DNA of 64,000 nucleotides from Salinimicrobium tongyeongense. Its GTDB lineage: Bacteria > Bacteroidota > Bacteroidia > Flavobacteriales > Flavobacteriaceae. Made by a program: the position numbers and the translations under genes. Shown in pieces: positions 1-64,000 of this stretch (within the stretch, counting starts at the first letter, position 1; every line of letters begins with the position of its first letter). The stretch lies in NCBI RefSeq assembly GCF_026109735.1, contig NZ_CP069620.1:1302001-1366000 (forward strand), read 5' to 3'. The notes beneath the pieces are model-generated. The model made no database searches, was not told where the DNA came from, and saw nothing but the letters and a program-made list of their open reading frames with translations.

Positions 1-982
1 AATGCGGCAGGATGGCCTATATCCCCGGCCTCCCTGATGCTTTGCACCAAAGGCAACTGCCCTAAAAACGGCACCTGCAAATCTTCGGCCAAAAGTTTAG
101 CTCCTTCCCTTCCAAAAATGTAATATTTGTTATCGGGTAATTCTTCCGGCGTGAAATAGGCCATATTCTCAATGATCCCCAAAACAGGAACGTTGATGGA
201 TTCCTGCTGAAACATTGCCACTCCTTTACGGGCATCGGCAAGAGCCACGTTTTGAGGCGTACTCACCACAACAGCGCCGGTTAAAGGTAATGATTGCATG
301 ATGGAAAGATGAATATCCCCGGTTCCCGGAGGCAGGTCTACCAGCAGGAAGTCGAGTTCCCCCAGGCTGCATCAAAGATCATCTGGTTCAAAGCTTTTGC
401 TGCCATGGGCCCCCTCCAGATTACCGCCTGATTTGGCTGAGTAAAGAATCCAATGGAGAGCAGCTTCACCCCGTGGTTTTCAATAGGTTTCATTTTAGAC
501 TTTCCGTCCACATTCACAGACAGTGGCTTTTCGGTTTGCACGTCGAACATCATGGGCATAGACGGCCCGTAAATATCGGCGTCAAGAAGACCCACTTTAA
601 ATCCCATTTTTGCGAGGTTTACGGCCAGGTTGGCTGTTACGGTAGATTTACCTACCCCGCCTTTTCCTGAAGCTACCGCCACCACATTCTTGATCCCGGG
701 AATAGATTTTCCCTTGATCTCCGTTTTTTCGGGTGCCTGAACCTTAATATTCACCTTCACCTTGGCCTTTTGGTGTACGTGTTCATGAATAGCCTTCATC
801 ACATCTACCTCTGCCCGCTTTTTTATGTGAAGCGCCGGAGTGCTAAGCAGCAGGTCTACCACCACCTCATCTCCAAAGGTCATAATGTTCTGAACCGCAC
901 CACTCTCTACCATATTTTTACCTTCCCCTGAAACAGAAATAGTTTCAAGGGCATTTAATATATCCTTACGATTAAGTTTCAT
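1..982 (-). CDS. mrp: Mrp/ApbC-family iron-sulfur carrier ATPase (partial, apparent frameshift)
   Basis: P-loop ATPase of the Mrp/NBP35 family, thought to bind and transfer Fe-S clusters in the cytoplasm. Residues 1-80 form the MIP18-like domain, and the deviant Walker A GKGGVGKS lies at about 106-113. The open frame breaks after the AAWG segment near codon 208. The next frame continues with ELDFLLVDLPPGTGDIH and runs without a stop to base 1, so a single base is missing in the C run at 359-363 (plus strand). About 330 codons are inside the window and the last few tens of residues lie beyond base 1. The identity is certain; I treat the frameshift as a probable sequencing error because the downstream frame is intact and well conserved. 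Confidence 0.9.
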
Positions 983-1030
983 GCTGTATTTCTTGTAATT
1001 TCTGAACCTTATGTAGATTCATTCTAAATG

Positions 1031-1061
1031 CAAATATAAGCTGAAAAGCTAAGATAACGAA
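1031..1061 (-). promoter_or_regulatory. Candidate mrp promoter with overlapping palindrome
   Basis: On the minus strand TATATTTG (1031-1038) matches the Bacteroidota -7 element TAnnTTTG, and TTCG (1058-1061) sits 19 bases upstream as a one-mismatch -33 element. The palindrome GATAAC-GAA-GTTATC at 1053-1067 overlaps the -33 and could be an operator. The match is seen in the sequence; its function is inferred. Confidence 0.5.
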
Positions 1062-1115
1062 GTTATCACCCATATTTAAGGATCAATAAAATCAATACAA
1101 AAATAGCTTAAATTT

Positions 1116-1445
1116 TTACTGAAGTTCTGCGGAAGGATCCCAGAAATACTTCTGAAAATCAACGATTTTGTCATTTACCACCTGTACGCCTTCAGCTTCG
1201 AGCATCTGCTCCATTACACGCGTACCCGGAAAATGGTGCTTCCCTGTAAGCAGGCCGTTTCTATTGACCACGCGGTGCGCCGGAATACCTTCCGTTTTTG
1301 AAGCATTGTTCATGGCCCAACCCACCATTCGCGCACTGCCTTTTGTTCCCAAAAAAGCCGCAATGGCACCATAGCTGGTCACCCGCCCTTCAGGGATAAG
1401 TTTTACCACTTCATAAACCTTTTCAAAAAAAGAAATTTCAGCCAT
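1116..1445 (-). CDS. Alkyltransferase-like (ATL) DNA-binding protein, MGMT family
   Basis: A 109-residue protein covering only the C-terminal DNA-binding part of O6-methylguanine methyltransferases. The usual active-site PCHR is PAHR here (residues 55-58), so alanine replaces the alkyl-accepting cysteine. Proteins of this kind (Atl1/YbaZ type) bind O6-alkylguanine lesions and pass them to nucleotide excision repair instead of removing the alkyl group. The helix-turn-helix segment GRVTSYGAIAAFLG and the conserved HRVVNRNG loop are present. The ATG overlaps by one base the stop of the LysE-family gene, so the two are probably co-transcribed. The family is certain; the repair role is inferred from the cysteine loss. 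Confidence 0.88.
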   Translation of the reverse strand: MAEISFFEKVYEVVKLIPEGRVTSYGAIAAFLGTKGSARMVGWAMNNASKTEGIPAHRVVNRNGLLTGKHHFPGTRVMEQMLEAEGVQVVNDKIVDFQKYFWDPSAELQ

Positions 1446-2068
1446 TACTGCATATAGATCCTAATGAAGGTGATGATCAGCAAGACCAGCATAAGCGCCG
1501 CCATGAAGTAGTTGGAATACTTTACAAAGAAAGTGCCCTCAGCCTCAATTTTTGTAAAAAACAGGGCGTAGAAGTAAAGCGTTGTAAAAGTTCCCATAGA
1601 AGCCGCCAGCACAAAAGCCGAATTGTTAAGCGGATGGTATTCAAAATCCCCATTTACGTTGAGCGCAGCAGCAAGTGCCACAAAAAACGGAATGGGAAAA
1701 ATATTAAGCGCCCCAATCATCATTCCCTTGAGCACACTTTTTATTCCCGAAGTGGGGTTTACCTCTACCTCCTTCTTCTTTCGCTGTGCCATAACCAGAA
1801 AGTAGAACATCATGATCAAAAAGATCACCAGCCCGGCACGCAAAAGCACGTTGTTGATATAAGCGTTATCAAAGATATAGCGAGCCAGCATTACCGCAAT
1901 GGTAGCCTGCAACAGCACGATCAAAGATGCGCCAATGGCCATATAGATGCCGTTCTTTTTACCTCTTTTTACACAGGTTTTGGCAACACTCATATTCACA
2001 AGCCCGGGGGGCACTACCCCCAACAAAGCCGCGAAATAGGTAATAAGGAAAATTTTAGTTTCCTCCAA
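1445..2068 (-). CDS. LysE/RhtB-family exporter
   Basis: A 207-residue inner-membrane protein with about six hydrophobic segments. It carries the LysE-family N-terminal signature region (LLGVVPPGLVNMSVAK, about residues 15-30), whose PPG motif is typical of amino-acid exporters. A basic cytoplasmic loop (AQRKKKEVEV) separates the two halves. Its substrate cannot be read from the sequence; family members export amino acids such as lysine, threonine or homoserine. It lies between trmB (6 bases upstream) and the ATL gene, which it overlaps by one base, so a trmB-lysE-atl transcript is likely. Confidence 0.85.
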   Translation of the reverse strand: MEETKIFLITYFAALLGVVPPGLVNMSVAKTCVKRGKKNGIYMAIGASLIVLLQATIAVMLARYIFDNAYINNVLLRAGLVIFLIMMFYFLVMAQRKKKEVEVNPTSGIKSVLKGMMIGALNIFPIPFFVALAAALNVNGDFEYHPLNNSAFVLAASMGTFTTLYFYALFFTKIEAEGTFFVKYSNYFMAALMLVLLIITFIRIYMQ

Positions 2069-2074
2069 CAGTAG

Positions 2075-2749
2075 CTATTTTATCCTAAACTGAACGTAAG
2101 TTATGGGTTTTCCCTGCTCAAGATACTGTTTTTCATAAAAAGTCTGAATACCAGTAACTTCTTTTGGAGAATATTCGTTCTTGTACACGTTGTGATTGGC
2201 CTGTACCACCTCATGGCCTTCGCCGTGGAGCAGGCCAAGTGTATAGCCGTGCATAAATTCACTATCGGTTTTGAGGTTTACCAGGCCCTGCGGTTTCAGG
2301 ATCTTTTTATATCGCTGAAGAAATTCCGAATTGGTCATTCGGTGTTTGGTGCGTTTGTACTTTATCTGCGGATCGGGGAAGGTAATCCAGATTTCATCCA
2401 CTTCATTTTCTCCAAACAACAAATCGATAAGCTCAATCTGGCTTCTCAAAAATGCCACATTCTGAAGTCCTTCTTCCAGGGCTGTCTTGGCTCCCCGCCA
2501 AAAACGCGCCCCTTTAATATCAATCCCGATAAAGTTTTTCTCGGGATAAGCTTTGGCAAGGGCCACGCTGTATTCCCCTTTTCCGCAGCCCAGTTCGAGC
2601 ACAATTGGCTTATCGTTTTTGAAGAAGTCACTGCCCCATTTCCCTTTCAGGCCAAACTGCCCGTCTACAACTTCTTCCCGGCCTGGCTGCACCACATTAG
2701 AAAAAGTTTCATTTTCTCTAAACCGCTTTAATTTATTCTTACTTCCCAC
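2075..2749 (-). CDS. trmB: tRNA (guanine-N7-)-methyltransferase
   Basis: SAM-dependent enzyme that makes m7G46 in the tRNA variable loop. The SAM-binding motif LELGCGKGEYS and the family signature ITFPDPQIKYKRTKHR are both present. I choose the GTG at 2749 (protein starting GSKNKLKRFREN after the initiator, 224 residues), because the family conventionally starts here. The upstream ATG at 2851 would add 34 unconserved residues and overlap the divergent glycosyltransferase gene. With the GTG start, the divergent intergenic region is 67 bases. The gene heads the cluster with the LysE exporter and ATL gene. Confidence 0.93.
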   Translation of the reverse strand: MGSKNKLKRFRENETFSNVVQPGREEVVDGQFGLKGKWGSDFFKNDKPIVLELGCGKGEYSVALAKAYPEKNFIGIDIKGARFWRGAKTALEEGLQNVAFLRSQIELIDLLFGENEVDEIWITFPDPQIKYKRTKHRMTNSEFLQRYKKILKPQGLVNLKTDSEFMHGYTLGLLHGEGHEVVQANHNVYKNEYSPKEVTGIQTFYEKQYLEQGKPITYVQFRIK

Positions 2750-2816
2750 CTGAAAATTTAATATTTTGGTAAAATTAAACAAAATCCTCCACAGGCTTTT
2801 CCAATAAAATTGTTTT

Positions 2817-3875
2817 ATGCAAAGTAGAAGGATCCTGGTTGCGCCAATCAACTGGGGCTTAGGTCATGCCACCCGCTGTATTCTTATCATAAAAAAGCTT
2901 GAGGAACAGGGTTTTACCCCTATTTTAGCATCCGACGGTGCTGCGCTCACCCTTCTTAAAAAGGAGTTTCCACATTTGCAGGCATTTGGATTACCCTCTT
3001 ATAATATCACCTACACCAAAAAGGGAAGCCTTTTAAAATTGAAGCTGCTTTTTGACAGTCCGCACATTTTAAGAAACATCAGAAAGGAAAAGCAGGCAAC
3101 ACAGCTGCTGGTTGAAAAATTAAATTTACACGGAATAATTTCCGATAACCGGTTTGGTGTGCGCCACCCACATGTACCCAGTGTTTACATCACCCACCAG
3201 CTCAACGTGCTCTCGGGCAACACCACATTTTTAAGCAGCCGGCTTCACCGGAAGTACATCAAAAAATACGACCAGTACTGGGTTCCCGATGCCCCCGGAA
3301 AATTAAACCTAAGCGGGGTTTTAGGACATTCAAAAATGGCATTTCCAGAAGTAAATTATTTAGGGGTCATTAGCAGGTTTAAAAAAGAAGATTTACCACG
3401 GAAATATGACTATACGGTACTGCTCTCGGGACCGGAACCACAGAGAAGTATCCTGGAAGAAATTCTCCTGAAGGAATTGAGTAAATCTTCCGGAAGGATT
3501 TTGTTTGTAAGGGGCGTGGTAGATGAAAAAGCTCCCCGCCTCAACACACCATACCTCAGCATTAAAAATTACCTTTTTGGAAAGGAACTGGAACAGGCAT
3601 TGAACAGCAGCGAAGTGGTGATAGCAAGGTCTGGGTACACCACACTTATGGATCTTGCCAGGCTTGAAAAAAGGGCTTTTTTCATTCCCACACCCGGACA
3701 GTTTGAACAGGAATATTTAGCCGGAAGGATGCAAAAACTGGGCTTTGCCCCAACCTGTATGCAAGAAGATTTTAGCCTTGCCAAGTTGCATCAGGTGAAA
3801 CATTACTCCGGATTAAAGGATCTACAGTTCGTTTGTGATTTCTCAAAGCTTTTTGGCCTTTTTAAGGGTGAATGA
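2817..3875 (+). CDS. MurG/GT28-like glycosyltransferase
   Basis: A 352-residue GT-B fold protein. The N-terminus has the NWGLGHATR motif (about 12-20), equivalent to the glycine-rich GxGHxxR loop of MurG-type enzymes. The C-terminal half has VIARSGYTTLMDL, matching the nucleotide-sugar-binding segment. No signal peptide or membrane span is visible, so it is probably a peripheral cytoplasmic enzyme using a UDP-sugar. Acceptor unknown. It is not MurG itself: it lacks the usual operon context (murC/murD/ftsW) and the sequence is divergent. It overlaps the convergent histidine kinase by 33 bases. Confidence 0.75.
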   Translation: MQSRRILVAPINWGLGHATRCILIIKKLEEQGFTPILASDGAALTLLKKEFPHLQAFGLPSYNITYTKKGSLLKLKLLFDSPHILRNIRKEKQATQLLVEKLNLHGIISDNRFGVRHPHVPSVYITHQLNVLSGNTTFLSSRLHRKYIKKYDQYWVPDAPGKLNLSGVLGHSKMAFPEVNYLGVISRFKKEDLPRKYDYTVLLSGPEPQRSILEEILLKELSKSSGRILFVRGVVDEKAPRLNTPYLSIKNYLFGKELEQALNSSEVVIARSGYTTLMDLARLEKRAFFIPTPGQFEQEYLAGRMQKLGFAPTCMQEDFSLAKLHQVKHYSGLKDLQFVCDFSKLFGLFKGE

Positions 3876-4889
3876 AAATTCACTTCCCATGCCGTAGGTG
3901 CTTTCTACAAAAATCCTCTCTTTGTGGGCTTCGAGCAGGTGCTTTACTATAGCCAGGCCAAGCCCAGAACCGCCTTCCTTGCGGGAACCGCTCTTATCTA
4001 CCCTGTAAAAGCGCTCAAACAACCTCGGAATATGCTCTTTTTGGATCCCCTCCCCGTTATCGCTAACCCTAATAATGATCTTCTTTTTGGAATGGTCTTC
4101 AATGGCAACTTCGGTGGTGCCATCGTTTTTTCCGTATTTTATGGAATTTACAATGAGGTTGGTCACCACCTGCTGTATCCTCTCCTTATCTGCCTTTACC
4201 CAAACAGGTGCATAGGGAGTTTCAAAGCTTAGGGTAATATTCTTCTTTGCGGCCTTCATCTCCAGGAGGTCAAATACATTCTGAACCACTTCCACGATGT
4301 CAAAAACTTCAGGTTTAAGCCTAAGCTCCCCTGTTTCCAGTTTGGTGATCATATCGAGGTCCTGAACTATGTAAACCAGCCGCTCCACCCCTTTGGCTGC
4401 CCTTGAAAGGTATTGTTTGCGCACGGTCTTGTCTTTCATGGCCCCGGCTAAGAGCGTTTCTATATATCCCTGCACAGTGAAAAGTGGCGTTTTGAGTTCA
4501 TGCGAGATATTGCCCATAAATTCCTTGCGGTAAGAATCCCGCACTTTAAGGGCTTCTATCTCCAGCTTTTTACCTTCAGCAAATTTTTGAACTTCCTGGG
4601 AGAGCGTGGTCATATCGGTAGTGACCTGCTCGGGGTTGAGAGGAGTGGAACTCAACATGCTCACATTCTCGTATATCTTCTTTATTTTTTTATAAATAAA
4701 GAATTCAACCCTGTACTGGATGATGAAAAATGCAAAAATGAAACAGGAAATACCGTATAGCAGCAGTGCCCATTCTGAATAAGCATTGTGGATAATTAGA
4801 AATACAGCCGATATTCCCGTAAGGAAGAGCGACACATAAATTGAGGTCTTTATTGCAAATTTATATGAGCGCCTAAAGCCTTTAGCCAT
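3843..4889 (-). CDS. PhoR-like sensor histidine kinase
   Basis: A 348-residue membrane kinase. Two hydrophobic segments at about 13-34 and 40-60 with almost no periplasmic loop between them suggest it does not sense a large extracytoplasmic ligand. The HisKA domain has NISHELKTPL with the phosphorylated His at 130, followed by the N box (NLIVNSIKYG), DNGEGI and GGSGLGLAI of the ATPase domain. Its ATG overlaps the regulator stop as TAATG, so translation is coupled. PhoB-type partner, neighbouring receptor genes and 11-bp direct repeats suggest a phosphate-type role, but no phosphate transport gene lies in the window, so the signal remains inferred. Confidence 0.88.
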   Translation of the reverse strand: MAKGFRRSYKFAIKTSIYVSLFLTGISAVFLIIHNAYSEWALLLYGISCFIFAFFIIQYRVEFFIYKKIKKIYENVSMLSSTPLNPEQVTTDMTTLSQEVQKFAEGKKLEIEALKVRDSYRKEFMGNISHELKTPLFTVQGYIETLLAGAMKDKTVRKQYLSRAAKGVERLVYIVQDLDMITKLETGELRLKPEVFDIVEVVQNVFDLLEMKAAKKNITLSFETPYAPVWVKADKERIQQVVTNLIVNSIKYGKNDGTTEVAIEDHSKKKIIIRVSDNGEGIQKEHIPRLFERFYRVDKSGSRKEGGSGLGLAIVKHLLEAHKERIFVESTYGMGSEFSFTLKKAKKL

Positions 4890-5578
4890 TATTCCACAAA
4901 CTTATAACCTACACCTTTAATGGTTTGTATACTCCCATCGCCAATTTTTTCCCTGAGTTTCCTGATGTGCACATCTATGGTGCGGCCGCCAACCACCACT
5001 TCATTGCCCCAAACCCGCTCAAGGATCTCGTCTCGCTGAAAAACCCGCCCCGGTTGGGATGCCAGTAAATATAGCAGCTCAAATTCCTTTCTTGGCAACA
5101 TCACCTCTTCTCCACCTTTAACGACCTTGTATTCTTCCCTGTTGATCTCCAAATTCCCGGTGCTTATGATCTCGGGTTTTCCTCCGGTTTCCCCGCTGTT
5201 GAACCTGCGCAGCAAAGCTTTCACCTTGCTAATAAGCACTTTTGGCTTTATGGGTTTGGTGATATAGTCATCTGCGCCGGCATCAAACCCGGCCATTTGA
5301 GAGTAATCTTCCCCGCGGGCGGTAAGGAATGTGATCATGCTGTTGCTTAGCTCGGGTTCCTTCCGCATTTGAATACAGGTCTCAATGCCATCCATCTCGG
5401 GCATCATTACATCTAAAATAATGAGATGAGGATGATGTTCCCTGGCAACCTTTAGTGCCTGCCTGCCATTTTCTGCAGTTACCACGCGGTAACCTTCAGC
5501 AGCCAGATTATACCTTATAATCTCAATGATATCGGGTTCATCATCGACCAAAAGAATACAAATTTCATTTTTTTTCAT
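4889..5578 (-). CDS. OmpR/PhoB-family response regulator
   Basis: A 229-residue two-domain regulator. The receiver domain has the acidic pair VDDE (11-14), the phospho-acceptor Asp56 in LIILDVMMPEMDG and the conserved Lys in DDYITKPIKP. The C-terminal winged helix (about 130-229) ends with GGRTIDVHIRKLREKIG and IKGVGYKF, the recognition-helix and wing pattern of PhoB/OmpR proteins. It is the first gene of a two-gene operon with the kinase and is transcribed away from the TonB receptor gene. It probably binds the 11-bp-spaced TAAC repeats in the shared upstream region, which would autoregulate it and control the receptor. Confidence 0.92.
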   Translation of the reverse strand: MKKNEICILLVDDEPDIIEIIRYNLAAEGYRVVTAENGRQALKVAREHHPHLIILDVMMPEMDGIETCIQMRKEPELSNSMITFLTARGEDYSQMAGFDAGADDYITKPIKPKVLISKVKALLRRFNSGETGGKPEIISTGNLEINREEYKVVKGGEEVMLPRKEFELLYLLASQPGRVFQRDEILERVWGNEVVVGGRTIDVHIRKLREKIGDGSIQTIKGVGYKFVE

Positions 5579-5646
5579 GGGTGTGGTTGATTTACCCTGT
5601 AAAAGTAAAGATAATAATTATGTCGCCTTTCACCACCAATCATTGA

Positions 5647-5690
5647 TAACCTTCTGTTAACCTTAAATTTAATCAGGCGTAACTTTAAGT
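5647..5690. promoter_or_regulatory. Candidate PhoB-type operator: 11-bp direct repeats
   Basis: Four consecutive 11-base units run from 5647: TAACCTTCTGT, TAACCTTAAAT, TTAATCAGGCG and TAACTTTAAGT. Units 1, 2 and 4 start with TAAC and share a CTT core; unit 3 is degenerate. Eleven-base spacing with TTAAC-like cores is the layout known for PhoB/PhoP operators. The site lies between the divergent regulator and TonB receptor genes. The repeat is seen directly; binding is inferred. Confidence 0.5.
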
Positions 5691-5766
5691 TGATCTATTG
5701 GTAATTTTCAGCTAACGCCACAGTTACATTGAGGAGTTTTCTTTGCGGCAGAGAAAATTGACAAAA

Positions 5767-8532
5767 ATGAGACTTCTTTTGATTACTGCCGCAGTACTTC
5801 TTTCCTTCACAGGATTGCTGGCACAGGAAAACCACCCCACCGGAAGCATTGCCGGAAAATTGACCGATAAAGAAATGCAGGGCGAGCCCCTGCCATTTGC
5901 CAATGTGCTGGTGAAAGGCACAGGTACAGGCGCCACCACGAATGTGAACGGACTCTTTGAAATCGAAAACCTGGAACCCGGAAATTACACCATTGCCTTC
6001 AGCTTTATTGGATACGAACAGCTTGAGGTCTCCAATGTTAAAGTCGAATCGGGTAAAGTAACAGAGATAAACACCGAACTTGGGACCACTGCCTCTTCCC
6101 TTGATGAAGTTGTTATCTCTACGGTCTCAAGAGCCGATTCTGAGGTGGCATTGCTTTTAGAGCAGAAGAATGCCATTGCGATAAAACAGGCCATAGGCTC
6201 TGAAGAACTTGACAGGAAAGGGATCAATACCGTAGAACAGGGACTTTCAAAGATTTCGGGGATCAGTATGGCAGAAGACCGCGGGATTTTTGTGAGAGGC
6301 CTCGATGACCGCTACAACTTCCTGATGATGAACGGACTTCCCGTGGCATCATCTGACCCCGATTTCAAGATTATTCCCCTCAGCTATATCGCCACGAATA
6401 TTGTGAGCTACATTGATGTTTACAAGACCTTCAGCCCTTCGCTCTATCAGGATTTTGCGGGCGCAACCTTTAATGTCAATACCATTACGGCACCTTCAAA
6501 GCCTGTTACCACCCTGAACATTGGCGTAAACTACAACACCAACGCCACCTTTGAAGATTACCGTATGGATAAAAGCAGTGAACTCGAATATCTGGGTTAT
6601 ACCGGCAGCAGCAGGAAATTGCCCTCTTCAGCTTCACAATCTTCCAGCCCCTTTTCCACTTCCTGGACTCCCGAGACAATAACTGCCCCGCTGGCAACTA
6701 CTTTTGGGATCACGCACGGGCAAAGGCTGCTGAGTGACAACGAACAAACCCTGGGCCTTTACCTGGGGGTGAACTACCGCAATTCTTACGAAAAGAACAA
6801 GGGGGTAGAACGCACATTAAATTCTGAAGGCACCGCAGGCCAGGATTTTACCACCACAACCTACAATTTCTCCACCCGAAAATCGGCTTTACTGGCACTG
6901 GATTACCACAGCTTTGATAAACTGAAATTGAACTTCAATACCATCTATCTTCAGAATACTTCCAATTTTATAAGGGAAGCCTATGGAAGGAATGACGGAT
7001 TTACCCAGCTTAACAACAAAGATTTCTTTATCCGCGATATTCGGTACACACAAAATGACATGCTCACTTTCCAGCTCCTGGGAGATCTGGAATGGGACAA
7101 CAAAAAACATCAACTGCATTTTGGCGGCTCTGCAGGCCTGGGCAACAACAATATCCCCGACCGCAGGCTGCTGCGCGCAGCAGGAACCGGCGAAGATGCC
7201 GAGTATATTACCACAAACGGCATCAACCCCTTCAGGTTTTACCAGGAACTGGAAAATGTTAGTTACAATTCACGCCTGGAGTACGAGTTGGGAATTCAGA
7301 GAAAAGAAGACAACACCTTCTCCACAAGGATCAAGGCAGGCCATAATTTCGACGGAATAAATTACGACTTTTTCACCCGCACCATCACGGCTCAGGTAAA
7401 TTCGGCTGACCTGCCAAACCTTAACACCAATGACCCTGAAGCTTTCTTTCAACAAGGTTTTGCCGAAGGATTCCTTCAGTATTCGGGAAACTTTAGCCCC
7501 ACTTCACCTGACATTCAGGTAGATCAATTTATACATGCAGGATATTTCATCTTTTTGAAAGAATGGGACGACATTTTACTTGATATAGGCGTGCGGGCAG
7601 AATATGCACCCGGGGAGATCATTTATAAAAAGCCTCTCGACACAAAATTCAGCAGGATTATTTATAAACCATTCGATCTTAGCCCTTCGCTTAACCTGAA
7701 GTACAACCTAAACGCAACCTCCAACCTAAGGCTGGCTTCGTCTGTCACCACTACCCGCCCAAGAATGAGGGAGATCCTGCCAAGCGTTTACCAGGATGGC
7801 GACGGCAACCAGGTAATTGGAAACCCCGATCTTTTAAATTCCCGCAATTACAACCTTGACCTCAAATACGAGCTTTTCCCTACCAGCCAAGAAGTATTCG
7901 CCATTACCGTTTTTGCCAAGTACCTTGACGATCCCATTGAGCGGCTGGCCCGGGCAACATCGGTAGGCTACAGGACCTATTTTGACAACTTTGATGAAGC
8001 TGTTCTCTACGGAATAGAGGCCGAAGCGAGGTTCAAGGCAGGAAGCCTCTTCAAAAATGCCATTTTTGACAGGTTATCTGTAGGCTTTAACGGAATTCTG
8101 ATGGACTCTAAAGCAACTGCCGAAGAAAGCAATCCGCGTTTCGCAGCAGTGACCCATAAAAATCGAAAGTTACAGGGAGCTTCAAACTGGGGGATCAACG
8201 CCGATCTGCTTTACCAGATTTTTAAACAGGGCAACACAGAGTCTTCCCTAAACCTTATTTACAACAGCTTCGGAAAAAGAATTTATGCCGTAGGAGTTGA
8301 AGGAGCCGATGAGATTTACGAAAAACCAATAAATCAGTTCGACCTGGTATGGGCCACGCAATTCAACAAAAACTGGGGGCTCAAATTAACTGCGAGAAAT
8401 CTGCTCCATGAAGAAACAAAGTTCTTTCAGGATCCAACCCGTGAGATAAGATTTCCGGAGAAATTCAGCAACACCATAGAATCATTTGATACCGGCACCA
8501 CATACGGGGCCTCACTAACCTATAAATTTTAA
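5767..8532 (+). CDS. TonB-dependent outer-membrane receptor (putative Pho-type)
   Basis: A 921-residue outer-membrane transporter. I choose the ATG at 5767 because it gives a clean signal peptide (LLLITAAVLLSFTGLLAQ); an in-frame TTG at 5743 would add eight residues in front. A carboxypeptidase-regulatory-like domain (about 20-110, with NVLVKGTGTGATTNVNG) precedes the plug, where FVRGLDDRYN and the following strands match the receptor plug. The rest is beta-barrel ending in an aromatic residue (YKF). It needs TonB energy to import a substrate not visible from sequence. It is divergent from phoB/phoR-like genes and followed after 29 bases by a beta-helix lipoprotein, a plausible surface-binding partner in place of a SusD protein. 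Confidence 0.88.
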   Translation: MRLLLITAAVLLSFTGLLAQENHPTGSIAGKLTDKEMQGEPLPFANVLVKGTGTGATTNVNGLFEIENLEPGNYTIAFSFIGYEQLEVSNVKVESGKVTEINTELGTTASSLDEVVISTVSRADSEVALLLEQKNAIAIKQAIGSEELDRKGINTVEQGLSKISGISMAEDRGIFVRGLDDRYNFLMMNGLPVASSDPDFKIIPLSYIATNIVSYIDVYKTFSPSLYQDFAGATFNVNTITAPSKPVTTLNIGVNYNTNATFEDYRMDKSSELEYLGYTGSSRKLPSSASQSSSPFSTSWTPETITAPLATTFGITHGQRLLSDNEQTLGLYLGVNYRNSYEKNKGVERTLNSEGTAGQDFTTTTYNFSTRKSALLALDYHSFDKLKLNFNTIYLQNTSNFIREAYGRNDGFTQLNNKDFFIRDIRYTQNDMLTFQLLGDLEWDNKKHQLHFGGSAGLGNNNIPDRRLLRAAGTGEDAEYITTNGINPFRFYQELENVSYNSRLEYELGIQRKEDNTFSTRIKAGHNFDGINYDFFTRTITAQVNSADLPNLNTNDPEAFFQQGFAEGFLQYSGNFSPTSPDIQVDQFIHAGYFIFLKEWDDILLDIGVRAEYAPGEIIYKKPLDTKFSRIIYKPFDLSPSLNLKYNLNATSNLRLASSVTTTRPRMREILPSVYQDGDGNQVIGNPDLLNSRNYNLDLKYELFPTSQEVFAITVFAKYLDDPIERLARATSVGYRTYFDNFDEAVLYGIEAEARFKAGSLFKNAIFDRLSVGFNGILMDSKATAEESNPRFAAVTHKNRKLQGASNWGINADLLYQIFKQGNTESSLNLIYNSFGKRIYAVGVEGADEIYEKPINQFDLVWATQFNKNWGLKLTARNLLHEETKFFQDPTREIRFPEKFSNTIESFDTGTTYGASLTYKF
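8051..8069. repeat. Dispersed palindrome TCAAAAATGNCATTTTTGA (intragenic copy)
   Basis: A perfect 19-base palindrome inside the TonB receptor reading frame, coding for part of LFKNAIFDRL. The same core recurs in other genes and in terminator-like intergenic hairpins of this window. Confidence 0.7.
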
Positions 8533-8561
8533 TCTTAAATATTCAACTAAATCAGTAAAAA

Positions 8562-9731
8562 ATGAAAAACCACTTTTTAAAAACCGTGTTTACACTTGTA
8601 CTTTCTGCAGTATTCTTTTCGTGCAGCAGTGATGACGATGTACCAAACCCCGATCCCGGCACGGGAGGTGACACCGGCGTGCTTGAAGGAAGCGTTCTTG
8701 AGGGCGATATTACCGACGACCTGCTTGTTAAAGAAGGAAATTATAACCTGAAAGGCGCAGTTTCAGTAAAAGATGGCGCCACCCTCACCATAGAGCCAGG
8801 CACAACTTTTACGGTAAGCGCCGCAGACCAGGCGGCAGGAGTAAACCTTTTGTTTGTAGAACAGGGCGGAAAACTAATCGCCGAAGGCACAGCTGCAAAA
8901 CCCATAGTTTTTACTTCTGAAAATAAAAATTCTGAAGGCGGCGACGGCGACTGGGGCGGCATTGGAATTCATGGCCGCGCTAAAATGAATGCTCCCGGCG
9001 GAACCTCGATCTCCGAAGCCGGACAGCTGCCTTACGGCGGAACCAATGATGAGGACAGCTCGGGCAGCCTGAAGTTTGTGAGGGTAGAATATGCAGGGCA
9101 GGCCTCTTCAGACGGGCAGTTTGAATTCAATGCCTTCTCCTTCTTTGCAGTGGGCAGCGGTACGGTACTTGAAAACCTTGAGGCTTTTGAAGGTGCCGAT
9201 GACGGTTTTGAATTTTACGGGGGCACCGTAAATGCCAAAAACCTTGTGGCCATAGGTATGGAAGATGATTCTGTAGACTGGGATGAAGGTTACCGCGGAA
9301 CGCTTACTAACCTTGCTATTGTTCAATACGACGGCGTGGGCGATTTCGCCTTTGAACTGGCCAACAGAAAAGGTGAGAACAACGCCGAACCACGTTCAAT
9401 GGGCACGGTAAAGAATGTGAGTATTCTGGGCCATAACCGAAGCGGTAAGGCTGCATTTGACCTAAAACAGGGCACGGGAGGAATTTTCCAGAATATAGTA
9501 GCAACAAATTATGAAACTATCATTTTCCTCAACGACCAGCTGCAGGAAGTAGAGAATGACCAACTACAATTTACCGGCTCGCACTTCGAATACAGTGAGA
9601 GCCTACTGGTGAACAATGTTGATGAGACCAATGTAGCAGGTGATCTGCTTGAACTTGATGAGAACGCAACAGGAGCTGACCTCAGTGCTTTTAAGAACTG
9701 GAGCAACCTTGATCCTGCCCAGGAATTTTAA
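8562..9731 (+). CDS. Surface lipoprotein with right-handed beta-helix repeats
   Basis: A 389-residue lipoprotein. The signal peptide ends in FFSC with the lipidated Cys at 21, followed by SSDDD, an acidic stretch typical of the flavobacterial signal for surface export of lipoproteins. The rest resembles a parallel beta-helix with repeated short strands: KEGNYNLKGAVSVKDGATL, FTSENK, GGIGIHGRAK, VRVEYAG, ENLEAFEGADDGFEFYGG. No catalytic motif is recognised. It lies 29 bases after the TonB receptor gene and before a terminator, so the two probably work as receptor and surface ligand-binding subunit. Expected partner substrate is phosphate-containing, by context only. Confidence 0.8.
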   Translation: MKNHFLKTVFTLVLSAVFFSCSSDDDVPNPDPGTGGDTGVLEGSVLEGDITDDLLVKEGNYNLKGAVSVKDGATLTIEPGTTFTVSAADQAAGVNLLFVEQGGKLIAEGTAAKPIVFTSENKNSEGGDGDWGGIGIHGRAKMNAPGGTSISEAGQLPYGGTNDEDSSGSLKFVRVEYAGQASSDGQFEFNAFSFFAVGSGTVLENLEAFEGADDGFEFYGGTVNAKNLVAIGMEDDSVDWDEGYRGTLTNLAIVQYDGVGDFAFELANRKGENNAEPRSMGTVKNVSILGHNRSGKAAFDLKQGTGGIFQNIVATNYETIIFLNDQLQEVENDQLQFTGSHFEYSESLLVNNVDETNVAGDLLELDENATGADLSAFKNWSNLDPAQEF

Positions 9732-9763
9732 TGAATTAGCCACTTTTTAATAGATTTGTTTTG

Positions 9764-9795
9764 AAGGGGTTGCGGCATCGCAACCCCTTTTTTTG
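9764..9795 (+). terminator. Intrinsic terminator after the receptor/lipoprotein pair
   Basis: An 11-bp stem AAGGGGTTGCG (9764-9774) pairs with 9779-9789 across a GCAT loop and is followed by a run of T. It lies 32 bases after the lipoprotein stop. Confidence 0.85.
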
Positions 9796-9896
9796 AAAAT
9801 TATTGTGTAGAAATCACGCTTTAACTTTTCCCCAACTAAAATTTGGTGCGGTTTTTGAATTTTTTATTGTAATTTTGAATTGATACCGTATTGAAA

Positions 9897-10235
9897 ATGA
9901 AACAACTCTACTTGTACCCTCTTATGATCATTGGCCTTTTGCTCTTATCGAGCCCGGTCTCTGCACAGGTATCAGCCCCCGAACCTCCTGCAAAAGAAGT
10001 TCCTATAGAAGGGCTTTCTATTTTTCCCAATCCTGCCTCAGGGCAAAAAGTGTATATTAACACCAAAGCCGGAAAAGCAAAACGCATAGAGGTTTATAAT
10101 GTATTGGGCAACAGCGTGCTTTCTGCACAACTCACAGGCAATGAGCTCAATATCTCCAACCTCGATCCCGGGGTTTACATCATGAGGATCCAGGAAGGTC
10201 GAAGCTCTGCCACCCGAAAGCTCGTGGTAAGATAA
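9897..10235 (+). CDS. Small T9SS type A sorting-domain protein
   Basis: A 112-residue protein made of little more than a signal peptide (about 1-22, ending in VSAQ) and a type A T9SS C-terminal domain. The domain shows FPNP (about residue 39), the strand VEVYNVLG-like segment IEVYNVLGN, LDPGVYIMRI and a terminal KLVVR. Normal T9SS cargo carries a passenger of hundreds of residues; here only about 15 residues separate the two signals. I chose the ATG at 9897 over a TTG at 9891. A TAATTTTG -7-like element lies at 9870-9877. The protein may be a small surface peptide, an adaptor or the remnant of a larger cargo gene. Confidence 0.8.
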   Translation: MKQLYLYPLMIIGLLLLSSPVSAQVSAPEPPAKEVPIEGLSIFPNPASGQKVYINTKAGKAKRIEVYNVLGNSVLSAQLTGNELNISNLDPGVYIMRIQEGRSSATRKLVVR

Positions 10236-10287
10236 TTAGTTCCTTTATTTTATTCAGTACCTTTGTGTCCTCAATTTTTATAAAGAT

Positions 10288-11259
10288 TTGAAGGACGTAT
10301 TTTCTATTTCCACTTTAGGGGAGTTCAACAAAAAGGCCCTGCAGGTATTTGAATACCAGTACAAAAACAATGCTGTATACCAGCAATTTGCCAACCTGGT
10401 GCACCGCAGCCCGGCAGAGGTAAAATACGTTGAAGAAATACCATTTTTGCCAATCTCCCTCTTTAAATCCCACAAAATAATTTCTTCGGAAGCTTCCGCT
10501 GAAATGGTTTTTACCAGCAGCGGCACCACCGGCACACAATCAAGCAAACACTATGTTACCGATGTGAAGGTTTATGAGGAAAGTTTCCGCAGGGGCTTCA
10601 CACATTTCTACAGTAATGTTGAAGATTATGCCGTGCTTGCACTTCTTCCTTCCTATCTTGAAAGAAAAGGTTCTTCCTTAATTTACATGGTGCAGGACCT
10701 TATCGAAAAAAGCAATAACCCGGCAAGTGGATTTTACCTGCACAACCTCGATGCGCTGGTTCAAAAGCTGAAAGAACTCGAAGAAAAAGGGCAAAAAACA
10801 TTACTGATTGGAGTTTCGTTTGCCCTACTCGATCTTGTGGAAAACTACACTTTAAACCTGAAGCATACTATTGTGATGGAAACCGGCGGAATGAAGGGCC
10901 GGCGCAAGGAAATGATACGCACCGAACTTCACGAAGTGCTCAAAAAAGGCCTGGGCGTACCGGCTATTCACAGCGAATACGGGATGACCGAACTACTCTC
11001 CCAGGCATACGCCCTCAAAAATGGCATTTTTGAATGCCCGCCCTGGATGAAGATCTTTATTCGTGAACCCGAAGACGCCATGAGCCTGCTACCCGAAGGA
11101 AAATCGGGCGGGATCAATGTGGCAGACCTCGCCAACATCAATTCCTGCTCCTTTATTGCCACCCAGGATCTCGGGAAAAACTTAGGCGGCGGAAAGACTG
11201 AAATTCTTGGCCGTTTTGACCACAGCGACATAAGAGGCTGCAACCTGATGGTTTTTTAA
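10288..11259 (+). CDS. LuxE-like acyl-protein synthetase/acyltransferase
   Basis: A 323-residue adenylate-forming-like protein of the LuxE family. The phosphate-binding loop FTSSGTTGTQS lies near residue 75, and SEYGMTELLSQAY near residue 230 matches the adenylation A5-like motif of this superfamily. LuxE enzymes activate fatty acids and hold them as thioesters, but there are no lux genes here. Flavobacterial homologues are stand-alone proteins of unknown substrate. The only start consistent with the conserved N-terminus is TTG at 10288. TACCTTTG at 10258-10265 is a good -7 match, so it likely has its own promoter. Confidence 0.78.
   Translation: MKDVFSISTLGEFNKKALQVFEYQYKNNAVYQQFANLVHRSPAEVKYVEEIPFLPISLFKSHKIISSEASAEMVFTSSGTTGTQSSKHYVTDVKVYEESFRRGFTHFYSNVEDYAVLALLPSYLERKGSSLIYMVQDLIEKSNNPASGFYLHNLDALVQKLKELEEKGQKTLLIGVSFALLDLVENYTLNLKHTIVMETGGMKGRRKEMIRTELHEVLKKGLGVPAIHSEYGMTELLSQAYALKNGIFECPPWMKIFIREPEDAMSLLPEGKSGGINVADLANINSCSFIATQDLGKNLGGGKTEILGRFDHSDIRGCNLMVF
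11015..11033. repeat. Dispersed palindrome TCAAAAATGNCATTTTTGA (intragenic copy)
   Basis: A perfect copy of the 19-base palindrome inside the LuxE-like coding sequence, encoding part of ALKNGIFEC. The same 19-mer, apart from the central base, also occurs inside the TonB receptor gene at 8051-8069. Confidence 0.7.
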
Positions 11260-11351
11260 CAAAAAATAATTACCCGTAGTGTAAGGAATTGATTTTATGC
11301 CGACTTACTGTACGGTTAGATTATGTTTTCATAATTGGTTGGTTAGTTAGA

Positions 11352-11381
11352 AGCCCCCTCGCCCTCAAAAGCAAGGGGGCT
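11352..11381. terminator. Hairpin terminator between convergent genes
   Basis: AGCCCCCT (11352-11359) pairs with AGGGGGCT (11374-11381) around a 14-base loop. It lies between the LuxE-like gene and the convergent tyrS gene, so it can serve both. The T tract on the plus side is weak (TATCTTATTT). Confidence 0.65.
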
Positions 11382-11388
11382 ATCTTAT

Positions 11389-12684
11389 TTACTCAACCCT
11401 TAAAATGTAGGTGTTTCTTTTGCCTTTATTGATAATCACATATTTATCGTTAAGCAGGTCATTTGTGGTAATCGTATAATCTTCGGTAACCTTTTCTTTA
11501 TTCACCGAGATCGAATTCTCTTTTAAAGCTCTTCGGGCCTCTCCGTTCGACTTGAGGAAATCGGTCTTTGCAGAAAGTGCCGCGATCATATCGAGCCCTG
11601 CCTCAACATCTTCGCGGGAAATTTGTGCCTGGGGCACGCCTTCAAAAACATCGAGAAAAGTAGCTTCATTCAGCTTTTTGAGGTCATTGGCGGTACTTTT
11701 TCCAAAGAGCACTTCCGAAGCCTTCACCGCATTCTCATACTCCTCTGCCGAATGTACCATGATAGTAATTTCTTCTGCCAGTTTACGCTGCAACTCCCTT
11801 AAATGAGGAGCTTCTTTATGCTGCGCAATAAGCGCTTCAATTTCCTCTTTTGAAAGAAAAGTGAATATTTTTATGAATTTCTCGGCGTCTTCGTCGCTGG
11901 TGTTGAGCCAGTACTGGTAAAATTTGTATGGGGAGGTACGTGCAGGATCAAGCCAGATGTTCCCCGATTCTGTTTTCCCGAATTTTGTACCGTCGGCCTT
12001 GGTAATTAAAGGGCAGGTAAGGGCATAACCTTTCCCGTCGCCAATCCTGCGAATAAGCTCGGTACCGGTGGTGATATTCCCCCACTGGTCACTGCCGCCC
12101 ATTTGCAGGGTACAATCAAGCTCCCTGTACAAATGCAGGAAATCATAACCCTGCACAAGCTGGTAAGTAAATTCGGTAAAAGACATTCCTTCGGAAGAAT
12201 CTGAAGACAACCGCTTTTTTACACTGTCTTTAGACATCATGTAATTCACGGTAATATGTTTCCCAACATCCCGAATGAAACTCAAAAAACTGAAGTTTTT
12301 CATCCAGTCATAGTTATTCACCATTACTGCTGCGTTCTCGGCCTCACTTTCAAAGTCGAGGAACTTAGACAGTTGATTTTTGAGGGCGTTTTGATTTTGA
12401 AGCAGGGTTGCTTCAGTAAGAAGGTTGCGCTCGTTCGATTTTCCCGAAGGGTCGCCAATCATTCCTGTAGCTCCTCCTACCAGGGCTACCGGCCTGTGCC
12501 CCGCCTCCTGGAAATGTTTGAGCATCATAACCCCCACCAGGTGACCTATATGTAAAGAATCGGCTGTGGGATCAATTCCTACATAGGCAGACCTAAGGCC
12601 TTCCAAAAGATGCTCTTCGGTGCCGGGCATCACGTCGTGAATCATTCCCCTCCAGGTCAATTCTTCTACAAAATTCTTGTTCAT
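11389..12684 (-). CDS. tyrS: Tyrosyl-tRNA synthetase
   Basis: A 431-residue class I aminoacyl-tRNA synthetase that charges tRNA-Tyr. The HIGH motif is at residues 46-49 (LHIGHLVG), the tyrosine-binding region follows, and KFGKTESGN corresponds to the KMSKS loop in its bacterial TyrRS form. The C-terminal 65 residues form the S4-like RNA-binding domain ([18 protein letters not shown]). Length and domains match the bacterial TyrRS family throughout. It is a single-gene unit between a convergent hairpin and a divergent SDR gene. Confidence 0.97.
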
Positions 12685-12766
12685 GATCTTTTCTTTGAAG
12701 TAAAAACAGCCGTAAAGATACCATAAAGCTTCATTTTTCCTAAGCGGTTTTAGCTATATTTACCTC

Positions 12767-13786
12767 ATGATTCTAGTCACCGGAGGCACAGGCTTGGTTG
12801 GTTCCCATTTACTGCTTGATCTTGCAAAAGCAGGCAAATCTGTTCGTGCAATCTACCGCAGCCAGGCAAGTTTGGAGGCCGTAAAAAGAGTATTTTCTTA
12901 CACAAATTTACGGCCCAGGGCAGAAGAGCTATTTTCAGCAATTGAATGGGTAAAAGCAGATATCATTGATATTCCCAGTCTCGAACAGGCTTTTGAAGGT
13001 GTTGATAAAGTGTACCACTCTGCTGCGCTGGTTACTTTTGACACTTCCAAAGATGCTTTACTGCGGAAGGTGAACATTGAAGGCACAGCCAACGTGGTGA
13101 ACCTGTGCATTAAAAATAAAATTAAGAAACTCTGTTTTGTGAGTTCCATTGCCACTCTCGACAAAAAACCGGGAGAAGATAAGATCACTGAAGTGTCTTT
13201 TTGGAACAAGGAACTCAATCACAGTATGTATGCCATTACCAAATACGGTGCTGAAATGGAAGTTTGGCGCGCAAGCCAGGAAGGAGTCCCGGTGGTGATC
13301 GTAAAACCCGGAATCATCATTGGCCCGGGATTTTGGAATAGTGGCAGCGGCAGGATCTTCAAAAAAATTCACGGCGGACTCAACTACTATGTTCCGAAAA
13401 CTACCGGGTTTGTTGGGGTTTGGGATGTAGTGAAGGTCTTGCAGGAGCTTATGGACTCACCTGTCAAAAATGACGAATTTTTAGTTGTTTCTGAAAACCT
13501 TTCTTTCAGGACCGTGTTTGCTATGACAGCAAATTCTTTTGGACAGCCCGCACCTGCAAAGGCCCTGAAAAAATGGATGGTCTTTACCGGCTGGTTATGG
13601 CAGGAACTTTCAGGGCTTTTCTCAAACCGGGAAAAACAACTGGAAAAGAGGTCTCAAAAAAGCCTTTTTGAGCATTCATTTTATTCTTCAGCAAAACTGA
13701 AGGAACAAATGGCCTTTGAATTTGAACCTATTTCAGAAGTAATAGAAAAAACAGCCTCTTTCTACAAAAAAGACCTTCAGAAATAA
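12767..13786 (+). CDS. NAD-dependent epimerase/dehydratase (extended SDR)
   Basis: A 339-residue extended short-chain dehydrogenase. The Rossmann motif GGTGLVG (6-12) binds NAD(P), the segment YHSAALV is the typical SDR strand-4 motif, and the catalytic pair is Tyr155-xxx-Lys159 in YAITKY. The C-terminal part is the substrate lobe, and the acceptor or sugar cannot be read. A TATATTTA element lies only five bases before the ATG, so the message may have almost no leader. It ends two bases before the convergent DUF4296 gene. Confidence 0.85.
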   Translation: MILVTGGTGLVGSHLLLDLAKAGKSVRAIYRSQASLEAVKRVFSYTNLRPRAEELFSAIEWVKADIIDIPSLEQAFEGVDKVYHSAALVTFDTSKDALLRKVNIEGTANVVNLCIKNKIKKLCFVSSIATLDKKPGEDKITEVSFWNKELNHSMYAITKYGAEMEVWRASQEGVPVVIVKPGIIIGPGFWNSGSGRIFKKIHGGLNYYVPKTTGFVGVWDVVKVLQELMDSPVKNDEFLVVSENLSFRTVFAMTANSFGQPAPAKALKKWMVFTGWLWQELSGLFSNREKQLEKRSQKSLFEHSFYSSAKLKEQMAFEFEPISEVIEKTASFYKKDLQK

Positions 13787-13788
13787 TT

Positions 13789-14280
13789 TTAACGCTGAAC
13801 CCGGCTTTTCGAAACAGGCATGGGAAGCCTGGGATCGGGCTCAAGCATTCCTGATGTATCCCTGCTAAACCCGCGCCGTATCAAAGTGTCATTTTCAGGC
13901 CTTTTTCTAAGGGAATCCCTCACTTTTTCATTGGCCTCCCTAATAGAGTCATAATCGGCCATTAACAGTTCAAGATTTTCCTTTACCCGCTCATAAATTT
14001 TTTCGTACTGTCTGTAGTTCTGGGCGTAATATTCATTACTTTGTGCCAGCTGCGTACTGTCTATCCCGTACTTTTTTGTAAGGTAAGGGTATGCATTAAT
14101 TCCTTTTTCTTCCATGAGTGCCTTGTTATACGACCTTGCCCCGTGGAGCAGGGAAATTTCTGTGAGCACCTCAACCATCTTATCTTCAGGAATGAGATTA
14201 TCGGGTTTTGAGCTGCGGGTGATCTCCTGACAGGAAACCAACACGGAAAACACCATGAAAATTAAAAGGAGCTTTTTCAT
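13789..14280 (-). CDS. DUF4296 lipoprotein
   Basis: A 163-residue protein with a lipoprotein signal peptide (VLVSC, Cys17) followed by a helical domain matching DUF4296, a family restricted largely to Bacteroidota. The conserved features seen are EDKMVEVLTEISLLHGAR and the YGIDSTQLAQSNEYYAQN segment. Function unknown. It follows pyrC by one base and the GT2 gene upstream, so the three are one operon (GT2-pyrC-DUF4296). The C-terminal 40 residues are charged and look disordered. It probably sits in the periplasm, anchored to the outer or inner membrane. Confidence 0.85.
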   Translation of the reverse strand: MKKLLLIFMVFSVLVSCQEITRSSKPDNLIPEDKMVEVLTEISLLHGARSYNKALMEEKGINAYPYLTKKYGIDSTQLAQSNEYYAQNYRQYEKIYERVKENLELLMADYDSIREANEKVRDSLRKRPENDTLIRRGFSRDTSGMLEPDPRLPMPVSKSRVQR

Positions 14281-14281
14281 G

Positions 14282-15622
14282 TTACCTGTCGAATTTTAAC
14301 CTTTCTGCTTTTACAAAAGGTGTAAAATTGAAATTCTTGTACACTAAATTTCCATTCACAAAGGTGTGGGTCACCCTCGATTTAAAAGTGGTTCCTTCAA
14401 AAGGAGACCAGCCACATTTGTAAAGTGTATTTCCTGGCTGTACAGCCCAGGGCGCATTAAGATCGACAATGACAAGATCGGCCTTATAACCTTCTCTTAT
14501 AAATCCTCTCTTTTCAATGTCAAAAAGAATGGCCGGGTTGTGGCACATTTTCTCTACAATTTTCTCCAGCGAAATTTTACCCTGGTGGTACATCTGCAAC
14601 ATTGCGGGCAAGGCGTGCTGCACCAGCGGGCCGCCACTTGGAGCTTTGGTGTATACATTCTTCTTTTCGTCGCGGGTATGGGGTGCATGGTCTGTCGCGA
14701 TGACGTCTATCTTGTCATCAATCAAACCTTTTAATAAGGCTTCCTGATCTTTTTCGGTCTTTACAGCAGGGTTCCATTTAATAAAAGTGCCTTTCTTCTC
14801 ATAGTCTTTGTCATTAAACCAAAGGTGGTGCACGCAAACTTCCGCAGTGATCATTTTCTCTTTAAGAGGCTTCTTACTGTCGAACAGTTTGAGCTCTTTT
14901 GCCGTAGACAGGTGAAAAACGTGTAATCTCGCACCCGTTTTTTTAGCGAGCGCCACAGCTTTAGAAGAAGATATGTAACAGGCCTCTTCACTTCGAATTA
15001 CAGGGTGCAGCTCTACAGGAATATCATCTCCATATTGTTCTGTATATTTCTTTAGATTTTCCTGAATGGTTTTTTCGTCTTCACAATGAGCAGCTATAAG
15101 CACAGGCGATTCCTTGAAGATGCTCTCCAGCACTTTTTCGTCGTCTACCAGCATGTTCCCGGTAGAGGAACCCAAAAATAATTTGAGGGCCGGAACTGTT
15201 TTAGGATCTATTTTTTTGATCTCCTCCAGGTTGTCGTTTGTTCCGCCAAACATGAAAGCATAATTGGCATAAGACACATTTTCGGCCAGCTTGTATTTTT
15301 CTTCCAGAAGGTCTATGGTCGTGGTTTGCGGCTGGGTATTGGGCATTTCAATAAATGAAGTAATACCGCCTGCCACAGCTGCTTTAGAGCCTGTTTCAAT
15401 AGTTTCTTTATGGGTAAGCCCCGGCTCCCTGAAATGTACCTGATCATCTATAAGGCCGGGCATAAGATAATTACCTTCGGCATCAACGATATTAAGGTTG
15501 GGAGATTTGGCACTTATACTTGAAGCGATCTCTTTAATAATTCCATCTTCAATAAAAACATCTCCTTCAATGATAGAACCTTCATTGACAATCTTTGCAT
15601 TCTTAATTAAAACCTTCTTCAT
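14282..15622 (-). CDS. pyrC: Dihydroorotase
   Basis: A 446-residue amidohydrolase for the third step of pyrimidine synthesis, cyclising carbamoyl-aspartate to dihydroorotate. The signature DDQVHFREPG is at residues 59-68; the later metal and substrate motifs AHCED, FHLST and ATDHAPHT are present. The usual HxH metal pair of amidohydrolases is QxH here (Gln61, His63). I believe this is a common form in Bacteroidota, but I cannot check it. It overlaps the upstream GT2 gene by one base and precedes a DUF4296 lipoprotein gene. Confidence 0.93.
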   Translation of the reverse strand: MKKVLIKNAKIVNEGSIIEGDVFIEDGIIKEIASSISAKSPNLNIVDAEGNYLMPGLIDDQVHFREPGLTHKETIETGSKAAVAGGITSFIEMPNTQPQTTTIDLLEEKYKLAENVSYANYAFMFGGTNDNLEEIKKIDPKTVPALKLFLGSSTGNMLVDDEKVLESIFKESPVLIAAHCEDEKTIQENLKKYTEQYGDDIPVELHPVIRSEEACYISSSKAVALAKKTGARLHVFHLSTAKELKLFDSKKPLKEKMITAEVCVHHLWFNDKDYEKKGTFIKWNPAVKTEKDQEALLKGLIDDKIDVIATDHAPHTRDEKKNVYTKAPSGGPLVQHALPAMLQMYHQGKISLEKIVEKMCHNPAILFDIEKRGFIREGYKADLVIVDLNAPWAVQPGNTLYKCGWSPFEGTTFKSRVTHTFVNGNLVYKNFNFTPFVKAERLKFDR

Positions 15623-16353
15623 TATATCGTCATCTTATTAAACAGACTGTTTATTTTCATTTTTATAACTCCAAAAACAGCTTCCCAAATAATCGAACCA
15701 CTCATTTTTGAGGTTCCGCGGGTTCTGTCGGTAAACACCACAGGCACCTCCACGATCCTGAACTTTGCCAGGTAAGCCTTGAACTTCATTTCGATTTGAA
15801 AGGCATAACCCACAAATTTGATTTTGTCAAGGTGTATCCTCTCAAGCACCTCCCTGTCATAACAAACAAAACCTGCCGTGGTATCTTCCACAGGCATGGC
15901 CGTTATAAAACGAACGTATTTTGAGGCCAGCCATGACAACAGTACCCTGCTCATGGGCCAGTTCACTACATTTACGCCGGTTTTGTACCTGGAGCCAATA
16001 GCCACCTGGGCCCCGCCTCGTTTGCAGGCATTGTACAGGCGTATCAAATCATTGGGATTATGGGAAAAATCGGCATCCATTTGAAAGATGTACTTGTAAT
16101 CCCGTTCCAACACCCATTCAAAACCTTTGATATAAGCAGTACCCAGGCCAGATTTCCCTTCCCTTTCAATTAAGAACAACTTATCCTTATAGACCGGTTG
16201 AAGGGATTTTACGATCCCGGCAGTTTGATCGGGAGAATTATCGTCCACCACCAAAACGTGAAAATTGCGCTGAAGAGAAAAGACATTTTTAATGATCTTT
16301 TCTATATTTTCTTTTTCGTTGTAGGTGGGTATTATAACAATCCCATCTGGCAT
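15622..16353 (-). CDS. GT2 polyprenol-phosphate mannosyltransferase-like
   Basis: A 243-residue family 2 glycosyltransferase close to dolichyl/polyprenol-phosphate mannose synthases. It has IPTYNEKENI at the N-terminus, VVDDNSPDQT for nucleotide binding and the metal-binding MDADFSHNP. It lacks the C-terminal membrane domain of GtrB-type enzymes, so it is a peripheral cytoplasmic-face protein that makes a lipid-linked sugar for transfer across the membrane. The actual sugar is inferred from family. TACATTTG on the minus strand at 16368-16375 is a candidate -7 element 15 bases upstream of the start. Confidence 0.85.
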   Translation of the reverse strand: MPDGIVIIPTYNEKENIEKIIKNVFSLQRNFHVLVVDDNSPDQTAGIVKSLQPVYKDKLFLIEREGKSGLGTAYIKGFEWVLERDYKYIFQMDADFSHNPNDLIRLYNACKRGGAQVAIGSRYKTGVNVVNWPMSRVLLSWLASKYVRFITAMPVEDTTAGFVCYDREVLERIHLDKIKFVGYAFQIEMKFKAYLAKFRIVEVPVVFTDRTRGTSKMSGSIIWEAVFGVIKMKINSLFNKMTI

Positions 16354-16454
16354 AAAATTCTTTTGGACAAATGTAACTATTTTTAAAGTTTAGGATAGTC
16401 TTTTAAAACTTCTTTTAATGGTATAAATCCTACCTTTGCATAAAATATCTTTGT

Positions 16455-17123
16455 TTGGAAGTTATAGAAAGACACGCAGTTTCGCAAGACTGGATCACGC
16501 TCATGCTGGTGCTGGTGTTTGGCCTGCTGGTAGTGGCAAAGTATGCCTTTACGCAAAGGTTTGCGCACTTTAGCATGCTGTTCGCTACAGATAAGTACCT
16601 CCTGTTGAAGGGAAAAGACCCTAATCTTTTTCATCCTTTCAACATCTTGCTCTTTGCTGTTAACGTGGTCTCGGCCGGCTTGTTCATTTATATTTACTAC
16701 CTCACATTTGGCGAGGGGCACCCAGACAGGCCGGGCATTACTTTTCTAAGGATCATGACGGCATACGCTACTTTTGTCCTGCTTAAATTTTCGCTGGAAA
16801 AGATCCTGGCAGATGTGGTCTCGGTGAACGAGCAAATGAACTATTACCTGTTCTACAAGCTTAGTTACCGCAACTTTATGGCCCTTATACTACTCCCCAT
16901 ATCTATATTTTTTATTTATACATGGGAGCCAACCCGGCTGGTGCTGTACATTTTGCTGGGGGTGATTTTACTCATGAATTTGATTACCCTGCTCAGTATT
17001 TTTATCAAAAACCGACAGTACATTGCGACCCATTGGTTTTATTTTATTTTGTATCTTTGCGCTCTTGAAATTGGGCCCTATTATATTTTATATAAGCTGG
17101 TTACCAAGTTCCAGGGTGAATAA
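16455..17123 (+). CDS. DUF4271 membrane protein
   Basis: A 222-residue inner-membrane protein with about five to six hydrophobic segments, matching DUF4271, a Bacteroidota family of unknown function. The TTG at 16455 is the best start because it gives the short polar head EVIERHAVSQDW that precedes the first span. A TACCTTTG -7 match lies at 16431-16438. The gene is five bases before hemD, and this pairing supports a shared transcript. No catalytic motif is visible. Its role in heme synthesis is suggested only by the linkage. Confidence 0.82.
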   Translation: MEVIERHAVSQDWITLMLVLVFGLLVVAKYAFTQRFAHFSMLFATDKYLLLKGKDPNLFHPFNILLFAVNVVSAGLFIYIYYLTFGEGHPDRPGITFLRIMTAYATFVLLKFSLEKILADVVSVNEQMNYYLFYKLSYRNFMALILLPISIFFIYTWEPTRLVLYILLGVILLMNLITLLSIFIKNRQYIATHWFYFILYLCALEIGPYYILYKLVTKFQGE

Positions 17124-17128
17124 AAAAA

Positions 17129-17887
17129 ATGTATATGAAAGTGAAAACAATTTTGGTATCTCAGCCAGAACCGAAGGTTGAAAATTCTCCTTATTTTGAT
17201 CTTGAAGAAAAACAAAAAGTAAAAATAGATTTTATCCCGTTTATCCATGTCGAGGGCGTTTCTTCAAAGGACGTAAGACAGCAAAAAGTGGACCTTTCAA
17301 ATTATACAGCAATTATACTTACCAGTCGAAATTCTGTTGACCATTTCTTTAGAATTGCTGAAGAAATGCGATTTAAAGTACCCGATACTTTAAAGTATTT
17401 TTGCCAGAGCGAAGCCGTTGCTTATTACCTGCAAAAGTACGTGGTTTACCGCAAGCGGAAGATCTATGTTGGAAAAAGGACTTTTGCTGAACTTTCCCCC
17501 CTTATTAAAAAGTACAAAAACGAAAAATTCCTCCTGCCGTCTTCAGATATGCTGAAGCCCGACGTGCCAAAGACCCTAAATAAACTTGGGGTTGACTGGA
17601 AGAAAGCTGTTTTCTACAGAACAGTGGTGAGTGATCTTTCCCACCTTAGGGAAGTGTTCTATGATATCCTGGTGTTCTTTAGCCCCAGCGGAATCAAATC
17701 ATTATTTGAGAACTTCCCCGATTTTAAACAAAACGACACTAAAATTGCAGTTTTTGGGAACACTACAGTGAAAGCTGCCAAAGATCACGGCCTGGTCGTG
17801 AACATTCAGGCACCAACCCCCGAAACTCCTTCCATGACCATGGCCCTTGAAAAGTATATCAAGGAACAGAATAAAAAAGCTCATTAG
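17129..17887 (+). CDS. hemD: Uroporphyrinogen-III synthase
   Basis: A 252-residue enzyme that closes and inverts ring D of hydroxymethylbilane to form uroporphyrinogen III, in the cytoplasm. It is poorly conserved, as usual for HemD, but it shows ILTSRNSVDHFF in the first domain, FFSPSGIKSLFENF in the second and VFGNTTVKAAKDHG near the end. A second ATG two codons later (17135) is an equally good start. It follows the DUF4271 gene by five bases and ends before a strong bidirectional terminator. Confidence 0.88.
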   Translation: MYMKVKTILVSQPEPKVENSPYFDLEEKQKVKIDFIPFIHVEGVSSKDVRQQKVDLSNYTAIILTSRNSVDHFFRIAEEMRFKVPDTLKYFCQSEAVAYYLQKYVVYRKRKIYVGKRTFAELSPLIKKYKNEKFLLPSSDMLKPDVPKTLNKLGVDWKKAVFYRTVVSDLSHLREVFYDILVFFSPSGIKSLFENFPDFKQNDTKIAVFGNTTVKAAKDHGLVVNIQAPTPETPSMTMALEKYIKEQNKKAH

Positions 17888-17906
17888 ATCCTTAAAAATT
17901 GGACAT

Positions 17907-17934
17907 AAAAAAACCGGCAAATGCCGGTTTTTTT
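17907..17934. terminator. Strong bidirectional terminator
   Basis: A 13-bp perfect stem (A7-CCGGCA with TGCCGG-T7) at 17907-17919 and 17922-17934 with a two-base gap. Flanking A and T tracts serve hemD on the plus strand and pckA on the minus strand. Confidence 0.93.
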
Positions 17935-17953
17935 AATTTTAAACATGTTCTTT

Positions 17954-19555
17954 TTATGACACATTTGGAGCACCTGAAAGAATTTCTTCATTGGCCTGCT
18001 CCCGGAATTTTTCAAAATTCTGCTGAAAAGATTCGGCCAGCTGATTGGCTTTCTTATCATAAGCTTCTTTGTCTTTCCAGGTATTTCTTGGATTGAGCAC
18101 GCCAGAAGGTACATTTTCACATTCTACCGGCATCTGCAACCCAAATACCGGGTGCTGAACATATTCTACATGATCAAGCTTCCCTTCAAGTGCCGAAGAG
18201 ATCATTTCCCTGGTGTAACGCAGCTTCATTCGGGAACCTACTCCGTAAGGTCCGCCGGTCCAGCCGGTGTTAACCAGCCAAACATTGGTATTGTTCTCTT
18301 TCATCTTGGCGCTAAGCATTTCGGCATAACGGGTGGGGTGTAATGGCATAAATGGCGCACCAAAACAGGCAGAAAAGCTTGGAATGGGCTCATCTACACC
18401 TGCTTCGGTACCTGCTACCTTTGCAGTATACCCGCTAATAAAATGGTAAGCGGCCTGCCCGGGAGTTAATTTGCTTATTGGAGGCAAAACCCCAAAAGCA
18501 TCGGCTGTGAGGAAAAATATATTCTTCGGATTTTCACCAATAGAAGGCTCCTGAATATTATCAATGTGATGTATAGGATAGCTCACCCTGGTATTTTGGG
18601 TAATTTCAGTATTTTCAAAATCCACATCCCCATTTTCATCCAAAATGACATTTTCGAGTATGGCGCCCGGCTTTATCGCCCTGTAAATATCAGGTTCATT
18701 TTCTTCGGTAAGGTTGATCACCTTGGCATAACATCCGCCTTCGAAATTGAAGACACGATTCTCTTTGGTCCAGCCATGCTCGTCATCTCCAATAAGCCTT
18801 CTTTCAGGATCGGCCGAAAGCGTTGTTTTCCCTGTTCCTGAAAGTCCGAAGAAGATCGCGGTATCACCTTCCTCTCCCACATTGGCAGAACAGTGCATGG
18901 GCAGGGTGTTCTTATTTACCGGCAGAATAAAATTTAAGGCTGAGAAAATGCCTTTTTTGATCTCCCCGGTATATCCCGTACCTCCAATAAGAGCGATCTT
19001 TTTGGTAAAGTTCAAAATGGCAAAATTGTGCTGCCTTGTACCATCTACTTCAGGATCGGCCATAAAACCCGGGGCATTGACTACAAGCCAGTCCTCCTTA
19101 AAGTTATCCAGTTCACTTTCCTCAGGTCGTAAAAACATGTTATAGGCAAAGAGATTAGACCAGGGATATTCATTAATTACCCTAATATTAAGCCGGTACT
19201 CATCATCTGCACATGCGTAAGAATCTCTGGCAAATACTTCTTTCCCCGAAAGATAATGGGTTACCTTCTCATAAAGAGCATCAAACTTTTCGGGATCAAA
19301 AGGGATGTTTATATTTCCCCACCAGACCTTATCTTTGGTAATGTCATCTTTTACAATGAACCTGTCTTTGGGAGACCTTCCGGTAAATTCACCTGTGTTT
19401 ACCGCCAAAGCTCCCGACGAAGCTTCTACCCCCTGTTCTTTTTCAATAGTAATATCATGTAGCTCTTTTGGAGAAAGTTGATAGTGTACCTCTGCATTAT
19501 TAATACCGTAATGTTCCAACGCAATCGTTTTCGTAAATTGTTTTTTAGCCAACAT
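17954..19555 (-). CDS. pckA: Phosphoenolpyruvate carboxykinase (ATP)
   Basis: A 533-residue gluconeogenic enzyme converting oxaloacetate and ATP to PEP, CO2 and ADP. The kinase-1a motif GLSGTGKTTLSAD and the metal-binding segment GDDEHGW are present, as is NTGEFTGRSPKDRF for substrate binding at the N-terminus. Length fits the ATP-dependent family (about 530-540), not the GTP form. On the minus strand TACTTTTG at 19589-19596 is a candidate -7 element 34 bases upstream of the start. The gene stands alone between terminators. Confidence 0.97.
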   Translation of the reverse strand: MLAKKQFTKTIALEHYGINNAEVHYQLSPKELHDITIEKEQGVEASSGALAVNTGEFTGRSPKDRFIVKDDITKDKVWWGNINIPFDPEKFDALYEKVTHYLSGKEVFARDSYACADDEYRLNIRVINEYPWSNLFAYNMFLRPEESELDNFKEDWLVVNAPGFMADPEVDGTRQHNFAILNFTKKIALIGGTGYTGEIKKGIFSALNFILPVNKNTLPMHCSANVGEEGDTAIFFGLSGTGKTTLSADPERRLIGDDEHGWTKENRVFNFEGGCYAKVINLTEENEPDIYRAIKPGAILENVILDENGDVDFENTEITQNTRVSYPIHHIDNIQEPSIGENPKNIFFLTADAFGVLPPISKLTPGQAAYHFISGYTAKVAGTEAGVDEPIPSFSACFGAPFMPLHPTRYAEMLSAKMKENNTNVWLVNTGWTGGPYGVGSRMKLRYTREMISSALEGKLDHVEYVQHPVFGLQMPVECENVPSGVLNPRNTWKDKEAYDKKANQLAESFQQNFEKFREQANEEILSGAPNVS

Positions 19556-19633
19556 AAAAAGTTTAGTTGAGTGGTTTGTTTAGGTGAACAAAAGTAGAAA
19601 AACTTGTAAACAAACAGCAGAGGCTATTTTCTT

Positions 19634-20023
19634 TTATTTCTTTTTTAACTTAAAGAAGCTGATTAACAACACTATCCACGCGATGATCATCAAAGTACCT
19701 CCAATGGGAGTGATGAGGGCAATAGTCCTGAAATCAAAAGAAGTGAGATTATTTGTGGCTAAAAGATATATGGATCCGGAAAAAAATAAAACCCCAAAAA
19801 GTGTTAAGTAGAAGCAAATACTTTTAACTTTTTCAGAAGCTATGGGCAAACCGCCAAGAACAAGAAGAAATAAAGCACTATACATCTGGTACTTAACCCC
19901 TGTCTCAAAAGTCTGCATGCTCTCCAAAGAAAGCAGAGGTTTTAATCCATGGGCTGCAAATGCCCCAAGAATAATGGCTATAACCCCAAACAATCCACCG
20001 GTGATCAATAAACTCCTGTTCAT
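19634..20023 (-). CDS. DUF423 membrane protein (YgdD/YwdK family)
   Basis: A 129-residue inner-membrane protein with four hydrophobic segments. It has the DUF423 head (GVIAIILGAFAAHGLKPLL) and the conserved FETGVKYQMYSALFLL segment. Function unknown in all lineages I know. It is a single gene, divergent from the Lys9-like dehydrogenase, with 79 bases between them. A basic tail (KLKKK) ends the protein, which places the C-terminus on the cytoplasmic side. Confidence 0.88.
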   Translation of the reverse strand: MNRSLLITGGLFGVIAIILGAFAAHGLKPLLSLESMQTFETGVKYQMYSALFLLVLGGLPIASEKVKSICFYLTLFGVLFFSGSIYLLATNNLTSFDFRTIALITPIGGTLMIIAWIVLLISFFKLKKK

Positions 20024-20102
20024 AGTATAATTTTAAAAGACGCTGCCAATTAGTTAAATTCGTTATCCAAACAATTAACAAACATACTCAAAGTTTAGCC
20101 TT

Positions 20103-21476
20103 ATGCGCAACATTCTTATCATTGGTGCGGGAAAATCCACCTCTGTGCTCATCGAATATTTACTGAAAAAAGCCGATTCTGAAGATCTTGAGATCACTAT
20201 TGGAGACCTGGCAGTAGAAAATGCACGAAAACTGGCGGGTAACCACCCCCGGGCAAAAGCCATTACACTTGATATTTTTAAAAAAGAAGAAAGGGAGAAG
20301 GCTGTTCAAAATGCCGATATTGTGATCTCCATGCTTCCGGCACGTTTTCACATAGAAGTGGCTAAAGACTGCCTTAACTATGGGAAAAATATGGTCACTG
20401 CGTCTTACATTAGCGAAGAAATGCAGCAGCTGGATGATGCCGTTAAGGAGAAGGGCCTGGTTTTTATGAATGAAATTGGGGTAGACCCCGGGATTGACCA
20501 TATGAGTGCCATGCAGGTGATAGACCGCATTCGCGAAGAAGGAGGAAAAATGCTCCTTTTTGAATCTTTTACCGGCGGACTCGTAGCTCCCGAAAGCGAC
20601 ACCAACCTGTGGAACTACAAGTTTACCTGGAACCCGCGCAACGTTGTTGTCGCAGGCCAGGGCGGCGTGGCAAAATTTATACAGGAAGGAAAATTCAAAT
20701 ACATTCCTTACAACCGACTTTTTAGGAGAACTGAGTTTCTTGAGGTGAAAGATTATGGGAAATTTGAAGTCTACGCCAATCGCAACTCCCTAAAATACAA
20801 GAGCATTTACGGCCTCGACAACATCCTCACCCTCTATCGGGGCACCATTCGCCGAGTTGGCTTTAGCCGCGCCTGGAATATGTTTGTACAGCTGGGAATG
20901 ACAGATGACAGCTACACTATGGAAAATTCTGAAGACATGAGCTACCGGGATTTTGTGAATTCTTTTCTCCCCTACTCCCCTACAGATTCTGTGGAATTAA
21001 AATTCAGGCACAACCTGAAGATAGATCAGGACGATATTATGTGGGACAAGCTGCTTGAACTCGACCTCTTTAACCCCGACAAAAAAGTGGGGCTCAAAAA
21101 TGCCACTCCGGCCGAGATCCTTCAGAAGATATTGACCGATAAATGGTCGCTTTCCCCCGAAGATAAAGATATGATCGTTATGTACCACAAGTTTGGATAC
21201 GAACTCAATGGCGAAAAGAAACAAATAGATGCCACGATGGTGAATATCGGTCAGGATCAAACGCGAACCGCCATGGCACGCACTGTAGGTTTGCCTGTGG
21301 CCATTGCCGCTCTAAAGATATTAAACGGCACCATTAGCACTCCAGGTGTGCAACTTCCCATTACAAAAGAGGTGTATGATCCTATTTTAAAAGAGCTGGC
21401 CGAGAACGGCATAATATTTAAAGAAGAACAAATAGAATACCTTGGATACAACCCTTTTGGTGAGGTGGGAAATTGA
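20103..21476 (+). CDS. Saccharopine dehydrogenase-family reductase (Lys9-like)
   Basis: A 457-residue NAD(P)-dependent dehydrogenase. The N-terminal Rossmann fold has LIIGAGKSTSVLIEYL, and the conserved ISMLPARFHIEVAKDCL and EIGVDPGIDHMSAM segments match the LYS9/saccharopine reductase family. In fungi this enzyme serves lysine synthesis. Flavobacteria make lysine by the DAP route, so degradation of lysine or another aminoadipate-linked reaction is more likely here. It stands alone: the next genes are a small conserved protein and ferritin with their own promoter. Confidence 0.85.
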   Translation: MRNILIIGAGKSTSVLIEYLLKKADSEDLEITIGDLAVENARKLAGNHPRAKAITLDIFKKEEREKAVQNADIVISMLPARFHIEVAKDCLNYGKNMVTASYISEEMQQLDDAVKEKGLVFMNEIGVDPGIDHMSAMQVIDRIREEGGKMLLFESFTGGLVAPESDTNLWNYKFTWNPRNVVVAGQGGVAKFIQEGKFKYIPYNRLFRRTEFLEVKDYGKFEVYANRNSLKYKSIYGLDNILTLYRGTIRRVGFSRAWNMFVQLGMTDDSYTMENSEDMSYRDFVNSFLPYSPTDSVELKFRHNLKIDQDDIMWDKLLELDLFNPDKKVGLKNATPAEILQKILTDKWSLSPEDKDMIVMYHKFGYELNGEKKQIDATMVNIGQDQTRTAMARTVGLPVAIAALKILNGTISTPGVQLPITKEVYDPILKELAENGIIFKEEQIEYLGYNPFGEVGN

Positions 21477-21481
21477 GGCTT

Positions 21482-21502
21482 AAAGATCTATAATTGATCT
21501 TT
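21482..21502 (+). terminator. Weak terminator-like hairpin
   Basis: AAAGATC (21482-21488) pairs with GATCTTT (21496-21502) over a seven-base loop directly after the Lys9-like stop. The U tract is short, so termination would be partial at best. Confidence 0.4.
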
Positions 21503-21532
21503 ATCAGGTTTTTGGAGTTTTATTAAGGTTTA

Positions 21533-21564
21533 TTTGGATCAATTCTGAATAAGACATACATTTG
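21533..21564 (+). promoter_or_regulatory. Consensus Bacteroidota promoter
   Basis: TTTG (21533-21536), 20 bases, then TACATTTG (21557-21564) is an exact -33/-7 pair. Predicted initiation falls at about 21570-21572, on or beside the ATG of the small gene at 21572, so the message may be leaderless. Confidence 0.7.
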
Positions 21565-21571
21565 CTTCCGA

Positions 21572-21883
21572 ATGAACCTGCTGTATAAATCATATTACTT
21601 TGCCTCTTACCAGTGCGATCGCAGTCGTTGCTTCTATATTGACTTCGGCCATAAGCAGGTAAAATTCAGTTTTTGCCAGCTTTTGGCGATGAGACAGAAA
21701 ATACAGCGCATCGATATCTCTTCTCACTTCGATAAAGACCTTAACTACAGCGGCATTGAAATTATCAGCCTTTGTAACCGGGAACATTTATTCGTTTTTG
21801 ACACCCTACAGGTCATTGACTTAAAAGAGCTTTTAAGGTCAACGTTTGGCGTCCTGGAGTTGAACTCTCTGGTAAGCTACTAA
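21572..21883 (+). CDS. Small conserved flavobacterial protein, unknown function
   Basis: A 103-residue protein without signal peptide or membrane span. I recognise it as resembling a small family common in flavobacteria, with YHC/YFASYQCDRSRCF-like N-terminus, CQLLAMRQKI and a central CNREHLFVFDT segment. Several aromatic and cysteine residues might bind metal or a ligand, but no motif is known. An exact consensus promoter ends immediately before the ATG, which supports it as a real gene. It lies between the Lys9-like gene and ferritin. Function cannot be assigned. Confidence 0.75.
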   Translation: MNLLYKSYYFASYQCDRSRCFYIDFGHKQVKFSFCQLLAMRQKIQRIDISSHFDKDLNYSGIEIISLCNREHLFVFDTLQVIDLKELLRSTFGVLELNSLVSY

Positions 21884-21970
21884 GCCATCTTTGAATTTAG
21901 ATCAAGTATAAATTCGGCTTCTCTCTTAAAAAGCTCATTTCTTTTCGTATTTTTAGAAAAAAGAATACAT

Positions 21971-22483
21971 ATGAAAGATATAGTAAGGCAAAAAATAGGA
22001 ATTAATGTAGATGTGATGGACCTGCTTAATGAGCAGATCTCGAAAGAAGCGCATTCCGCAGCAGTTTATCTTGCCATGGCTTCCTGGTGTGACCACAACG
22101 GACTAACGAATAGTGCCGAATTCTTCTATAAACAATCAGCCGAAGAAAGGGAGCACATGCTCAAAATCTTCAACTTCATCAATGATAACGGTGGCACCGC
22201 TTATTCTCCCGAAGTCAATAACATCAACCACGAGTACAATTCACTTCAGGAAATATTTGAGACCGCATTAGACCAGGAGATCCAGATCACGAAATCTATA
22301 AATAATATAGTGACCCGTTGCCGCAAAGTGCAGGATTACGGATCAGAAAACTTCCTGCAATGGTTCGTACAGGAACAAATGGAGGAAGAAAACCAGTTCC
22401 GCAGAATCCTCGAAATGTTCGACCTTATGGGCACAGACGGAATTGCGCTTAAGTTCATTGATGAGCGAATTAAGCACGACTAA
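21971..22483 (+). CDS. ftnA: Ferritin, iron-storage protein
   Basis: A 170-residue non-heme ferritin. It forms a 24-mer cytoplasmic cage that oxidises Fe(II) and stores iron. The ferroxidase ligands are seen in the ISKEAHSAAVYLAMASW helix (Glu), in EEREHMLKIF (Glu and His) and in QEQMEEENQFRRI (Glu/Gln). The length is normal for FtnA and longer than bacterioferritin, and no heme-binding Met pattern is evident. It is followed by an excellent terminator and stands as a single-gene unit downstream of the small conserved gene. Confidence 0.95.
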   Translation: MKDIVRQKIGINVDVMDLLNEQISKEAHSAAVYLAMASWCDHNGLTNSAEFFYKQSAEEREHMLKIFNFINDNGGTAYSPEVNNINHEYNSLQEIFETALDQEIQITKSINNIVTRCRKVQDYGSENFLQWFVQEQMEEENQFRRILEMFDLMGTDGIALKFIDERIKHD

Positions 22484-22503
22484 ACTGTAGTTCTTTACCG
22501 GTT

Positions 22504-22543
22504 AAAAAAAAGAGGCTGTCTTTTTGGACAGCCTCTTTTTTTT
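22504..22543. terminator. Strong bidirectional terminator
   Basis: A 17-bp stem at 22504-22520 and 22527-22543 (A8-GAGGCTGTC with GACAGCCTC-T8) with a six-base loop. It closes ferritin on the plus strand and the zinc peptidase on the minus strand. Confidence 0.95.
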
Positions 22544-22559
22544 AATATCGTGTTCTTAT

Positions 22560-23252
22560 CTATTCCCTACCTAAATAAATACTCAGGAAGTAAAGCAGGG
22601 TAGCGAGAGAGCCAATGGCAGCTACCACATAGGTACGGGCGGCCCATTTCAGGGAGTCTTCAGCAGCTTTGTGCTCCTGTGAATTCAGCATGTTTGCTGT
22701 CTCCAACCAAACTAAAGCTCTTTTACTCGCGTCATATTCTACAGGCAGCGTGATAAAGCTAAACAGCGTTCCCATTGCGTAGAGAATAATACCGCCCAAC
22801 AGTACTGTTTGCCCAATTCCCACCGAAACCATGGTCATCAAGATCAACCCACCAAAGATAGCCCACTGCGAAAACTGGGAAGCTACCTGTACAACAGGTA
22901 CTAGTTTACTTCTCATTTGCAACCAGCTATAAGCCTTTGCATGTTGTATGGCATGGCCGCACTCGTGAGCGGCAACTGCTGCCGCGGCGGCATTGCGTTG
23001 TGTATAAACTGCCTCACTAAGGTTCACTGTCTTTTTTGACGGATTGTAATGATCTGTCAATTGTCCCGGTGTTGAAATTACTCTTACATCGGTAATCCCA
23101 TTATCTCGAAGCATTTGTTCGGCGATCTCACGGCCACTCATGCCGTTTTGAAGATGCACCTTAGAGTAATGCCTGAATTTACTTTTTAATTTATTACTCA
23201 CATAAAGACTCACTACAAAGATGAGCCCGGCGATAATATAATATCCTATCAT
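22560..23252 (-). CDS. YugP-family zinc metallopeptidase
   Basis: A 230-residue inner-membrane peptidase (neutral zinc metallopeptidase, YugP family). The catalytic motif HECGH is at residues 96-100, flanked by AAAAAVAA and AIQHAKAY. One hydrophobic segment at the N-terminus and about three more after residue 120 anchor it. Substrate unknown. The family is broadly conserved and is described as membrane-protein quality-control-like only by analogy. It lies upstream of leuS on the same strand with 114 bases between, so it may have its own promoter. Confidence 0.88.
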   Translation of the reverse strand: MIGYYIIAGLIFVVSLYVSNKLKSKFRHYSKVHLQNGMSGREIAEQMLRDNGITDVRVISTPGQLTDHYNPSKKTVNLSEAVYTQRNAAAAAVAAHECGHAIQHAKAYSWLQMRSKLVPVVQVASQFSQWAIFGGLILMTMVSVGIGQTVLLGGIILYAMGTLFSFITLPVEYDASKRALVWLETANMLNSQEHKAAEDSLKWAARTYVVAAIGSLATLLYFLSIYLGRE

Positions 23253-23366
23253 AGTTTTAAAGGTTATTTTGTTGAAACGTTATAACAAAAAGTCGGCCAA
23301 TTTATTTTCGGGAACAAAATGTGAACTTTTGTCGCATTCCGCTGCTGCTGCGACTTAAACCGGAAT

Positions 23367-26182
23367 TTACCCTACTATATTCACAATTTTTCCCGGCACT
23401 ACAATTACCTTTTTTGGCAGCCTGCCATCCAGCTGTTGCTGTGTCTTTTCGTGTGCCATTACCGTTTTTTCAATTTCATCTTTACTCATATCGAGGGGCA
23501 GTTCAAGGGTAAAACGCATCTTTCCGTTAAAAGAAATAGGGTATTCCTTAGTACTTTCCACTAAATATTTTTCCTCGTAAACCGGGTATGCTGCCGTAGT
23601 GACCGACGTGTCATGCCCCAGCTTTCGCCAAAGTTCTTCGGAAATATGCGGCGCATAAGGTGCAATGAGAATGGCAAGCGGTTCCAACACCTCTCTAAAA
23701 TGGCATTTTTGAGAGGTAAGTTCGTTAACGCATATCATAAATGTACTAACGGAAGTATTAAAGCTGAAGTTTTCAATATCCTCTGTCACCTTTTTAATGG
23801 TCTTGTGCAGGGTCTTAAAGGAATCGGCCGAAGCTTTCCCGTCACTCACGGCAAAATTGTTCTCCTGGTCGTGGTACAGGTTCCAAAGCTTCTTCAGGAA
23901 GTTATGCACTCCGGTAATCCCGGCGGTATTCCAGGGTTTTGCCTGTTCCAGCGGCCCTAAAAACATCTCGTACATCCTCAAAGTATCGGCGCCGTAGTCT
24001 TCACAAATATCATCGGGGTTGACCACATTGTACTTGGATTTTGACATTTTCTCCACCTCACGGCCTACAATATATTTCCCGTCTTCGGTGATGAATTCGG
24101 CATCGGCGAACTCGGGTCTCCATTTTTTGAAAGCTTCAATATCCAGTTCATCCGAAGCATTGACCAAAGAAACATCGGCATGAATTGGCTGCACATTATG
24201 TGCTTCAGCTAATTTCCTGGAGACAAATTTATTTTCTCCCTCCAACCTGTAAACAAAAGCACTGGTTCCAAGGATCATCCCCTGGTTGATCAGTTTTTTA
24301 AAAGGTTCTTCAACAGACAAAAAGCCTCTGTCTTTCAAAAATTTTGTCCAGAACCGGGAGTATAACAGGTGCCCTGTGGCGTGTTCGCTTCCTCCAATAT
24401 ACAGGTCTACATTTTTCCAGTATTGCAGAGCTTCTTCGGAAGCAAAGCATTCTTCATTTTGAGGGTCCATATACCTGAAGAGGTACCATGAACTACCTGC
24501 CCAGCCGGGCATGGTGTTCAGTTCAAGAGGAAAAACAGTTTTGTGGTCGATCTGCGAATTCTCTACAACTTCATTCTTCTCTGTATCCCAGGCCCAGGTA
24601 GTGGCATTTCCTAATGGCGGCTCCCCGGTCTCTGTTGGCAAATATTTTTCTACTTCCGGAAGACGCAGCGGCAAATGCTCTTTTTCGATCATCTGCGGAA
24701 GCCCATTCACATAATAAACCGGAAATGGCTCACCCCAATATCTTTGTCGGCTAAACACCGCATCTCTAAGCCTGTAATTAGTTTTTCCTTTCCCCTGCCC
24801 AATTTTTTCGAGCTCTAAAATGGCTTTTTGAAGGGCGGCTTTGTATTCGAGTCCGTCAAGGAAATCTGAATTTGCGATCACAGTGCCTTCCTTGCCCGAA
24901 AAAGCTTCTTCAGAAATATCTACATTCTCAAAAATATTCCTGATGGGCAGGTCAAAATGCTTGGCAAACTCGTAATCCCTTTGGTCGCCACATGGCACTG
25001 CCATAACGGCCCCTGTTCCATATCCGGCCAAAACGTAATCTCCAATCCAGATTGGCACCGGCTCTTTAGTAAAAGGGTGCTCGGCATAAGCGCCGGTGAA
25101 AACCCCGCTAATGGTTTTAACATCGGCCATTCTCTCACGCTCACTACGTTTTGCTGTAGCTTCGATATATGCCTCTACCTGTTCTTTATGTTCAGGAGTA
25201 GTGATCTTCTCCACCAGCTCGTGTTCTGGTGCCAGGGTCATGAAGGTCACCCCATAGATCGTGTCGGGTCTTGTAGTGAAAACTGGAACCTTGAACTTTG
25301 AACCTTGAACCTTGAACTCGACCAGCGCTCCCACCGATTTCCCAATCCAGTTCCGCTGACTCTCCTTTAAACTTTCGGTCCAGTCAAGTTCATTCAGCCC
25401 CTGCAGCAACCTTTCAGCATAAGCTGAGATACGCATGCTCCACTGGGTCATTTTTTTCCTGATCACCGGATAACCTCCCCTTTCGGAAACCCCGTTCACT
25501 ATCTCGTCATTGGCCAGTACAGTTCCTAATTGCGGGCACCAGTTTACTTCGGTTTCAGCAAGATAGGTTAGCCTGTACTTCAGCAATTGCTTTTGTTTTT
25601 CTTCCGAAGAGAAATTATTCCATTGTGTTTGCGTAAACTCCTCCACATCGTCATCACAGGCAGCATTTACACCACTATTCCCTTCCGCAGCAAAAATCTG
25701 TTCCAGTTCGGCAATAGGCCGTGCCTTTTCAGCATCATGGTCATACCACGAGTCAAAGAGCTGAATAAAGATCCACTGTGTCCATTTATAATAATCTGGC
25801 TCGCTGGTGCGCACTTCCCGGCTCCAGTCAAAGGAGAAACCTATCTGGTCGAGCTGCTCCCTGTAGCGGTTGATGTTTGCCTCTGTGGTAAGCGCAGGAT
25901 GCTGCCCGGTCTGGATCGCATACTGCTCTGCAGGAAGTCCAAAACTATCGTATCCCTGTGGGTGCAGCACATTAAAGCCTTTATGCCGCTTAAAACGCGC
26001 ATAGATATCACTGGCAATATACCCAAGCGGATGGCCCACGTGCAGCCCTGCCCCGAAGGATAAGGAAACATATCGAGTACATAATATTTGGGTTTATCAG
26101 AATTATTCTCAGCTTTGAAAGTCTGGTGCTTTGCCCAGTACTCCTGCCATTTTTTTTCAATTTGGTTGAAGTTGTACCTCAT
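23367..26182 (-). CDS. leuS: Leucyl-tRNA synthetase (apparent frameshift)
   Basis: Class I synthetase charging tRNA-Leu; essential. The N-terminus [16 protein letters not shown] and MFPYPSGQG is in one frame, and [16 protein letters not shown] onward (including the HIGH-type GLHVGHP region, the editing domain and [10 protein letters not shown]) is in another. Adding one base to the C run at 26051-26054 restores [15 protein letters not shown], so a base is missing. The whole gene would then code about 938 residues, the normal length. The editing domain contains the odd segment [11 protein letters not shown] (25286-25320), created by a heptad-type DNA repeat. I regard the frameshift as a sequence error because the gene is essential. 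Confidence 0.93.
25286..25320. repeat. TTGAACC/TTGAACT heptad repeat within leuS
   Basis: The plus strand reads GGAACC-TTGAACT-TTGAACC-TTGAACC-TTGAACT, four tandem seven-base units. In leuS this codes [10 protein letters not shown], in frame, at the entry to the editing domain. A related run (TTGAATC/TTGAACT) lies upstream of recX. Confidence 0.75.
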
Positions 26183-26334
26183 TTTACAGATTCAGCGTCA
26201 CGTTATTACATTGCCCCGAAACCTTCAGGGAAGGGCAAAAATACGGTTAATGTACGAAAGTGAAAAGTTTGGGCGTTTTAAAGAAAGGGATTGATTTACT
26301 TTCTTATTTTTACACAAATTTACGCAGCCGCCCT

Positions 26335-27213
26335 ATGAGTTCATCTTTTGAAAAATATCAAAAAAGACGTCTTATTTCCTCTTATTTTTCAGTCGTGATC
26401 AGTATCGCCCTGGTCCTTTTTTTACTCGGCTTATTGGGGCTTTTAGTGCTCAACACCAAAAAAATAGCCGATCATTTCAAGGAGCAGATCGCCCTTACCA
26501 TTTACCTGAAAGATACTGCAAAAGAAGTAGAGATCACCCAGCTCAACAAGACCCTGGCCCTGGCCGAGTATACCAAATCTACCACTTATGTGACCAAAGA
26601 AGAAGCAGCCGAGGCCCACAGCAAGGAAATTGGCGAAGATTTCATGGAGTTTCTGGGTTACAATCCGCTGCAAAATTCTATTGATGTTTATTTTAAGGCA
26701 GATTATATTACCTCTGGCGAAATAGACCAGATTGCCGAAGAATTAACTGCAAAGAACTTTGTAGATGAAGTGGTTTATGACAAGCCTTTAATTTCCCTTT
26801 TGAATGAGAATGTCACCAAGATCAGTTTTTGGGTACTGGCCATAAGTGCCATTTTCACTTTTATCGCCGTGTTGTTGATCAACAGTTCCATAAGGCTTTC
26901 GGTATATTCAAAAAGGTTTATTATCAAGACCATGCAAATGGTTGGCGCTACAAAAAGGTTTATTAGAAGGCCATTTATTCTGAAGAGCGTCAAACTGGGC
27001 ATGATAGGAGCGTTTATTGCACTAATAGGAATGGCCATTGTACTGTATTATATGGACAAAAGCTTCCCTGAACTTGAACTCCTAAGCGATATGAGCATTT
27101 TGGCCGCCCTGTTCTTCGGAATATTCCTCATGGGCGCGATAATCACCTGGCTAAGTACCTTTTTTGCCACCCAGCGCTTCCTGAATTTAAAGACCGATGA
27201 GTTGTATTATTAA
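26335..27213 (+). CDS. ftsX: Cell-division permease-like protein FtsX
   Basis: A 292-residue inner-membrane protein that partners the ATPase FtsE and relays division signals to periplasmic cell-wall hydrolases. It has an N-terminal membrane segment (about 17-40), a large periplasmic domain and three C-terminal membrane segments, with the FtsX-like signature KRFIIKTMQMVGATKRFIRRPF in the fourth quarter. The ATG at 26335 (MSSSFEKYQKRRLIS) is chosen because this is the conserved flavobacterial N-terminus; upstream residues are unconserved. No ftsE lies in the window. Its last codons overlap a 15-bp sequence that is duplicated at 27719-27733. Confidence 0.93.
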   Translation: MSSSFEKYQKRRLISSYFSVVISIALVLFLLGLLGLLVLNTKKIADHFKEQIALTIYLKDTAKEVEITQLNKTLALAEYTKSTTYVTKEEAAEAHSKEIGEDFMEFLGYNPLQNSIDVYFKADYITSGEIDQIAEELTAKNFVDEVVYDKPLISLLNENVTKISFWVLAISAIFTFIAVLLINSSIRLSVYSKRFIIKTMQMVGATKRFIRRPFILKSVKLGMIGAFIALIGMAIVLYYMDKSFPELELLSDMSILAALFFGIFLMGAIITWLSTFFATQRFLNLKTDELYY

Positions 27214-27214
27214 A
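27200..27214. repeat. 15-bp direct repeat, left copy (target-site-like)
   Basis: AGTTGTATTATTAAA at the 3' end of ftsX, including its stop codon, is repeated exactly at 27719-27733 on the far side of the GxxExxY cassette. Such a duplication is what a target-site duplication or a recombinational insertion would leave. Confidence 0.75.
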
Positions 27215-27718
27215 TCTTAGGCCACAGATACACAGATAAAAATGGGGGATTTCCTTTATAAAGATCTAACATATCAAATAATTGGAGTCCTGTTCGATGT
27301 GCACAATGAATTAGGTGGTGGCTTCCTTGAAGTAGTTTATTCAGATGCAGTAGAATACGAATTGAAGATGCGGAATATTCCTTATGAAAGGGAGAAGAAA
27401 TATCAGGTTCATTATAAAGACACAATTCTACCTCATCATTTCTACGCCGATTTTGTAGTCTTCGGAAAGATAATTCTGGAGTTAAAATCTGCTACCCATT
27501 TGCACGAATCCCATATGGCTCAATGCCTGAACTATTTAAAAATTTCTAAACTTAAGTTAGCAATTTTAGCCAATTTTGAAGGCGACAAATTAATACATCA
27601 TAGAATTATCCTCTGAGAAAAAAGAAAAGGAGGTAAGGCAGAAGAGATTTTTTCTCCCATTTTAAGAGGAACACTAAAAAGATATCCGTGTATCTGTGGC
27701 AAACTTTTTAAAAGGAAA
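27215..27718. mobile_element. GxxExxY cassette with inverted repeats, putative mobile unit
   Basis: A 504-base segment between the two 15-bp direct repeats. Near its ends are 17-base inverted repeats: GCCACAGATACACAGAT (27221-27237) and its complement at 27684-27700, identical at 16 of 17 positions. It contains one gene and an A/T-flanked hairpin (27615-27623 with 27648-27656) just after it. It splits ftsX from DUF3098, which are usually adjacent in flavobacteria as far as I recall. No transposase is present, so it would have to be mobilised by another factor. Confidence 0.6.
27242..27616 (+). CDS. GxxExxY protein (PD-(D/E)XK nuclease-like)
   Basis: A 124-residue protein of the GxxExxY family (PDDEXK_3-type fold). 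The motif GFLEVVY is at 27-33 with Glu30, followed by Asp70 in YADFVV, Glu80-Leu-Lys82 in ILELKS and Gln94 in AQCLNYL. That is a complete set of nuclease-core residues, so the protein should be catalytically competent if it is a nuclease. Function is unknown. It is the only gene in a 0.5-kb cassette with inverted repeats and flanking direct repeats that interrupts the ftsX-DUF3098-uppP-truB row. The start context ATG-G5-ATT is good and there is no signal peptide. Confidence 0.9.
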   Translation: MGDFLYKDLTYQIIGVLFDVHNELGGGFLEVVYSDAVEYELKMRNIPYEREKKYQVHYKDTILPHHFYADFVVFGKIILELKSATHLHESHMAQCLNYLKISKLKLAILANFEGDKLIHHRIIL

Positions 27719-27733
27719 AGTTGTATTATTAAA
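27719..27733. repeat. 15-bp direct repeat, right copy
   Basis: Exact second copy of AGTTGTATTATTAAA, the sequence at the end of ftsX. Downstream it reads into the DUF3098 leader, so the pre-insertion junction can be reconstructed as one copy. Confidence 0.75.
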
Positions 27734-27781
27734 ACAGATCTAAAAATGCTATTTTTGACACCTTAATTATTTTCTGCGATT

Positions 27782-28057
27782 GTGGCCAAAAACAAAGAAC
27801 AAATGAACAAGAACAAAAAACCTTTACACAGGCAGGATCTTAATTTCGTCTTCGAAAAGAAGAACTACGTTGTAATGGGAATAGGCCTGGCAGTTATAGC
27901 CCTCGGATTTATTCTTATGGCCGGTGGCGGCAGTGACGATCCCAACGTATTTAATCCTGAAATATATAGCTTTAGAAGAATAAGGCTCGCGCCGGCCCTG
28001 GTGCTGCTGGGATTTGCTATTGAAGTCTACGCAATTCTTCTCAACCCCCGAAAATAA
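27782..28057 (+). CDS. DUF3098 membrane protein
   Basis: A 91-residue protein with two hydrophobic segments (about 29-50 and 68-88), matching DUF3098, a Bacteroidota family that I recall travelling with ftsX, uppP and truB. Function unknown; a link with cell-wall growth or division is suggested only by its neighbours. The GTG at 27782 and the ATG at 27803 are both possible starts, and the latter would give 84 residues with the head MNKNKKPLHRQ. It sits three bases before uppP and directly after the GxxExxY cassette. Confidence 0.88.
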   Translation: MAKNKEQMNKNKKPLHRQDLNFVFEKKNYVVMGIGLAVIALGFILMAGGGSDDPNVFNPEIYSFRRIRLAPALVLLGFAIEVYAILLNPRK

Positions 28058-28059
28058 GA

Positions 28060-28860
28060 ATGGAAATTATTGATGCTGTATTCCTTGGAATCATCCAGGG
28101 ACTAACCGAATTTTTGCCTGTTTCATCTAGCGGACACCTCGAAATTGGAAAAGCACTGCTGGGGAGCCAGAGTATCCCCGAAGAATCTCTAATGATCACC
28201 GTGGTTCTTCACTTTGCAACCGCTTTGAGTACCATTGTAGTCTTCAGGAAAGACGTGGCTGAGATCTTCCGCGGCCTGTTTTCCTTCCGCTGGAACGACG
28301 AAACAAAGTTTTCTCTCAAAATCATCATATCCATGATCCCCGCAGTAATTGTGGGCCTGGCATTTGAAGAAGAACTGGAGTCCCTCTTTGGTGGAAACCT
28401 CACCTTTGTGGGCTTCATGCTTATCATTACTTCCCTGCTGTTATGGCTGGCCGATCGTGCAAAAAACACCGGAAAGATCGTAAGCTACAAAGACAGTTTA
28501 ATCATAGGACTGGCACAGGCCATTGCCATTTTACCGGGTATTTCAAGAAGTGGGGCCACCATATCTACTTCAGTGTTACTTGGCAACGACAAATCTAAAG
28601 CTGCGCGCTTCTCATTTTTAATGGTAGTGCCCCTCATTTTGGGAAAGATTGCCAAAGACCTTCTAAGCGGAGACCTCACCAACACCACTATTGAACCCAT
28701 TCCGCTACTGGCAGGTTTCATTGCTGCCTTTGTTGCCGGTTTTGCCGCCTGTACCTGGATGATCGCGCTGGTGCGTAAAAGCAAACTTACCTACTTTGCC
28801 ATCTACTGCTTCATCGTTGGCGCAATAGCCATTATCTACCAATATTTCTATGCCCGATAA
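28060..28860 (+). CDS. uppP: Undecaprenyl-diphosphate phosphatase
   Basis: A 266-residue inner-membrane enzyme (BacA family) that recycles undecaprenyl pyrophosphate to the monophosphate for peptidoglycan and O-antigen synthesis. The family motifs EFLPVSSSGHL (about residue 17-27) and PGISRSGATIST (about 153-164) are present, with eight hydrophobic segments. It lies two bases after DUF3098 and three bases before truB in a tight operon; the operon position is conserved in flavobacteria as far as I know. Loss or overexpression affects bacitracin sensitivity in other bacteria. Confidence 0.96.
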   Translation: MEIIDAVFLGIIQGLTEFLPVSSSGHLEIGKALLGSQSIPEESLMITVVLHFATALSTIVVFRKDVAEIFRGLFSFRWNDETKFSLKIIISMIPAVIVGLAFEEELESLFGGNLTFVGFMLIITSLLLWLADRAKNTGKIVSYKDSLIIGLAQAIAILPGISRSGATISTSVLLGNDKSKAARFSFLMVVPLILGKIAKDLLSGDLTNTTIEPIPLLAGFIAAFVAGFAACTWMIALVRKSKLTYFAIYCFIVGAIAIIYQYFYAR

Positions 28861-28863
28861 ATA

Positions 28864-29568
28864 ATGACTGAAGAAGAATTCAAAGCCGGACAAATCCTCC
28901 TATTCGACAAACCCCTGGAATGGACTTCCTTCCAGCTGGTAAACAAGGTGAGATGGCTTATACGGAAGAACTTCAGGATCAAAAAAATCAAGGTAGGCCA
29001 CGCAGGTACTTTAGATCCTCTAGCTACGGGTTTGCTCATCCTGTGTACCGGAAAATCCACCAAACTTATTGAAAGCCTTCAGGGGCAGGAAAAAGAATAC
29101 ACCGGCAGCTTTACTTTAGGGGCAACCACGCCTTCTTATGATATGGAGACTGAAGTTGATGAAACTTTTCCCATAGACCACCTCACTACGGAAAGAATCC
29201 ATGAAGCAACAAAAGCATTTTTGGGAGATATTCAGCAAAGGCCACCGGTATTTTCAGCATTAAAAAAAGACGGAAAAAGGCTTTACGAATATGCCCGAAG
29301 CGGGGAGGAAGTTGAGATCCCAACCCGCAGCGTTAACATTTCTGAATTTGAGATCACCAAAATCGATCGTCAAAAAGTGCATTTTAGGGTGGTGTGCAGC
29401 AAAGGCACCTACATTAGAAGCCTAGCTCACGATTTTGGCCGCGAACTCAACAGTGGCGCTTACCTCTCGTCCCTGCGCCGCACCCGTATTGGCGACTATA
29501 GCCTTGCAAATGCCTTAACAGTAGATTCGTTTGTAAATGAGTATCTTTCGGGGAAGGAAGGAACTTAA
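28864..29568 (+). CDS. truB: tRNA pseudouridine(55) synthase
   Basis: A 234-residue pseudouridine synthase that modifies U55 in the T arm of tRNA. The catalytic Asp lies in KVGHAGTLDPLATGLL, and the later KGTYIRSLAHDFG motif and CTGKSTKL are the family's other conserved blocks. The length is short, without the C-terminal PUA domain of the E. coli enzyme, as is usual in this phylum. It follows uppP by three bases and precedes the TonB-like gene by two, so these are one transcript. Confidence 0.95.
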   Translation: MTEEEFKAGQILLFDKPLEWTSFQLVNKVRWLIRKNFRIKKIKVGHAGTLDPLATGLLILCTGKSTKLIESLQGQEKEYTGSFTLGATTPSYDMETEVDETFPIDHLTTERIHEATKAFLGDIQQRPPVFSALKKDGKRLYEYARSGEEVEIPTRSVNISEFEITKIDRQKVHFRVVCSKGTYIRSLAHDFGRELNSGAYLSSLRRTRIGDYSLANALTVDSFVNEYLSGKEGT

Positions 29569-29570
29569 AA

Positions 29571-30304
29571 ATGGATTTTTTCGATCGACATAAGGCATTG
29601 ATCATTACGGTACTTATCTTTTCGATATTAATGCTCCTTATGTATAATATCAGGATCTCGAACGAATCTAAAAAGATCCGGGAGACACTCATTGAGCTCA
29701 ACAACCTGGCCACCACGCCAGCCCCCGAAGAGCAGCAACCCCTCAACAAGAAGAGGTGCCAGAACCTGAACCCCCTCGCCCCCCAAGGCCTAGCGTGCAA
29801 ACCCACCAGGCATTCAACCAGAACCAGGAAGAAAGCGAAAGTAACCTGGAGTCGAGGTTAGAGGAGATATTTCAGAAGAATGCCGCACAACAGGAAGCTT
29901 CCGAAGCAGAAGCTGCCGAATCTTCCCAGGGGGAATTTGCGCTGAACAACAGCAGGAAAGAGGAGAAAAAAGAGGCGTCAGAAGGAAATAACACCAGTAC
30001 AGAAACAGCGGTAAAAAAAGGCAGCATAAGAAATAGTTCTATTTCGTTCTCACTCGTAGGCCGCAGGGCGATAAATATCCCAAACCCCATTTACACCTGT
30101 GATACTTCGGGCAGGATTGTGGTGAACATCACCGTGAACGCCACGGGAGACGTGGTGAAAACCTCTATTAACAAAAATGCTTCGGGCAGCACCAACGAAT
30201 GCCTCACCAACATGGCGATGAGGTATGCGGCAGATGCCAAATTCAGTCAACAGGCCGGGAGAAATGCGCAGCCCGGTACCATAACCTATAATTTTCAGAA
30301 TTAA
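29571..30304 (+). CDS. TonB-like envelope protein (apparent frameshift)
   Basis: An energy-transducer-like protein with one N-terminal membrane anchor (about 9-27), a long charged and proline-rich linker, and a C-terminal domain with RIVVNITVNATGDVV, the TonB-box-binding-domain-like strand. Two frames carry it: residues up to EEQQ in one and PEPEPPRPPRPSVQTHQ onward in the other. Adding one base to the C run at 29739-29742 joins them as EEQQPPQQEEVPEPEP, a natural TonB-type linker. The joined protein is about 244 residues. It might energise the receptors seen in this window, although TonB proteins are multiple in this phylum. Cys in YTCDTSGR is conserved-looking but unexplained. Confidence 0.8.
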
Positions 30305-30305
30305 T

Positions 30306-30884
30306 ATGGAAGAAAAAACACGTTGCAGCTGGTGTGTAGGCGATTCGCTTTACGAAGAATATCACGACCGGGAATGGGGCGTTCCTTTAAAAGACGATGC
30401 CAAAATTTTCGAGTTCTTGATGCTGGAAACCTTTCAGGCGGGTTTAAGCTGGATCACTATTCTTCGGAAAAGGGAAAATTTCAGAAAGGCTTTTGACAAT
30501 TTCGACTATGAGAAAATAGCCACTTATTCTGAAGCTAAACAAGCCGAACTGCTGGAGAACAGTGGGATAATTCGGCATGGTGCAAAAATTCGTGCCGCAA
30601 TTACCAACGCGCAGGCTTTTATGAGGGTTCAGGAAGAATTTGGAAGTTTTTCCAGGTACATCTGGAGCTTTGTAGACGGCAGCCCCATTCAAAATGACCG
30701 GCAAAACTTAGCTGAAGTGCCGCCAACCACCGCGATAAGCGAAAAACTGAGTAAAGACCTTAAGAAGCGGGGCTTTAAATTTGTTGGCCCCACCGTGGTC
30801 TATGCCCACATGCAGGCCACGGGCATGGTAAATGACCATGTTGCGGAATGCTTCAGGCATCAGGAAGTTAAAAACCTCTCTTAA
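30306..30884 (+). CDS. tag: DNA-3-methyladenine glycosylase I
   Basis: A 192-residue base-excision repair glycosylase that removes 3-methyladenine. The N-terminus CSWCVGDSLYEEYHDREWG, the glycine-rich LSWITILRKRENFR and the C-terminal HVAECFRHQE provide the zinc ligands (Cys and His at both ends). It is two bases after the TonB-like gene. It is the last gene in this five-gene plus-strand run, followed by the palindrome at 30904. Confidence 0.95.
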   Translation: MEEKTRCSWCVGDSLYEEYHDREWGVPLKDDAKIFEFLMLETFQAGLSWITILRKRENFRKAFDNFDYEKIATYSEAKQAELLENSGIIRHGAKIRAAITNAQAFMRVQEEFGSFSRYIWSFVDGSPIQNDRQNLAEVPPTTAISEKLSKDLKKRGFKFVGPTVVYAHMQATGMVNDHVAECFRHQEVKNLS

Positions 30885-30903
30885 GGCACGACGGAATGAG
30901 CTG

Positions 30904-30922
30904 CCAAAAATGGCATTTTTGG
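30904..30922. repeat. Dispersed palindrome, intergenic copy
   Basis: CCAAAAATGGCATTTTTGG, a perfect 19-base palindrome between tag and aat, shares the AAAAATGNCATTTTT core with the intragenic copies. It may act as a terminator for convergent transcription or as a protein-binding site. Confidence 0.65.
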
Positions 30923-30964
30923 AAGCTATTTCTGAACTTTAATTATCACGGAAATTCTTCGGCT

Positions 30965-31603
30965 TTACCTCAGGTATTCCAGGAAAAGGCTCCTGGGGAT
31001 TTCGGCGGCGCCCAGGCTGGCGAGATGAGAGGTATAGATCTGGCAATCAATTAAACGCACGCCCTCCTGCCGAAGTTTCTGAACCAGCTTGATAAATCCG
31101 TATTTTGAGGCGTTACTGACTTTTGAAAACATGCTTTCCCCGCAAAAGATTTTCTTTTCCCTCAGGTAAACCCCGTAAAGCCCGCCCACGAGTTCGTTCT
31201 CTTTCCAGACTTCTACAGAAACCGCCACCCCTTTTTGGTGAAGGGCCAGGTAGGCCTGCTGCATTTCGGGGGTGATCCAGGTGCCGGGCTGTCCCGGCCG
31301 GTAGATCTTTGCACACTGCTCAATGACTTCTGAAAAAGCCGAATTAAAACTCACTTCAAAAGCATTCTTTTTCAGCAGCTGCTTCATGCTTTTGGAGACC
31401 TTCAGGTTTTCGGGAAACAATACCATCCGGGGATCGGGGCTCCACCACAAAACAGGCTGATCTTCATCAAACCAGGGAAAAATTCCGCGGGAATAGGCAT
31501 CCAGCAGCCTTTGTGGTGATAAGTCACCGCCATAAGCCAGCAGGCCTTCTGCCGTAGCCTTCTCTACTGAAGGAAAATCGTCCTGGGGTCTCAAAAATAT
31601 CAA
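30965..31603 (-). CDS. aat: Leucyl/phenylalanyl-tRNA-protein transferase
   Basis: A 212-residue enzyme that adds Leu or Phe to proteins with N-terminal Arg or Lys, feeding the N-end rule pathway. Signature segments are EGLLAYGGDLSPQRLLDAYSRGIFPWF near the start, LWWSPDPRMVLFP and GESMFSKVSNASKYGF. The TTG at 31603 is chosen because the conserved head starts right there; no ATG fits as well. Adaptor ClpS is not in the window. It is a single-gene minus-strand unit, with a terminator hairpin upstream belonging to the DUF3127 gene. Confidence 0.93.
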   Translation of the reverse strand: MIFLRPQDDFPSVEKATAEGLLAYGGDLSPQRLLDAYSRGIFPWFDEDQPVLWWSPDPRMVLFPENLKVSKSMKQLLKKNAFEVSFNSAFSEVIEQCAKIYRPGQPGTWITPEMQQAYLALHQKGVAVSVEVWKENELVGGLYGVYLREKKIFCGESMFSKVSNASKYGFIKLVQKLRQEGVRLIDCQIYTSHLASLGAAEIPRSLFLEYLR

Positions 31604-31679
31604 AAACGCTAATCTTTTTTCGAGAGTAAAAATAAAACAAATTGATAACTCTGATTTTTCCCATCGCTTCAGAAAAGAA

Positions 31680-31709
31680 AAAACCCCAATTCTTCAGAAA
31701 AGGGGTTTT
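31680..31709 (-). terminator. Terminator for the DUF3127 gene
   Basis: AAAACCCC (31680-31687) pairs with GGGGTTTT (31702-31709) over a 14-base loop. On the minus strand the stem is followed by T6, a classical intrinsic terminator 23 bases beyond the DUF3127 stop. Confidence 0.88.
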
Positions 31710-31731
31710 CACTATCTATTTTATAATTCAA

Positions 31732-32106
31732 TTAAAAAGGCAGATCGTCGTAATCTTCGTCGTTTAAATTACTGGCCGGTTCAAATTGATCTGCCGGTGG
31801 TACAGGAGCTCCTCCCCCCTGATTTTGAGCTGCAAGATTTTCTATTCTCCACCCCTGTATTGAGTTGAAATATTTGGTTTCTCCCTGTGGGTTCACCCAT
31901 TCGCGGCCGCGCAGGTTCACCCCTATCTTTACAGGCTGCCCCACCGCATAGTTGTTCAAAAGTTCACATTTATCCTGCACAAATTCTACAAGTATATGCT
32001 GTGGGTACTGCTCCTCTGTTGTCACTACCACTTCTCTCTTTCTAAACCCGTTGTTCCCAAAGGTTTGGGTTTGTCCAATCATCTTAATTTTTCCTTGTAC
32101 TTCCAT
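31732..32106 (-). CDS. DUF3127 protein with SSB-like C-terminal tip
   Basis: A 124-residue protein of the DUF3127 family, predicted as an OB-fold-like nucleic-acid binder found in Bacteroidota. The N-terminal region is MEVQGKIKMIGQTQTFGNNG and the C-terminal tail is acidic, ending in DDLPF exactly as the Ssb protein at 58566-59066 ends. In Ssb that tip recruits repair and replication proteins such as RecO, PriA and exonuclease I. Function is not established, but the tip suggests a role with the same partners. It lies one base after the flavin reductase gene, so the two are in one operon. Confidence 0.85.
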   Translation of the reverse strand: MEVQGKIKMIGQTQTFGNNGFRKREVVVTTEEQYPQHILVEFVQDKCELLNNYAVGQPVKIGVNLRGREWVNPQGETKYFNSIQGWRIENLAAQNQGGGAPVPPADQFEPASNLNDEDYDDLPF

Positions 32107-32107
32107 A

Positions 32108-32986
32108 TCAAACGTATTTTGCTAATAATATTTTCCAGGCTGTTGCCGGGTCGTCTTTTTCTAAATATTCTTTTGCAGTTAAATGCAGCTTTTCTTCACC
32201 GGCTTCTTTCACCAGTGCTGAAAGCCGGGAATCACTGTCGAGTAATTCTTGAACTTCGCCGGCGGTGGGAAGGCGTTCCACATTTCCCAGTTTCCCAAGA
32301 TCGTTGCCCGATAAATACTTGCTGTTGCGCACCTCTTTGGCTATGGCATCAACTCCTATTCCCAAAGTCTGCAAAGGCTTTGGCACCTCGAACATTCCAG
32401 GCGTGGCGCGGGTGTACCAGTTGCCTCCCATGCGTGCTACCAGGTCAATTTTGTGCTGGTCAATATAGCCTTTTTCATCTAAAATATCTTCGCGAATATG
32501 CATTTTTAGCACCTCACAAATCACCAGATTCCCGGCACCGCCTTCACTTCCGGTTTCTACGATCTCATTAATCCTGCACTCGAACTGCACCGGCGATTCC
32601 TTCACCCTGAAGGGCTTTACTATATCCGACTTTAGCATAGTAAGCCCTACTTTCACAAATTCATTCACCCCTTCGGCATATTCGGTACTCGAGAGTGAAA
32701 CCTGCTGCACCAGATCATAATTCACCACGTTGATCACCACTTCTCCCGTGGCTTTTGAATTGTTATAGGTGTGCTTCACGGTATTGTCCCTTCCGCGGCG
32801 GGCGGGAGAAAATATGAGAATTGGAGGGTTTGACCCAAACACATTGAAGAAACTGAAGGGTGACAAGTTTGGCCTTCCCTCTTTATCGAGGGTGCTGGCA
32901 AAAGCTATGGGCCTTGGCCCTACTGCTCCCAGCAGGTACTGGTGCAATTGTGCTACGGGAACTTTTTTAGGATCTATGCTAAGCAT
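32108..32986 (-). CDS. Flavin reductase-like FMN-binding protein
   Basis: A 292-residue protein of the flavin reductase-like family. The N-terminal split beta-barrel has VPVAQLHQYLLGAVGPRPIAF and NLSPFSFFNVFGSNPP, which hold FMN. A C-terminal extension of about 110 residues is typical for this flavobacterial subgroup. The ATG at 32986 (MLSIDPKKVP) is preferred; the ATG at 33040 adds 18 unconserved residues and crowds the divergent kinase gene. It probably reduces free flavin or is itself an FMN oxidoreductase; the substrate is unknown. It is co-transcribed with DUF3127. Confidence 0.88.
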   Translation of the reverse strand: MLSIDPKKVPVAQLHQYLLGAVGPRPIAFASTLDKEGRPNLSPFSFFNVFGSNPPILIFSPARRGRDNTVKHTYNNSKATGEVVINVVNYDLVQQVSLSSTEYAEGVNEFVKVGLTMLKSDIVKPFRVKESPVQFECRINEIVETGSEGGAGNLVICEVLKMHIREDILDEKGYIDQHKIDLVARMGGNWYTRATPGMFEVPKPLQTLGIGVDAIAKEVRNSKYLSGNDLGKLGNVERLPTAGEVQELLDSDSRLSALVKEAGEEKLHLTAKEYLEKDDPATAWKILLAKYV

Positions 32987-33096
32987 GCTCGAGATTTTGG
33001 CAAAGGTAACGAAACCCGGAAGAGATGAAAAATTGGCCACACAATAATAAGTTGCTTAAAACGATTATCTTTAAACGCAATTTAAGCCCTGCCTTC

Positions 33097-34266
33097 ATGA
33101 GGTTTTCAGACAAACGAAACTTTCGCCGCTGGTTCATCATCGTTACTTCGCTCGTCATTGTAAGCCTTATTGTGTGGAATGCGGTAGCTTTCTTTCAGCG
33201 TATCAAGGAAGAAGAACGGGTAAAAATGAACATCTGGGCTTCGGCGCAGGTATATCTTGACCAGGTAGATACAGATACCGGCCTTGATCTTTACCTGGAG
33301 ATCATCAACAGCAACTCGAGCATTCCCACCATCCTGGTAGACGACAACGGGAAGATTGTAGATGCCATGAACATACCTGCCGAGATCATGGCCAGCGAAG
33401 AAGAGCTTCAGCAATACCTGCTTTCCCTTAAAAGTACCAATGAACCTATAGAAATGGACCTTGGTGAGGGAAGGGTCAACAGGGTTTACTACGGAAATTC
33501 CCCTATGCTCAACAAGCTGAAGTATTATCCGCTGGCCCTCATCGTTATCATTATCCTCTTCATTGCCGTTATCTATTTTTTCTACAGGACCACAAAAAGC
33601 AGCGAACAAAACAAGTTATGGGCCGGTATGGCCAAAGAGACGGCGCACCAGATTGGCACCCCGCTCTCTTCACTCATAGGCTGGACAGAAATTTTAAAAG
33701 AAGAAAATGTGAACAGGTATTACATCACTGAAATTGAAAAAGATGTAGACCGACTAAAAACCATCACCGAACGTTTCTCTAAAATAGGATCGGCGCCAAC
33801 CCTGGAACCCGAAGACATTGTAGAAAAGACAAGGGACTCTTTTGAATACCTGAAAGCGCGGAGTTCAAAGCTCATCAAATTTAAACTCGATCTTCCTGCG
33901 GAAAAGATCCCGGTAAACCTCAACGCCCAGCTCTACAGCTGGACCATAGAGAACCTGGTGAGAAACGCCATAGATGCCATGAAGGGGAAAGGAGAGCTGG
34001 AAATCAAACTGAAGCAGGATTCAAAAAAGGTGCAAGTAAGGGTCAGCGACACCGGAAAAGGAATTCCAAAAAGCAAGTTCAAACGCATTTTTGAACCCGG
34101 CTTTACCACGAAAAAAAGAGGCTGGGGCCTTGGCTTGTCCCTCTCCAAAAGGATCATAGAGAAATACCACGGCGGAAGGATAAAAGTATTGCGAAGCGAG
34201 ATCAACAAAGGCACTACCATTGAGATCCAGCTTCACAAAATCAAAACTGCTGCATCACCATCCTGA
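33097..34266 (+). CDS. Sensor histidine kinase
   Basis: A 389-residue membrane kinase with two membrane segments (about 15-37 and 145-165) and a periplasmic domain of about 105 residues between them. There is no HAMP domain. The dimerisation segment has AHQIGTPLSSLIG (the phosphorylated His is followed by Q, not E) and the ATPase domain has NLVRNAIDAMKGKG, DTGKGIPK and GWGLGLSLSKRI. The ATG at 33097 is chosen; an upstream one at 33025 adds 24 residues without a membrane-topology advantage. No response regulator is adjacent, so it is an orphan kinase. It overlaps the convergent thioesterase gene by 26 bases. Confidence 0.88.
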   Translation: MRFSDKRNFRRWFIIVTSLVIVSLIVWNAVAFFQRIKEEERVKMNIWASAQVYLDQVDTDTGLDLYLEIINSNSSIPTILVDDNGKIVDAMNIPAEIMASEEELQQYLLSLKSTNEPIEMDLGEGRVNRVYYGNSPMLNKLKYYPLALIVIIILFIAVIYFFYRTTKSSEQNKLWAGMAKETAHQIGTPLSSLIGWTEILKEENVNRYYITEIEKDVDRLKTITERFSKIGSAPTLEPEDIVEKTRDSFEYLKARSSKLIKFKLDLPAEKIPVNLNAQLYSWTIENLVRNAIDAMKGKGELEIKLKQDSKKVQVRVSDTGKGIPKSKFKRIFEPGFTTKKRGWGLGLSLSKRIIEKYHGGRIKVLRSEINKGTTIEIQLHKIKTAASPS

Positions 34267-34651
34267 GTTCAGGCGGAATGGGCAGGGCCTTATCTTCATC
34301 AAAGTCGAAGAAAACGGCAATGTCCCTGCCTTCGGCACAAACTTCGCCTTTTTCATTCAGGATCAATTGATCGAGGGCAAAGCTGCTGTTCCTGATGTAG
34401 GCCAGTTTTGTCTTAACCGTGGCCGTACCAGGGTAGAACAGCGATTTCTTGAAATCGCAGTGCGTGGAAACCAGGATAGCGCCTTTGTTAGATTCTGAAA
34501 GGAGATTGGTAAGCCCGGTAGCCTCCCAGAAATTCACCCTGCCAGATTGTAAGAACCTTATAAAGGTGAGGTTATTAACGTGCCGGTACATATCGAGATC
34601 GCTGAAATCGATCCGAAGGTCCAGCGACAGTTTATAATCTGCATGTTCCAC
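34241..34651 (-). CDS. Acyl-CoA thioesterase (hotdog fold)
   Basis: A 136-residue single hotdog-domain protein similar to 4-hydroxybenzoyl-CoA thioesterases (FcbC/YbgC type). The active-site strand DFSDLDMYRHVNNLTFIRFL holds the catalytic Asp and the HVNN motif. It starts with GTG at 34651, sharing a base with the HIT gene stop, so translation is coupled. Acyl-CoA substrate cannot be inferred. It is the last gene of the HIT-thioesterase pair, and its 3' end overlaps the convergent histidine kinase by 26 bases. Confidence 0.88.
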   Translation of the reverse strand: MEHADYKLSLDLRIDFSDLDMYRHVNNLTFIRFLQSGRVNFWEATGLTNLLSESNKGAILVSTHCDFKKSLFYPGTATVKTKLAYIRNSSFALDQLILNEKGEVCAEGRDIAVFFDFDEDKALPIPPELRMVMQQF

Positions 34652-35040
34652 TAAATACTGGCTTTAATATCGTTGGCGATTTGCTGAAACTCCGCTTCAC
34701 TAAGTTCAACACTCTGGGCAAAGTTCATATCGCCCATGCTGTTTAGAGGAATGAGGTGCACATGCACATGCGGCACTTCAAGGCCAACCACGGCCACCCC
34801 TACTCTCTTACAGGGCACGGCTTTTTCAATCCCCTTTGCAACTTTTCTAGAAAAGGCCATAAGTTGCATATAAGTTTCTTCATCGAGGTCAAAGAGCTTG
34901 TTCACCTCTTCTTTCGGGATGCACAGGGTGTGTCCCTTTGCATTTGGGCGTACATCGAGAAAAGCCAGGAATTTATCGGTTTCTGCAACTTTGTAAGCGG
35001 GAATTTCTCCATTGACGATCTTTGTAAAAATGCTGGGCAT
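34651..35040 (-). CDS. HIT-family nucleotide hydrolase
   Basis: A 129-residue histidine-triad protein. The catalytic HVHVH is at 91-95 (HVHVHLIPL), and GEIPAYKV and FLDVRPNAKGHTL are the conserved upstream blocks. HIT proteins hydrolyse adenosine phosphoramidates and similar nucleotides. The ATG at 35040 (MPSIFTKIVNGEIP) is the conserved start; the upstream one at 35091 adds 17 unrelated residues. It follows greA by 103 bases that contain a strong terminator, so it may be transcribed from its own promoter. Confidence 0.93.
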   Translation of the reverse strand: MPSIFTKIVNGEIPAYKVAETDKFLAFLDVRPNAKGHTLCIPKEEVNKLFDLDEETYMQLMAFSRKVAKGIEKAVPCKRVGVAVVGLEVPHVHVHLIPLNSMGDMNFAQSVELSEAEFQQIANDIKASI

Positions 35041-35098
35041 AATATTAAATTTTAGAGGTAACAAGTTAAGATTTTCAGCAGAAAACGGCATAAAAAAA

Positions 35099-35135
35099 TC
35101 CTTTCCGAAGAAAGGACTTTAAAAATGACATTTTT
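35099..35135 (-). terminator. greA terminator with adjacent palindrome
   Basis: On the minus strand TCCTTTC-TTCG-GAAAGGA (35099-35116) followed by T7 forms a classical stem-loop with a TTCG tetraloop after greA. Beside it at 35121-35135 lies a perfect palindrome AAAAATGACATTTTT. Confidence 0.85.
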
Positions 35136-35143
35136 GACACCTT

Positions 35144-35620
35144 TTACTCACGGGTGATCTCAAGGATTTCAAATTTCATGGTTCCCGACGGCACCTGCAC
35201 TTCGGCAATCTCACCTACTTTCTTTCCAAGCAATCCTTTTCCAATGGGACTGTCTACAGAGATCTTTCCTGCCTTAAGGTCGGCTTCACTTTGGGCAACC
35301 AGTTTGTATTTCACTTCGGCCCCGTTGGTCACATTTTTAATTTTCACTGTAGAATGCACCAGGGCCTTTGAAGTGTCAAGCTGCGACTCATCAATCAACC
35401 TTGCATTGGCATATATTTCTTCCAGTTTTGCAATTTTCATTTCAAGCAAACCCTGGGCTTCCTTTGCGGCATCATACTCGGCATTTTCACTAAGATCACC
35501 TTTATCACGAGCTTCAGCAATAGCCTGCGAAGCTTTTGGCCGCTCAACATCCTTTAATTGATTGAGCTCATCTCTAAGTTTTTTAAGGCCATCTGCAGTA
35601 TAATATGATACTTTACTCAT
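35144..35620 (-). CDS. greA: Transcription elongation factor GreA
   Basis: A 158-residue factor that enters the RNA polymerase secondary channel and stimulates cleavage of backtracked RNA. The coiled-coil head has EARDKGDLSENAEYDAAKEAQ with the catalytic acidic pair (DLSENAEY), and the C-terminal FKBP-like domain ends with SGTMKFEILEI. The ATG at 35620 is chosen because upstream residues are unconserved. A consensus promoter and an early terminator lie in the leader (35646-35705), an arrangement that could attenuate transcription. Confidence 0.95.
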   Translation of the reverse strand: MSKVSYYTADGLKKLRDELNQLKDVERPKASQAIAEARDKGDLSENAEYDAAKEAQGLLEMKIAKLEEIYANARLIDESQLDTSKALVHSTVKIKNVTNGAEVKYKLVAQSEADLKAGKISVDSPIGKGLLGKKVGEIAEVQVPSGTMKFEILEITRE

Positions 35621-35645
35621 AACTTCGTCGTTTATATAAATAGAA

Positions 35646-35671
35646 AAAATCCCATTCGCCGACGGGATTTT
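35646..35671 (-). terminator. Leader terminator immediately upstream of greA
   Basis: On the minus strand AAAATCCC and GGGATTTT pair over a ten-base loop and are followed by T6 (35646-35671). It lies 26 bases before the greA ATG and only three bases downstream of the predicted -7 element. Confidence 0.75.
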
Positions 35672-35674
35672 ACA

Positions 35675-35705
35675 CAAATATACTAAATTAAAATATCCAG
35701 TACAA
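35675..35705 (-). promoter_or_regulatory. greA promoter
   Basis: Minus-strand TTG (35703-35705), 20 bases, then TATATTTG (35675-35682) matches the Bacteroidota promoter. Predicted initiation falls at the base of the leader terminator, so the first thing the polymerase makes is a short hairpin RNA. Confidence 0.7.
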
Positions 35706-35735
35706 TTATAATCCGGCAGCTTTAAAAAAACAAAA

Positions 35736-36164
35736 ATGAAGCGAATTTTCCTGCTTTTAGCCCTCTTTATTATCATTTTAGGATGTTCTTCTGACGATGA
35801 GATACGCCGAAATCCTTACCTGCCAAAAATGAGTTTTTCGGTGCAGTTTGACCTCAACCTCCCTGAATACAATCAGCTTAATTTCGCCGGAAATAAATTC
35901 ATCACCCGAAACTACGGCATTAACGGGATTGTGATCTACAACCTCAACAACGACCAGTACCTGGCTTATGAACTTACCGATCCCAACCATGTGCCGCAGG
36001 CCTGTTCGGCCCTTACAGTAAACGGAATTTCTGCTTCCTGTGGTTGTGATGACGGAAATGTCTACAGCATTATTACAGGCGAACAAACCGAAGGCACAGG
36101 AGAATATGCGCTGCAGGTTTACCGCATTGAAAGAAGGGGAAGCACGCTACAAATCTCTAATTAA
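35736..36164 (+). CDS. Lipoprotein, Rieske-like without ligands
   Basis: A 142-residue lipoprotein (LGC, Cys17) followed by SSDDE, an acidic stretch suited to surface export. Its domain resembles the Rieske fold of a flavobacterial lipoprotein family (FAGNKFITRNYGINGIVIYNL, ELTDPNHVPQACSALTVNGISASCGCDDGN). Three cysteines remain but the His partners of a 2Fe-2S cluster are missing, so the protein is probably not redox-active. Function unknown. It is divergent from greA, with a 115-base intergenic region, and its transcript ends in the 40-base palindrome at 36174. Confidence 0.7.
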   Translation: MKRIFLLLALFIIILGCSSDDEIRRNPYLPKMSFSVQFDLNLPEYNQLNFAGNKFITRNYGINGIVIYNLNNDQYLAYELTDPNHVPQACSALTVNGISASCGCDDGNVYSIITGEQTEGTGEYALQVYRIERRGSTLQISN

Positions 36165-36173
36165 AAGGCATAA

Positions 36174-36213
36174 AAAAAGGCATTTTTGAGAGGTCTCAAA
36201 AATGCCTTTTTTG
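36174..36213. terminator. Near-perfect 40-base palindrome, bidirectional terminator
   Basis: 19-bp arms at 36174-36192 and 36195-36213 with a two-base centre, A6 and T6 at the ends. It contains the AAAAATGCC/GGCATTTTT core and separates the lipoprotein from the convergent TonB receptor gene. Confidence 0.88.
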
Positions 36214-36226
36214 GAAGGGCACCTTC

Positions 36227-38583
36227 TTAGAATCTAAGAGTAAGCCCTGCCAGGAAGTTCCTGGTGGCCTGGGGGTAATAACCGGCGCCATCGTAGGTGA
36301 CCCCATCCCAGTCGTAAGTATAGTAGTAACCGTTTGATACGTACTCTTCGCTAAAAATGTTATTGATCAAACCCGTGAACACCACCTCTTCAAAAAGCGG
36401 CGCATTTTTCCAGGTGTACTGCAGGTTGAGATCATTCACAAAGTAACTTTCAAGCAAAGAAGCCTCATTTTCAAGGTTGCTCATATACTGCTCTCCCACA
36501 AATTTTGAGAGGAATTTGATCTCCAAACCTTCAACGGGGCGGTATTCAAGGATATTCCCGGCAATGATCTCGGGAGAGAAGGAAATATCGGTTTTTCCGA
36601 AGCTGCGCAGCTCGCCATCCCAGGGGGCGAACCACTCGTCGTTTTTATTCCGGCTAATGGCCACATTTGGGCGCCAGCTAAATTTTGAATGCAACCTTAC
36701 CACGGCATCCAGTTCAAGGCCCAGCCTGTAACTGTTCCCGCTGTTCCTCCTAATGGGTGCCCCAACATCGTTGAGTTCTCCAGTTAGCACAAGCTGGTTG
36801 CGGTAATCCATGTAATAAAGATTGGAGTTAAGCTGAAAATTACCTGTAGCAAACCTCCAACCCAGCTCGTAATCATTTAACTCCTCGGGTTCGGGGTTAC
36901 CCGCTTCATAATCGGACCGGTTAGGCTCGCGATGTGCACGTGCAAAGGAGAAATAGAGCCGGCTGGCTTCCGAAAATTCATAGGTCAATCCGGCTTTTGG
37001 ATTAAAAAAAGTGTGACTGTCGTCAACTATAAAAGGCGTGTTTTCCTCTTCAAAACCATTGACTTCATAATTGATCTTTCTTAGCTGCAGGTCGCCATAA
37101 AAAGCAAGATTATCACTAATGGCATAAGTGGCCTTTCCGAAGATATTAAAATCACTTTTTTCAGCATCATTCTCATAGTACCTGTGTAAAGGCAGGCTGG
37201 GTGCAAAGCGGGTGAAGACCACCTCTCCAAAATGCTCTCCTTCATAGTTGTTCCAGGCGCCACCGGCAATCACTTCCAGGTTCTCATTCTCGTACTGCAG
37301 GTTAAAAGTTGTGCCGTAAAAATCATTGACCAGCCATTTTTTGGTAACCAGGTCACTTTGGGTAATCTCTTCCCCATTTGCGGTGAATGGCTCCAGATTA
37401 TAGGCCTCCAGGTCTTCTTCTGCGCGATAAGATTCGTAGAAGCCTCTCCCGTAGGTGTAGTGGAGCGCAATGTTTGAAGACCAGCCATTGCCATAGCGCT
37501 CATTCCAGAGCAGCTGGAAGTGATCCTGCTTATAATCATCGATGTGATTGTCGTAAAAACGAAGATTTCCCTGATCATCCTCATAGGCCCCAGCGGGGTT
37601 AAAGCGCCTGTCTTCTTTTAATTGGTCGCGGTCAATCCCATCCCAGGCCTGGTAAGTAACTTCACTGCCCCCAAAGCTAAGGGCCTTGACCAGGGTGGTT
37701 TCGCCAATATAAGAGCCCTGGAAAAAGTAGGATTTAAGATCGGTTGAAGCCCGGTCTATATAGCCGTCGCTTTTTATTACTGAAGCCCTTCCGTTGAATT
37801 CCCAGTGATCGTTGAAGATCCCTGTACTGAATTTCACGGTGTGCTTTTGGGTGTTGTAAGAACCAAAGCTGTTGGCGATCTCGGCCGAAGGTTCATAGTT
37901 ATACCTGTCGGTAAGTATGTTCAAACTCGCACCAAAGGCACCGGCCCCGTTGGTAGAGGTTCCCACGCCTCGTTGCAGCTGCAGGTCTTCTACAGAGGAG
38001 GCAAAATCGCCCAGGTTCACCCAAAAAGTGCCCTGGCTTTCGGCATCGTTATAAGGAATCCCATTGATGGTAACATTGATTCCGCGGGCCTCGGTTCCCC
38101 TCACGCGAATGCTGCTGTAGCCAATTCCGGCACCGGCATCACTGGTGGTGACCACTCCCGGCATATACTGCATAAGGCTGGGAATATCCTGGCCCAGGTT
38201 GCGATCGGCTATTTCCTCGTTAGAAAGGTTACTGTAAGTAATAGGTGACGCGGCACTCACCCGCACCGCCGATAAAAACACCTCATCGAGGAGCTCTTCG
38301 GCGTCACTCATATCAACATTCAGCACCATATCTTCGGAAAGATCTATGCGCACCCGTTTTTTATTTCCGAAGGAAAAAATGAGATGGTGCACCCCTTCTT
38401 GAAGGCTTAGGGAATACTTCCCCCTGCTGAAGTCTGGGTGAATTGTGAAGAGCCTTCTACTCTAACAATGACACCTTCAAGGGGTTTATCACCACTTGTC
38501 ACTATGCCCGACACCTGAAATTCTTGTGAAAAACCGCTTACTGCGGCAAGAAAAAAACTGAAGATTAAGAAAACATGTTTCAT
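36227..38583 (-). CDS. TonB-dependent receptor for thiamine (apparent frameshift)
   Basis: An outer-membrane receptor of about 785 residues. The signal peptide (MKHVFLIFSFFLAAVSGFSQ) and the first carboxypeptidase-like strands read from an ATG at 38583, then stop near the C run 38420-38424; adding one base restores TSAGGKYSLSLQEGVHHLIF and joins the rest. The plug has SSIRVRGTEARGINVTINGIPYND, and the barrel ends in GLTLRF. A TPP riboswitch with a terminator precedes it, which is the reason for calling it a thiamine (or thiamine phosphate) importer. It is the only gene after the riboswitch. A companion periplasmic or inner-membrane transport set lies about 8 kb away (43.8-46.8 kb). Confidence 0.85.
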
Positions 38584-38636
38584 TCGTAAAAAATTGGTTA
38601 CGAATAAAAGGGGCTGTTATTCTTGTTGTTATAAAA

Positions 38637-38670
38637 TAAAAAATCCTGAAAACCACCATGGGTCAACAGG
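38637..38670 (-). terminator. Riboswitch expression-platform terminator
   Basis: On the minus strand CCTG...CAGG (38645-38648 with 38667-38670) with an inner ACC-CAT-GGT stem is followed by ATTTTTTATTTT. It can end transcription before the receptor gene when TPP is bound. Confidence 0.6.
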
Positions 38671-38700
38671 AGTATGATACTTGCACGGCGAACTCTTCGC

Positions 38701-38788
38701 CTGTCCCTTGGCAGCATTACCTGCCCAGGTTCCTTGGGTATGATCTCAGCTTCCTCCTGCTTTCACAGGACTTAGCACCCCTTTGAGA
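38701..38788 (-). ncRNA. TPP riboswitch (THI element)
   Basis: On the minus strand the conserved TPP aptamer blocks appear in order: AGGGGTGCT, CTGAGATCATACCC, GGAACCTG and GCAGGTAATGCTGCCAAGGGA. A hairpin (GGCGAA/TTCGCC at 38687-38701) and a terminator follow. The aptamer binds thiamine pyrophosphate and represses the downstream receptor. Recognition is from memory of the consensus, which it matches closely. Confidence 0.92.
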
Positions 38789-38878
38789 TGCGGCAAAGGT
38801 AAATGCTTTTTTTCGATTTAACCTAATTTTTGAAGGTTTAGCTCAGAAAGCTTTTAATTTTACACTTTCAAAGAAATC

Positions 38879-41292
38879 ATGGCAAAAAAGAAGGCATCCA
38901 TAACTTTCACCGTCTTTGCAGGTTATATCATCCTGGCCTCTCTCATGGGACTGGCGGTGTGGTTTATCTACAACCAGGTCACCGGTTACACCAGTTTGAC
39001 CGAACGCAGTAATGCCGGAAACCAGAAATTACTACTCGTAGGGGAAGCCGCCACCAAGCTGTATGAAGCTGAAAGTTTAAGCCGGCAACTTATTCAAAGC
39101 GGCAACATTGAAGGCCTGGATACCTACGATGCCAAAATTGATTCCATAAAATTCACCCTTGCCTCGCTGCAAAACTTCAGGACTGACAGTTCTCTGGACA
39201 GGGAAATTGACAGCATAAATACTTTGCTGAGCCAAAAGGCCGAAAACCTTGAAGAACTATTAGAGCTTAGGGCCCGTGGAGAAACCGACAGTTATTACGC
39301 GCGGGTACTTTCAGAATTGCAGCGGGTAGATGAAAACTTTGAAAGCCGAAATTACGACCAGCGTTTTAAAGACCTGCAGCCGCACCAGCGGCAACTGCTT
39401 ATAAAACTGCTGCAGTACTCAAACGAACAAAACCCAAAACCGCCGGGAATAACCATTGATTCGCTGGTTAATTCGGTAAAGAGCGTGCTGGGCCAGCTGG
39501 AAACGCAAGAGCGGCTTTACCGGCAGGAACTTGAAAGCAAAGAAGACCAGTTACTGGCCAATGAAATACAGCTCAACAACAGGTTACGCACCTTATTGAG
39601 TACTCTGGAAGCCGAAGAACGCATGGCGTCTATGGACCAGGTGGAGGCCTGGCAAGATACGGTGGAAGATACTTCCAGGATCATTCTCTTCCTGGCAATT
39701 GCAAGCTTACTGGTGATCCTCACCTTTGTGTTTTTGGTGGTAAAAGACGTTTCCAAGAGTCAGCAGTACAGGCAGGAACTGGAAGCTGCAAAGGTTTATG
39801 CCGAATCACTGCTCACCAGCCGTGAACAGTTTATGAACACGGTTACTCACGATTTAAGATCGCCGCTCAATACCATTATTGGCTATACAGGTTTACTGGA
39901 AAAAAGTGAGCTCAACAAATCCCAGAACCGGTATTTGCGACAGCTGAAGCGATCTTCAGATTACCTGTTGCGCCTGGTAAACGACCTGCTGGACCTCTCA
40001 CGGCTCGAAGCTGGAAAAATGTCTATTGACACTCTGGCTTTTAATCCGAAGAACCTGATTGAAGAAACTGTTGAAAACGCTGTTCCACCTGAAAAGCCAA
40101 GGGATGTGGAGGTTCTGGTTGAGGTAGCCCCCGAACTGGACAGGCCTGTGATCACAGACCCCTTCAGAATAAAACAGATACTTACCAATCTGGTGAACAA
40201 CGCCTGCAAATTTACACCTCAGGGCAGCGTGCAGGTAAAAGCCTGGCTGCAACAGGAAAAAAACAAACCTTTCCTGTTTATTGAAGTGAAAGACACCGGA
40301 ATTGGCATCTCAAAAGAACAAAAAGAAAAGGTTTTTGAAGAATTCTCGCAGGAAGACAGCAGCATAGAAAAACGCTATGGCGGCACGGGGCTGGGATTAT
40401 CTATAAGCAAGAAGCTCACCGATCTTTTAGGCGGAAAGATAAGCCTGGAAAGCGAGCCGGGAAAGGGCAGTACTTTTTTGATCAATATCCCCGTGGAATA
40501 TGCCGCTGTAAGCGAACAACCCACGGCTCCCAGGAGCCAGCCCGTGGTTGACCCCGAAAAAATCTCTGTGCTCATTGTTGATGATGAACCCGCGCAACTG
40601 GGATTGTTAAAAGAATTGATCCGGAATGCCGGCATGTCTTATCGCACTGCCCATAACGGAAAGGAAGCTTTAAAAGAAGTACGGGCTTCTGCGCCTAACC
40701 TGGTGCTTACCGACATACAGATGCCAAAAATGGACGGTTTTGAACTGCTCCGAAAAATCAGGAAAGAACCTGAATTGCAGGACCTTCCGGTGATTGCCCT
40801 CTCGGGCAGGCCAGACGTTAGTGCAGCAGACTATCTGAAAAAGGGGTTTAGCGGCAGCCTTTTAAAACCTTACTCTTCGGGGAATTGCTGCAGCTTATCA
40901 GCGATCTTCTCGACCTGCAGTTGAAAAGTCCGTCCCCCACAGCTACTTCCTCTTCACAGGCAGAAAAAAATTATACTTTAACCGAGATCAGGAATTTTGC
41001 GGGAGAAGACCCGGAGGCTATGGATGCCATTTTAACCGCATTTATTGAAAGTACCCGCTCAAACCTGCTCCTGCTGCAAACAGCTTTTCAAAAAGGGCAA
41101 AATAAGAAGGTCTCTGCCGTAGCGCATAAGATGTTGCCTATGTTCAGGCAGCTGCAGGTACCTCATTTGGTGCAAAAGCTAGCCATACTGGAAAATGCCG
41201 GTGGCACAGAAACCGAAAGTGTAGATGTGCCTTCTCTTGCCAAAGAGGTGAACGAACTCCTGGCAAACCTTCAGGAAGAGATTACAGGTTAA
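38879..41292 (+). CDS. Hybrid histidine kinase with receiver and Hpt domains (apparent frameshift)
   Basis: A membrane hybrid kinase of about 804 residues. A first membrane segment (about 12-33) and a second at about 270-290 enclose a 235-residue helical periplasmic sensor. HisKA has FMNTVTHDLRSPLNTIIGYT, then the ATPase boxes NNACKFTPQG, DTGIGIS and GTGLGLSISKK. A receiver domain (VDDEPAQLGLL, DIQMPKMDGFELL) and an Hpt domain (VAHKMLPMFRQL) complete a multistep phosphorelay. The frame breaks in the G run at 40879-40882 in the receiver; one added G gives SSGELLQLISDLLDLQ, so the Hpt belongs to this protein. The 3' end overlaps the convergent sigma-54 activator gene by 11 bases, an obvious phosphorelay output. 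Confidence 0.85.
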
Positions 41293-42625
41293 TGCCGTAC
41301 TGCTTTAGTTTGTTGTAGAGCGTTTTCCTGTCAATAGAAAGCAGTTTTGCAGCCTTACTTTTGTTACCACGGGTCTTTTCAAGCGCATCGAGGATCATTT
41401 CCTGTTCATTTTTGTTCTTGAAAAGGCTAAAATCCTGTTCTTCATGTTCCTCTTTGGCCGCGAGCACTTCCGAAGGTAAACAACTGGAAGAAATATATTC
41501 CCCGCCCGAAAGTAAGACAGCGCGTTTCACCACATTTTTGAGTTCCCTGAGGTTGCCGGGCCAGTTGTACTTTTTAAAGGCCGCAATGGTCTTTTCAGAA
41601 AAACCGGAAATGTCTTTTTCCAGTTCTTTGTTGGCACTGTCAAGAAAATAATTGGCAAACACCATAAGGTCTTCTTTCCGGTCTTTTAAAGAAGGAACTT
41701 TGATTGAAAATTCATTGAGGCGGTGGTAAAGATCTTCTCTAAAATCGCCTTTTTTGACAGCTTCTGAAAGATCTTCATTGGTCGCCGCTATCACCCTGAT
41801 GTTCACATGGATCTCTTCATTGCTGCCCACGGGTTTAACCTTGCGCTCCTGTAGTGCTCGTAACAGCTGCACCTGCAATTCGTAACTGAGGTTTCCAATT
41901 TCATCGAGAAACAGCGTGCCGCCGTTGGCTGCTTCAAAATGGCCGGTCTTGTTGTTAACCGCCCCCGTAAAAGAGCCTTTTACATGCCCGAAAAACTCAC
42001 TGGAAGCCAGTTCCCGCGGAATGGCACCGCAATCTACCGCCACAAAGGGGGCTGAATTTCTCTTGCTTTTTTGATGAATACTTTTTGCAATCTGCTCTTT
42101 TCCCGTTCCGCTTTCGCCCATAATGAGCACAGACATATTGGTGGGGGCAACAAGATCTATGTAGTTGTTGAGTTTGGCGGAAGCCTCGCTTCCCCCCTTG
42201 ATGTAGGTATCCTGTGAGGGAGCAGGTTCAGGTTTTTTGGCTGCCGGTGCTTTTTTGGTGCTCCCGGGATTGTTTATCGCTTCTTCTATCGCGTTCATGA
42301 TCACCTCCGGGTGAAAAGGTTTGGCGATGTAATCTAGGGCCCCTTCCTTAATGGCATTTACGGCCATGCTTATCTCGGCATAGCTCGTCATCATGATAAC
42401 CCCGGTTTTCTCCCCTTTTTGATTTACGGCCTGTAAGATCTCGAGCCCTTCCTTATCGGGTAAACGCACGTCAGAAATTACCAGGTCATATTTGTTTTTG
42501 GCAACCAAATTAAGAGCTTCAGTTGCAGTGTACACGGCATCAACTTCACATTCCTTCTTTACCAGGAAAGTTTTGAGCATCGTGCAAAATGCTACATCAT
42601 CTTCAACTAAGAGAATTTTGGCCAT
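41282..42625 (-). CDS. NtrC-family sigma-54 response regulator
   Basis: A 447-residue activator. The receiver domain has Asp52 in LVISDVRLPDKEG. The central AAA+ domain has Walker A GESGTGKE and the sigma-54 contact loop as GSFTGA (Ser for the usual Ala), then Walker B GGTLFLDEIGNL. The C-terminal Fis-type helix-turn-helix is in SKAAKLLSIDRKTLYNKLKQYG. It depends on RpoN for promoter opening. Convergent with the hybrid kinase, whose Hpt domain is a plausible phosphate donor. A structured RNA candidate and terminator lie upstream (42688-42863) in the same direction. Confidence 0.93.
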   Translation of the reverse strand: MAKILLVEDDVAFCTMLKTFLVKKECEVDAVYTATEALNLVAKNKYDLVISDVRLPDKEGLEILQAVNQKGEKTGVIMMTSYAEISMAVNAIKEGALDYIAKPFHPEVIMNAIEEAINNPGSTKKAPAAKKPEPAPSQDTYIKGGSEASAKLNNYIDLVAPTNMSVLIMGESGTGKEQIAKSIHQKSKRNSAPFVAVDCGAIPRELASSEFFGHVKGSFTGAVNNKTGHFEAANGGTLFLDEIGNLSYELQVQLLRALQERKVKPVGSNEEIHVNIRVIAATNEDLSEAVKKGDFREDLYHRLNEFSIKVPSLKDRKEDLMVFANYFLDSANKELEKDISGFSEKTIAAFKKYNWPGNLRELKNVVKRAVLLSGGEYISSSCLPSEVLAAKEEHEEQDFSLFKNKNEQEMILDALEKTRGNKSKAAKLLSIDRKTLYNKLKQYGINL

Positions 42626-42687
42626 TGGTGATTTTAAATAGAAACAAAATTACAGTTTTCCAACCCCTCAAGACCAAAAATAAACAT

Positions 42688-42721
42688 AAAAAAGAGAGCT
42701 ACAATCATAGCTCCCTTTTTT
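42688..42721 (-). terminator. Terminator upstream of the sigma-54 activator gene
   Basis: AAAAAAG-A-GAGCTA at 42688-42701 pairs with TAGCTC-C-CTTTTTT at 42708-42721 (one mismatch). On the minus strand it ends with T6, after the structured region 42739-42863 and 63 bases before the activator ATG. Confidence 0.82.
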
Positions 42722-42738
42722 GAACATTCTCCATTTTT

Positions 42739-42863
42739 CAGATCTCCTCTGTTGGCTTGATACCACACCGGGAGGTTGGCGGTCCCGGGGTAGTAATTAC
42801 TCATGTAATACATCTTCCGCGGGAGATCTGCCACCAGGAGTCGGTTTCTCCTTTAGTTAGTGG
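42739..42863 (-). ncRNA. Candidate structured RNA, unknown class
   Basis: On the minus strand four helices can form in 125 bases: 42831-42834 with 42860-42863 plus 42836-42840 with 42848-42852; a 9-bp closing helix 42739-42747 with 42822-42830 (CAGATCTCC/GGAGATCTG); and inside it 42795-42800/42805-42810-type ATTAC/GTAAT and CCGGGA/TCCCGG (42768-42773 with 42783-42788, extended by TACC/GGTA). A terminator follows. It lies after the small secreted-protein gene and before the sigma-54 activator. I do not recognise it as a known RNA; it could be a 3'UTR-derived sRNA or a leader. Confidence 0.5.
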
Positions 42864-42894
42864 TAGCGATCAGATCACTTGCCTTGACCCGTCT

Positions 42895-43233
42895 TTACTT
42901 TTTGTCCTTATCGATCCAGTTACCTTCGGCATCGGCATAAAGCTCTTTCTCCTCACCATCGGCAGTGGTCAACTTCAGCTTAAATTTTTGTGCGCCTTCG
43001 TGCTCTTTCACATAAGCTTCAGCAATTGTAGCTTCAGCATAATCACGCGCTACTGCCTCCTGCACAGCGGCGGGCAATTCCTGAACTTCAATTTGCGTAA
43101 AATCGTCCTGGGCCCTTTGAACCACTGTTTCCTCTACTTCAACCTGCGCCTGGGCTACTTCCTGAGCTGAAAGATTTTGAGCTGAGAATAACATTGCAGA
43201 TGCGGCGAATACTGTAAGACATACCTTTTTCAT
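42895..43233 (-). CDS. Small secreted protein (PepSY-like)
   Basis: A 112-residue exported protein. A signal peptide ends in QNLSAQ (about residue 23). The mature part is acidic and reads like one PepSY-like unit: DFTQIEVQELPAAVQEAVARDYAEATIAEAYVKE, followed by KFKLKLTTADGEEKELYADAEGNW, the strand-rich half. Function unknown; such proteins in Bacteroidota are periplasmic or surface inhibitors or binders by analogy. The structured RNA candidate and a terminator lie directly downstream, suggesting that the transcript's 3' end is processed or stabilised there. Confidence 0.75.
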   Translation of the reverse strand: MKKVCLTVFAASAMLFSAQNLSAQEVAQAQVEVEETVVQRAQDDFTQIEVQELPAAVQEAVARDYAEATIAEAYVKEHEGAQKFKLKLTTADGEEKELYADAEGNWIDKDKK

Positions 43234-43318
43234 AGCTTTAAGTTTTTTGGGTTTAGTGTTTTAGTTTTGTTTGGTAAATAAAGAGGGAAAATCGCGCCAT
43301 TCTGAGACATGAAACACA

Positions 43319-43340
43319 AAACCCCTGTGAAACAGGGGCT
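43319..43340 (-). terminator. Terminator after arfB
   Basis: CCCCTGT and ACAGGGG pair over a three-base loop (43322-43338). On the minus strand T4 follows the stem. It lies about 80 bases beyond the arfB stop and closes the 43.4-46.8 kb operon. Confidence 0.75.
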
Positions 43341-43417
43341 TTAGCTTAAATTTAAGAAGGTTTTGAGTTGAGGTAATTTAGATTTTTCCCCAACCTGTTG
43401 TAGAAATATTCCTCAGT

Positions 43418-43822
43418 TTAATCTTTTAAAGGGTCTTTTCGGGTGGCTTTTTTTTCTGAAATTTTCTTCTTCTCCCTTAGCCGCTTCAGTTTTGCGGCCC
43501 TGGGGGTTTTAGTTTTCTTGCGAACCTTTGGTTTTACAATCGCCTGTTCAAGAAGGTCGAGAAACCTCCGGGTTACGATTTCTTTATTTTTGTGCTGGCT
43601 CCTCGACTCATCGCACTGCAGGATCAATTCCCCCGAATTTGTGAGCCGCGAAGATAGCTTCTGCAATACCCGCTGCTTTTCTTCTTCAGAAAGTGCTGCG
43701 GTCTCCTCCAGCTTAAAATGCAGTTCAACTTTAGAAGAGACCTTGTTCACATTCTGGCCTCCCGCACCCGAACTTCTTACGGCCTTGTATTCTGCTTCCT
43801 GTATGAGCTGTTGTTGATCCAA
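43418..43822 (-). CDS. arfB: Ribosome-rescue peptidyl-tRNA hydrolase
   Basis: A 134-residue ribosome-rescue factor (ArfB/YaeJ, ICT1 family). The catalytic GGQ is in SSGAGGQNVNKVSSKVEL, and the C-terminal tail is very basic (KPKVRKKTKTPRAAKLKRLREKKK), which senses an empty mRNA channel on stalled ribosomes. It hydrolyses the peptidyl-tRNA bond without a stop codon. It follows the DUF4301 gene by one base, so it is translated with the nucleotide/thiamine-type operon although no functional link is obvious. Confidence 0.93.
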   Translation of the reverse strand: MDQQQLIQEAEYKAVRSSGAGGQNVNKVSSKVELHFKLEETAALSEEEKQRVLQKLSSRLTNSGELILQCDESRSQHKNKEIVTRRFLDLLEQAIVKPKVRKKTKTPRAAKLKRLREKKKISEKKATRKDPLKD

Positions 43823-43823
43823 C

Positions 43824-45374
43824 TTACTGTACCTGATGTGAAGACTTGAGAAGATCGGCCACGGTTTTCACCGGATTAAAAGTCTCTACCGGCACCTCAA
43901 CAAAAATGGTGTTCCAGCGCGCCATTCCGCCGTTCCATAAGCCGGGCAGCTCCAGAGCCTTGAGTTCTTTCCCGTCTTTGGTCTTATTTGCAATAAAACT
44001 CGTATCCTCGTCTACATAGGTATCGAGATAAAATATGCCCCCATGGTAATCTTTTGTAGAACAAACGATATCTACAGGATTAAAGTGGGTTGCTTCGTTG
44101 GCAATTTTACTCTGCTGATAATTTTCGTGGTCTATTTGCGCACTTTCCACGATTTGCAAAGAGATCTCACCATTCTTGTGCGTCACCCAAAACGGGCCTC
44201 CGCCGGGTTCGCCTTCATTCTTCACCATCCCGCAAACCCTAAGCGGCCTGTTTAAAAGTTTTTTTATTACTGAAGGCTTCTCCTTTTCATTGAGATCCTC
44301 AAAATTTACACTAAGGCCGGCGTTCAATTCCTTCTGAAGAAATGCTGCCATCTCCTGAAGCTTATCTTCTGAGGCTCCACGCTCCAGCTGCTCCAGGTAT
44401 CTAAAAACCTTCTCCTGGAGCTGCAGCAGCTTTCCTCCCAGCATCTTTTTATAGGAAGCCATAAGCTCCCGGTTTTTCGGGATCACCACATTGTCAATGT
44501 TCTTTATGAAAATAAGGTCGGCATCCTGCTCATTCAGGTTCTGGATGAGCGCACCGTGGCCTCCCGGCCTAAAGAAGATCTGCCCGTTTTCATCCCTAAA
44601 GGCTTCGTTTTCTCTGGTAACCGCAACGGTATCGGTTTTTGGATCCTGGTAAGAGTAACTGATCTCGAATTTGTAGCCTGTTTCCTGTTCCAGGCGCGGC
44701 ACTACCTGGCGGGCTTCGTCTTCAAATTTCTCCCTGTGCTCTTTGGCAACCGTAAAATGAATGCGGACCTTCTTTCCCGAAGCCGCATAATCTATAGCTT
44801 CAACCAGATGTTCCTCGAATGCGGAGGCAAGATGATCTTCATATTTATGGAAAGGCACAAGACCTTTTGGCTGATCGCCCAGGTTCAGGCCATCTTCCTC
44901 AAGCATATATTTTACAAACAGGTACTGCTGCCGGTCCTGGGGCATATCTTCATATCCAGGATTAGCTTTTGCAGCCCTTTCCTTTACCTCCCCGTAAAAT
45001 GGCAAATCTTTTATACGGTTAAAAAAAACCTCCAGGCTCTGCTCGTTTTTTTGATCTATGTATTCATCTAAGTCGTCATTTTCGGGATCAAATTCCTTTA
45101 GCAGATTGTAAAAAGCTTTAAACATGCGGGTGGCTGCGCCCGATGCCGGCACGAATTTAAGGAGATTGAGGTCATCCTTTCGAGACTCGTAAAGCTCTGT
45201 AAGCTGTTTCTTCTGTTCTTCGGAAAATGCGAGGATTCCGTTTTTTACTGTAGCTGCCTCCCTGATGTTAACAACGATATTTCCTCTTTTAAAGATCTCA
45301 ATTTGTTGTTCTACTTTTTCGGGAGAGATTCCTTTCTCCCTAAAGTGGGAGATGTCATGTTCGCTAAAGTCCAA
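43824..45374 (-). CDS. DUF4301 protein
   Basis: A 516-residue cytoplasmic protein matching DUF4301, a Bacteroidota family of unknown function. The segment KFVPASGAATRMFKAFYNLL near residue 75 resembles the glycine-rich nucleotide-binding loop of nucleotidyltransferases, and RPGGHGALIQNLNE near residue 250 resembles a second binding block of sugar-nucleotide pyrophosphorylases. So a nucleotidyltransferase activity is a reasonable guess, not an assignment. It is four bases after the NadR-like kinase and one base before arfB. Operon neighbours (PnuC, a YkoF-like protein) point to cofactor salvage. Confidence 0.8.
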   Translation of the reverse strand: MDFSEHDISHFREKGISPEKVEQQIEIFKRGNIVVNIREAATVKNGILAFSEEQKKQLTELYESRKDDLNLLKFVPASGAATRMFKAFYNLLKEFDPENDDLDEYIDQKNEQSLEVFFNRIKDLPFYGEVKERAAKANPGYEDMPQDRQQYLFVKYMLEEDGLNLGDQPKGLVPFHKYEDHLASAFEEHLVEAIDYAASGKKVRIHFTVAKEHREKFEDEARQVVPRLEQETGYKFEISYSYQDPKTDTVAVTRENEAFRDENGQIFFRPGGHGALIQNLNEQDADLIFIKNIDNVVIPKNRELMASYKKMLGGKLLQLQEKVFRYLEQLERGASEDKLQEMAAFLQKELNAGLSVNFEDLNEKEKPSVIKKLLNRPLRVCGMVKNEGEPGGGPFWVTHKNGEISLQIVESAQIDHENYQQSKIANEATHFNPVDIVCSTKDYHGGIFYLDTYVDEDTSFIANKTKDGKELKALELPGLWNGGMARWNTIFVEVPVETFNPVKTVADLLKSSHQVQ

Positions 45375-45378
45375 TGGT

Positions 45379-45942
45379 TTATTTTTTTAGTTGATCAATA
45401 ATTTTTACTGCCATTTCCAGCCGCTGCTGCAAGTCACCTTCCAGGATGCGGTAGGCTAAATGGTTGTCGTCCAGGGCTTTTTTGAACCGGGCGAACATTT
45501 GCTCCCTGTCTTCAGGGCGGTCGCGCAGATCATCTTCAACCCAGGGAACATCAATATACGTTAAAAAATAGAGATCATACTGTGCCTTTAACGCATGTTT
45601 AAGAAGCGTTTGATCAACAAATTCGTCATAGTAGGCACGGCTGTACACTACCAGTTCAAGCAGGTTGGTATCGCAAAAAAGATATTTATCGGCTTTAGTT
45701 TGCTTAAGGTTTTCAATGGCCATCTGACCACGGGCTATGGGCAAAAGGTCATGAGGTTCGCAGGTCTCCTGCTGTTCATCCCACTTCTTTTGCAGGTATT
45801 CCCTCATATATTCGGGCACCCACTGGGTATTGTAGTGTTGGGCCAGCATTTGGGCCAGGGTGGTTTTCCCTGTAGACTCGGGTCCAAACAGCACAATTTT
45901 TATGACATCACGTGACCGCCGCTGCTCAAGCTCTTCTTCCAT
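45379..45942 (-). CDS. NadR-like P-loop kinase
   Basis: A 187-residue P-loop protein similar to the kinase domain of NadR (ribosylnicotinamide kinase). The Walker A is GPESTGKTTLAQ, and VPEYMREYL, LFCDTNLLELVVYS and RDRPEDREQMF match that family. Without the adenylyltransferase domain it would only phosphorylate nicotinamide riboside or a related vitamin. Its ATG lies inside the end of the PnuC gene, overlapping by 43 bases, which implies coupled expression of transport and trapping. Given the thiamine context, thiamine is an alternative substrate. Confidence 0.82.
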   Translation of the reverse strand: MEEELEQRRSRDVIKIVLFGPESTGKTTLAQMLAQHYNTQWVPEYMREYLQKKWDEQQETCEPHDLLPIARGQMAIENLKQTKADKYLFCDTNLLELVVYSRAYYDEFVDQTLLKHALKAQYDLYFLTYIDVPWVEDDLRDRPEDREQMFARFKKALDDNHLAYRILEGDLQQRLEMAVKIIDQLKK

Positions 45943-46535
45943 GTTTTATATCCGTAAACTGCGATTATGGTAAACAAAAGGTACTGTAAACTTGTAAAAG
46001 TAAGCCCCTTGTAGAAATAAAGGGGCACCGAAATGATATCCCCAACAATCCAGTAGATCCAGTTTTCCAGTTTTTTTCTGGCCATGAGCCACATTCCCAC
46101 AAAAAATATGGCCGTGGTCACGGTATCTACATAAGCTGTCCAGCTATTCCACTTGTCAAAATACTCGTAGACCCCAAAAGTAAAAGCCATGGTAGCAACA
46201 AAAATCATGAGGCTCCAAAAATGCTCTTTTTGAGTGGTGGTGGTAATGGGAATATAATGCCGGGCATCTACCTTGCGCGTCCACACATACCAGCCGTAAA
46301 TGCTCATGGTAGAGTAATAGACATTGATCATCATATCGCCCAGCAGCTCCCACTGCCACAACAGATAAACAAAAATAACGGTACTAATAATTCCGGTAGG
46401 GTAAACCAGGATATTCTCCTGCTTTGAATACCAAACCGAAAGAAAACCGAACACCACCGCAATGAGTTCGAGAATTATGTAAAGCGTTGGATAATCTGAA
46501 TACTGCTGAAAGAAGAAATCAAAAATCGGCTGCAT
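45900..46535 (-). CDS. pnuC: PnuC-family vitamin transporter
   Basis: A 211-residue inner-membrane protein with about seven hydrophobic segments and the PnuC features LSVWYSKQENILVYPTGI and YWIVGDIISVPLYF. PnuC facilitates diffusion of nicotinamide riboside, which a kinase traps inside; the PnuT relatives do this for thiamine. It overlaps the NadR-like kinase by 43 bases and the YkoF-like gene by 17. Which vitamin it carries cannot be decided from the sequence, but the thiamine-binding neighbour favours thiamine. Confidence 0.85.
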   Translation of the reverse strand: MQPIFDFFFQQYSDYPTLYIILELIAVVFGFLSVWYSKQENILVYPTGIISTVIFVYLLWQWELLGDMMINVYYSTMSIYGWYVWTRKVDARHYIPITTTTQKEHFWSLMIFVATMAFTFGVYEYFDKWNSWTAYVDTVTTAIFFVGMWLMARKKLENWIYWIVGDIISVPLYFYKGLTFTSLQYLLFTIIAVYGYKTWKKSLSSGGHVMS

Positions 46536-46779
46536 AGTCGCTTCTGTTTCCCTTTACAAGTTTCATGGTAAGCAGCACATGATCTGAAGCCTGAAAAGTT
46601 TCCCTCACCTCTTCAGTAAGAAATTCCATCACCTTGTCGTAATCGCCATAGACCTGGGTGCTCAACGGATTTTCCATCACGGTCAAGCCCGAACTGCGAA
46701 GTTTCTTGATAAAGGCTTTAATTGGGGCTTCAAAATCATCCTGAAGCGGAGTAAGAGCAAGTTCTACTGAAATTTGCAT
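46519..46779 (-). CDS. YkoF-like thiamine-binding protein
   Basis: An 86-residue protein of the thiamine-binding/MTH1187 family (YkoF-like). It carries ISVELALTPLQDDFEAPIKAFIKKLRSSGL and VMENPLSTQVYGDYDKVMEFL, the ferredoxin-like alpha/beta half that in YkoF binds the thiamine pyrimidine. No signal peptide is visible, so it is cytoplasmic. It is the first gene of a five-gene operon (YkoF-like, pnuC, NadR-like kinase, DUF4301, arfB) with overlaps or gaps of one to four bases. No TPP riboswitch was found upstream. Confidence 0.85.
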   Translation of the reverse strand: MQISVELALTPLQDDFEAPIKAFIKKLRSSGLTVMENPLSTQVYGDYDKVMEFLTEEVRETFQASDHVLLTMKLVKGNRSDYAADF

Positions 46780-46861
46780 GTCTTATAGTTTTGTCTCAAA
46801 ATTAGGAAGATTAAGACGTAAAACCGGCCTTTTTGAAAACTTTTGCTGTAGCTGGAGAAAA

Positions 46862-47569
46862 TCAGAGAAAAAAATGCCCTTTTTCAAAGGCTGTGCCTAT
46901 CACCACCATATTGGCCCCGGCAGTATAAGCCGCCTCTAGCTGCTCTTTTGTTCTTATCCCACCGCCAACAATAACGGGTAATTGCACGGCTTCTTTTACT
47001 GCGGAAATTATCCCTGCCCCAACAGGAATATTTGCGCCGCTACCGGCTTCGAGGTACACCAGGCGTTTTCCCATATATTTTCCGGCCATGGCAGTGTCTA
47101 CGATTTGTTGCACATCATTCTGCGGAAGCGGCTGGGTTTTACTGGCCTTTTGCACGGCAGTTTCCTTTCCGCCATCTATGAGCAGATAGGTCGTGGGAAT
47201 GATTTCAAGCCTGGTTTTTGAAATTAGCGGCACAGACCTCAGCTGCTGCCCAATAAGGTAATCGGGATTTCTCCCCGAGAGCAGGCTTAGAAAAAGGAGC
47301 GCATCGGCCTTACCTGAAATTTGCTGGTGGTCACCCGGAAAAAGCACTACGGGAAGATGGGTTTCGGCTTTAATGGCTTTTGTACATTCTTCTACCGCTT
47401 CAGGCGTACAGGTACTGCCCCCAATAAAAATATGGGTAGTCAAAAAGGGCATTTTCCGAAGAAAATTTTGAGCAGTGCTGCAGTCGAATTTTTCAGGATC
47501 TATTAATACCGCCAGCATTCTGGCACCGGCTTTTTCCGCAGAAATAATTTCGTCAAGCACTTTTGACAT
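46862..47569 (-). CDS. Geranylgeranylglyceryl/heptaprenylglyceryl phosphate synthase (PcrB-like)
   Basis: A 235-residue TIM-barrel prenyltransferase of the GGGP/PcrB family. It has MLAVLIDPEKFD, FIGGSTCTPEAVEECT and YLEAGSGANIPVG, and ends in VVGGGIRTKEQLEAAYTAGANMVVIG for phosphate binding. It transfers a long prenyl group to glycerol-1-phosphate, the first step towards an ether-linked lipid. In archaea this makes membrane lipids; its product in Bacteroidota is uncertain. The ATG overlaps the phosphopantetheinyl transferase stop by a base, so the two genes are coupled. Confidence 0.9.
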   Translation of the reverse strand: MSKVLDEIISAEKAGARMLAVLIDPEKFDCSTAQNFLRKMPFLTTHIFIGGSTCTPEAVEECTKAIKAETHLPVVLFPGDHQQISGKADALLFLSLLSGRNPDYLIGQQLRSVPLISKTRLEIIPTTYLLIDGGKETAVQKASKTQPLPQNDVQQIVDTAMAGKYMGKRLVYLEAGSGANIPVGAGIISAVKEAVQLPVIVGGGIRTKEQLEAAYTAGANMVVIGTAFEKGHFFL

Positions 47570-48204
47570 TAAGAGACTTTTCGAAGGGTGTAGACGCAGG
47601 TGAAACCTTCAAATTCGGTAAACTCGAATTCGTACCAGCTGGTATGGCCGTTAAAAGTGATCTTTCCGGTGGTTTTCTGGACGTCAAAATCGAAATCGGT
47701 AATATTGATGTGTTGCAAAAAACTCACTTTTGGCTGAGCATAAAGCTTGTAAACGGCTTCTTTGGCGCCCCAGACTATAGTGAGCTTTCTAATGAGCGCA
47801 TCGGTGTTTGCGAGGGTGCGGTATTCTTCAATAGGAGTGAACTTTGGCGCGATTAAAAGGATTTTCTCCCGTTGCTTCTCAATATCTATCCCCACTTCCC
47901 TGTCGCTCACAATAATTCCGGAGAAATTAAAAGAATGGGTGATAGAAATATATTTGCCATCTCGCAGATGGGGTTTTCCAGCTTCATCATAAAAAAGGTC
48001 GCTGTCTTCATAACCTGCTTCGGCCAGCAAATGCCGCACGCTCATAAAACCGCGGCGGTGAATATCACTTTTCATGCCCTGCACCCTTTCGCTGCATAAG
48101 GGGGTGAGCGCTATACCTTTACTTAACTCTTCAAAAGGCTCTTCGATCTTCCAAATGAGAACGTTAGTGGCCTTATTTATTGTTATTCTTTTGTAAAGGG
48201 GCAT
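47569..48204 (-). CDS. 4'-phosphopantetheinyl transferase
   Basis: A 211-residue Sfp-type transferase that moves the phosphopantetheine arm from CoA to a carrier-protein serine. The metal and substrate motifs are ISITHSFNFSGIIVSDREVGIDIEKQ (the GIDIE Asp/Glu pair) and WGAKEAVYKLY. The long form (about 200-220 residues) fits the Sfp group instead of AcpS. No carrier protein or synthase gene lies close by, so the target is unclear; it is coupled to the PcrB-like gene. Confidence 0.9.
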   Translation of the reverse strand: MPLYKRITINKATNVLIWKIEEPFEELSKGIALTPLCSERVQGMKSDIHRRGFMSVRHLLAEAGYEDSDLFYDEAGKPHLRDGKYISITHSFNFSGIIVSDREVGIDIEKQREKILLIAPKFTPIEEYRTLANTDALIRKLTIVWGAKEAVYKLYAQPKVSFLQHINITDFDFDVQKTTGKITFNGHTSWYEFEFTEFEGFTCVYTLRKVS

Positions 48205-48266
48205 ATATAACTCTTAGATATTCTGTATTTTTGCAGTTCTGAAAATGCTAAATCAAATATAATAAT

Positions 48267-49583
48267 ATGTCAACGAAAACAGTGCCTTATACCCAGTATA
48301 AAGTAAAAGATATTTCCCTGGCAGAATGGGGAAGAAAAGAGATAGAACTTGCCGAAGCCGAAATGCCGGGCCTTATGGCTCTGCGTGAGGAGTATGGAAA
48401 AGAGCAGCCTTTGAAGGGGGCTCGCATTGCCGGCTGCCTTCACATGACCATCCAGACTGCTGTGCTTATTGAAACTCTTGTAGCTCTTGGAGCCGAAGTA
48501 ACCTGGAGTTCATGTAACATCTTTTCTACTCAGGATCAGGCTGCCGCTGCAATTGCCGCTGCAGGAATTCCTGTTTATGCCTGGAAAGGGATGAATGCTG
48601 AAGAATTTGACTGGTGTATTGAGCAAACGCTTTTCTTTGGAGAAGATCGCAAGCCCCTAAACATGATCCTTGATGACGGGGGTGACCTCACCAACATGGT
48701 ACTCGATAAATACCCCGAACTTGCCGAAGGCATCAAAGGACTTTCAGAAGAAACCACTACGGGAGTGCACAGGCTTTACGAGCGCATGAAAAACGGCACC
48801 CTTCCCATGCCCGCCATCAACGTGAACGACTCTGTAACCAAGTCAAAATTCGACAACAAGTACGGGTGTAGAGAAAGTGCGGTTGATGCCATTCGCCGTG
48901 CAACAGATGTGATGCTTGCCGGTAAAAGAGTTGTGGTTTGCGGATATGGCGACGTTGGTAAAGGTACTGCTGCGTCTTTTAGGGGTGCAGGCGCCATAGT
49001 TACAGTAACCGAAATTGATCCCATTTGTGCCCTACAGGCTGCAATGGACGGGTTTGAAGTAAAGAAACTTGAAACCGTACTCCCAAAAGCCGATATTGTG
49101 ATCACCACCACAGGGAATAAAGACATCGTTCGTGCCGAGCATTTTAAGGCAATGAAAGACAAGACCATTGTTTGTAATATTGGACATTTTGACAACGAGA
49201 TACAGGTTGCGTGGCTGAATGAAAACTACGGAAACACCAAATCTGAGATCAAGCCACAGGTGGACAAATACACTATTGACGGGAAAGATATCATCCTTCT
49301 TGCCGAAGGTCGTCTGGTAAACCTTGGATGCGCCACAGGACACCCGAGTTTTGTAATGAGCAACTCTTTTACAAACCAGACCCTGGCACAAATCGAACTT
49401 TGGAAGAATACTGACCAGTATGAAAACAAAGTGTATATGCTTCCGAAGCATTTAGATGAGAAAGTAGCTGCCCTTCACCTTGAAAAAATTGGTGTGGAGC
49501 TTACCGAACTTTCTGAAGAACAGGCTAAGTATATTGGTGTAACTGTTGAAGGCCCGTTTAAACCGGAGTATTACAGATACTAA
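48267..49583 (+). CDS. ahcY: Adenosylhomocysteinase
   Basis: A 438-residue tetrameric enzyme that splits S-adenosylhomocysteine into adenosine and homocysteine, keeping methylation running. NAD binding is by [51 protein letters not shown] and the C-terminal [10 protein letters not shown] are conserved. TATTTTTG at 48226-48233 is a candidate -7 element. It is transcribed alone; a 14-bp tandem repeat and a terminator hairpin follow the stop. Confidence 0.97.
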
Positions 49584-49584
49584 G

Positions 49585-49646
49585 GAAGTACGAAGTTAGA
49601 AGTACGAGATTAGAAGTACGAGATTAGAAGTACGAGATTAGAAGTA
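49585..49646. repeat. 14-bp tandem repeat downstream of ahcY
   Basis: Four 14-base units (GAAGTACGAAGTTA, then GAAGTACGAGATTA three times) and a partial fifth (GAAGTA) start two bases after the ahcY stop. Unit 1 differs from the others at two positions. It ends at the terminator palindrome. Confidence 0.93.
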
Positions 49647-49684
49647 AAATCCTCTTCAAAAATGACATTTTTGGAGGGGATTTT
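49646..49684. terminator. Terminator palindrome after ahcY
   Basis: AAAATCCTCTTCAAAAATG pairs with CATTTTTGGAGGGGATTTT around one base (49665), with three mismatches or wobbles. Runs of T follow on the plus side. It contains the same AAAAATGNCATTTTT core as other palindromes here and also serves the convergent DUF2007 gene. Confidence 0.85.
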
Positions 49685-49686
49685 TT

Positions 49687-50004
49687 TTAACCTCTCATGA
49701 ACATATTGATGAAGAAGGCTGCGAAGATGACACACATGAGGGCTATGACCAGCCACAACCAGAATTTTGACATAGACACCGCACTTTCTTTTGAAGCAGA
49801 ACCATCTAAAAATCCGTTTTCCCTCAGAAGGGCTTCTGCTCTCTTTTTATCACGGTCATGAACCTCTATTCTTACCCCCAGTGCAAAATTGGTATTGGCA
49901 GCTTCATCAAGAATCCTGTACCTCACATTATTTTGCTCAAAAATATTTTTAAGCAGGATAACCTGGTTTTGTGCTGAAGTCTCAAAAATGGCAGAATAGC
50001 TCAT
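49687..50004 (-). CDS. DUF2007 membrane protein (second of a tandem pair)
   Basis: A 105-residue protein. The N-terminal 70 residues form a DUF2007-like domain (IFETSAQNQVILLKNIFEQNNVRYRI, then RIEVHDRDKKRAEALLRENGF), a small ferredoxin-like fold of unknown role. One hydrophobic segment near residues 84-103 anchors it. The ATG at 50004 is used; the upstream ATG at 50106 would run back through the preceding gene without conservation. It lies 23 bases after the related DUF2007 gene, evidently a tandem duplication. Confidence 0.78.
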   Translation of the reverse strand: MSYSAIFETSAQNQVILLKNIFEQNNVRYRILDEAANTNFALGVRIEVHDRDKKRAEALLRENGFLDGSASKESAVSMSKFWLWLVIALMCVIFAAFFINMFMRG

Positions 50005-50027
50005 AATTTCCTGGTTGGTATAAGTTT

Positions 50028-50342
50028 TTACTCCACATTCATGAACATGACAATCACCACGGCCACTATGATGAGAATAATGGCTGCCAGAAAGATAAAT
50101 ATCCATCTCTTTGCCCTCAAACTGCGGCGCACAGGTGCGTGAACCTGACTTACGGTAAGGAAGCCGGTTTGATCCAGGAGCTCTCGGGCACGGGTTTTGT
50201 CTTCTTCGGCTACCTGCACCCTCTTTACTTTTCCGGTCTCATCAGGTTCTACCCGGTAATCAAGACCTTCTTCGGTATACACCCTCTTCAGGACAGCTAT
50301 TTCATTCGGGTCTTTTGTGGAGTAAATGGTGAAGTACTTCAT
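50028..50342 (-). CDS. DUF2007-type membrane protein (first of a tandem pair)
   Basis: A 104-residue protein with the same plan as the next gene: a DUF2007-type domain (KDPNEIAVLKRVYTEEGLDYRVEPDE, EEDKTRARELLDQTGF) and one C-terminal membrane segment (about 80-100, ALLR-like head then FIFLAAIILIIVAVVIVMF). Function unknown. The two are divergent in sequence but share LL-xx-GF at the domain end. It is 23 bases upstream of the second copy, in one operon, and its promoter must lie in the 30 bases downstream of the rpmA terminator. Confidence 0.78.
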   Translation of the reverse strand: MKYFTIYSTKDPNEIAVLKRVYTEEGLDYRVEPDETGKVKRVQVAEEDKTRARELLDQTGFLTVSQVHAPVRRSLRAKRWIFIFLAAIILIIVAVVIVMFMNVE

Positions 50343-50375
50343 GATCCTGAATTTTAAGGTTTCCTATAAAGATAA

Positions 50376-50406
50376 AAAAACCCTCCTGAATAAATTCAGA
50401 AGGGTT
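50376..50406 (-). terminator. rpmA terminator
   Basis: AACCCT-C-CTGAAT (50379-50391) pairs with ATTCAG-A-AGGGTT (50394-50406) around two bases. On the minus strand the stem is followed by T7, so it ends the rplU-rpmA transcript. Confidence 0.9.
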
Positions 50407-50433
50407 GATTATAGTATCTTAAAAAGCAAGTTC

Positions 50434-50694
50434 TTAAGCCTGGAACGGTTCTATAGAAACGTAAGACTTGTTGTCTTTCTTTTTAGTAAATTTTACAATA
50501 CCGTCAATTTTGGCATGTAAAGTATGGTCTTTTCCTGCATACACATTCTCACCTGGATTGTGAGCAGTACCTCTTTGTCTAACGATGATGTTTCCGGCAA
50601 CGGCAGCCTGTCCTCCAAAGATCTTCACACCTAAGCGTTTCGATTCTGATTCCCTACCGTTCTTGGAACTACCAACTCCTTTTTTGTGAGCCAT
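50434..50694 (-). CDS. rpmA: Ribosomal protein bL27
   Basis: The 86-residue 50S protein bL27, whose N-terminus lies at the peptidyl-transferase centre. The conserved N-terminal [24 protein letters not shown] and [26 protein letters not shown] are intact. No N-terminal extension needing a processing protease is seen, unlike in Firmicutes. It follows rplU by 27 bases in the universal rplU-rpmA operon and ends at the strong terminator 28 bases downstream. Confidence 0.98.
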
Positions 50695-50721
50695 TTCTTT
50701 TTACTTTTTACGGTTAAACGT

Positions 50722-51210
50722 TTAGCTTAAAGCAGCTATCAATTCGGCTTTTTTCATTGAAGAATATCCTTCAACTCCTTTTTCTTTAGCCATTTCTCGA
50801 AGTTCGGCAACTGTGTTGCTGCTAAGGTCATTATTGGAAGCTTTATCTTCTTTAGTTGATTTTGCTTCTTCTTTCTTAGCTGAAGTTGCTTTTTTACCGT
50901 TTACTGAAATTCCTTCAATAGAAATTTCGGTAAGAGCCTGGCGGTGTCCATTCTTTACACGGTAACCTTTTCTTCTTTTCTTTTTGAAGACAATTACTTT
51001 GTCTCCTTTTAGGTGCCTGGTGATTTTAGCATCAACCAAAGCTCCTTCTATAGCTGGGGCGCCAAGCGTAATATCGTCACCATCACCTGTAAGAAGAACT
51101 TTATCGAAAGAAACACTGTCTCCTTCTTCTCCTGCAAGCCTGTGAACAAATACCTTCTGGTCTTTTGCAACTTTAAATTGCTGCCCTGCTATCTCTACAA
51201 TTGCGTACAT
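50722..51210 (-). CDS. rplU: Ribosomal protein bL21 with C-terminal helical extension
   Basis: A 162-residue form of bL21; the usual protein is about 103 residues. Residues 1-105 have the normal body (YAIVEIAGQQFKVAKDQKVFVHRL, IFKKKRRKGYRVKNGHRQALTEI). A lysine-rich linker (SAKKEEAKSTKEDKASNND) then leads to a helix-extension-helix domain, TVAELREMAKEKGVEGYSSMKKAELIAAL, like SAP and Rho N-terminal domains that bind nucleic acids. I recall such tails in flavobacterial bL21. It heads the rplU-rpmA operon with an exact consensus promoter 55 bases upstream. Confidence 0.96.
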   Translation of the reverse strand: MYAIVEIAGQQFKVAKDQKVFVHRLAGEEGDSVSFDKVLLTGDGDDITLGAPAIEGALVDAKITRHLKGDKVIVFKKKRRKGYRVKNGHRQALTEISIEGISVNGKKATSAKKEEAKSTKEDKASNNDLSSNTVAELREMAKEKGVEGYSSMKKAELIAALS

Positions 51211-51264
51211 AGCGTCTTTAATTAAGGGTTTACGATCTCGCCCTGAGATTTTTCAAGGCGGGTG

Positions 51265-51295
51265 CAAATATACTCCTAATTAATTAATTTGCAAA
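51265..51295 (-). promoter_or_regulatory. rplU-rpmA promoter
   Basis: Minus-strand TTTG (51292-51295), 19 bases, then TATATTTG (51265-51272) is an exact Bacteroidota promoter. The leader of about 50 bases contains a CGCC/GGCG stem (51239-51262 region) that might be a control element. Confidence 0.75.
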
Positions 51296-51303
51296 GGCTT
51301 TAT

Positions 51304-51768
51304 TTAATATGTATGTTTCTTACCCTCAGCAGTATTCCAGGAAGGTTTGTACAACTGCATTATTGCCAGGGTAACTACAAGAGAAGTAGCAAAACCCATA
51401 AGAGCAACGGTAAAAATGAGCATGCCAATTGGCACAAACCAATCGGTCTCCCACATGGTAATAAGTTCTTCAGAAAAATTGGGGTTTAGCTCACTGGTAT
51501 AGACGGCAAAAAAAGCAGTAAATAGAATGGTCGCAATAAATCCGGCTGTTAGGCCTGCCATGAACCCTTTTTGATATTTGAATTTACCCACTTTTTTATC
51601 GCGGTATTTCTTAATGGCAAGAAAAATACCGCCGCCGGTAATAACCATATTGAAAATACTGTAAGCAGGGTTCTTGTGCAATTCAAACAAAGATAACAAC
51701 AAGAAATAGCCTATTAACGCGATCGCGATATAAATTCCATACATCAATGGAACAGATGATCTTTTCAT
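51304..51768 (-). CDS. DUF4199 membrane protein
   Basis: A 154-residue inner-membrane protein with four hydrophobic segments, matching DUF4199 (Bacteroidota, unknown function). The most conserved stretch is KKVGKFKYQKGFMAGLTAGFIATILF, with a glycine-rich third segment. The ATG at 51768 (MKRSSVPLMYG) is chosen; an upstream one at 51801 adds eleven polar residues. It is an isolated gene between rplU and the M16 pair. The short tail SWNTAEGKKHTY ends in the cytoplasm by the positive-inside rule. Confidence 0.82.
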   Translation of the reverse strand: MKRSSVPLMYGIYIAIALIGYFLLLSLFELHKNPAYSIFNMVITGGGIFLAIKKYRDKKVGKFKYQKGFMAGLTAGFIATILFTAFFAVYTSELNPNFSEELITMWETDWFVPIGMLIFTVALMGFATSLVVTLAIMQLYKPSWNTAEGKKHTY

Positions 51769-51940
51769 GTGTTGGTTTTTGTGATTTTTATAAATTTCCA
51801 AAAAATAAGAGGAAATAAGCCTTAATAGCTTGTTAATTTAGAATTTTCTGTACATTTTGCCTTTCAGGAATTTGGATTCCTGTAACAAATTCTCACTTCC
51901 CCCTACTTATAAAAAGTATTTAATGATAAACCATAATATA

Positions 51941-53260
51941 ATGATCAACAAACTTAAGTTAGCTGCCTTTGGCTTGTTCCTTGGTGCAACAGGAACAGCT
52001 CAGGAAGTTGAATTTGTAGAGTACACACTAGACAATGGTCTTGATGTGATACTTCACCAGGACAATTCAGCTCCGGTCGTAACCACCGCCGTGATGTATG
52101 ATGTGGGAGGTAAAGACCGAATAAACAACAAAACCGGGTTTGCCCACTTTTTCGAACACCTCCTTTTTGAAGGCACCGAGAATATTGGCCAGGGAGAATG
52201 GTTTAAAATGGTCTCATCTAACGGAGGGTCCAACAATGCCAACACCTCCAACGACCGTACCTATTACTATGAGATCTTTCCGTCAAACAACCTGGAGCTG
52301 GGTCTGTGGATGGAATCTGAAAGAATGCTGCACCCGGTGATCAAACAATCGGGCGTTGACACCCAAAATGAAGTTGTAAAGGAAGAAAAAAGGTTGCGTT
52401 ATGATAATGCTCCGTATGGAAACCTGGTCAACGAAATTTCTTCAAAACTTTTTGAAAAGCACCCGTATAAAGATCCAAACGTAGGCTATATGGAGGATCT
52501 TGACGCCGCAACCCTTGAAGAATTCAAAGAATTCTTTGACATTTACTACAAACCGAACAACGCTACTCTTGTAGTTGCTGGTGATATAGACATTAACGAA
52601 ACCAAAGATCTTATCAAGGCTTACTTTGGCCCTATTCCCGGAGGTAAAGAAGTTACCAGAAACTTTCCGGAAGAGGAGCCTATAACCCAAACCATTGAGG
52701 CTACAGCCTACGATTCAAACATCCAGATCCCTGCCATCCTGCTTGGCTATAGAACTCCCGGCATGACCGAGAGAGATGCTTACGTATTAGACATGGTATC
52801 TTCAGTTCTGTCTGATGGTAAGTCTTCCCGCCTTTACAAGAAACTTGTAGATGATCAAAAACAGGCTCTTGAAGTTGCTGCGGTTAATCTTGCTCAAAAA
52901 GATTATGGGCAATATATAGTATTTGCCCTTCCGTTAGCCCAAACGCCTTTAGACACTCTTGTAAGTGAAATTGATGAAGAGATCAACAAGCTTCAAACAG
53001 AACTTATTAGCCAGAGGGAATACGAAAAGCTTCAGAACAAATTTGAGAACAGATACGTGAATTCCAACAGTACTGTTGCAGGTATTGCCAGCTCCCTGGC
53101 AACCTACCAGATGCTTTATGGAGATGCTAACCTTATTAACAAGGAAATAGACATTTACAGATCTATTACCCGTGAAGAAATACGAGATGTTGCTAAAAAA
53201 TATCTTAATCCAAATCAACGGGTTGAACTGGAATACCTTCCAAAGGAATCTGAACAATAA
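51941..53260 (+). CDS. M16 metallopeptidase, catalytic subunit
   Basis: A 439-residue secreted zinc peptidase (pitrilysin family). The signal peptide is MINKLKLAAFGLFLGATGTAQ, which fixes the ATG at 51941. The inverted zinc motif HxxEH is intact in FAHFFEHLLFEGT, with the downstream Glu in VVKEEKRLRYDNAPYGN. A second M16 half follows (C-terminal domain). It probably acts in the periplasm as the active half of a heterodimer with the next gene, 14 bases downstream. Substrates of the family are peptides. Confidence 0.93.
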   Translation: MINKLKLAAFGLFLGATGTAQEVEFVEYTLDNGLDVILHQDNSAPVVTTAVMYDVGGKDRINNKTGFAHFFEHLLFEGTENIGQGEWFKMVSSNGGSNNANTSNDRTYYYEIFPSNNLELGLWMESERMLHPVIKQSGVDTQNEVVKEEKRLRYDNAPYGNLVNEISSKLFEKHPYKDPNVGYMEDLDAATLEEFKEFFDIYYKPNNATLVVAGDIDINETKDLIKAYFGPIPGGKEVTRNFPEEEPITQTIEATAYDSNIQIPAILLGYRTPGMTERDAYVLDMVSSVLSDGKSSRLYKKLVDDQKQALEVAAVNLAQKDYGQYIVFALPLAQTPLDTLVSEIDEEINKLQTELISQREYEKLQNKFENRYVNSNSTVAGIASSLATYQMLYGDANLINKEIDIYRSITREEIRDVAKKYLNPNQRVELEYLPKESEQ

Positions 53261-53274
53261 AATAAAAAATTACG

Positions 53275-55341
53275 ATGAAGAATAAAATTATAGCCTTAGC
53301 ACTTCTATTCCTGGCGACAACAGGAATCCAGGCACAACAAATAGATCGAAGCCAGCAACCAAAAGCCGGCCCTGCACCCAAAATCAACCTCGAAAAGCCG
53401 GAAACCTTTAAGCTGGAGAATGGCCTTAAAGTTCTGGTAGTAGAAAACCACAAATTACCACGTGTCTCCATGACGCTTACCATGGACAACCCTCCACATG
53501 CTGAGGGTGACAAAGCAGGAGTTGCGGGGCTTATGGGCTCTGTACTGGGAGAAGGAACCAAAGATATTCCAAAAGACGAATTCAATGAGGAGATAGACTA
53601 TCTTGGAGCAAACGTGAATTTCTTTTCTCGTGGCGCTTCAGCCAATACGCTCTCAAAATATTTCCCCCGGGTTTTGGAGTTAATGTCTAAAGGTGCCCTG
53701 AACCCAAATTTCACAGAGGAACAATTTAATACTGAAAAAGAAAGAGCCCTTGAAAACCTGAAAGCTTCAGAAAAAGATGTGGCTTCAAATGCCCGCAGGT
53801 TAAGCGCTGCCCTAAGCTACGGAAAGAACCACCCATACGGGGAATTCTCTACAAAAGAAACTATTGAGGGCTTAACTTTGGCCGATATTAAAAATTACTA
53901 CAACAACTATTACGTGCCACAAAATGCATATTTAGTGGTTATTGGAGATGTAAAGACCCCTGAAGTAAAGAAGCTTGTTGAAAAGAATTTTGGCACCTGG
54001 AAAAAAGGTAACCTTCCAAAGAACTCACTTCAAGAAGTTAGTAATGTTCCCGAAACCCAGGTGAATTTTGTTGATTTCCCAAATGCAGTACAAAGTGAAG
54101 TGCAGGTTACCAACACCATTCAGCTTCAAAAAGGTGATCCAGACTACTTCCCTGTATTGATCGCCAACAAGATCTTAGGTGGCGGTGGTGAAGCCAGGCT
54201 GTTCCTAAACCTGCGGGAGGATAAAGGCTACACTTATGGCGCCTACTCCAGCACGGGAGACGACAAATATGTTGCCCGTTTTGTTGCAAGCGCAAGCGTG
54301 CGTAATGCAGTTACAGACTCTGCCGTGGTGGCTTTTCTTGATGAGCTGCACAGGATTAGAAATGAAAAAGTTTCTGAAGAAGAACTGGCCAATGCCAAGG
54401 CAAAATACACAGGAGATTTTGTACTGGCCCTTGAACGCCCGTCAACCATCGCTCAATACGCATTGAACATTGAAACCGATAACCTGCCGCAGGATTTCTA
54501 CCAGACTTACCTGAAGAAGATCAATGCGGTAACTGCCGAAGATATTCAGCGTGTAGCTAAAAAGTACTACCTGGCCAACAATGCAAGGATTGTGGTTGTG
54601 GGAAAAGGTAGTGAAGTAGCCGGTGCCCTTGAAAAACTCACTTATAACGGAAAAGATATTCCGGTGAAGTATTTTGACAAATACGCCAATGCCATTGAAA
54701 AACCCGATTTCAACAAAAAGGCAGACCCTTCAATGACTGCTGCAAAAGTATTTGACAAATATATTCAGGCCATTGGCGGAAAAGATGCCGTTAACGACAT
54801 TGAATCGGTTTACATGATCGCACAGGCCGAAATCCAGGGGCAAAAAATGGATCTGGAAACCAAAGTTACTTCTTCCGGAAAAGCTTCTACCGTGATCTCT
54901 ATGGGTGGAAATGTTATGCAAAAACAGATCTTCAACGGGGCTACAGGTTTTGTCGCTGCACAGGGCCAAAAGATCCCTTATACCGAAGAACAAATAACGG
55001 CCGCAAAAGCCGAAGCTCATCCTTTTCCTGAATTGATCGCCGAAAATGCCACTTTAGAAGGGATTGAAGATGTAGACGGGCAGGAAGCCTATGCTGTTAA
55101 AATGGATGAAACCACTACCAACTACTACAGCAAAGACAGCGGATTAAAACTGAAGCAGGTAAAGACCATGACCCAGGGGCCACAAACAATGACAATCCCC
55201 ATCACTTACAGCGACTACCGCGAAGTTGAAGGAGTGAAATTCCCATTCGGGCTATCTCAAAGCATGGGCGCAATGAACCTGAACTTCGAGATAAGCGAAA
55301 TCATGGTGAACGAAAATGTAACCGATGCCGACTTTGAATAA
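53275..55341 (+). CDS. M16 metallopeptidase-like partner subunit
   Basis: A 688-residue secreted M16 protein, with a signal peptide ending in GIQAQQ. The zinc motif is absent: at the expected place it reads AGVAGLMGSVLGEGTK with no HxxEH, so it is a non-catalytic, probably substrate-clasping subunit of the preceding peptidase. The C-terminal 180 residues (after about 500) form an extra domain with VYMIAQAEIQGQKMDLETKV and LKQVKTMTQGPQTM, similar to LolA-like outer-membrane lipoprotein-sorting folds. The two genes are 14 bases apart. A strong terminator follows. Confidence 0.9.
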   Translation: MKNKIIALALLFLATTGIQAQQIDRSQQPKAGPAPKINLEKPETFKLENGLKVLVVENHKLPRVSMTLTMDNPPHAEGDKAGVAGLMGSVLGEGTKDIPKDEFNEEIDYLGANVNFFSRGASANTLSKYFPRVLELMSKGALNPNFTEEQFNTEKERALENLKASEKDVASNARRLSAALSYGKNHPYGEFSTKETIEGLTLADIKNYYNNYYVPQNAYLVVIGDVKTPEVKKLVEKNFGTWKKGNLPKNSLQEVSNVPETQVNFVDFPNAVQSEVQVTNTIQLQKGDPDYFPVLIANKILGGGGEARLFLNLREDKGYTYGAYSSTGDDKYVARFVASASVRNAVTDSAVVAFLDELHRIRNEKVSEEELANAKAKYTGDFVLALERPSTIAQYALNIETDNLPQDFYQTYLKKINAVTAEDIQRVAKKYYLANNARIVVVGKGSEVAGALEKLTYNGKDIPVKYFDKYANAIEKPDFNKKADPSMTAAKVFDKYIQAIGGKDAVNDIESVYMIAQAEIQGQKMDLETKVTSSGKASTVISMGGNVMQKQIFNGATGFVAAQGQKIPYTEEQITAAKAEAHPFPELIAENATLEGIEDVDGQEAYAVKMDETTTNYYSKDSGLKLKQVKTMTQGPQTMTIPITYSDYREVEGVKFPFGLSQSMGAMNLNFEISEIMVNENVTDADFE

Positions 55342-55369
55342 GGAAGTAAGCTTTATTTAAACAAACTGA

Positions 55370-55398
55370 AAGCCGGTACAATGATGTACCGGCTTTTT
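55370..55398 (+). terminator. Terminator after the M16 pair
   Basis: AAGCCGGTACA (55370-55380) pairs with TGTACCGGCTT (55385-55395) with an ATGA loop, followed by T5 on the plus strand. Confidence 0.93.
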
Positions 55399-55478
55399 TT
55401 AACAATAGCTAAAGATAAAAACTGCTCACAAAGGGCAATTTTTAACAAGATTTTGTCAGTTCCAAATAGGGCTTTGAC

Positions 55479-55652
55479 TTAAAGAAACAGATGGCTCTCC
55501 GGCTGGGCGGCAACCAGTTCTGTACTCTCCTTCTCTACGGTCATGTCCTCTTGCTTCTGAAGATCAGCAAGTTCAGCGGCTGCAAATTGCCAGGCAATCA
55601 AAAGAGAGAATCCAACAAAACACGCAAACCCAAAAAATAGTCTCTTTTTCAT
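55479..55652 (-). CDS. 57-residue membrane-anchored or secreted peptide
   Basis: A short ORF of 57 residues. It starts MKKRLFFGFACFVGFSLLIA with a strong hydrophobic segment after a basic start, like a signal peptide or single membrane anchor (Ala-rich after AWQFAAAEL). The rest is acidic and polar (QKQEDMTVEKESTEL). No homology is known to me. The only other content of this 386-base stretch (55342-55727) is the terminator at 55370. Its base composition and codon pattern fit a real gene, but expression is not shown. Confidence 0.55.
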   Translation of the reverse strand: MKKRLFFGFACFVGFSLLIAWQFAAAELADLQKQEDMTVEKESTELVAAQPESHLFL

Positions 55653-55727
55653 TTCATATAGGGATTAGAAATTCAATAGCAATGTAAAGTTAAGAAATAG
55701 TTAAAAACACTCCAAATGCATCCCTAA

Positions 55728-56609
55728 CTAATTTTTTTTCCTGCTATTTACGATCAACACTCCCATAATGATGATCACTCCGGAAAAGAGCTGGACCAGG
55801 GTAAATTCCTCTCCGTCAAGAATTCCCCAACCTACCGCCACTATAGGCACCAGATAAGTAACCGAAGTAGAAAATACCGGATCTGAGATCTGAATGAGCT
55901 TATTAAAAACAATTAAAGCTGCGCCTGTTCCCACCACTCCGAGTATGCCTATATACAGTAAACTCAGTGGTACATTTGGTGCAGACAGTGTTTCTTCAGA
56001 AAAGAATCCGGTACTGGCGAGCACAACGAGAGCGGGCAATACAATTACCATAAAGTTACCCGTAGTAATGGCCAGGGCGGGCAGGGTTTGCAGATGCCTT
56101 TTAATGATGTTGGCATTAAAGCCATAAAAAAGGGAAGCTAAAATTACCAGTAAAGAATACCAGTAATTTTGATGGGGGTTAAGCGTGGCTCCACTCCATA
56201 TCAAAGCTGTGGTTCCCGCCAGGCCAACAATGACCCCTATAAATTTCTTTTTCACAAAAGCCGCTTCAAAGACTATTATGCCCACCAGCATAGACAGTAA
56301 AGGCGTGGTGGAATTGAGAATGGAAACAATGGCACTGTCTATTTCAGTTTCAGCAAAAGAGAAAAGATAAGCGGGAAAAAAAGTTCCGAAAAAGCCTGAA
56401 ATGCCAATCCACAGCCACTGCTTCCCCTTTATGTATTTTAGAGACCTAAGGCCAATCATGATCAGAAATAAAGCTGCAAACACTGTTCGCAACGACCCTA
56501 CCTGCAAGGCAGACAACCCGACCAAAGCTTTTTTGATGAGGATAAAAGAACTGCCCCAAACCAGGGCAAGCAGGCAAAGATAAATCCATTTAAGGCTACT
56601 ATTGGGCAT
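55728..56609 (-). CDS. EamA-family (DMT) transporter
   Basis: A 293-residue inner-membrane protein with ten hydrophobic segments in two EamA repeats. The first starts LALVWGSSFILIKKALVGLSALQVG, the second near residue 150. DMT proteins move diverse metabolites, often exporting amino acids or nucleosides, and substrate cannot be inferred. It is one gene on the minus strand, with the convergent-free gap of 43 bases to gldD upstream. The C-terminal KK of NSRKKN lies in the cytoplasm. Confidence 0.87.
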   Translation of the reverse strand: MPNSSLKWIYLCLLALVWGSSFILIKKALVGLSALQVGSLRTVFAALFLIMIGLRSLKYIKGKQWLWIGISGFFGTFFPAYLFSFAETEIDSAIVSILNSTTPLLSMLVGIIVFEAAFVKKKFIGVIVGLAGTTALIWSGATLNPHQNYWYSLLVILASLFYGFNANIIKRHLQTLPALAITTGNFMVIVLPALVVLASTGFFSEETLSAPNVPLSLLYIGILGVVGTGAALIVFNKLIQISDPVFSTSVTYLVPIVAVGWGILDGEEFTLVQLFSGVIIIMGVLIVNSRKKN

Positions 56610-56652
56610 ATCAAAATTTGAACTGCCAAAAGTAAGAAACTACGGCAGAAAA

Positions 56653-57225
56653 TTACTGATTTCCCGGTTGCCACTTCACGGTTTCCATAAGGTGGCGGAT
56701 ATCCTTTTTAAGATAAGCCGCAGCCGGCAGGATGGAATCAAAATTTGGCTGGGCTTCAAAATACACCGAGCCGGTAAGGAAATGGCTGGTACTGTCAGTA
56801 AGGTAAAACTGTGCCTGTGATGCCGCATCTCCCAAAACCTGGTAGAACATACCATAAGTATTGTGAAAATTGTTGGTGTAAACAGACCCCTCAATAGCAT
56901 CGGCCTTGATGGTGTGCTGCAAAGGCAATTTTTGGGCGTCGGCAAGCAGTGAATCCAGGTTGTTCTCTACCGGCTGATAAGTGATAAAAATAGTGCCTTT
57001 CAACTTAGGGTATTCTAAATTTAACCAACACTCTTTCCCTACCCTGGAAGGCTGCACCACAGCCATGGAGTTTTTTTCAAAACCATAGGGGCAGGCATCT
57101 TTCAAAAAATAGGAATACTCTGCTTTTGGATACTCCAGCGCCAGGAACGCATTGGGTTTGGGCTGCACTTCATCGCCGCATGAGATCAAACCTGTCAAAA
57201 ATGCCAAAAAAATTATTCTTTTCAT
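56653..57225 (-). CDS. gldD: Gliding motility lipoprotein GldD
   Basis: A 190-residue lipoprotein (LISC, Cys16) needed for gliding and for the type IX secretion-linked machinery in flavobacteria. Conserved features are YPKAEYSYFLKDACPYGFE, CWLNLEYPKLKGTIFITY and KADAIEGSVYTNNFHNTYGMFYQVLGDAASQAQFYLTDS. It overlaps the gldE gene by four bases (ATGA), the usual arrangement. Exact biochemical role unknown. It fits the T9SS cargo signal found at 9897-10235. Confidence 0.95.
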   Translation of the reverse strand: MKRIIFLAFLTGLISCGDEVQPKPNAFLALEYPKAEYSYFLKDACPYGFEKNSMAVVQPSRVGKECWLNLEYPKLKGTIFITYQPVENNLDSLLADAQKLPLQHTIKADAIEGSVYTNNFHNTYGMFYQVLGDAASQAQFYLTDSTSHFLTGSVYFEAQPNFDSILPAAAYLKKDIRHLMETVKWQPGNQ

Positions 57226-58544
57226 CCTGCTGCGGTGATACTCACTTTTATTTGCTTAATTCTCTTCTTGTCTACAGCTTCAACCGTAAAACTGTAGCCG
57301 TCAAAAAGTATTACATCGTTCTTTCGAGGGAAACTTCCTGAAATTTCCAGCAAAAAGCCTGCAAGAGTTTCGGCCTCTCCTTTATTTTCTTCAAACAGTT
57401 CAGGATTTTCAAGTTTTATCACCCTGTAGAAATCCTTCAGCGGAGTTTTTCCTTCAAAAACGTAGTTATTCTCATCTAATTTTGAAAAGATAAGGTCTTC
57501 ATCATCAAATTCGTCGCTTATATCTCCAACAATTTCCTCTATAATGTCTTCCAGAGAGATGAGTCCGCTGGTTCCCCCGTACTCGTCCACCACTATAGCC
57601 AGGTGGTTCTTTTTATTTTTAAAGTCGTTCAAAAGATCGTCCAGCTTCTTATTTTCAGGCACAAAATAAGGCTCCCTCAACAAGGAAGTCCATTCGTAAT
57701 TCTCTTCTTCGAGAAAAGGCAGAAGATCTTTCACATACAAAATCCCGGTGACGTTGTCTATATTTTCTTTATAGACCGGGATGCGCGAATACCCGTTTTC
57801 TATGATCTCGGGAATGATTTCACTGTACTGCTGGTTCTCGTTAAGCGCAAAAATATCCATACGAGGCCGCATCACCTGTTTGGTATCGGTGTTTCCGAAG
57901 GAAACAATTCCGCGCAAGATCTTTTGCTCCTCCTTGGTGGTGTCGTGCTGACTCGTTAACTCCAGGGCCTGGGATAATTGATCTACGCTTAGCCCAACGC
58001 TCTTGTTCCCCAATCTCTGGTGAATGCCCACAGTTACCGCCCTCATTGGAATGCTGAGGGGAGAGAACAACTTATCGAGCACATTAAGGGGGTAGGCCAT
58101 AAAATGCGAAAAGACCACCTTATTTCGGCTGGCATAAACTTTTGGGAGGATTTCGCCAAAAAGCAGGATTAGGAAAGTGACAACCACCACTTCGAGCAGG
58201 AACTGAAGATCGACCCCCATAAAAACCGTGTCAATATTTTCAAATGCTGTATCGGTAAGGTTATCGAACAACAGGATGATGGCAATATTGATCATGTTGT
58301 TGGCCACGAGTATAGTAGCCAGCAACTTTTTGGGTTTATCGAGCAGGCTTATAACAATTTGCTCTTTTACGCTCCTCCTGGATTCTTCCACCTCAAAATC
58401 GGCAGGGGTAAGTGAGAACATAGCCACCTCGGCACCCGAGATAAGGGCAGAACAAATGAGCAAAAGCATTGCCGTGACAACACCTAATAGCTGCGGAAGG
58501 TTATCGACTAAAAGAGGTATAAAACTGGCAGGATCGGGATCCAA
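57222..58544 (-). CDS. gldE: Gliding-associated CNNM/hemolysin-type protein GldE
   Basis: A 440-residue inner-membrane protein (CNNM family) that is usually paired with GldD. The membrane domain has four hydrophobic segments (CNNM transmembrane), followed by two CBS domains (about 220-330: MRPRMDIFALNENQ, ILYVKDLLPF, LAIVVDEYGGTSGLISLEDIIEEIVG) and a C-terminal transporter-associated domain (DNNVLFDGYSFTVEAVD-like). CBS domains may bind nucleotides, and family members are linked to magnesium or cobalt. It follows ssb by 21 bases, and gldD is coupled downstream. Confidence 0.95.
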   Translation of the reverse strand: MDPDPASFIPLLVDNLPQLLGVVTAMLLLICSALISGAEVAMFSLTPADFEVEESRRSVKEQIVISLLDKPKKLLATILVANNMINIAIILLFDNLTDTAFENIDTVFMGVDLQFLLEVVVVTFLILLFGEILPKVYASRNKVVFSHFMAYPLNVLDKLFSPLSIPMRAVTVGIHQRLGNKSVGLSVDQLSQALELTSQHDTTKEEQKILRGIVSFGNTDTKQVMRPRMDIFALNENQQYSEIIPEIIENGYSRIPVYKENIDNVTGILYVKDLLPFLEEENYEWTSLLREPYFVPENKKLDDLLNDFKNKKNHLAIVVDEYGGTSGLISLEDIIEEIVGDISDEFDDEDLIFSKLDENNYVFEGKTPLKDFYRVIKLENPELFEENKGEAETLAGFLLEISGSFPRKNDVILFDGYSFTVEAVDKKRIKQIKVSITAAG

Positions 58545-58565
58545 ATGTGTAACTTTTAATTAAAC

Positions 58566-59066
58566 TTAGAAGGGAAGGTCATCTTCCTCCTCCTGTGAAA
58601 AACTTTGTGACTGACTGGCTGAAGCTGCATTCTGGCGAGGCTGGTTGTACTGCTGCCCCTGCTGCTGCTGCTGAGACTGGCCGTAGCCACCACCAGCCTG
58701 GTTGCTGCCTGCACCAGGTGCTGAAGCATCTTTAGGGGTCAAAAAGGTGAAATCGGTACACTGAATTTCGGTAGAATACCTTTCAATCCCTTTGTCGTCC
58801 TGCCATTTTCTGGTCTTAATCCTTCCCTCAATGTAGACTTTATCGCCCTTCTTGAGGTACTTTTCACAGATTTCGGCAGCTTTGTTGCGCACCACTATAT
58901 TGTGCCACTCGGTATTTTCGACCTTTTGACCTGTAGTTTTGTTGGTATAAACCTCATTGGTTGCCAAAGGAAAACGCCCTATAGATCCACCTCCTTCAAA
59001 ATAGTGCATTTTCACATCGTCTCCAGTGTGGCCAATAAGCATTACTTTATTTAAGGTTCCGGTCAT
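58566..59066 (-). CDS. ssb: Single-stranded DNA-binding protein
   Basis: A 166-residue SSB. The OB fold is at 1-110 (LNKVMLIGHTGDDVKMHYFEGG, WHNIVVRNKAAEICEKYLKKGD, VYIEGRIKTRKWQDDKG). A glutamine/glycine-rich linker follows, and the acidic tip DDLPF ends the protein and recruits repair and replication partners. It lies between mutY and the gld pair on the minus strand; this order is common in flavobacteria as far as I recall. A 27-base palindrome separates it from mutY. Confidence 0.96.
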   Translation of the reverse strand: MTGTLNKVMLIGHTGDDVKMHYFEGGGSIGRFPLATNEVYTNKTTGQKVENTEWHNIVVRNKAAEICEKYLKKGDKVYIEGRIKTRKWQDDKGIERYSTEIQCTDFTFLTPKDASAPGAGSNQAGGGYGQSQQQQQGQQYNQPRQNAASASQSQSFSQEEEDDLPF

Positions 59067-59116
59067 GATTTGTAGTTTTAGTTACAATTTAAAAATAGCA
59101 AATTGCTCTTCAATAC

Positions 59117-59143
59117 CCTTTCAAAAATGCCATTTTTGAAAGG
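59117..59143. repeat. 27-base perfect palindrome between ssb and mutY
   Basis: CCTTTCAAAAATG and its complement CATTTTTGAAAGG flank one base (59130). Its core is that of the other palindromes. T6 follows on the plus side, so it may terminate transcription in that direction or the mutY message on the other. Confidence 0.75.
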
Positions 59144-59159
59144 TGATTTTTTAAAGAGC

Positions 59160-60197
59160 TTAAAAATCAAAGGTATCAATAAAATTTTCTATTAAAACCG
59201 GGACGGGTAATTTATTTACTTCGGCCAGGGAGAGCGCTTCTTTGGGCAGCTCATCGCATTTTACTATCCAGAATTTGGTGTAGATATGTTGATGAGAGAG
59301 TTTGTGCACCACCGGCAGGTCGTTGTAGAGCACCGGCTCCTTATTTATTACTGAATATTCCGCAGGAACATCGGCCACGAGGTTTTCCAGTTGTGCTTCG
59401 GAAGCAGTTTCTACCAGCGGAAACTCGTAAAGTCCTTCCCAAATGCCTTTTCCGCGACGTTGGTTCATGAGGGTTTTGCCTTCTTCAGAAATATAGACGA
59501 GGTAGTTAAAATGCCTTTTTTTAACCTTCTGTTTTTTCAGCTTCACAGGCAGCTGGGCAATTCTATCCTGATTGAAGGCGACACATTTTACCGAAAACGG
59601 GCAGGATTCACACAGCGGCCTGCGCGGCTTGCATTGTTCTGATCCAAATTCTATCAACGCCTGATTGAAATTTGCAGGTTCGTCCTTATTAATAAGCTTT
59701 TGTGCCAGCTGCCGGAATTCTTTTATCCCCACACCGGAATTTATGGGAGTGGCTATTCCAAAAATGCGTGAGAGCACCCGGTACACATTGCCATCTACGG
59801 CTGCCTGGGCTTCTTCATAACATATAGAAGCTATTGCCGCCGCAGTATAATCGCCCACCCCTTTTAATTTAACCAGCTCTTTATAGGAAGCAGGAAAGCT
59901 TCCGCCCAGGTCAAAAGCTATGTATTTAGCGGTAGAATGCAGGTTTCTGGCCCGTGAGTAATAGCCCAGCCCCTGCCAGAGTTTTAGCACTTCCTCTTCC
60001 GAAGCATTAGCTAAAGCCTGCACGTTGGGATAGGCATTTAAAAATTTAAAATAGTAAGGTTTTCCCTGCTCAACCCGGGTTTGCTGAAGAATTATTTCAC
60101 TAAGCCAGATTTGATAAGGGTCTTTGGTTCTACGCCATGGCAGATCCCTTTTATGCTCTAAATACCAGTTTATCAATTCTTTATCAAAAGACATCAA
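59160..60197 (-). CDS. mutY: A/G-specific adenine glycosylase
   Basis: A 345-residue base-excision repair enzyme that removes adenine paired with 8-oxoguanine. The helix-hairpin-helix motif LKGVGDYTAAAIASICYEEAQAAVDGNVYRV holds the catalytic Asp, and the Fe-S ligands are in CKPRRPLCESCPFSVKC (spacing C-x6-C-x2-C-x5-C). The C-terminal NUDIX-like domain recognises 8-oxoG. The start is the ATG at 60197; a second Met follows directly. It is divergent from HU with 132 bases between them. Confidence 0.96.
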   Translation of the reverse strand: MMSFDKELINWYLEHKRDLPWRRTKDPYQIWLSEIILQQTRVEQGKPYYFKFLNAYPNVQALANASEEEVLKLWQGLGYYSRARNLHSTAKYIAFDLGGSFPASYKELVKLKGVGDYTAAAIASICYEEAQAAVDGNVYRVLSRIFGIATPINSGVGIKEFRQLAQKLINKDEPANFNQALIEFGSEQCKPRRPLCESCPFSVKCVAFNQDRIAQLPVKLKKQKVKKRHFNYLVYISEEGKTLMNQRRGKGIWEGLYEFPLVETASEAQLENLVADVPAEYSVINKEPVLYNDLPVVHKLSHQHIYTKFWIVKCDELPKEALSLAEVNKLPVPVLIENFIDTFDF

Positions 60198-60279
60198 TCA
60201 AATTTCTTAAGTGCAATAATAATTCTTTATTCTCTTACTATTTAATGGGTTAGGATTAAAAAGTTGCGGATTTAATTCA

Positions 60280-60287
60280 TATATTTG
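60280..60287 (+). promoter_or_regulatory. -7 element of the HU gene
   Basis: TATATTTG at 60280-60287 fits TAnnTTTG and would start transcription about 35-40 bases before the HU ATG. No convincing -33 TTTG is seen at the normal spacing. Confidence 0.5.
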
Positions 60288-60329
60288 CCCCTCGAAAATT
60301 TACAAACCCTATTAATAAATTATACGAAA

Positions 60330-60620
60330 ATGACGAAAGCAGATATCGTGGCAAAAATCTCCGAGAAATTAGGAATGGAGAAAGGAGATGTTCAGGCTAC
60401 TGTGGAAACCTTTATGGAGGAGGTGAAAACTTCATTAGAGGCTGGTGACAACGTTTACCTAAGAGGATTTGGAAGCTTTATCATCAAAACAAGAGCTGAA
60501 AAAACCGGAAGAAACATTTCCAAAAATACCACTATAAAGATTCCTGCACATAATATCCCGGCTTTTAAACCTGCCAAAGTATTTGTTGAAGGCGTAAAAT
60601 CTAACGTTGAGGTAAAATAA
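60330..60620 (+). CDS. HU-family DNA-binding protein
   Basis: A 96-residue histone-like protein of the HU/IHF family that bends DNA and organises the nucleoid. It has the dimerisation helices MTKADIVAKISEKLG and EVKTSLEAGDNVYLRGFGSF, and the arm IPAHNIPAFKPAKVF. The ATG at 60330 is the conserved start; 15 upstream in-frame residues from 60285 are leader. It stands ahead of the 30-residue ribosomal protein and rne. It has its own promoter with a -7 at 60280. Confidence 0.94.
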   Translation: MTKADIVAKISEKLGMEKGDVQATVETFMEEVKTSLEAGDNVYLRGFGSFIIKTRAEKTGRNISKNTTIKIPAHNIPAFKPAKVFVEGVKSNVEVK

Positions 60621-60625
60621 ATTCC

Positions 60626-60639
60626 CTGCCTTTAGGCAG
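60626..60639 (+). terminator. Short hairpin after HU
   Basis: CTGCCT/AGGCAG (60626-60631 with 60634-60639) with a two-base loop lies 34 bases before the ATG of the small ribosomal protein. It is probably partial termination or an mRNA-stabilising hairpin, because T is scarce after it. Confidence 0.4.
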
Positions 60640-60673
60640 AAACAAAATAATTAATTAATTAAAAAGTCACACT

Positions 60674-60766
60674 ATGCCAAGTGGTAAAAAGAGAAAAAGA
60701 CATAAGGTAGCTACGCACAAGCGTAAAAAAAGAGCAAGAGCTAACCGCCACAAGAAAAAGAAGTAG
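60674..60766 (+). CDS. 30-residue AURKAIP1/COX24-domain ribosomal protein (bS22/mS38-like)
   Basis: A 30-residue, extremely basic ORF (MPSGKKRKRHKVATHKRKKR, ending in HKKKK) too short for ordinary gene finders. It matches the AURKAIP1/COX24 domain, homologous to the mitochondrial small-subunit protein mS38 and the bacterial protein bS22. It probably binds rRNA near the decoding centre. It follows HU by 53 bases and precedes rne, with a region that contains a hairpin between. The assignment rests on the sequence pattern and on memory of flavobacterial homologues. Confidence 0.75.
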   Translation: MPSGKKRKRHKVATHKRKKRARANRHKKKK

Positions 60767-60883
60767 TTTTCATACTACTTTTTTTATTTAAAACGTTCTT
60801 TGAAATCGAAGTTCAATTTCAGGTTTTCTGGGCTTGAATTTCCTCAGGATTTTAAAAACCCTGTGAATTTTATTGTTTAATCC

Positions 60884-60900
60884 ATCCGCCATAGGCGGAT
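60884..60900 (+). promoter_or_regulatory. Hairpin just upstream of rne start
   Basis: ATCCGCC-ATA-GGCGGAT at 60884-60900 forms a 7-bp stem with a three-base loop, ending 15 bases before the GTG at 60916. It covers the usual ribosome-binding region and might limit translation. Confidence 0.4.
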
Positions 60901-60915
60901 AAAAATCAATTTAGA

Positions 60916-62457
60916 GTGAACAAAGAGTTAATTATTAGAACCGGTTCCTCTGCTGTAGATTTTGCCTTATTAAAAGATGGAAAACTAATAGAACTCAACA
61001 AGGAAGAAGACGACAGTAATTTTGCGGTGGGAGATATTTTTCTCGCCAAAGTGCGAAAAACTGTTCCCGGCTTAAACGCCGGCTTCGTAAATGTAGGCTA
61101 TACAAAAGATGCGTTTTTGCATTATCACGACCTTGGCCCGCAGGTACTTTCTTTGCTGAAGTTCATAAAACGTGTAAGCACAGGTAAATTAAAGGATTAC
61201 TCCCTTAAGGATTTTCCTTTAGAAAAGGATATTGATAAGGACGGAAGCATTGCAGATGTCTTAAAATCAAATCAATCGCTACTGGTACAGGTAGTAAAAG
61301 AGCCCATATCAACCAAAGGCCCCAGAATAAGTTCTGAACTTTCCCTCCCGGGCCGTTATATCGTGTTGGTCCCTTTTTCAAACCGCGTCTCTGTTTCTCA
61401 GAAAATAGAAAGCAAAGAAGAAAAAGACCGTCTAAAACGATTGGTAAAAAGCATTAGACCAAAAGGCTTTGGCATTATTGTACGTACCGTAGCAGAAGGC
61501 AGAAAAGTAGCAGAACTGGACAACGACCTTCAGAATTTAATGAGCCGTTGGACAGGTATGTGTAAAAAGTTGTACAAAGCGCCTCATCCCTCAAAAGTAC
61601 TGGGCGAATTAAACAGGGCATCTTCTATTCTTAGAGATGTTTTTAATGATTCGTTTACCTCTATTTGTGTAGACGATGAAACCTTGTACACACAAATTAA
61701 AGATTATGTGAGCGAAATTGCTCCAAAGAAAGAATCCATTGTAAAATTGTACGACTCAAACATCCCCATCTTCGAAAAATTTGGGATTGAAAGACAAATC
61801 AAAACTACTTTTGGCCGCACCGTATCTATGAACAAAGGGGCATACCTGGTCATTGAGCACACCGAAGCCATGCACGTTATTGACGTGAATAGCGGAAACC
61901 GCTCAAACAAATCAAAGAACCAGGAAGATACCGCACTTGAGGTAAACCTCATAAGCGCTACCGAAATTGCCCGCCAGCTGCGCCTTCGCGACATGGGAGG
62001 GATTATTGTAGTTGACTTTATAGACATGAACAAAGCTGAAAACAGAAAAGCTTTGTACGATCATCTTAAACAGGAGATGAGTGACGACCGCGCAAAACAC
62101 AAGATTTTGCCCCCAAGTAAGTTTGGACTTGTACAAATTACAAGGCAACGGGTTAGACCCGAAATGAACATCAAAACAAGGGAAGAAAACCCCAATAAGA
62201 ACGGGGAAGAAATTGAAGCCCCAATTGTTTTGGTAAACCGGATCAACCAGGATTTGCAAAAGCTTCTTAAAAAAGACTATAAAAAGATCACTCTAAGTGC
62301 ACATCCTTTTATAGCAGCCTTTTTAACCAAAGGTTTTCCATCACCCCGCTCCAAGTGGTTCTTTGATCATAAAAAGTGGGTTAAAATAGTACCAAGAGAT
62401 GCTTACACGTATCTTGAATACCACTTTCACGACAACGCCGGGGAAGTGATTCAATAA
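60916..62457 (+). CDS. rng: Ribonuclease E/G-family endoribonuclease
   Basis: A 513-residue ribonuclease of the RNase E/G type. An S1 domain (about 35-120) is followed by the RNase H-like and 5'-sensor regions and the catalytic DNase-I-like subdomain with MHVIDVNSGNRSNKS and GIIVVDFIDMNKAENR, which hold the metal-binding Asp pair. There is no long C-terminal degradosome scaffold, so it is RNase G-like. The GTG at 60916 is the start. It processes rRNA and initiates mRNA decay. Downstream lies recX with an independent, repeat-rich leader. Confidence 0.92.
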   Translation: MNKELIIRTGSSAVDFALLKDGKLIELNKEEDDSNFAVGDIFLAKVRKTVPGLNAGFVNVGYTKDAFLHYHDLGPQVLSLLKFIKRVSTGKLKDYSLKDFPLEKDIDKDGSIADVLKSNQSLLVQVVKEPISTKGPRISSELSLPGRYIVLVPFSNRVSVSQKIESKEEKDRLKRLVKSIRPKGFGIIVRTVAEGRKVAELDNDLQNLMSRWTGMCKKLYKAPHPSKVLGELNRASSILRDVFNDSFTSICVDDETLYTQIKDYVSEIAPKKESIVKLYDSNIPIFEKFGIERQIKTTFGRTVSMNKGAYLVIEHTEAMHVIDVNSGNRSNKSKNQEDTALEVNLISATEIARQLRLRDMGGIIVVDFIDMNKAENRKALYDHLKQEMSDDRAKHKILPPSKFGLVQITRQRVRPEMNIKTREENPNKNGEEIEAPIVLVNRINQDLQKLLKKDYKKITLSAHPFIAAFLTKGFPSPRSKWFFDHKKWVKIVPRDAYTYLEYHFHDNAGEVIQ

Positions 62458-62524
62458 AATAAAGTAACGCCTTTCATTAATTTGGGAGGCGTTTTTTTTT
62501 ACAGATATGAGTATCGAGAATTTG

Positions 62525-62576
62525 TACTTATATAAAATTCCTAATTTTGAATCCTGAATTTTGAACTTTGAATCCA
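62525..62576. repeat. TTGAATC/TTGAACT heptad run upstream of recX
   Basis: Units TTGAATCC, TGAATT, TTGAACT and TTGAATCC follow in short order (62546-62576). It resembles the heptad repeat in leuS. An in-frame TTG at 62561 lies inside it. Confidence 0.55.
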
Positions 62577-62581
62577 ATACC

Positions 62582-63064
62582 TTGAATAAAGAATCCGGAA
62601 AGTCATACACCCTAAAAGAAGCCACCTTAAAGCTCATGCAGTACTGCGCCTATCGCGACCGCTCTCAAAAGGAAGTGGAGGAAAAGCTACTGGAAATGCG
62701 AATGATCCCTGCCGCCCGTGAAGAGATCATCATTAAACTGATGCAGGAAGGTTTTTTAAATGAAGAACGCTTTGCCCGCAGCTTTGTAAGGGGGAAATTC
62801 CGGATAAAAAAATGGGGTCGGTACAGGATAACACAGGAACTGAAGCTACGGGAAATCTCTTCTCCCATAATTAAACTGGCAATGACCGAAATTGAGGAAG
62901 CCGACTATAAAACCACTCTCTACAGCCTCGCCGAAAATAAATTAAACCTTCTTACTGAACCTGACAGGTTTAAACGGAAGAAAAAGCTGAGCGATTACCT
63001 CATCAGGAAGGGATATGAAAGCTCCCTGGTCTACGAAGTGACAGAAGACCTTATATCGATATAA
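62582..63064 (+). CDS. recX: RecX regulator of RecA
   Basis: A 160-residue helical protein with three tandem three-helix repeats that binds the RecA filament groove and inhibits recombination. Conserved segments are AYRDRSQKEVEEKLLEM, EGFLNEERFARSFVRGKFRIKKWGRYRI and the C-terminal YLIRKGYESSLVYEV. Two TTG starts are possible: 62561, inside a heptad repeat, and 62582, which I prefer because the repeat is unlikely to be coding. No recA lies near. Confidence 0.85.
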   Translation: MNKESGKSYTLKEATLKLMQYCAYRDRSQKEVEEKLLEMRMIPAAREEIIIKLMQEGFLNEERFARSFVRGKFRIKKWGRYRITQELKLREISSPIIKLAMTEIEEADYKTTLYSLAENKLNLLTEPDRFKRKKKLSDYLIRKGYESSLVYEVTEDLISI

Positions 63065-63093
63065 ATCTAAATAGAGAGCCATATTTCCCCTTT

Positions 63094-63972
63094 TTAAGAG
63101 GTTTCTACACGTTTGTTCGTTCTTTTAACGGCCTGTTCGTTTTTGTAGTCTATCCACTTCTGGCCTTTCCAGGAACGCATCGCATTGTCGAAATGCCGCA
63201 TAAAAATGATATTGTAAAGTGCTTTTCCAAGGTTTGGCAAATGTCGTGGCACTGCTCGCAGACTCATTGAAAAGCCTGGGCTAAGATAGGTCATTTGATG
63301 CCAATAGCCTTCGGGCATATACAAAGTCTCACCATGCCCCAGTTGGGTCACCATGCCTTTTGCCTGCTTCAGGGCAGGGAATTTCTCAAAATCGGGGTTC
63401 ATGAAATCTATATCCTCCCGCGTGATTAACGCATGAGGCACCTTATAAAGGTATTTTGTTTCTGAAGGAGGAAAGAGGATACAACGCTTTCTTCCGTGGA
63501 AATGGAAATGCAGAATATTGGCCAGGTCTATATCGTAATGCATAAAAACCTTTGAGTTCTCCCCTCCAAAAAATAACATGGGGATCTGCTTTAATATACG
63601 CAACCCGATTTTTGGAAAATAAAAATCCTTTTGCAGTGCCGGCACCTCGCGCATCAAATGATAGAGAAAAATACGATAGCTGGTAGGCCCCTTTTTAATT
63701 AAGTCAATGTACTCGCTCATCTTCATATGAAGATGTGGCTCATTGAACTTATATTCTGAAGAAATAGTTTTTTTTCCGTCAAAAAGTGGCACTGTTTTTT
63801 CCCCGGCCACCTCTTTTATGTACTCGAGGTTCCATTTGTGGTAAGCCGGCCAGTCTTCAATCAATTGTTCGATAACCACCGGCTTCTGTGGTTTTACATA
63901 CCTCTCTAAAAAGTCTTTTTTAGAGATCTTTTTTTCTCTTGGGATTTCAGCTAATTCAATTCCCTCTTTCAT
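63094..63972 (-). CDS. JmjC/cupin_8-domain protein (putative 2-oxoglutarate hydroxylase)
   Basis: A 292-residue protein of the cupin_8/JmjC group. The Fe(II) triad is suggested by HYD in KVFMHYDIDLANILHFHFHGRKR and by the distal His in MPEGYWHQMTYL. Arginine and lysine pairs near FHFHGRKRCILFP could bind 2-oxoglutarate. Such enzymes hydroxylate proteins or RNA-associated proteins; the target is unknown. It begins 28 bases before the window end, so upstream context is not seen. It is convergent with recX across 29 bases. Confidence 0.85.
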   Translation of the reverse strand: MKEGIELAEIPREKKISKKDFLERYVKPQKPVVIEQLIEDWPAYHKWNLEYIKEVAGEKTVPLFDGKKTISSEYKFNEPHLHMKMSEYIDLIKKGPTSYRIFLYHLMREVPALQKDFYFPKIGLRILKQIPMLFFGGENSKVFMHYDIDLANILHFHFHGRKRCILFPPSETKYLYKVPHALITREDIDFMNPDFEKFPALKQAKGMVTQLGHGETLYMPEGYWHQMTYLSPGFSMSLRAVPRHLPNLGKALYNIIFMRHFDNAMRSWKGQKWIDYKNEQAVKRTNKRVETS

Positions 63973-64000
63973 TTCCCTTTTACTTTTAACCGAAGTTCTG

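Follow-up and report, generated by a model that had tools for sequence, protein, structure and literature searches.

GxxExxY nuclease genes between inverted arrays of lineage-specific seven-base words: candidate one-gene elements resembling REP/RAYT pairs

What kind of unit is the 504-base insert with a single gene that splits ftsX from the DUF3098 gene in Salinimicrobium tongyeongense? The stretch analysed, hereafter the window, comprises 64,000 nucleotides of contig NZ_CP069620.1 (positions 1,302,001 to 1,366,000). A preliminary description of the window had read the insert as a one-gene cassette bounded by an exact 15-bp direct repeat, with inverted repeats near its ends and a complete PD-(D/E)XK residue set in its product, and had suggested a non-autonomous mobile unit or a nuclease-driven cassette with a target-site-like duplication. 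The layout is indeed that of a single 124-aa GxxExxY ORF between two arms, and both sets of repeats are present in the sequence, the arms forming an inverted pair of 18 nt that matches at 17 of 18 positions:

27200 to 27214, no strand: direct repeat, left copy, 15 bp, forming the 3' end of ftsX; present as a single copy in the clean sites of G005, G008 and G010
27221 to 27238, plus strand: left arm, GCCACAGATACACAGATA, with two CACAGAT words (27223-27229 and 27231-27237)
27242 to 27616, plus strand: GxxExxY gene, 124 aa, predicted PD-(D/E)XK nuclease fold, Thr10 in the first helix
27627 to 27633, plus strand: AAGGAGG run, judged incidental
27683 to 27700, minus strand: right arm, inverted, reading GCCACAGATACACGGATA on the minus strand, with the words CACAGAT and CACGGAT
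27719 to 27733, no strand: direct repeat, right copy, 15 bp; a degraded copy occurs in G004 and G007

An inverted match of equal quality arises in 0.05% of 2000 Markov resamplings of the region. A direct repeat of at least 15 arises in none of 2000, and a further exact 15-mer pair within ftsX (26909/26951) counsels caution in reading much into the 15-mer alone. The AAGGAGG run, earlier described as Shine-Dalgarno-like, lies where it was reported and appears incidental; we reject such a role and assign it no other. The orthologous element of G006 lacks the run in that form.

The window protein is a clear member of TIGR04256 (E 1.1e-38, 132.1 bits against a curated cut-off of 35) and of PF13366, PDDEXK_3 (E 1.3e-35, 122.7 bits against a curated cut-off of 22) by profile match. 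Across 72 aligned sequences E30, D70, E80 and K82 are invariant and Q94 nearly so, which bears out the residue set claimed for it, and by this set the nuclease is predicted to be catalytically complete. An AlphaFold2 model computed from the same 72 sequences (mean pLDDT 95.5, pTM 0.88) has its first helix at residues 7-24, with residue 10 inside it, and its nearest solved folds are 4ic1 (SSO0001, E 7.5e-5), which we take to be a Cas4, the Cas4 Pcal_0546, ACE1 and lambda exonuclease; a search of the PDB by sequence found no relative (best E 0.15). Residues and modelled core fold together place the protein in the PD-(D/E)XK nuclease superfamily. No HUH family is among its Pfam or NCBIfam matches, no Cas4-type cysteine set is among the conserved columns of the 72-sequence alignment, and the window cassette contains no known transposase (DDE, HUH, serine or tyrosine), its 124-aa ORF being the GxxExxY protein. 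As the cassette carries a conserved nuclease gene, "non-autonomous" is not the best name for it.

The arms recur throughout the family. We took the best local inverted match between the 220 nt before and the 220 nt after each gene, using no word pattern and a cut-off score of 12, for a first set of 132 genes with full flanks (139 genes found in 136 loci), with mechanical ORFs of the same loci as controls. Inverted arms reach this score at 118 of the 132 GxxExxY genes, as against 16 among the 464 control ORFs and 8.2% for mismatched arm pairs, and at 66/82 and then 59/84 genes fetched after the rule was seen, in samples that lean to well-scoring members (the best 80 of 508 were kept, and a part was taken from each of three further best-first listings, 60 places from two of these); 14/132, 16/82 and 25/84 genes show no clear inverted match. 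By source, arms accompany 22 of 25 genes from the genus and 69 of 77 from named genomes, the latter covering most sampled phyla: Bacteroidota (42/46), Planctomycetota (9/9), Chloroflexota (5/5), Ignavibacteriota (4/5), Verrucomicrobiota (2/4), Pseudomonadota (2/2) and further groups with one each. Next to the gene, matches in direct orientation are likewise in excess (42/132 versus 31/464 control ORFs at score 12), which we explain by palindromes standing on both sides. The window's genome itself has four GxxExxY genes, each flanked by an inverted sequence of a different word, with arm scores of 13.0 (L001), 12.5 (L003), 15.5 (L004) and 10.0 (L002), so that three of the four reach the cut-off. 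The expectation that the window's inverted repeats would recur by other GxxExxY genes is therefore right in substance and wrong as to the same sequence; because each clade has its own word, a search for that sequence as such would miss the pattern.

An arm consists of two to four tandem units with the seven-base core C-[AG]-C-N-[AG]-A-N, spaced mostly 8-10 bases apart (8 in 107 cases, 9 in 169, 10 in 133, 11 in 37 and 12 in 12); the words were called by the regular expression C-R-C-N-R-A-D at spacings of 8-12, which partly imposes their form. The word differs by protein clade, with CACGAAT, CACAGAG and CGCAAAG among others and CACAGAT in the window. Inward arrays occur in 86/133 upstream and 82/133 downstream flanks versus 7 and 8 for the reversed-sequence control, and their density is 3.3 per kb beside the gene versus 0.13 per kb elsewhere (more than 400 nt away), a 26-fold difference. 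The median distance between arm and gene is 28 nt on the side of the start and 10 nt on that of the stop, and the two arms of one element are more alike than same-word arms of other elements (median 17 versus 11.5).

Changes in the word go along with changes in the protein. Word base 7 undergoes 9 changes on a tree of 129 proteins versus 46.8 (minimum 38) for shuffled labels, and bases 2, 4 and 5 undergo 21, 23 and 21 versus 37.5, 40.0 and 43.2, respectively. A search of all alignment columns singles out residue 10 for word base 5: 41 of the 42 training genes with Thr10 have G there, other residues go mostly with A, just 1 of 68 A-words has Thr10, and Ser10 occurs with both bases (42 A, 19 G). 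Since the column was chosen post hoc in the training set, the rule was applied to 59 further genes with a word that had played no part in finding it; here all 20 of the 20 Thr10 genes have G at base 5, as do 111 of their 114 units, and neither Ser10 (13 A, 11 G) nor Ala10 (11 A, 3 G) decides the base. Among phylogenetically independent pairs differing at Thr10, on average 12.9 of 12.9 agree in the training set (7.5 for the next column), 7.4 of 7.4 in the held-out genes alone and 20.9 of 20.9 in the pooled data (of 35 pairs), and the residue-10 column ranks above all others in each of the three sets. The covariation could reflect co-inheritance of a gene with its flanks, and the independent-pair test speaks against co-inheritance alone. 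At the level of sequence, recognition of the arms by the element's own protein appears well supported.

The same relationship can be followed at a single site in another genus, g2, which is probably Flavobacterium because named Flavobacterium loci, L086, L087 and L099 among them, share its arm text. All 150 genomes searched match the flank query for this site, and the 60 loci taken comprise 36 that bear the gene, 15 without it, 8 with other DNA and one without a flank. Tabulating 34 of the 36 gene-bearing loci (L450 and L486 were dropped by the motif filter), we find that the outermost word has G at base 5 in 26/29 cases for Thr10 occupants with CACAGAT, A in 23/24 for Tyr10 occupants with CACGAAT and A in 9/11 for Asn10 occupants, which have mainly CACAAAT. 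Gene and both arms have switched together in place. Thirteen of the 15 gene-less loci fetched lack arms and words, and two keep a remnant of the right arm. These two (L467 and L468) also contain a short reading frame, alike in both.

Within the window's genus, we compared 12 genomes, one per species (G000 to G011, G000 being that of the window). The ftsX-DUF3098 junction bears the gene in G000 and G006, is gene-less with traces of arms in six (G001, G002, G003, G004, G007 and G011) and is clean, with the 15-mer region present once, in G005, G008 and G010, G009 being unclassified; the empty junction with a single copy that the preliminary description had told us to seek in relatives is thereby found. 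At a second site (L001), the gene lies in one orientation in G000 and G006 and in the opposite one in G001, G003, G004 and G010; aligned from arm to arm, the G000 cassette is 69% identical to the reverse complement of that of G001, versus 56.5% in the forward sense. Instead of inverting, the cassette may here have been inserted independently in the two orientations. In G004 and G010 the same site holds a CACGAAG element of another subclade that adjoins what seems to be an old CGCAAAG outer arm—apparently, one element replaced another and the outer arm was left behind. At the L034 site five genomes have the gene and several others retain part of the right arm. Within the genus no very recent transposition came to light, and its elements look old, mostly occupying old sites, inherited vertically and decaying. 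Taken together, such comparative traces support mobility of the elements.

A second copy of the 15-mer occurs in G000, in degraded form in G004 and G007, and in none of the other arm-bearing junctions. In the clean junction of G010, the end of ftsX runs directly into the window sequence to the right of the second 15-mer, as would be expected if the insertion had duplicated it. The 15-bp duplication in the window probably arose at the original insertion, as the target duplication left by a staggered cut. As a general hallmark, target-site duplication is rejected: a direct match of the flanks outside the arms exceeds chance (score of at least 12) in 7 of 112 elements, with varying lengths and some derived from words, and most elements have no flank duplication. 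The target-site-like duplication of the preliminary description accordingly stands for the exact repeat at this site and fails as a property of the elements at large; its interpretation as a whole is partly supported and its observation of the repeats is confirmed. Direct repeats of at least 15 nt do occur in 40 of 213 cases (versus 0.09% of mismatched pairs), and those inspected are mostly duplicated outer palindromes derived from the element; as flank duplications proper we take those of the window and of L138. The latter (L138:5991-6357, from Ramlibacter) separates two reading frames at what appears to be a junction of overlapping genes and is flanked on each side by an imperfect direct repeat of about 25 bp; the start of the downstream frame resembles that of an anthranilate synthase component.

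Related palindromes also occur without a gene. The pattern CCACGAATNCACGAAT, with at most one mismatch, has 185 occurrences in the 12 genus genomes (0 to 44 each) versus 4 for the reversed pattern, and among the 26 array pairs of the 80 named loci some overlap and others adjoin the genes. L072 contains an internally deleted copy in which nothing but the start of a GxxExxY protein is still encoded, and two near-identical palindromes enclose the gene in L117, L126 and L141. In the phylum sample, 91 of the 194 genomes with the gene contain pairs of CACAGAG words, versus 11 of the 198 without it, an excess that, with the elements' own arms counted, is an association and no proof of spread. In the genus, CACGAAT pairs are more numerous where a genome has a CACGAAT-type gene (one-sided p 0.028, 5 versus 5 genomes). 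The word of a solo palindrome is not always that of the nearest gene, the solos of L081 having CACGGAT and its gene CACGAAT. Two palindromes of this locus (L081:3865-3938 and 7057-7131) have arms that match within each palindrome, spacer and outer bases included, and differ between the two; the arms here look as if homogenised within a copy. L425:262-1654, in G004, is a tandem array of 11.3 copies of a 124-bp unit, each with one CCACGAATNCACGAAT-like arm, and resembles clustered REP arrays. The 11 genomes with CACAGAG pairs and no detectable GxxExxY gene include G366, with 16 pairs.

Of the 392 genomes in the phylum sample, 194 contain TIGR04256, and the protein has matches on 6 of 72,556 plasmids and in none of 50,697 phage records. 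Two of the six plasmid-borne relatives pass the arm test (Bernardetia and Bacteroides finegoldii) and that of Treponema falls just short (11.0); those of Gemmatirosa, Fusobacteria and Persicobacter fail it, with words of the expected type near the first two of these. In the openly licensed part of PubMed Central there is almost nothing on GxxExxY, TIGR04256 or PF13366, with a passing mention in PMC8934634; neither PDDEXK_3 nor six of the word strings were found there, and a search of it for interspersed repeats paired with XK nucleases led nowhere. Our observations point to a minimal mobile element of a kind not found described in that literature.

The closest parallel is the REP/RAYT system (TnpA-REP, REPtrons). 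In both, a single chromosomal nuclease gene stands beside inverted short palindromic repeats, many palindromes lack a gene, and, as in REPtrons, the dispersed palindromes of GxxExxY are related to the repeats flanking the gene. PMC8266576 describes REP enzyme and repeat as co-evolving, and PMC8049555 describes RAYTs as single-copy, vertically inherited and not observed on plasmids; GxxExxY, too, is almost absent from plasmids and phages. The enzymes, however, are PD-(D/E)XK in one case and HUH (Y1) in the other, the GxxExxY unit is a tandem seven-base word 8-12 bases apart with no GTAG-plus-hairpin signature found as its defining unit, and several GxxExxY genes with different words share one genome. 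GxxExxY elements hence work like a REP/RAYT pair yet are none, their enzyme being unrelated. The best fold matches of the model tie the protein to the Cas4/lambda-exonuclease branch. Cas4 itself is characterised by a CRISPR neighbourhood and a four-cysteine iron-sulphur site, whereas the GxxExxY protein has 124 residues, stands alone between its own repeats with ftsX and DUF3098 as neighbours, and is not a CRISPR component. Terminal inverted repeats, a single gene, internally deleted derivatives and the 15-bp duplication at the window site recall insertion sequences and MITEs, but GxxExxY elements have no known transposase, their arms are word arrays, they occur in low copy at old sites, and the fixed-length target-site duplication at each copy that typifies classical insertion sequences was not seen among the 112 elements. 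Homing endonuclease cassettes likewise consist of one nuclease gene that a fixed site may have or lack; in contrast, the GxxExxY words would lie in the cassette's own arms and not only in the empty site, and the empty g2 sites are mostly wordless.

We consider it likely that the cassette is a minimal one-gene element whose own ends carry the words that its nuclease reads, resembling REP/RAYT and unrelated to it. At the level of sequence, the gene stands between inverted word arms, the word is specific to the lineage, and Thr10 predicts one of its bases; cutting and transposition are what we infer from this arrangement. The protein would use its first helix to bind the words in its own two ends, several copies lining up at intervals of roughly one helical turn, and would then cut there; repair or strand joining could subsequently insert, invert, replace or lose the cassette. 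The gene-less palindromes would be decayed or internally deleted derivatives that may still serve as substrates. On a more inclusive reading our judgement is evenly balanced: widespread word-reading GxxExxY nucleases would have founded their own one-gene elements, the first helix reading a seven-base word about once per helical turn in the inverted arms and Thr10 specifying the G at base 5; helix and arms would be re-specified together, giving rise repeatedly to new words, even at one site; and cutting would cause cassettes to insert with staggered duplications of variable length, to invert and to replace one another, and gene-less palindromes to spread, as an independent PD-(D/E)XK counterpart of REP/RAYT in Bacteroidota, Planctomycetota, Chloroflexota, Verrucomicrobiota and others. 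If so, a common hypothetical gene gains a function and a large set of dispersed repeats an owner; there would be a residue-to-base code, one residue for one base, with dozens of natural variants and directly testable, and a second, independent origin of nuclease-plus-palindrome partnerships.

The arms' closeness to the start and stop of the gene, the mostly old and syntenic sites, and the near-absence from plasmids and phages would suit a domesticated function—either a regulator with the word arrays as operators for its own gene and the neighbours, or a recombination or repair nuclease, the element being immobile now. We think this rather unlikely, given that the nuclease residues are conserved, that the gene is often lost with its arms left, and that internally deleted copies exist alongside the opposite orientations and the replacement at the L001 site. 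A passive role is harder still to credit: were the palindromes an independent repeat family, arising for instance by replication slippage, with genes carried between them by homologous recombination, one could account for palindromes that occur alone or in tandem arrays such as that of L425 (11.3 copies of 124 bp) and for the cassettes between near-identical palindromes in L117, L126 and L141. However, words follow protein clades, and base 5 can be predicted from residue 10 both across independent pairs and in the held-out genes; a passenger is not expected to co-vary residue by base in this way, and we regard hitch-hiking as improbable. Least probable is a defence-like or addiction module in which the nuclease attacks invaders carrying the word and the arms mark or regulate self: a PD-(D/E)XK nuclease with a Cas4-like fold and a patchy presence (194/392 genomes) would fit it, but there is no partner gene, and the words recognised are the arms and solos within the host genome itself.

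Returning to the window's genome, the sequence CCACAGATACACAGAT occurs with at most three mismatches in the fetched loci of G000 only at the window element and at direct repeats at 1941437/1941597, and genome-wide recurrence of the window's inverted repeat is rejected on this basis. The locus in question (L014:1300-1780, C1 near 1941437), with no GxxExxY gene in the part shown, consists of directly repeated units, each about 160 bp long and containing CCACAGATGCACAGAT and CCACAAATCCACGAAT.
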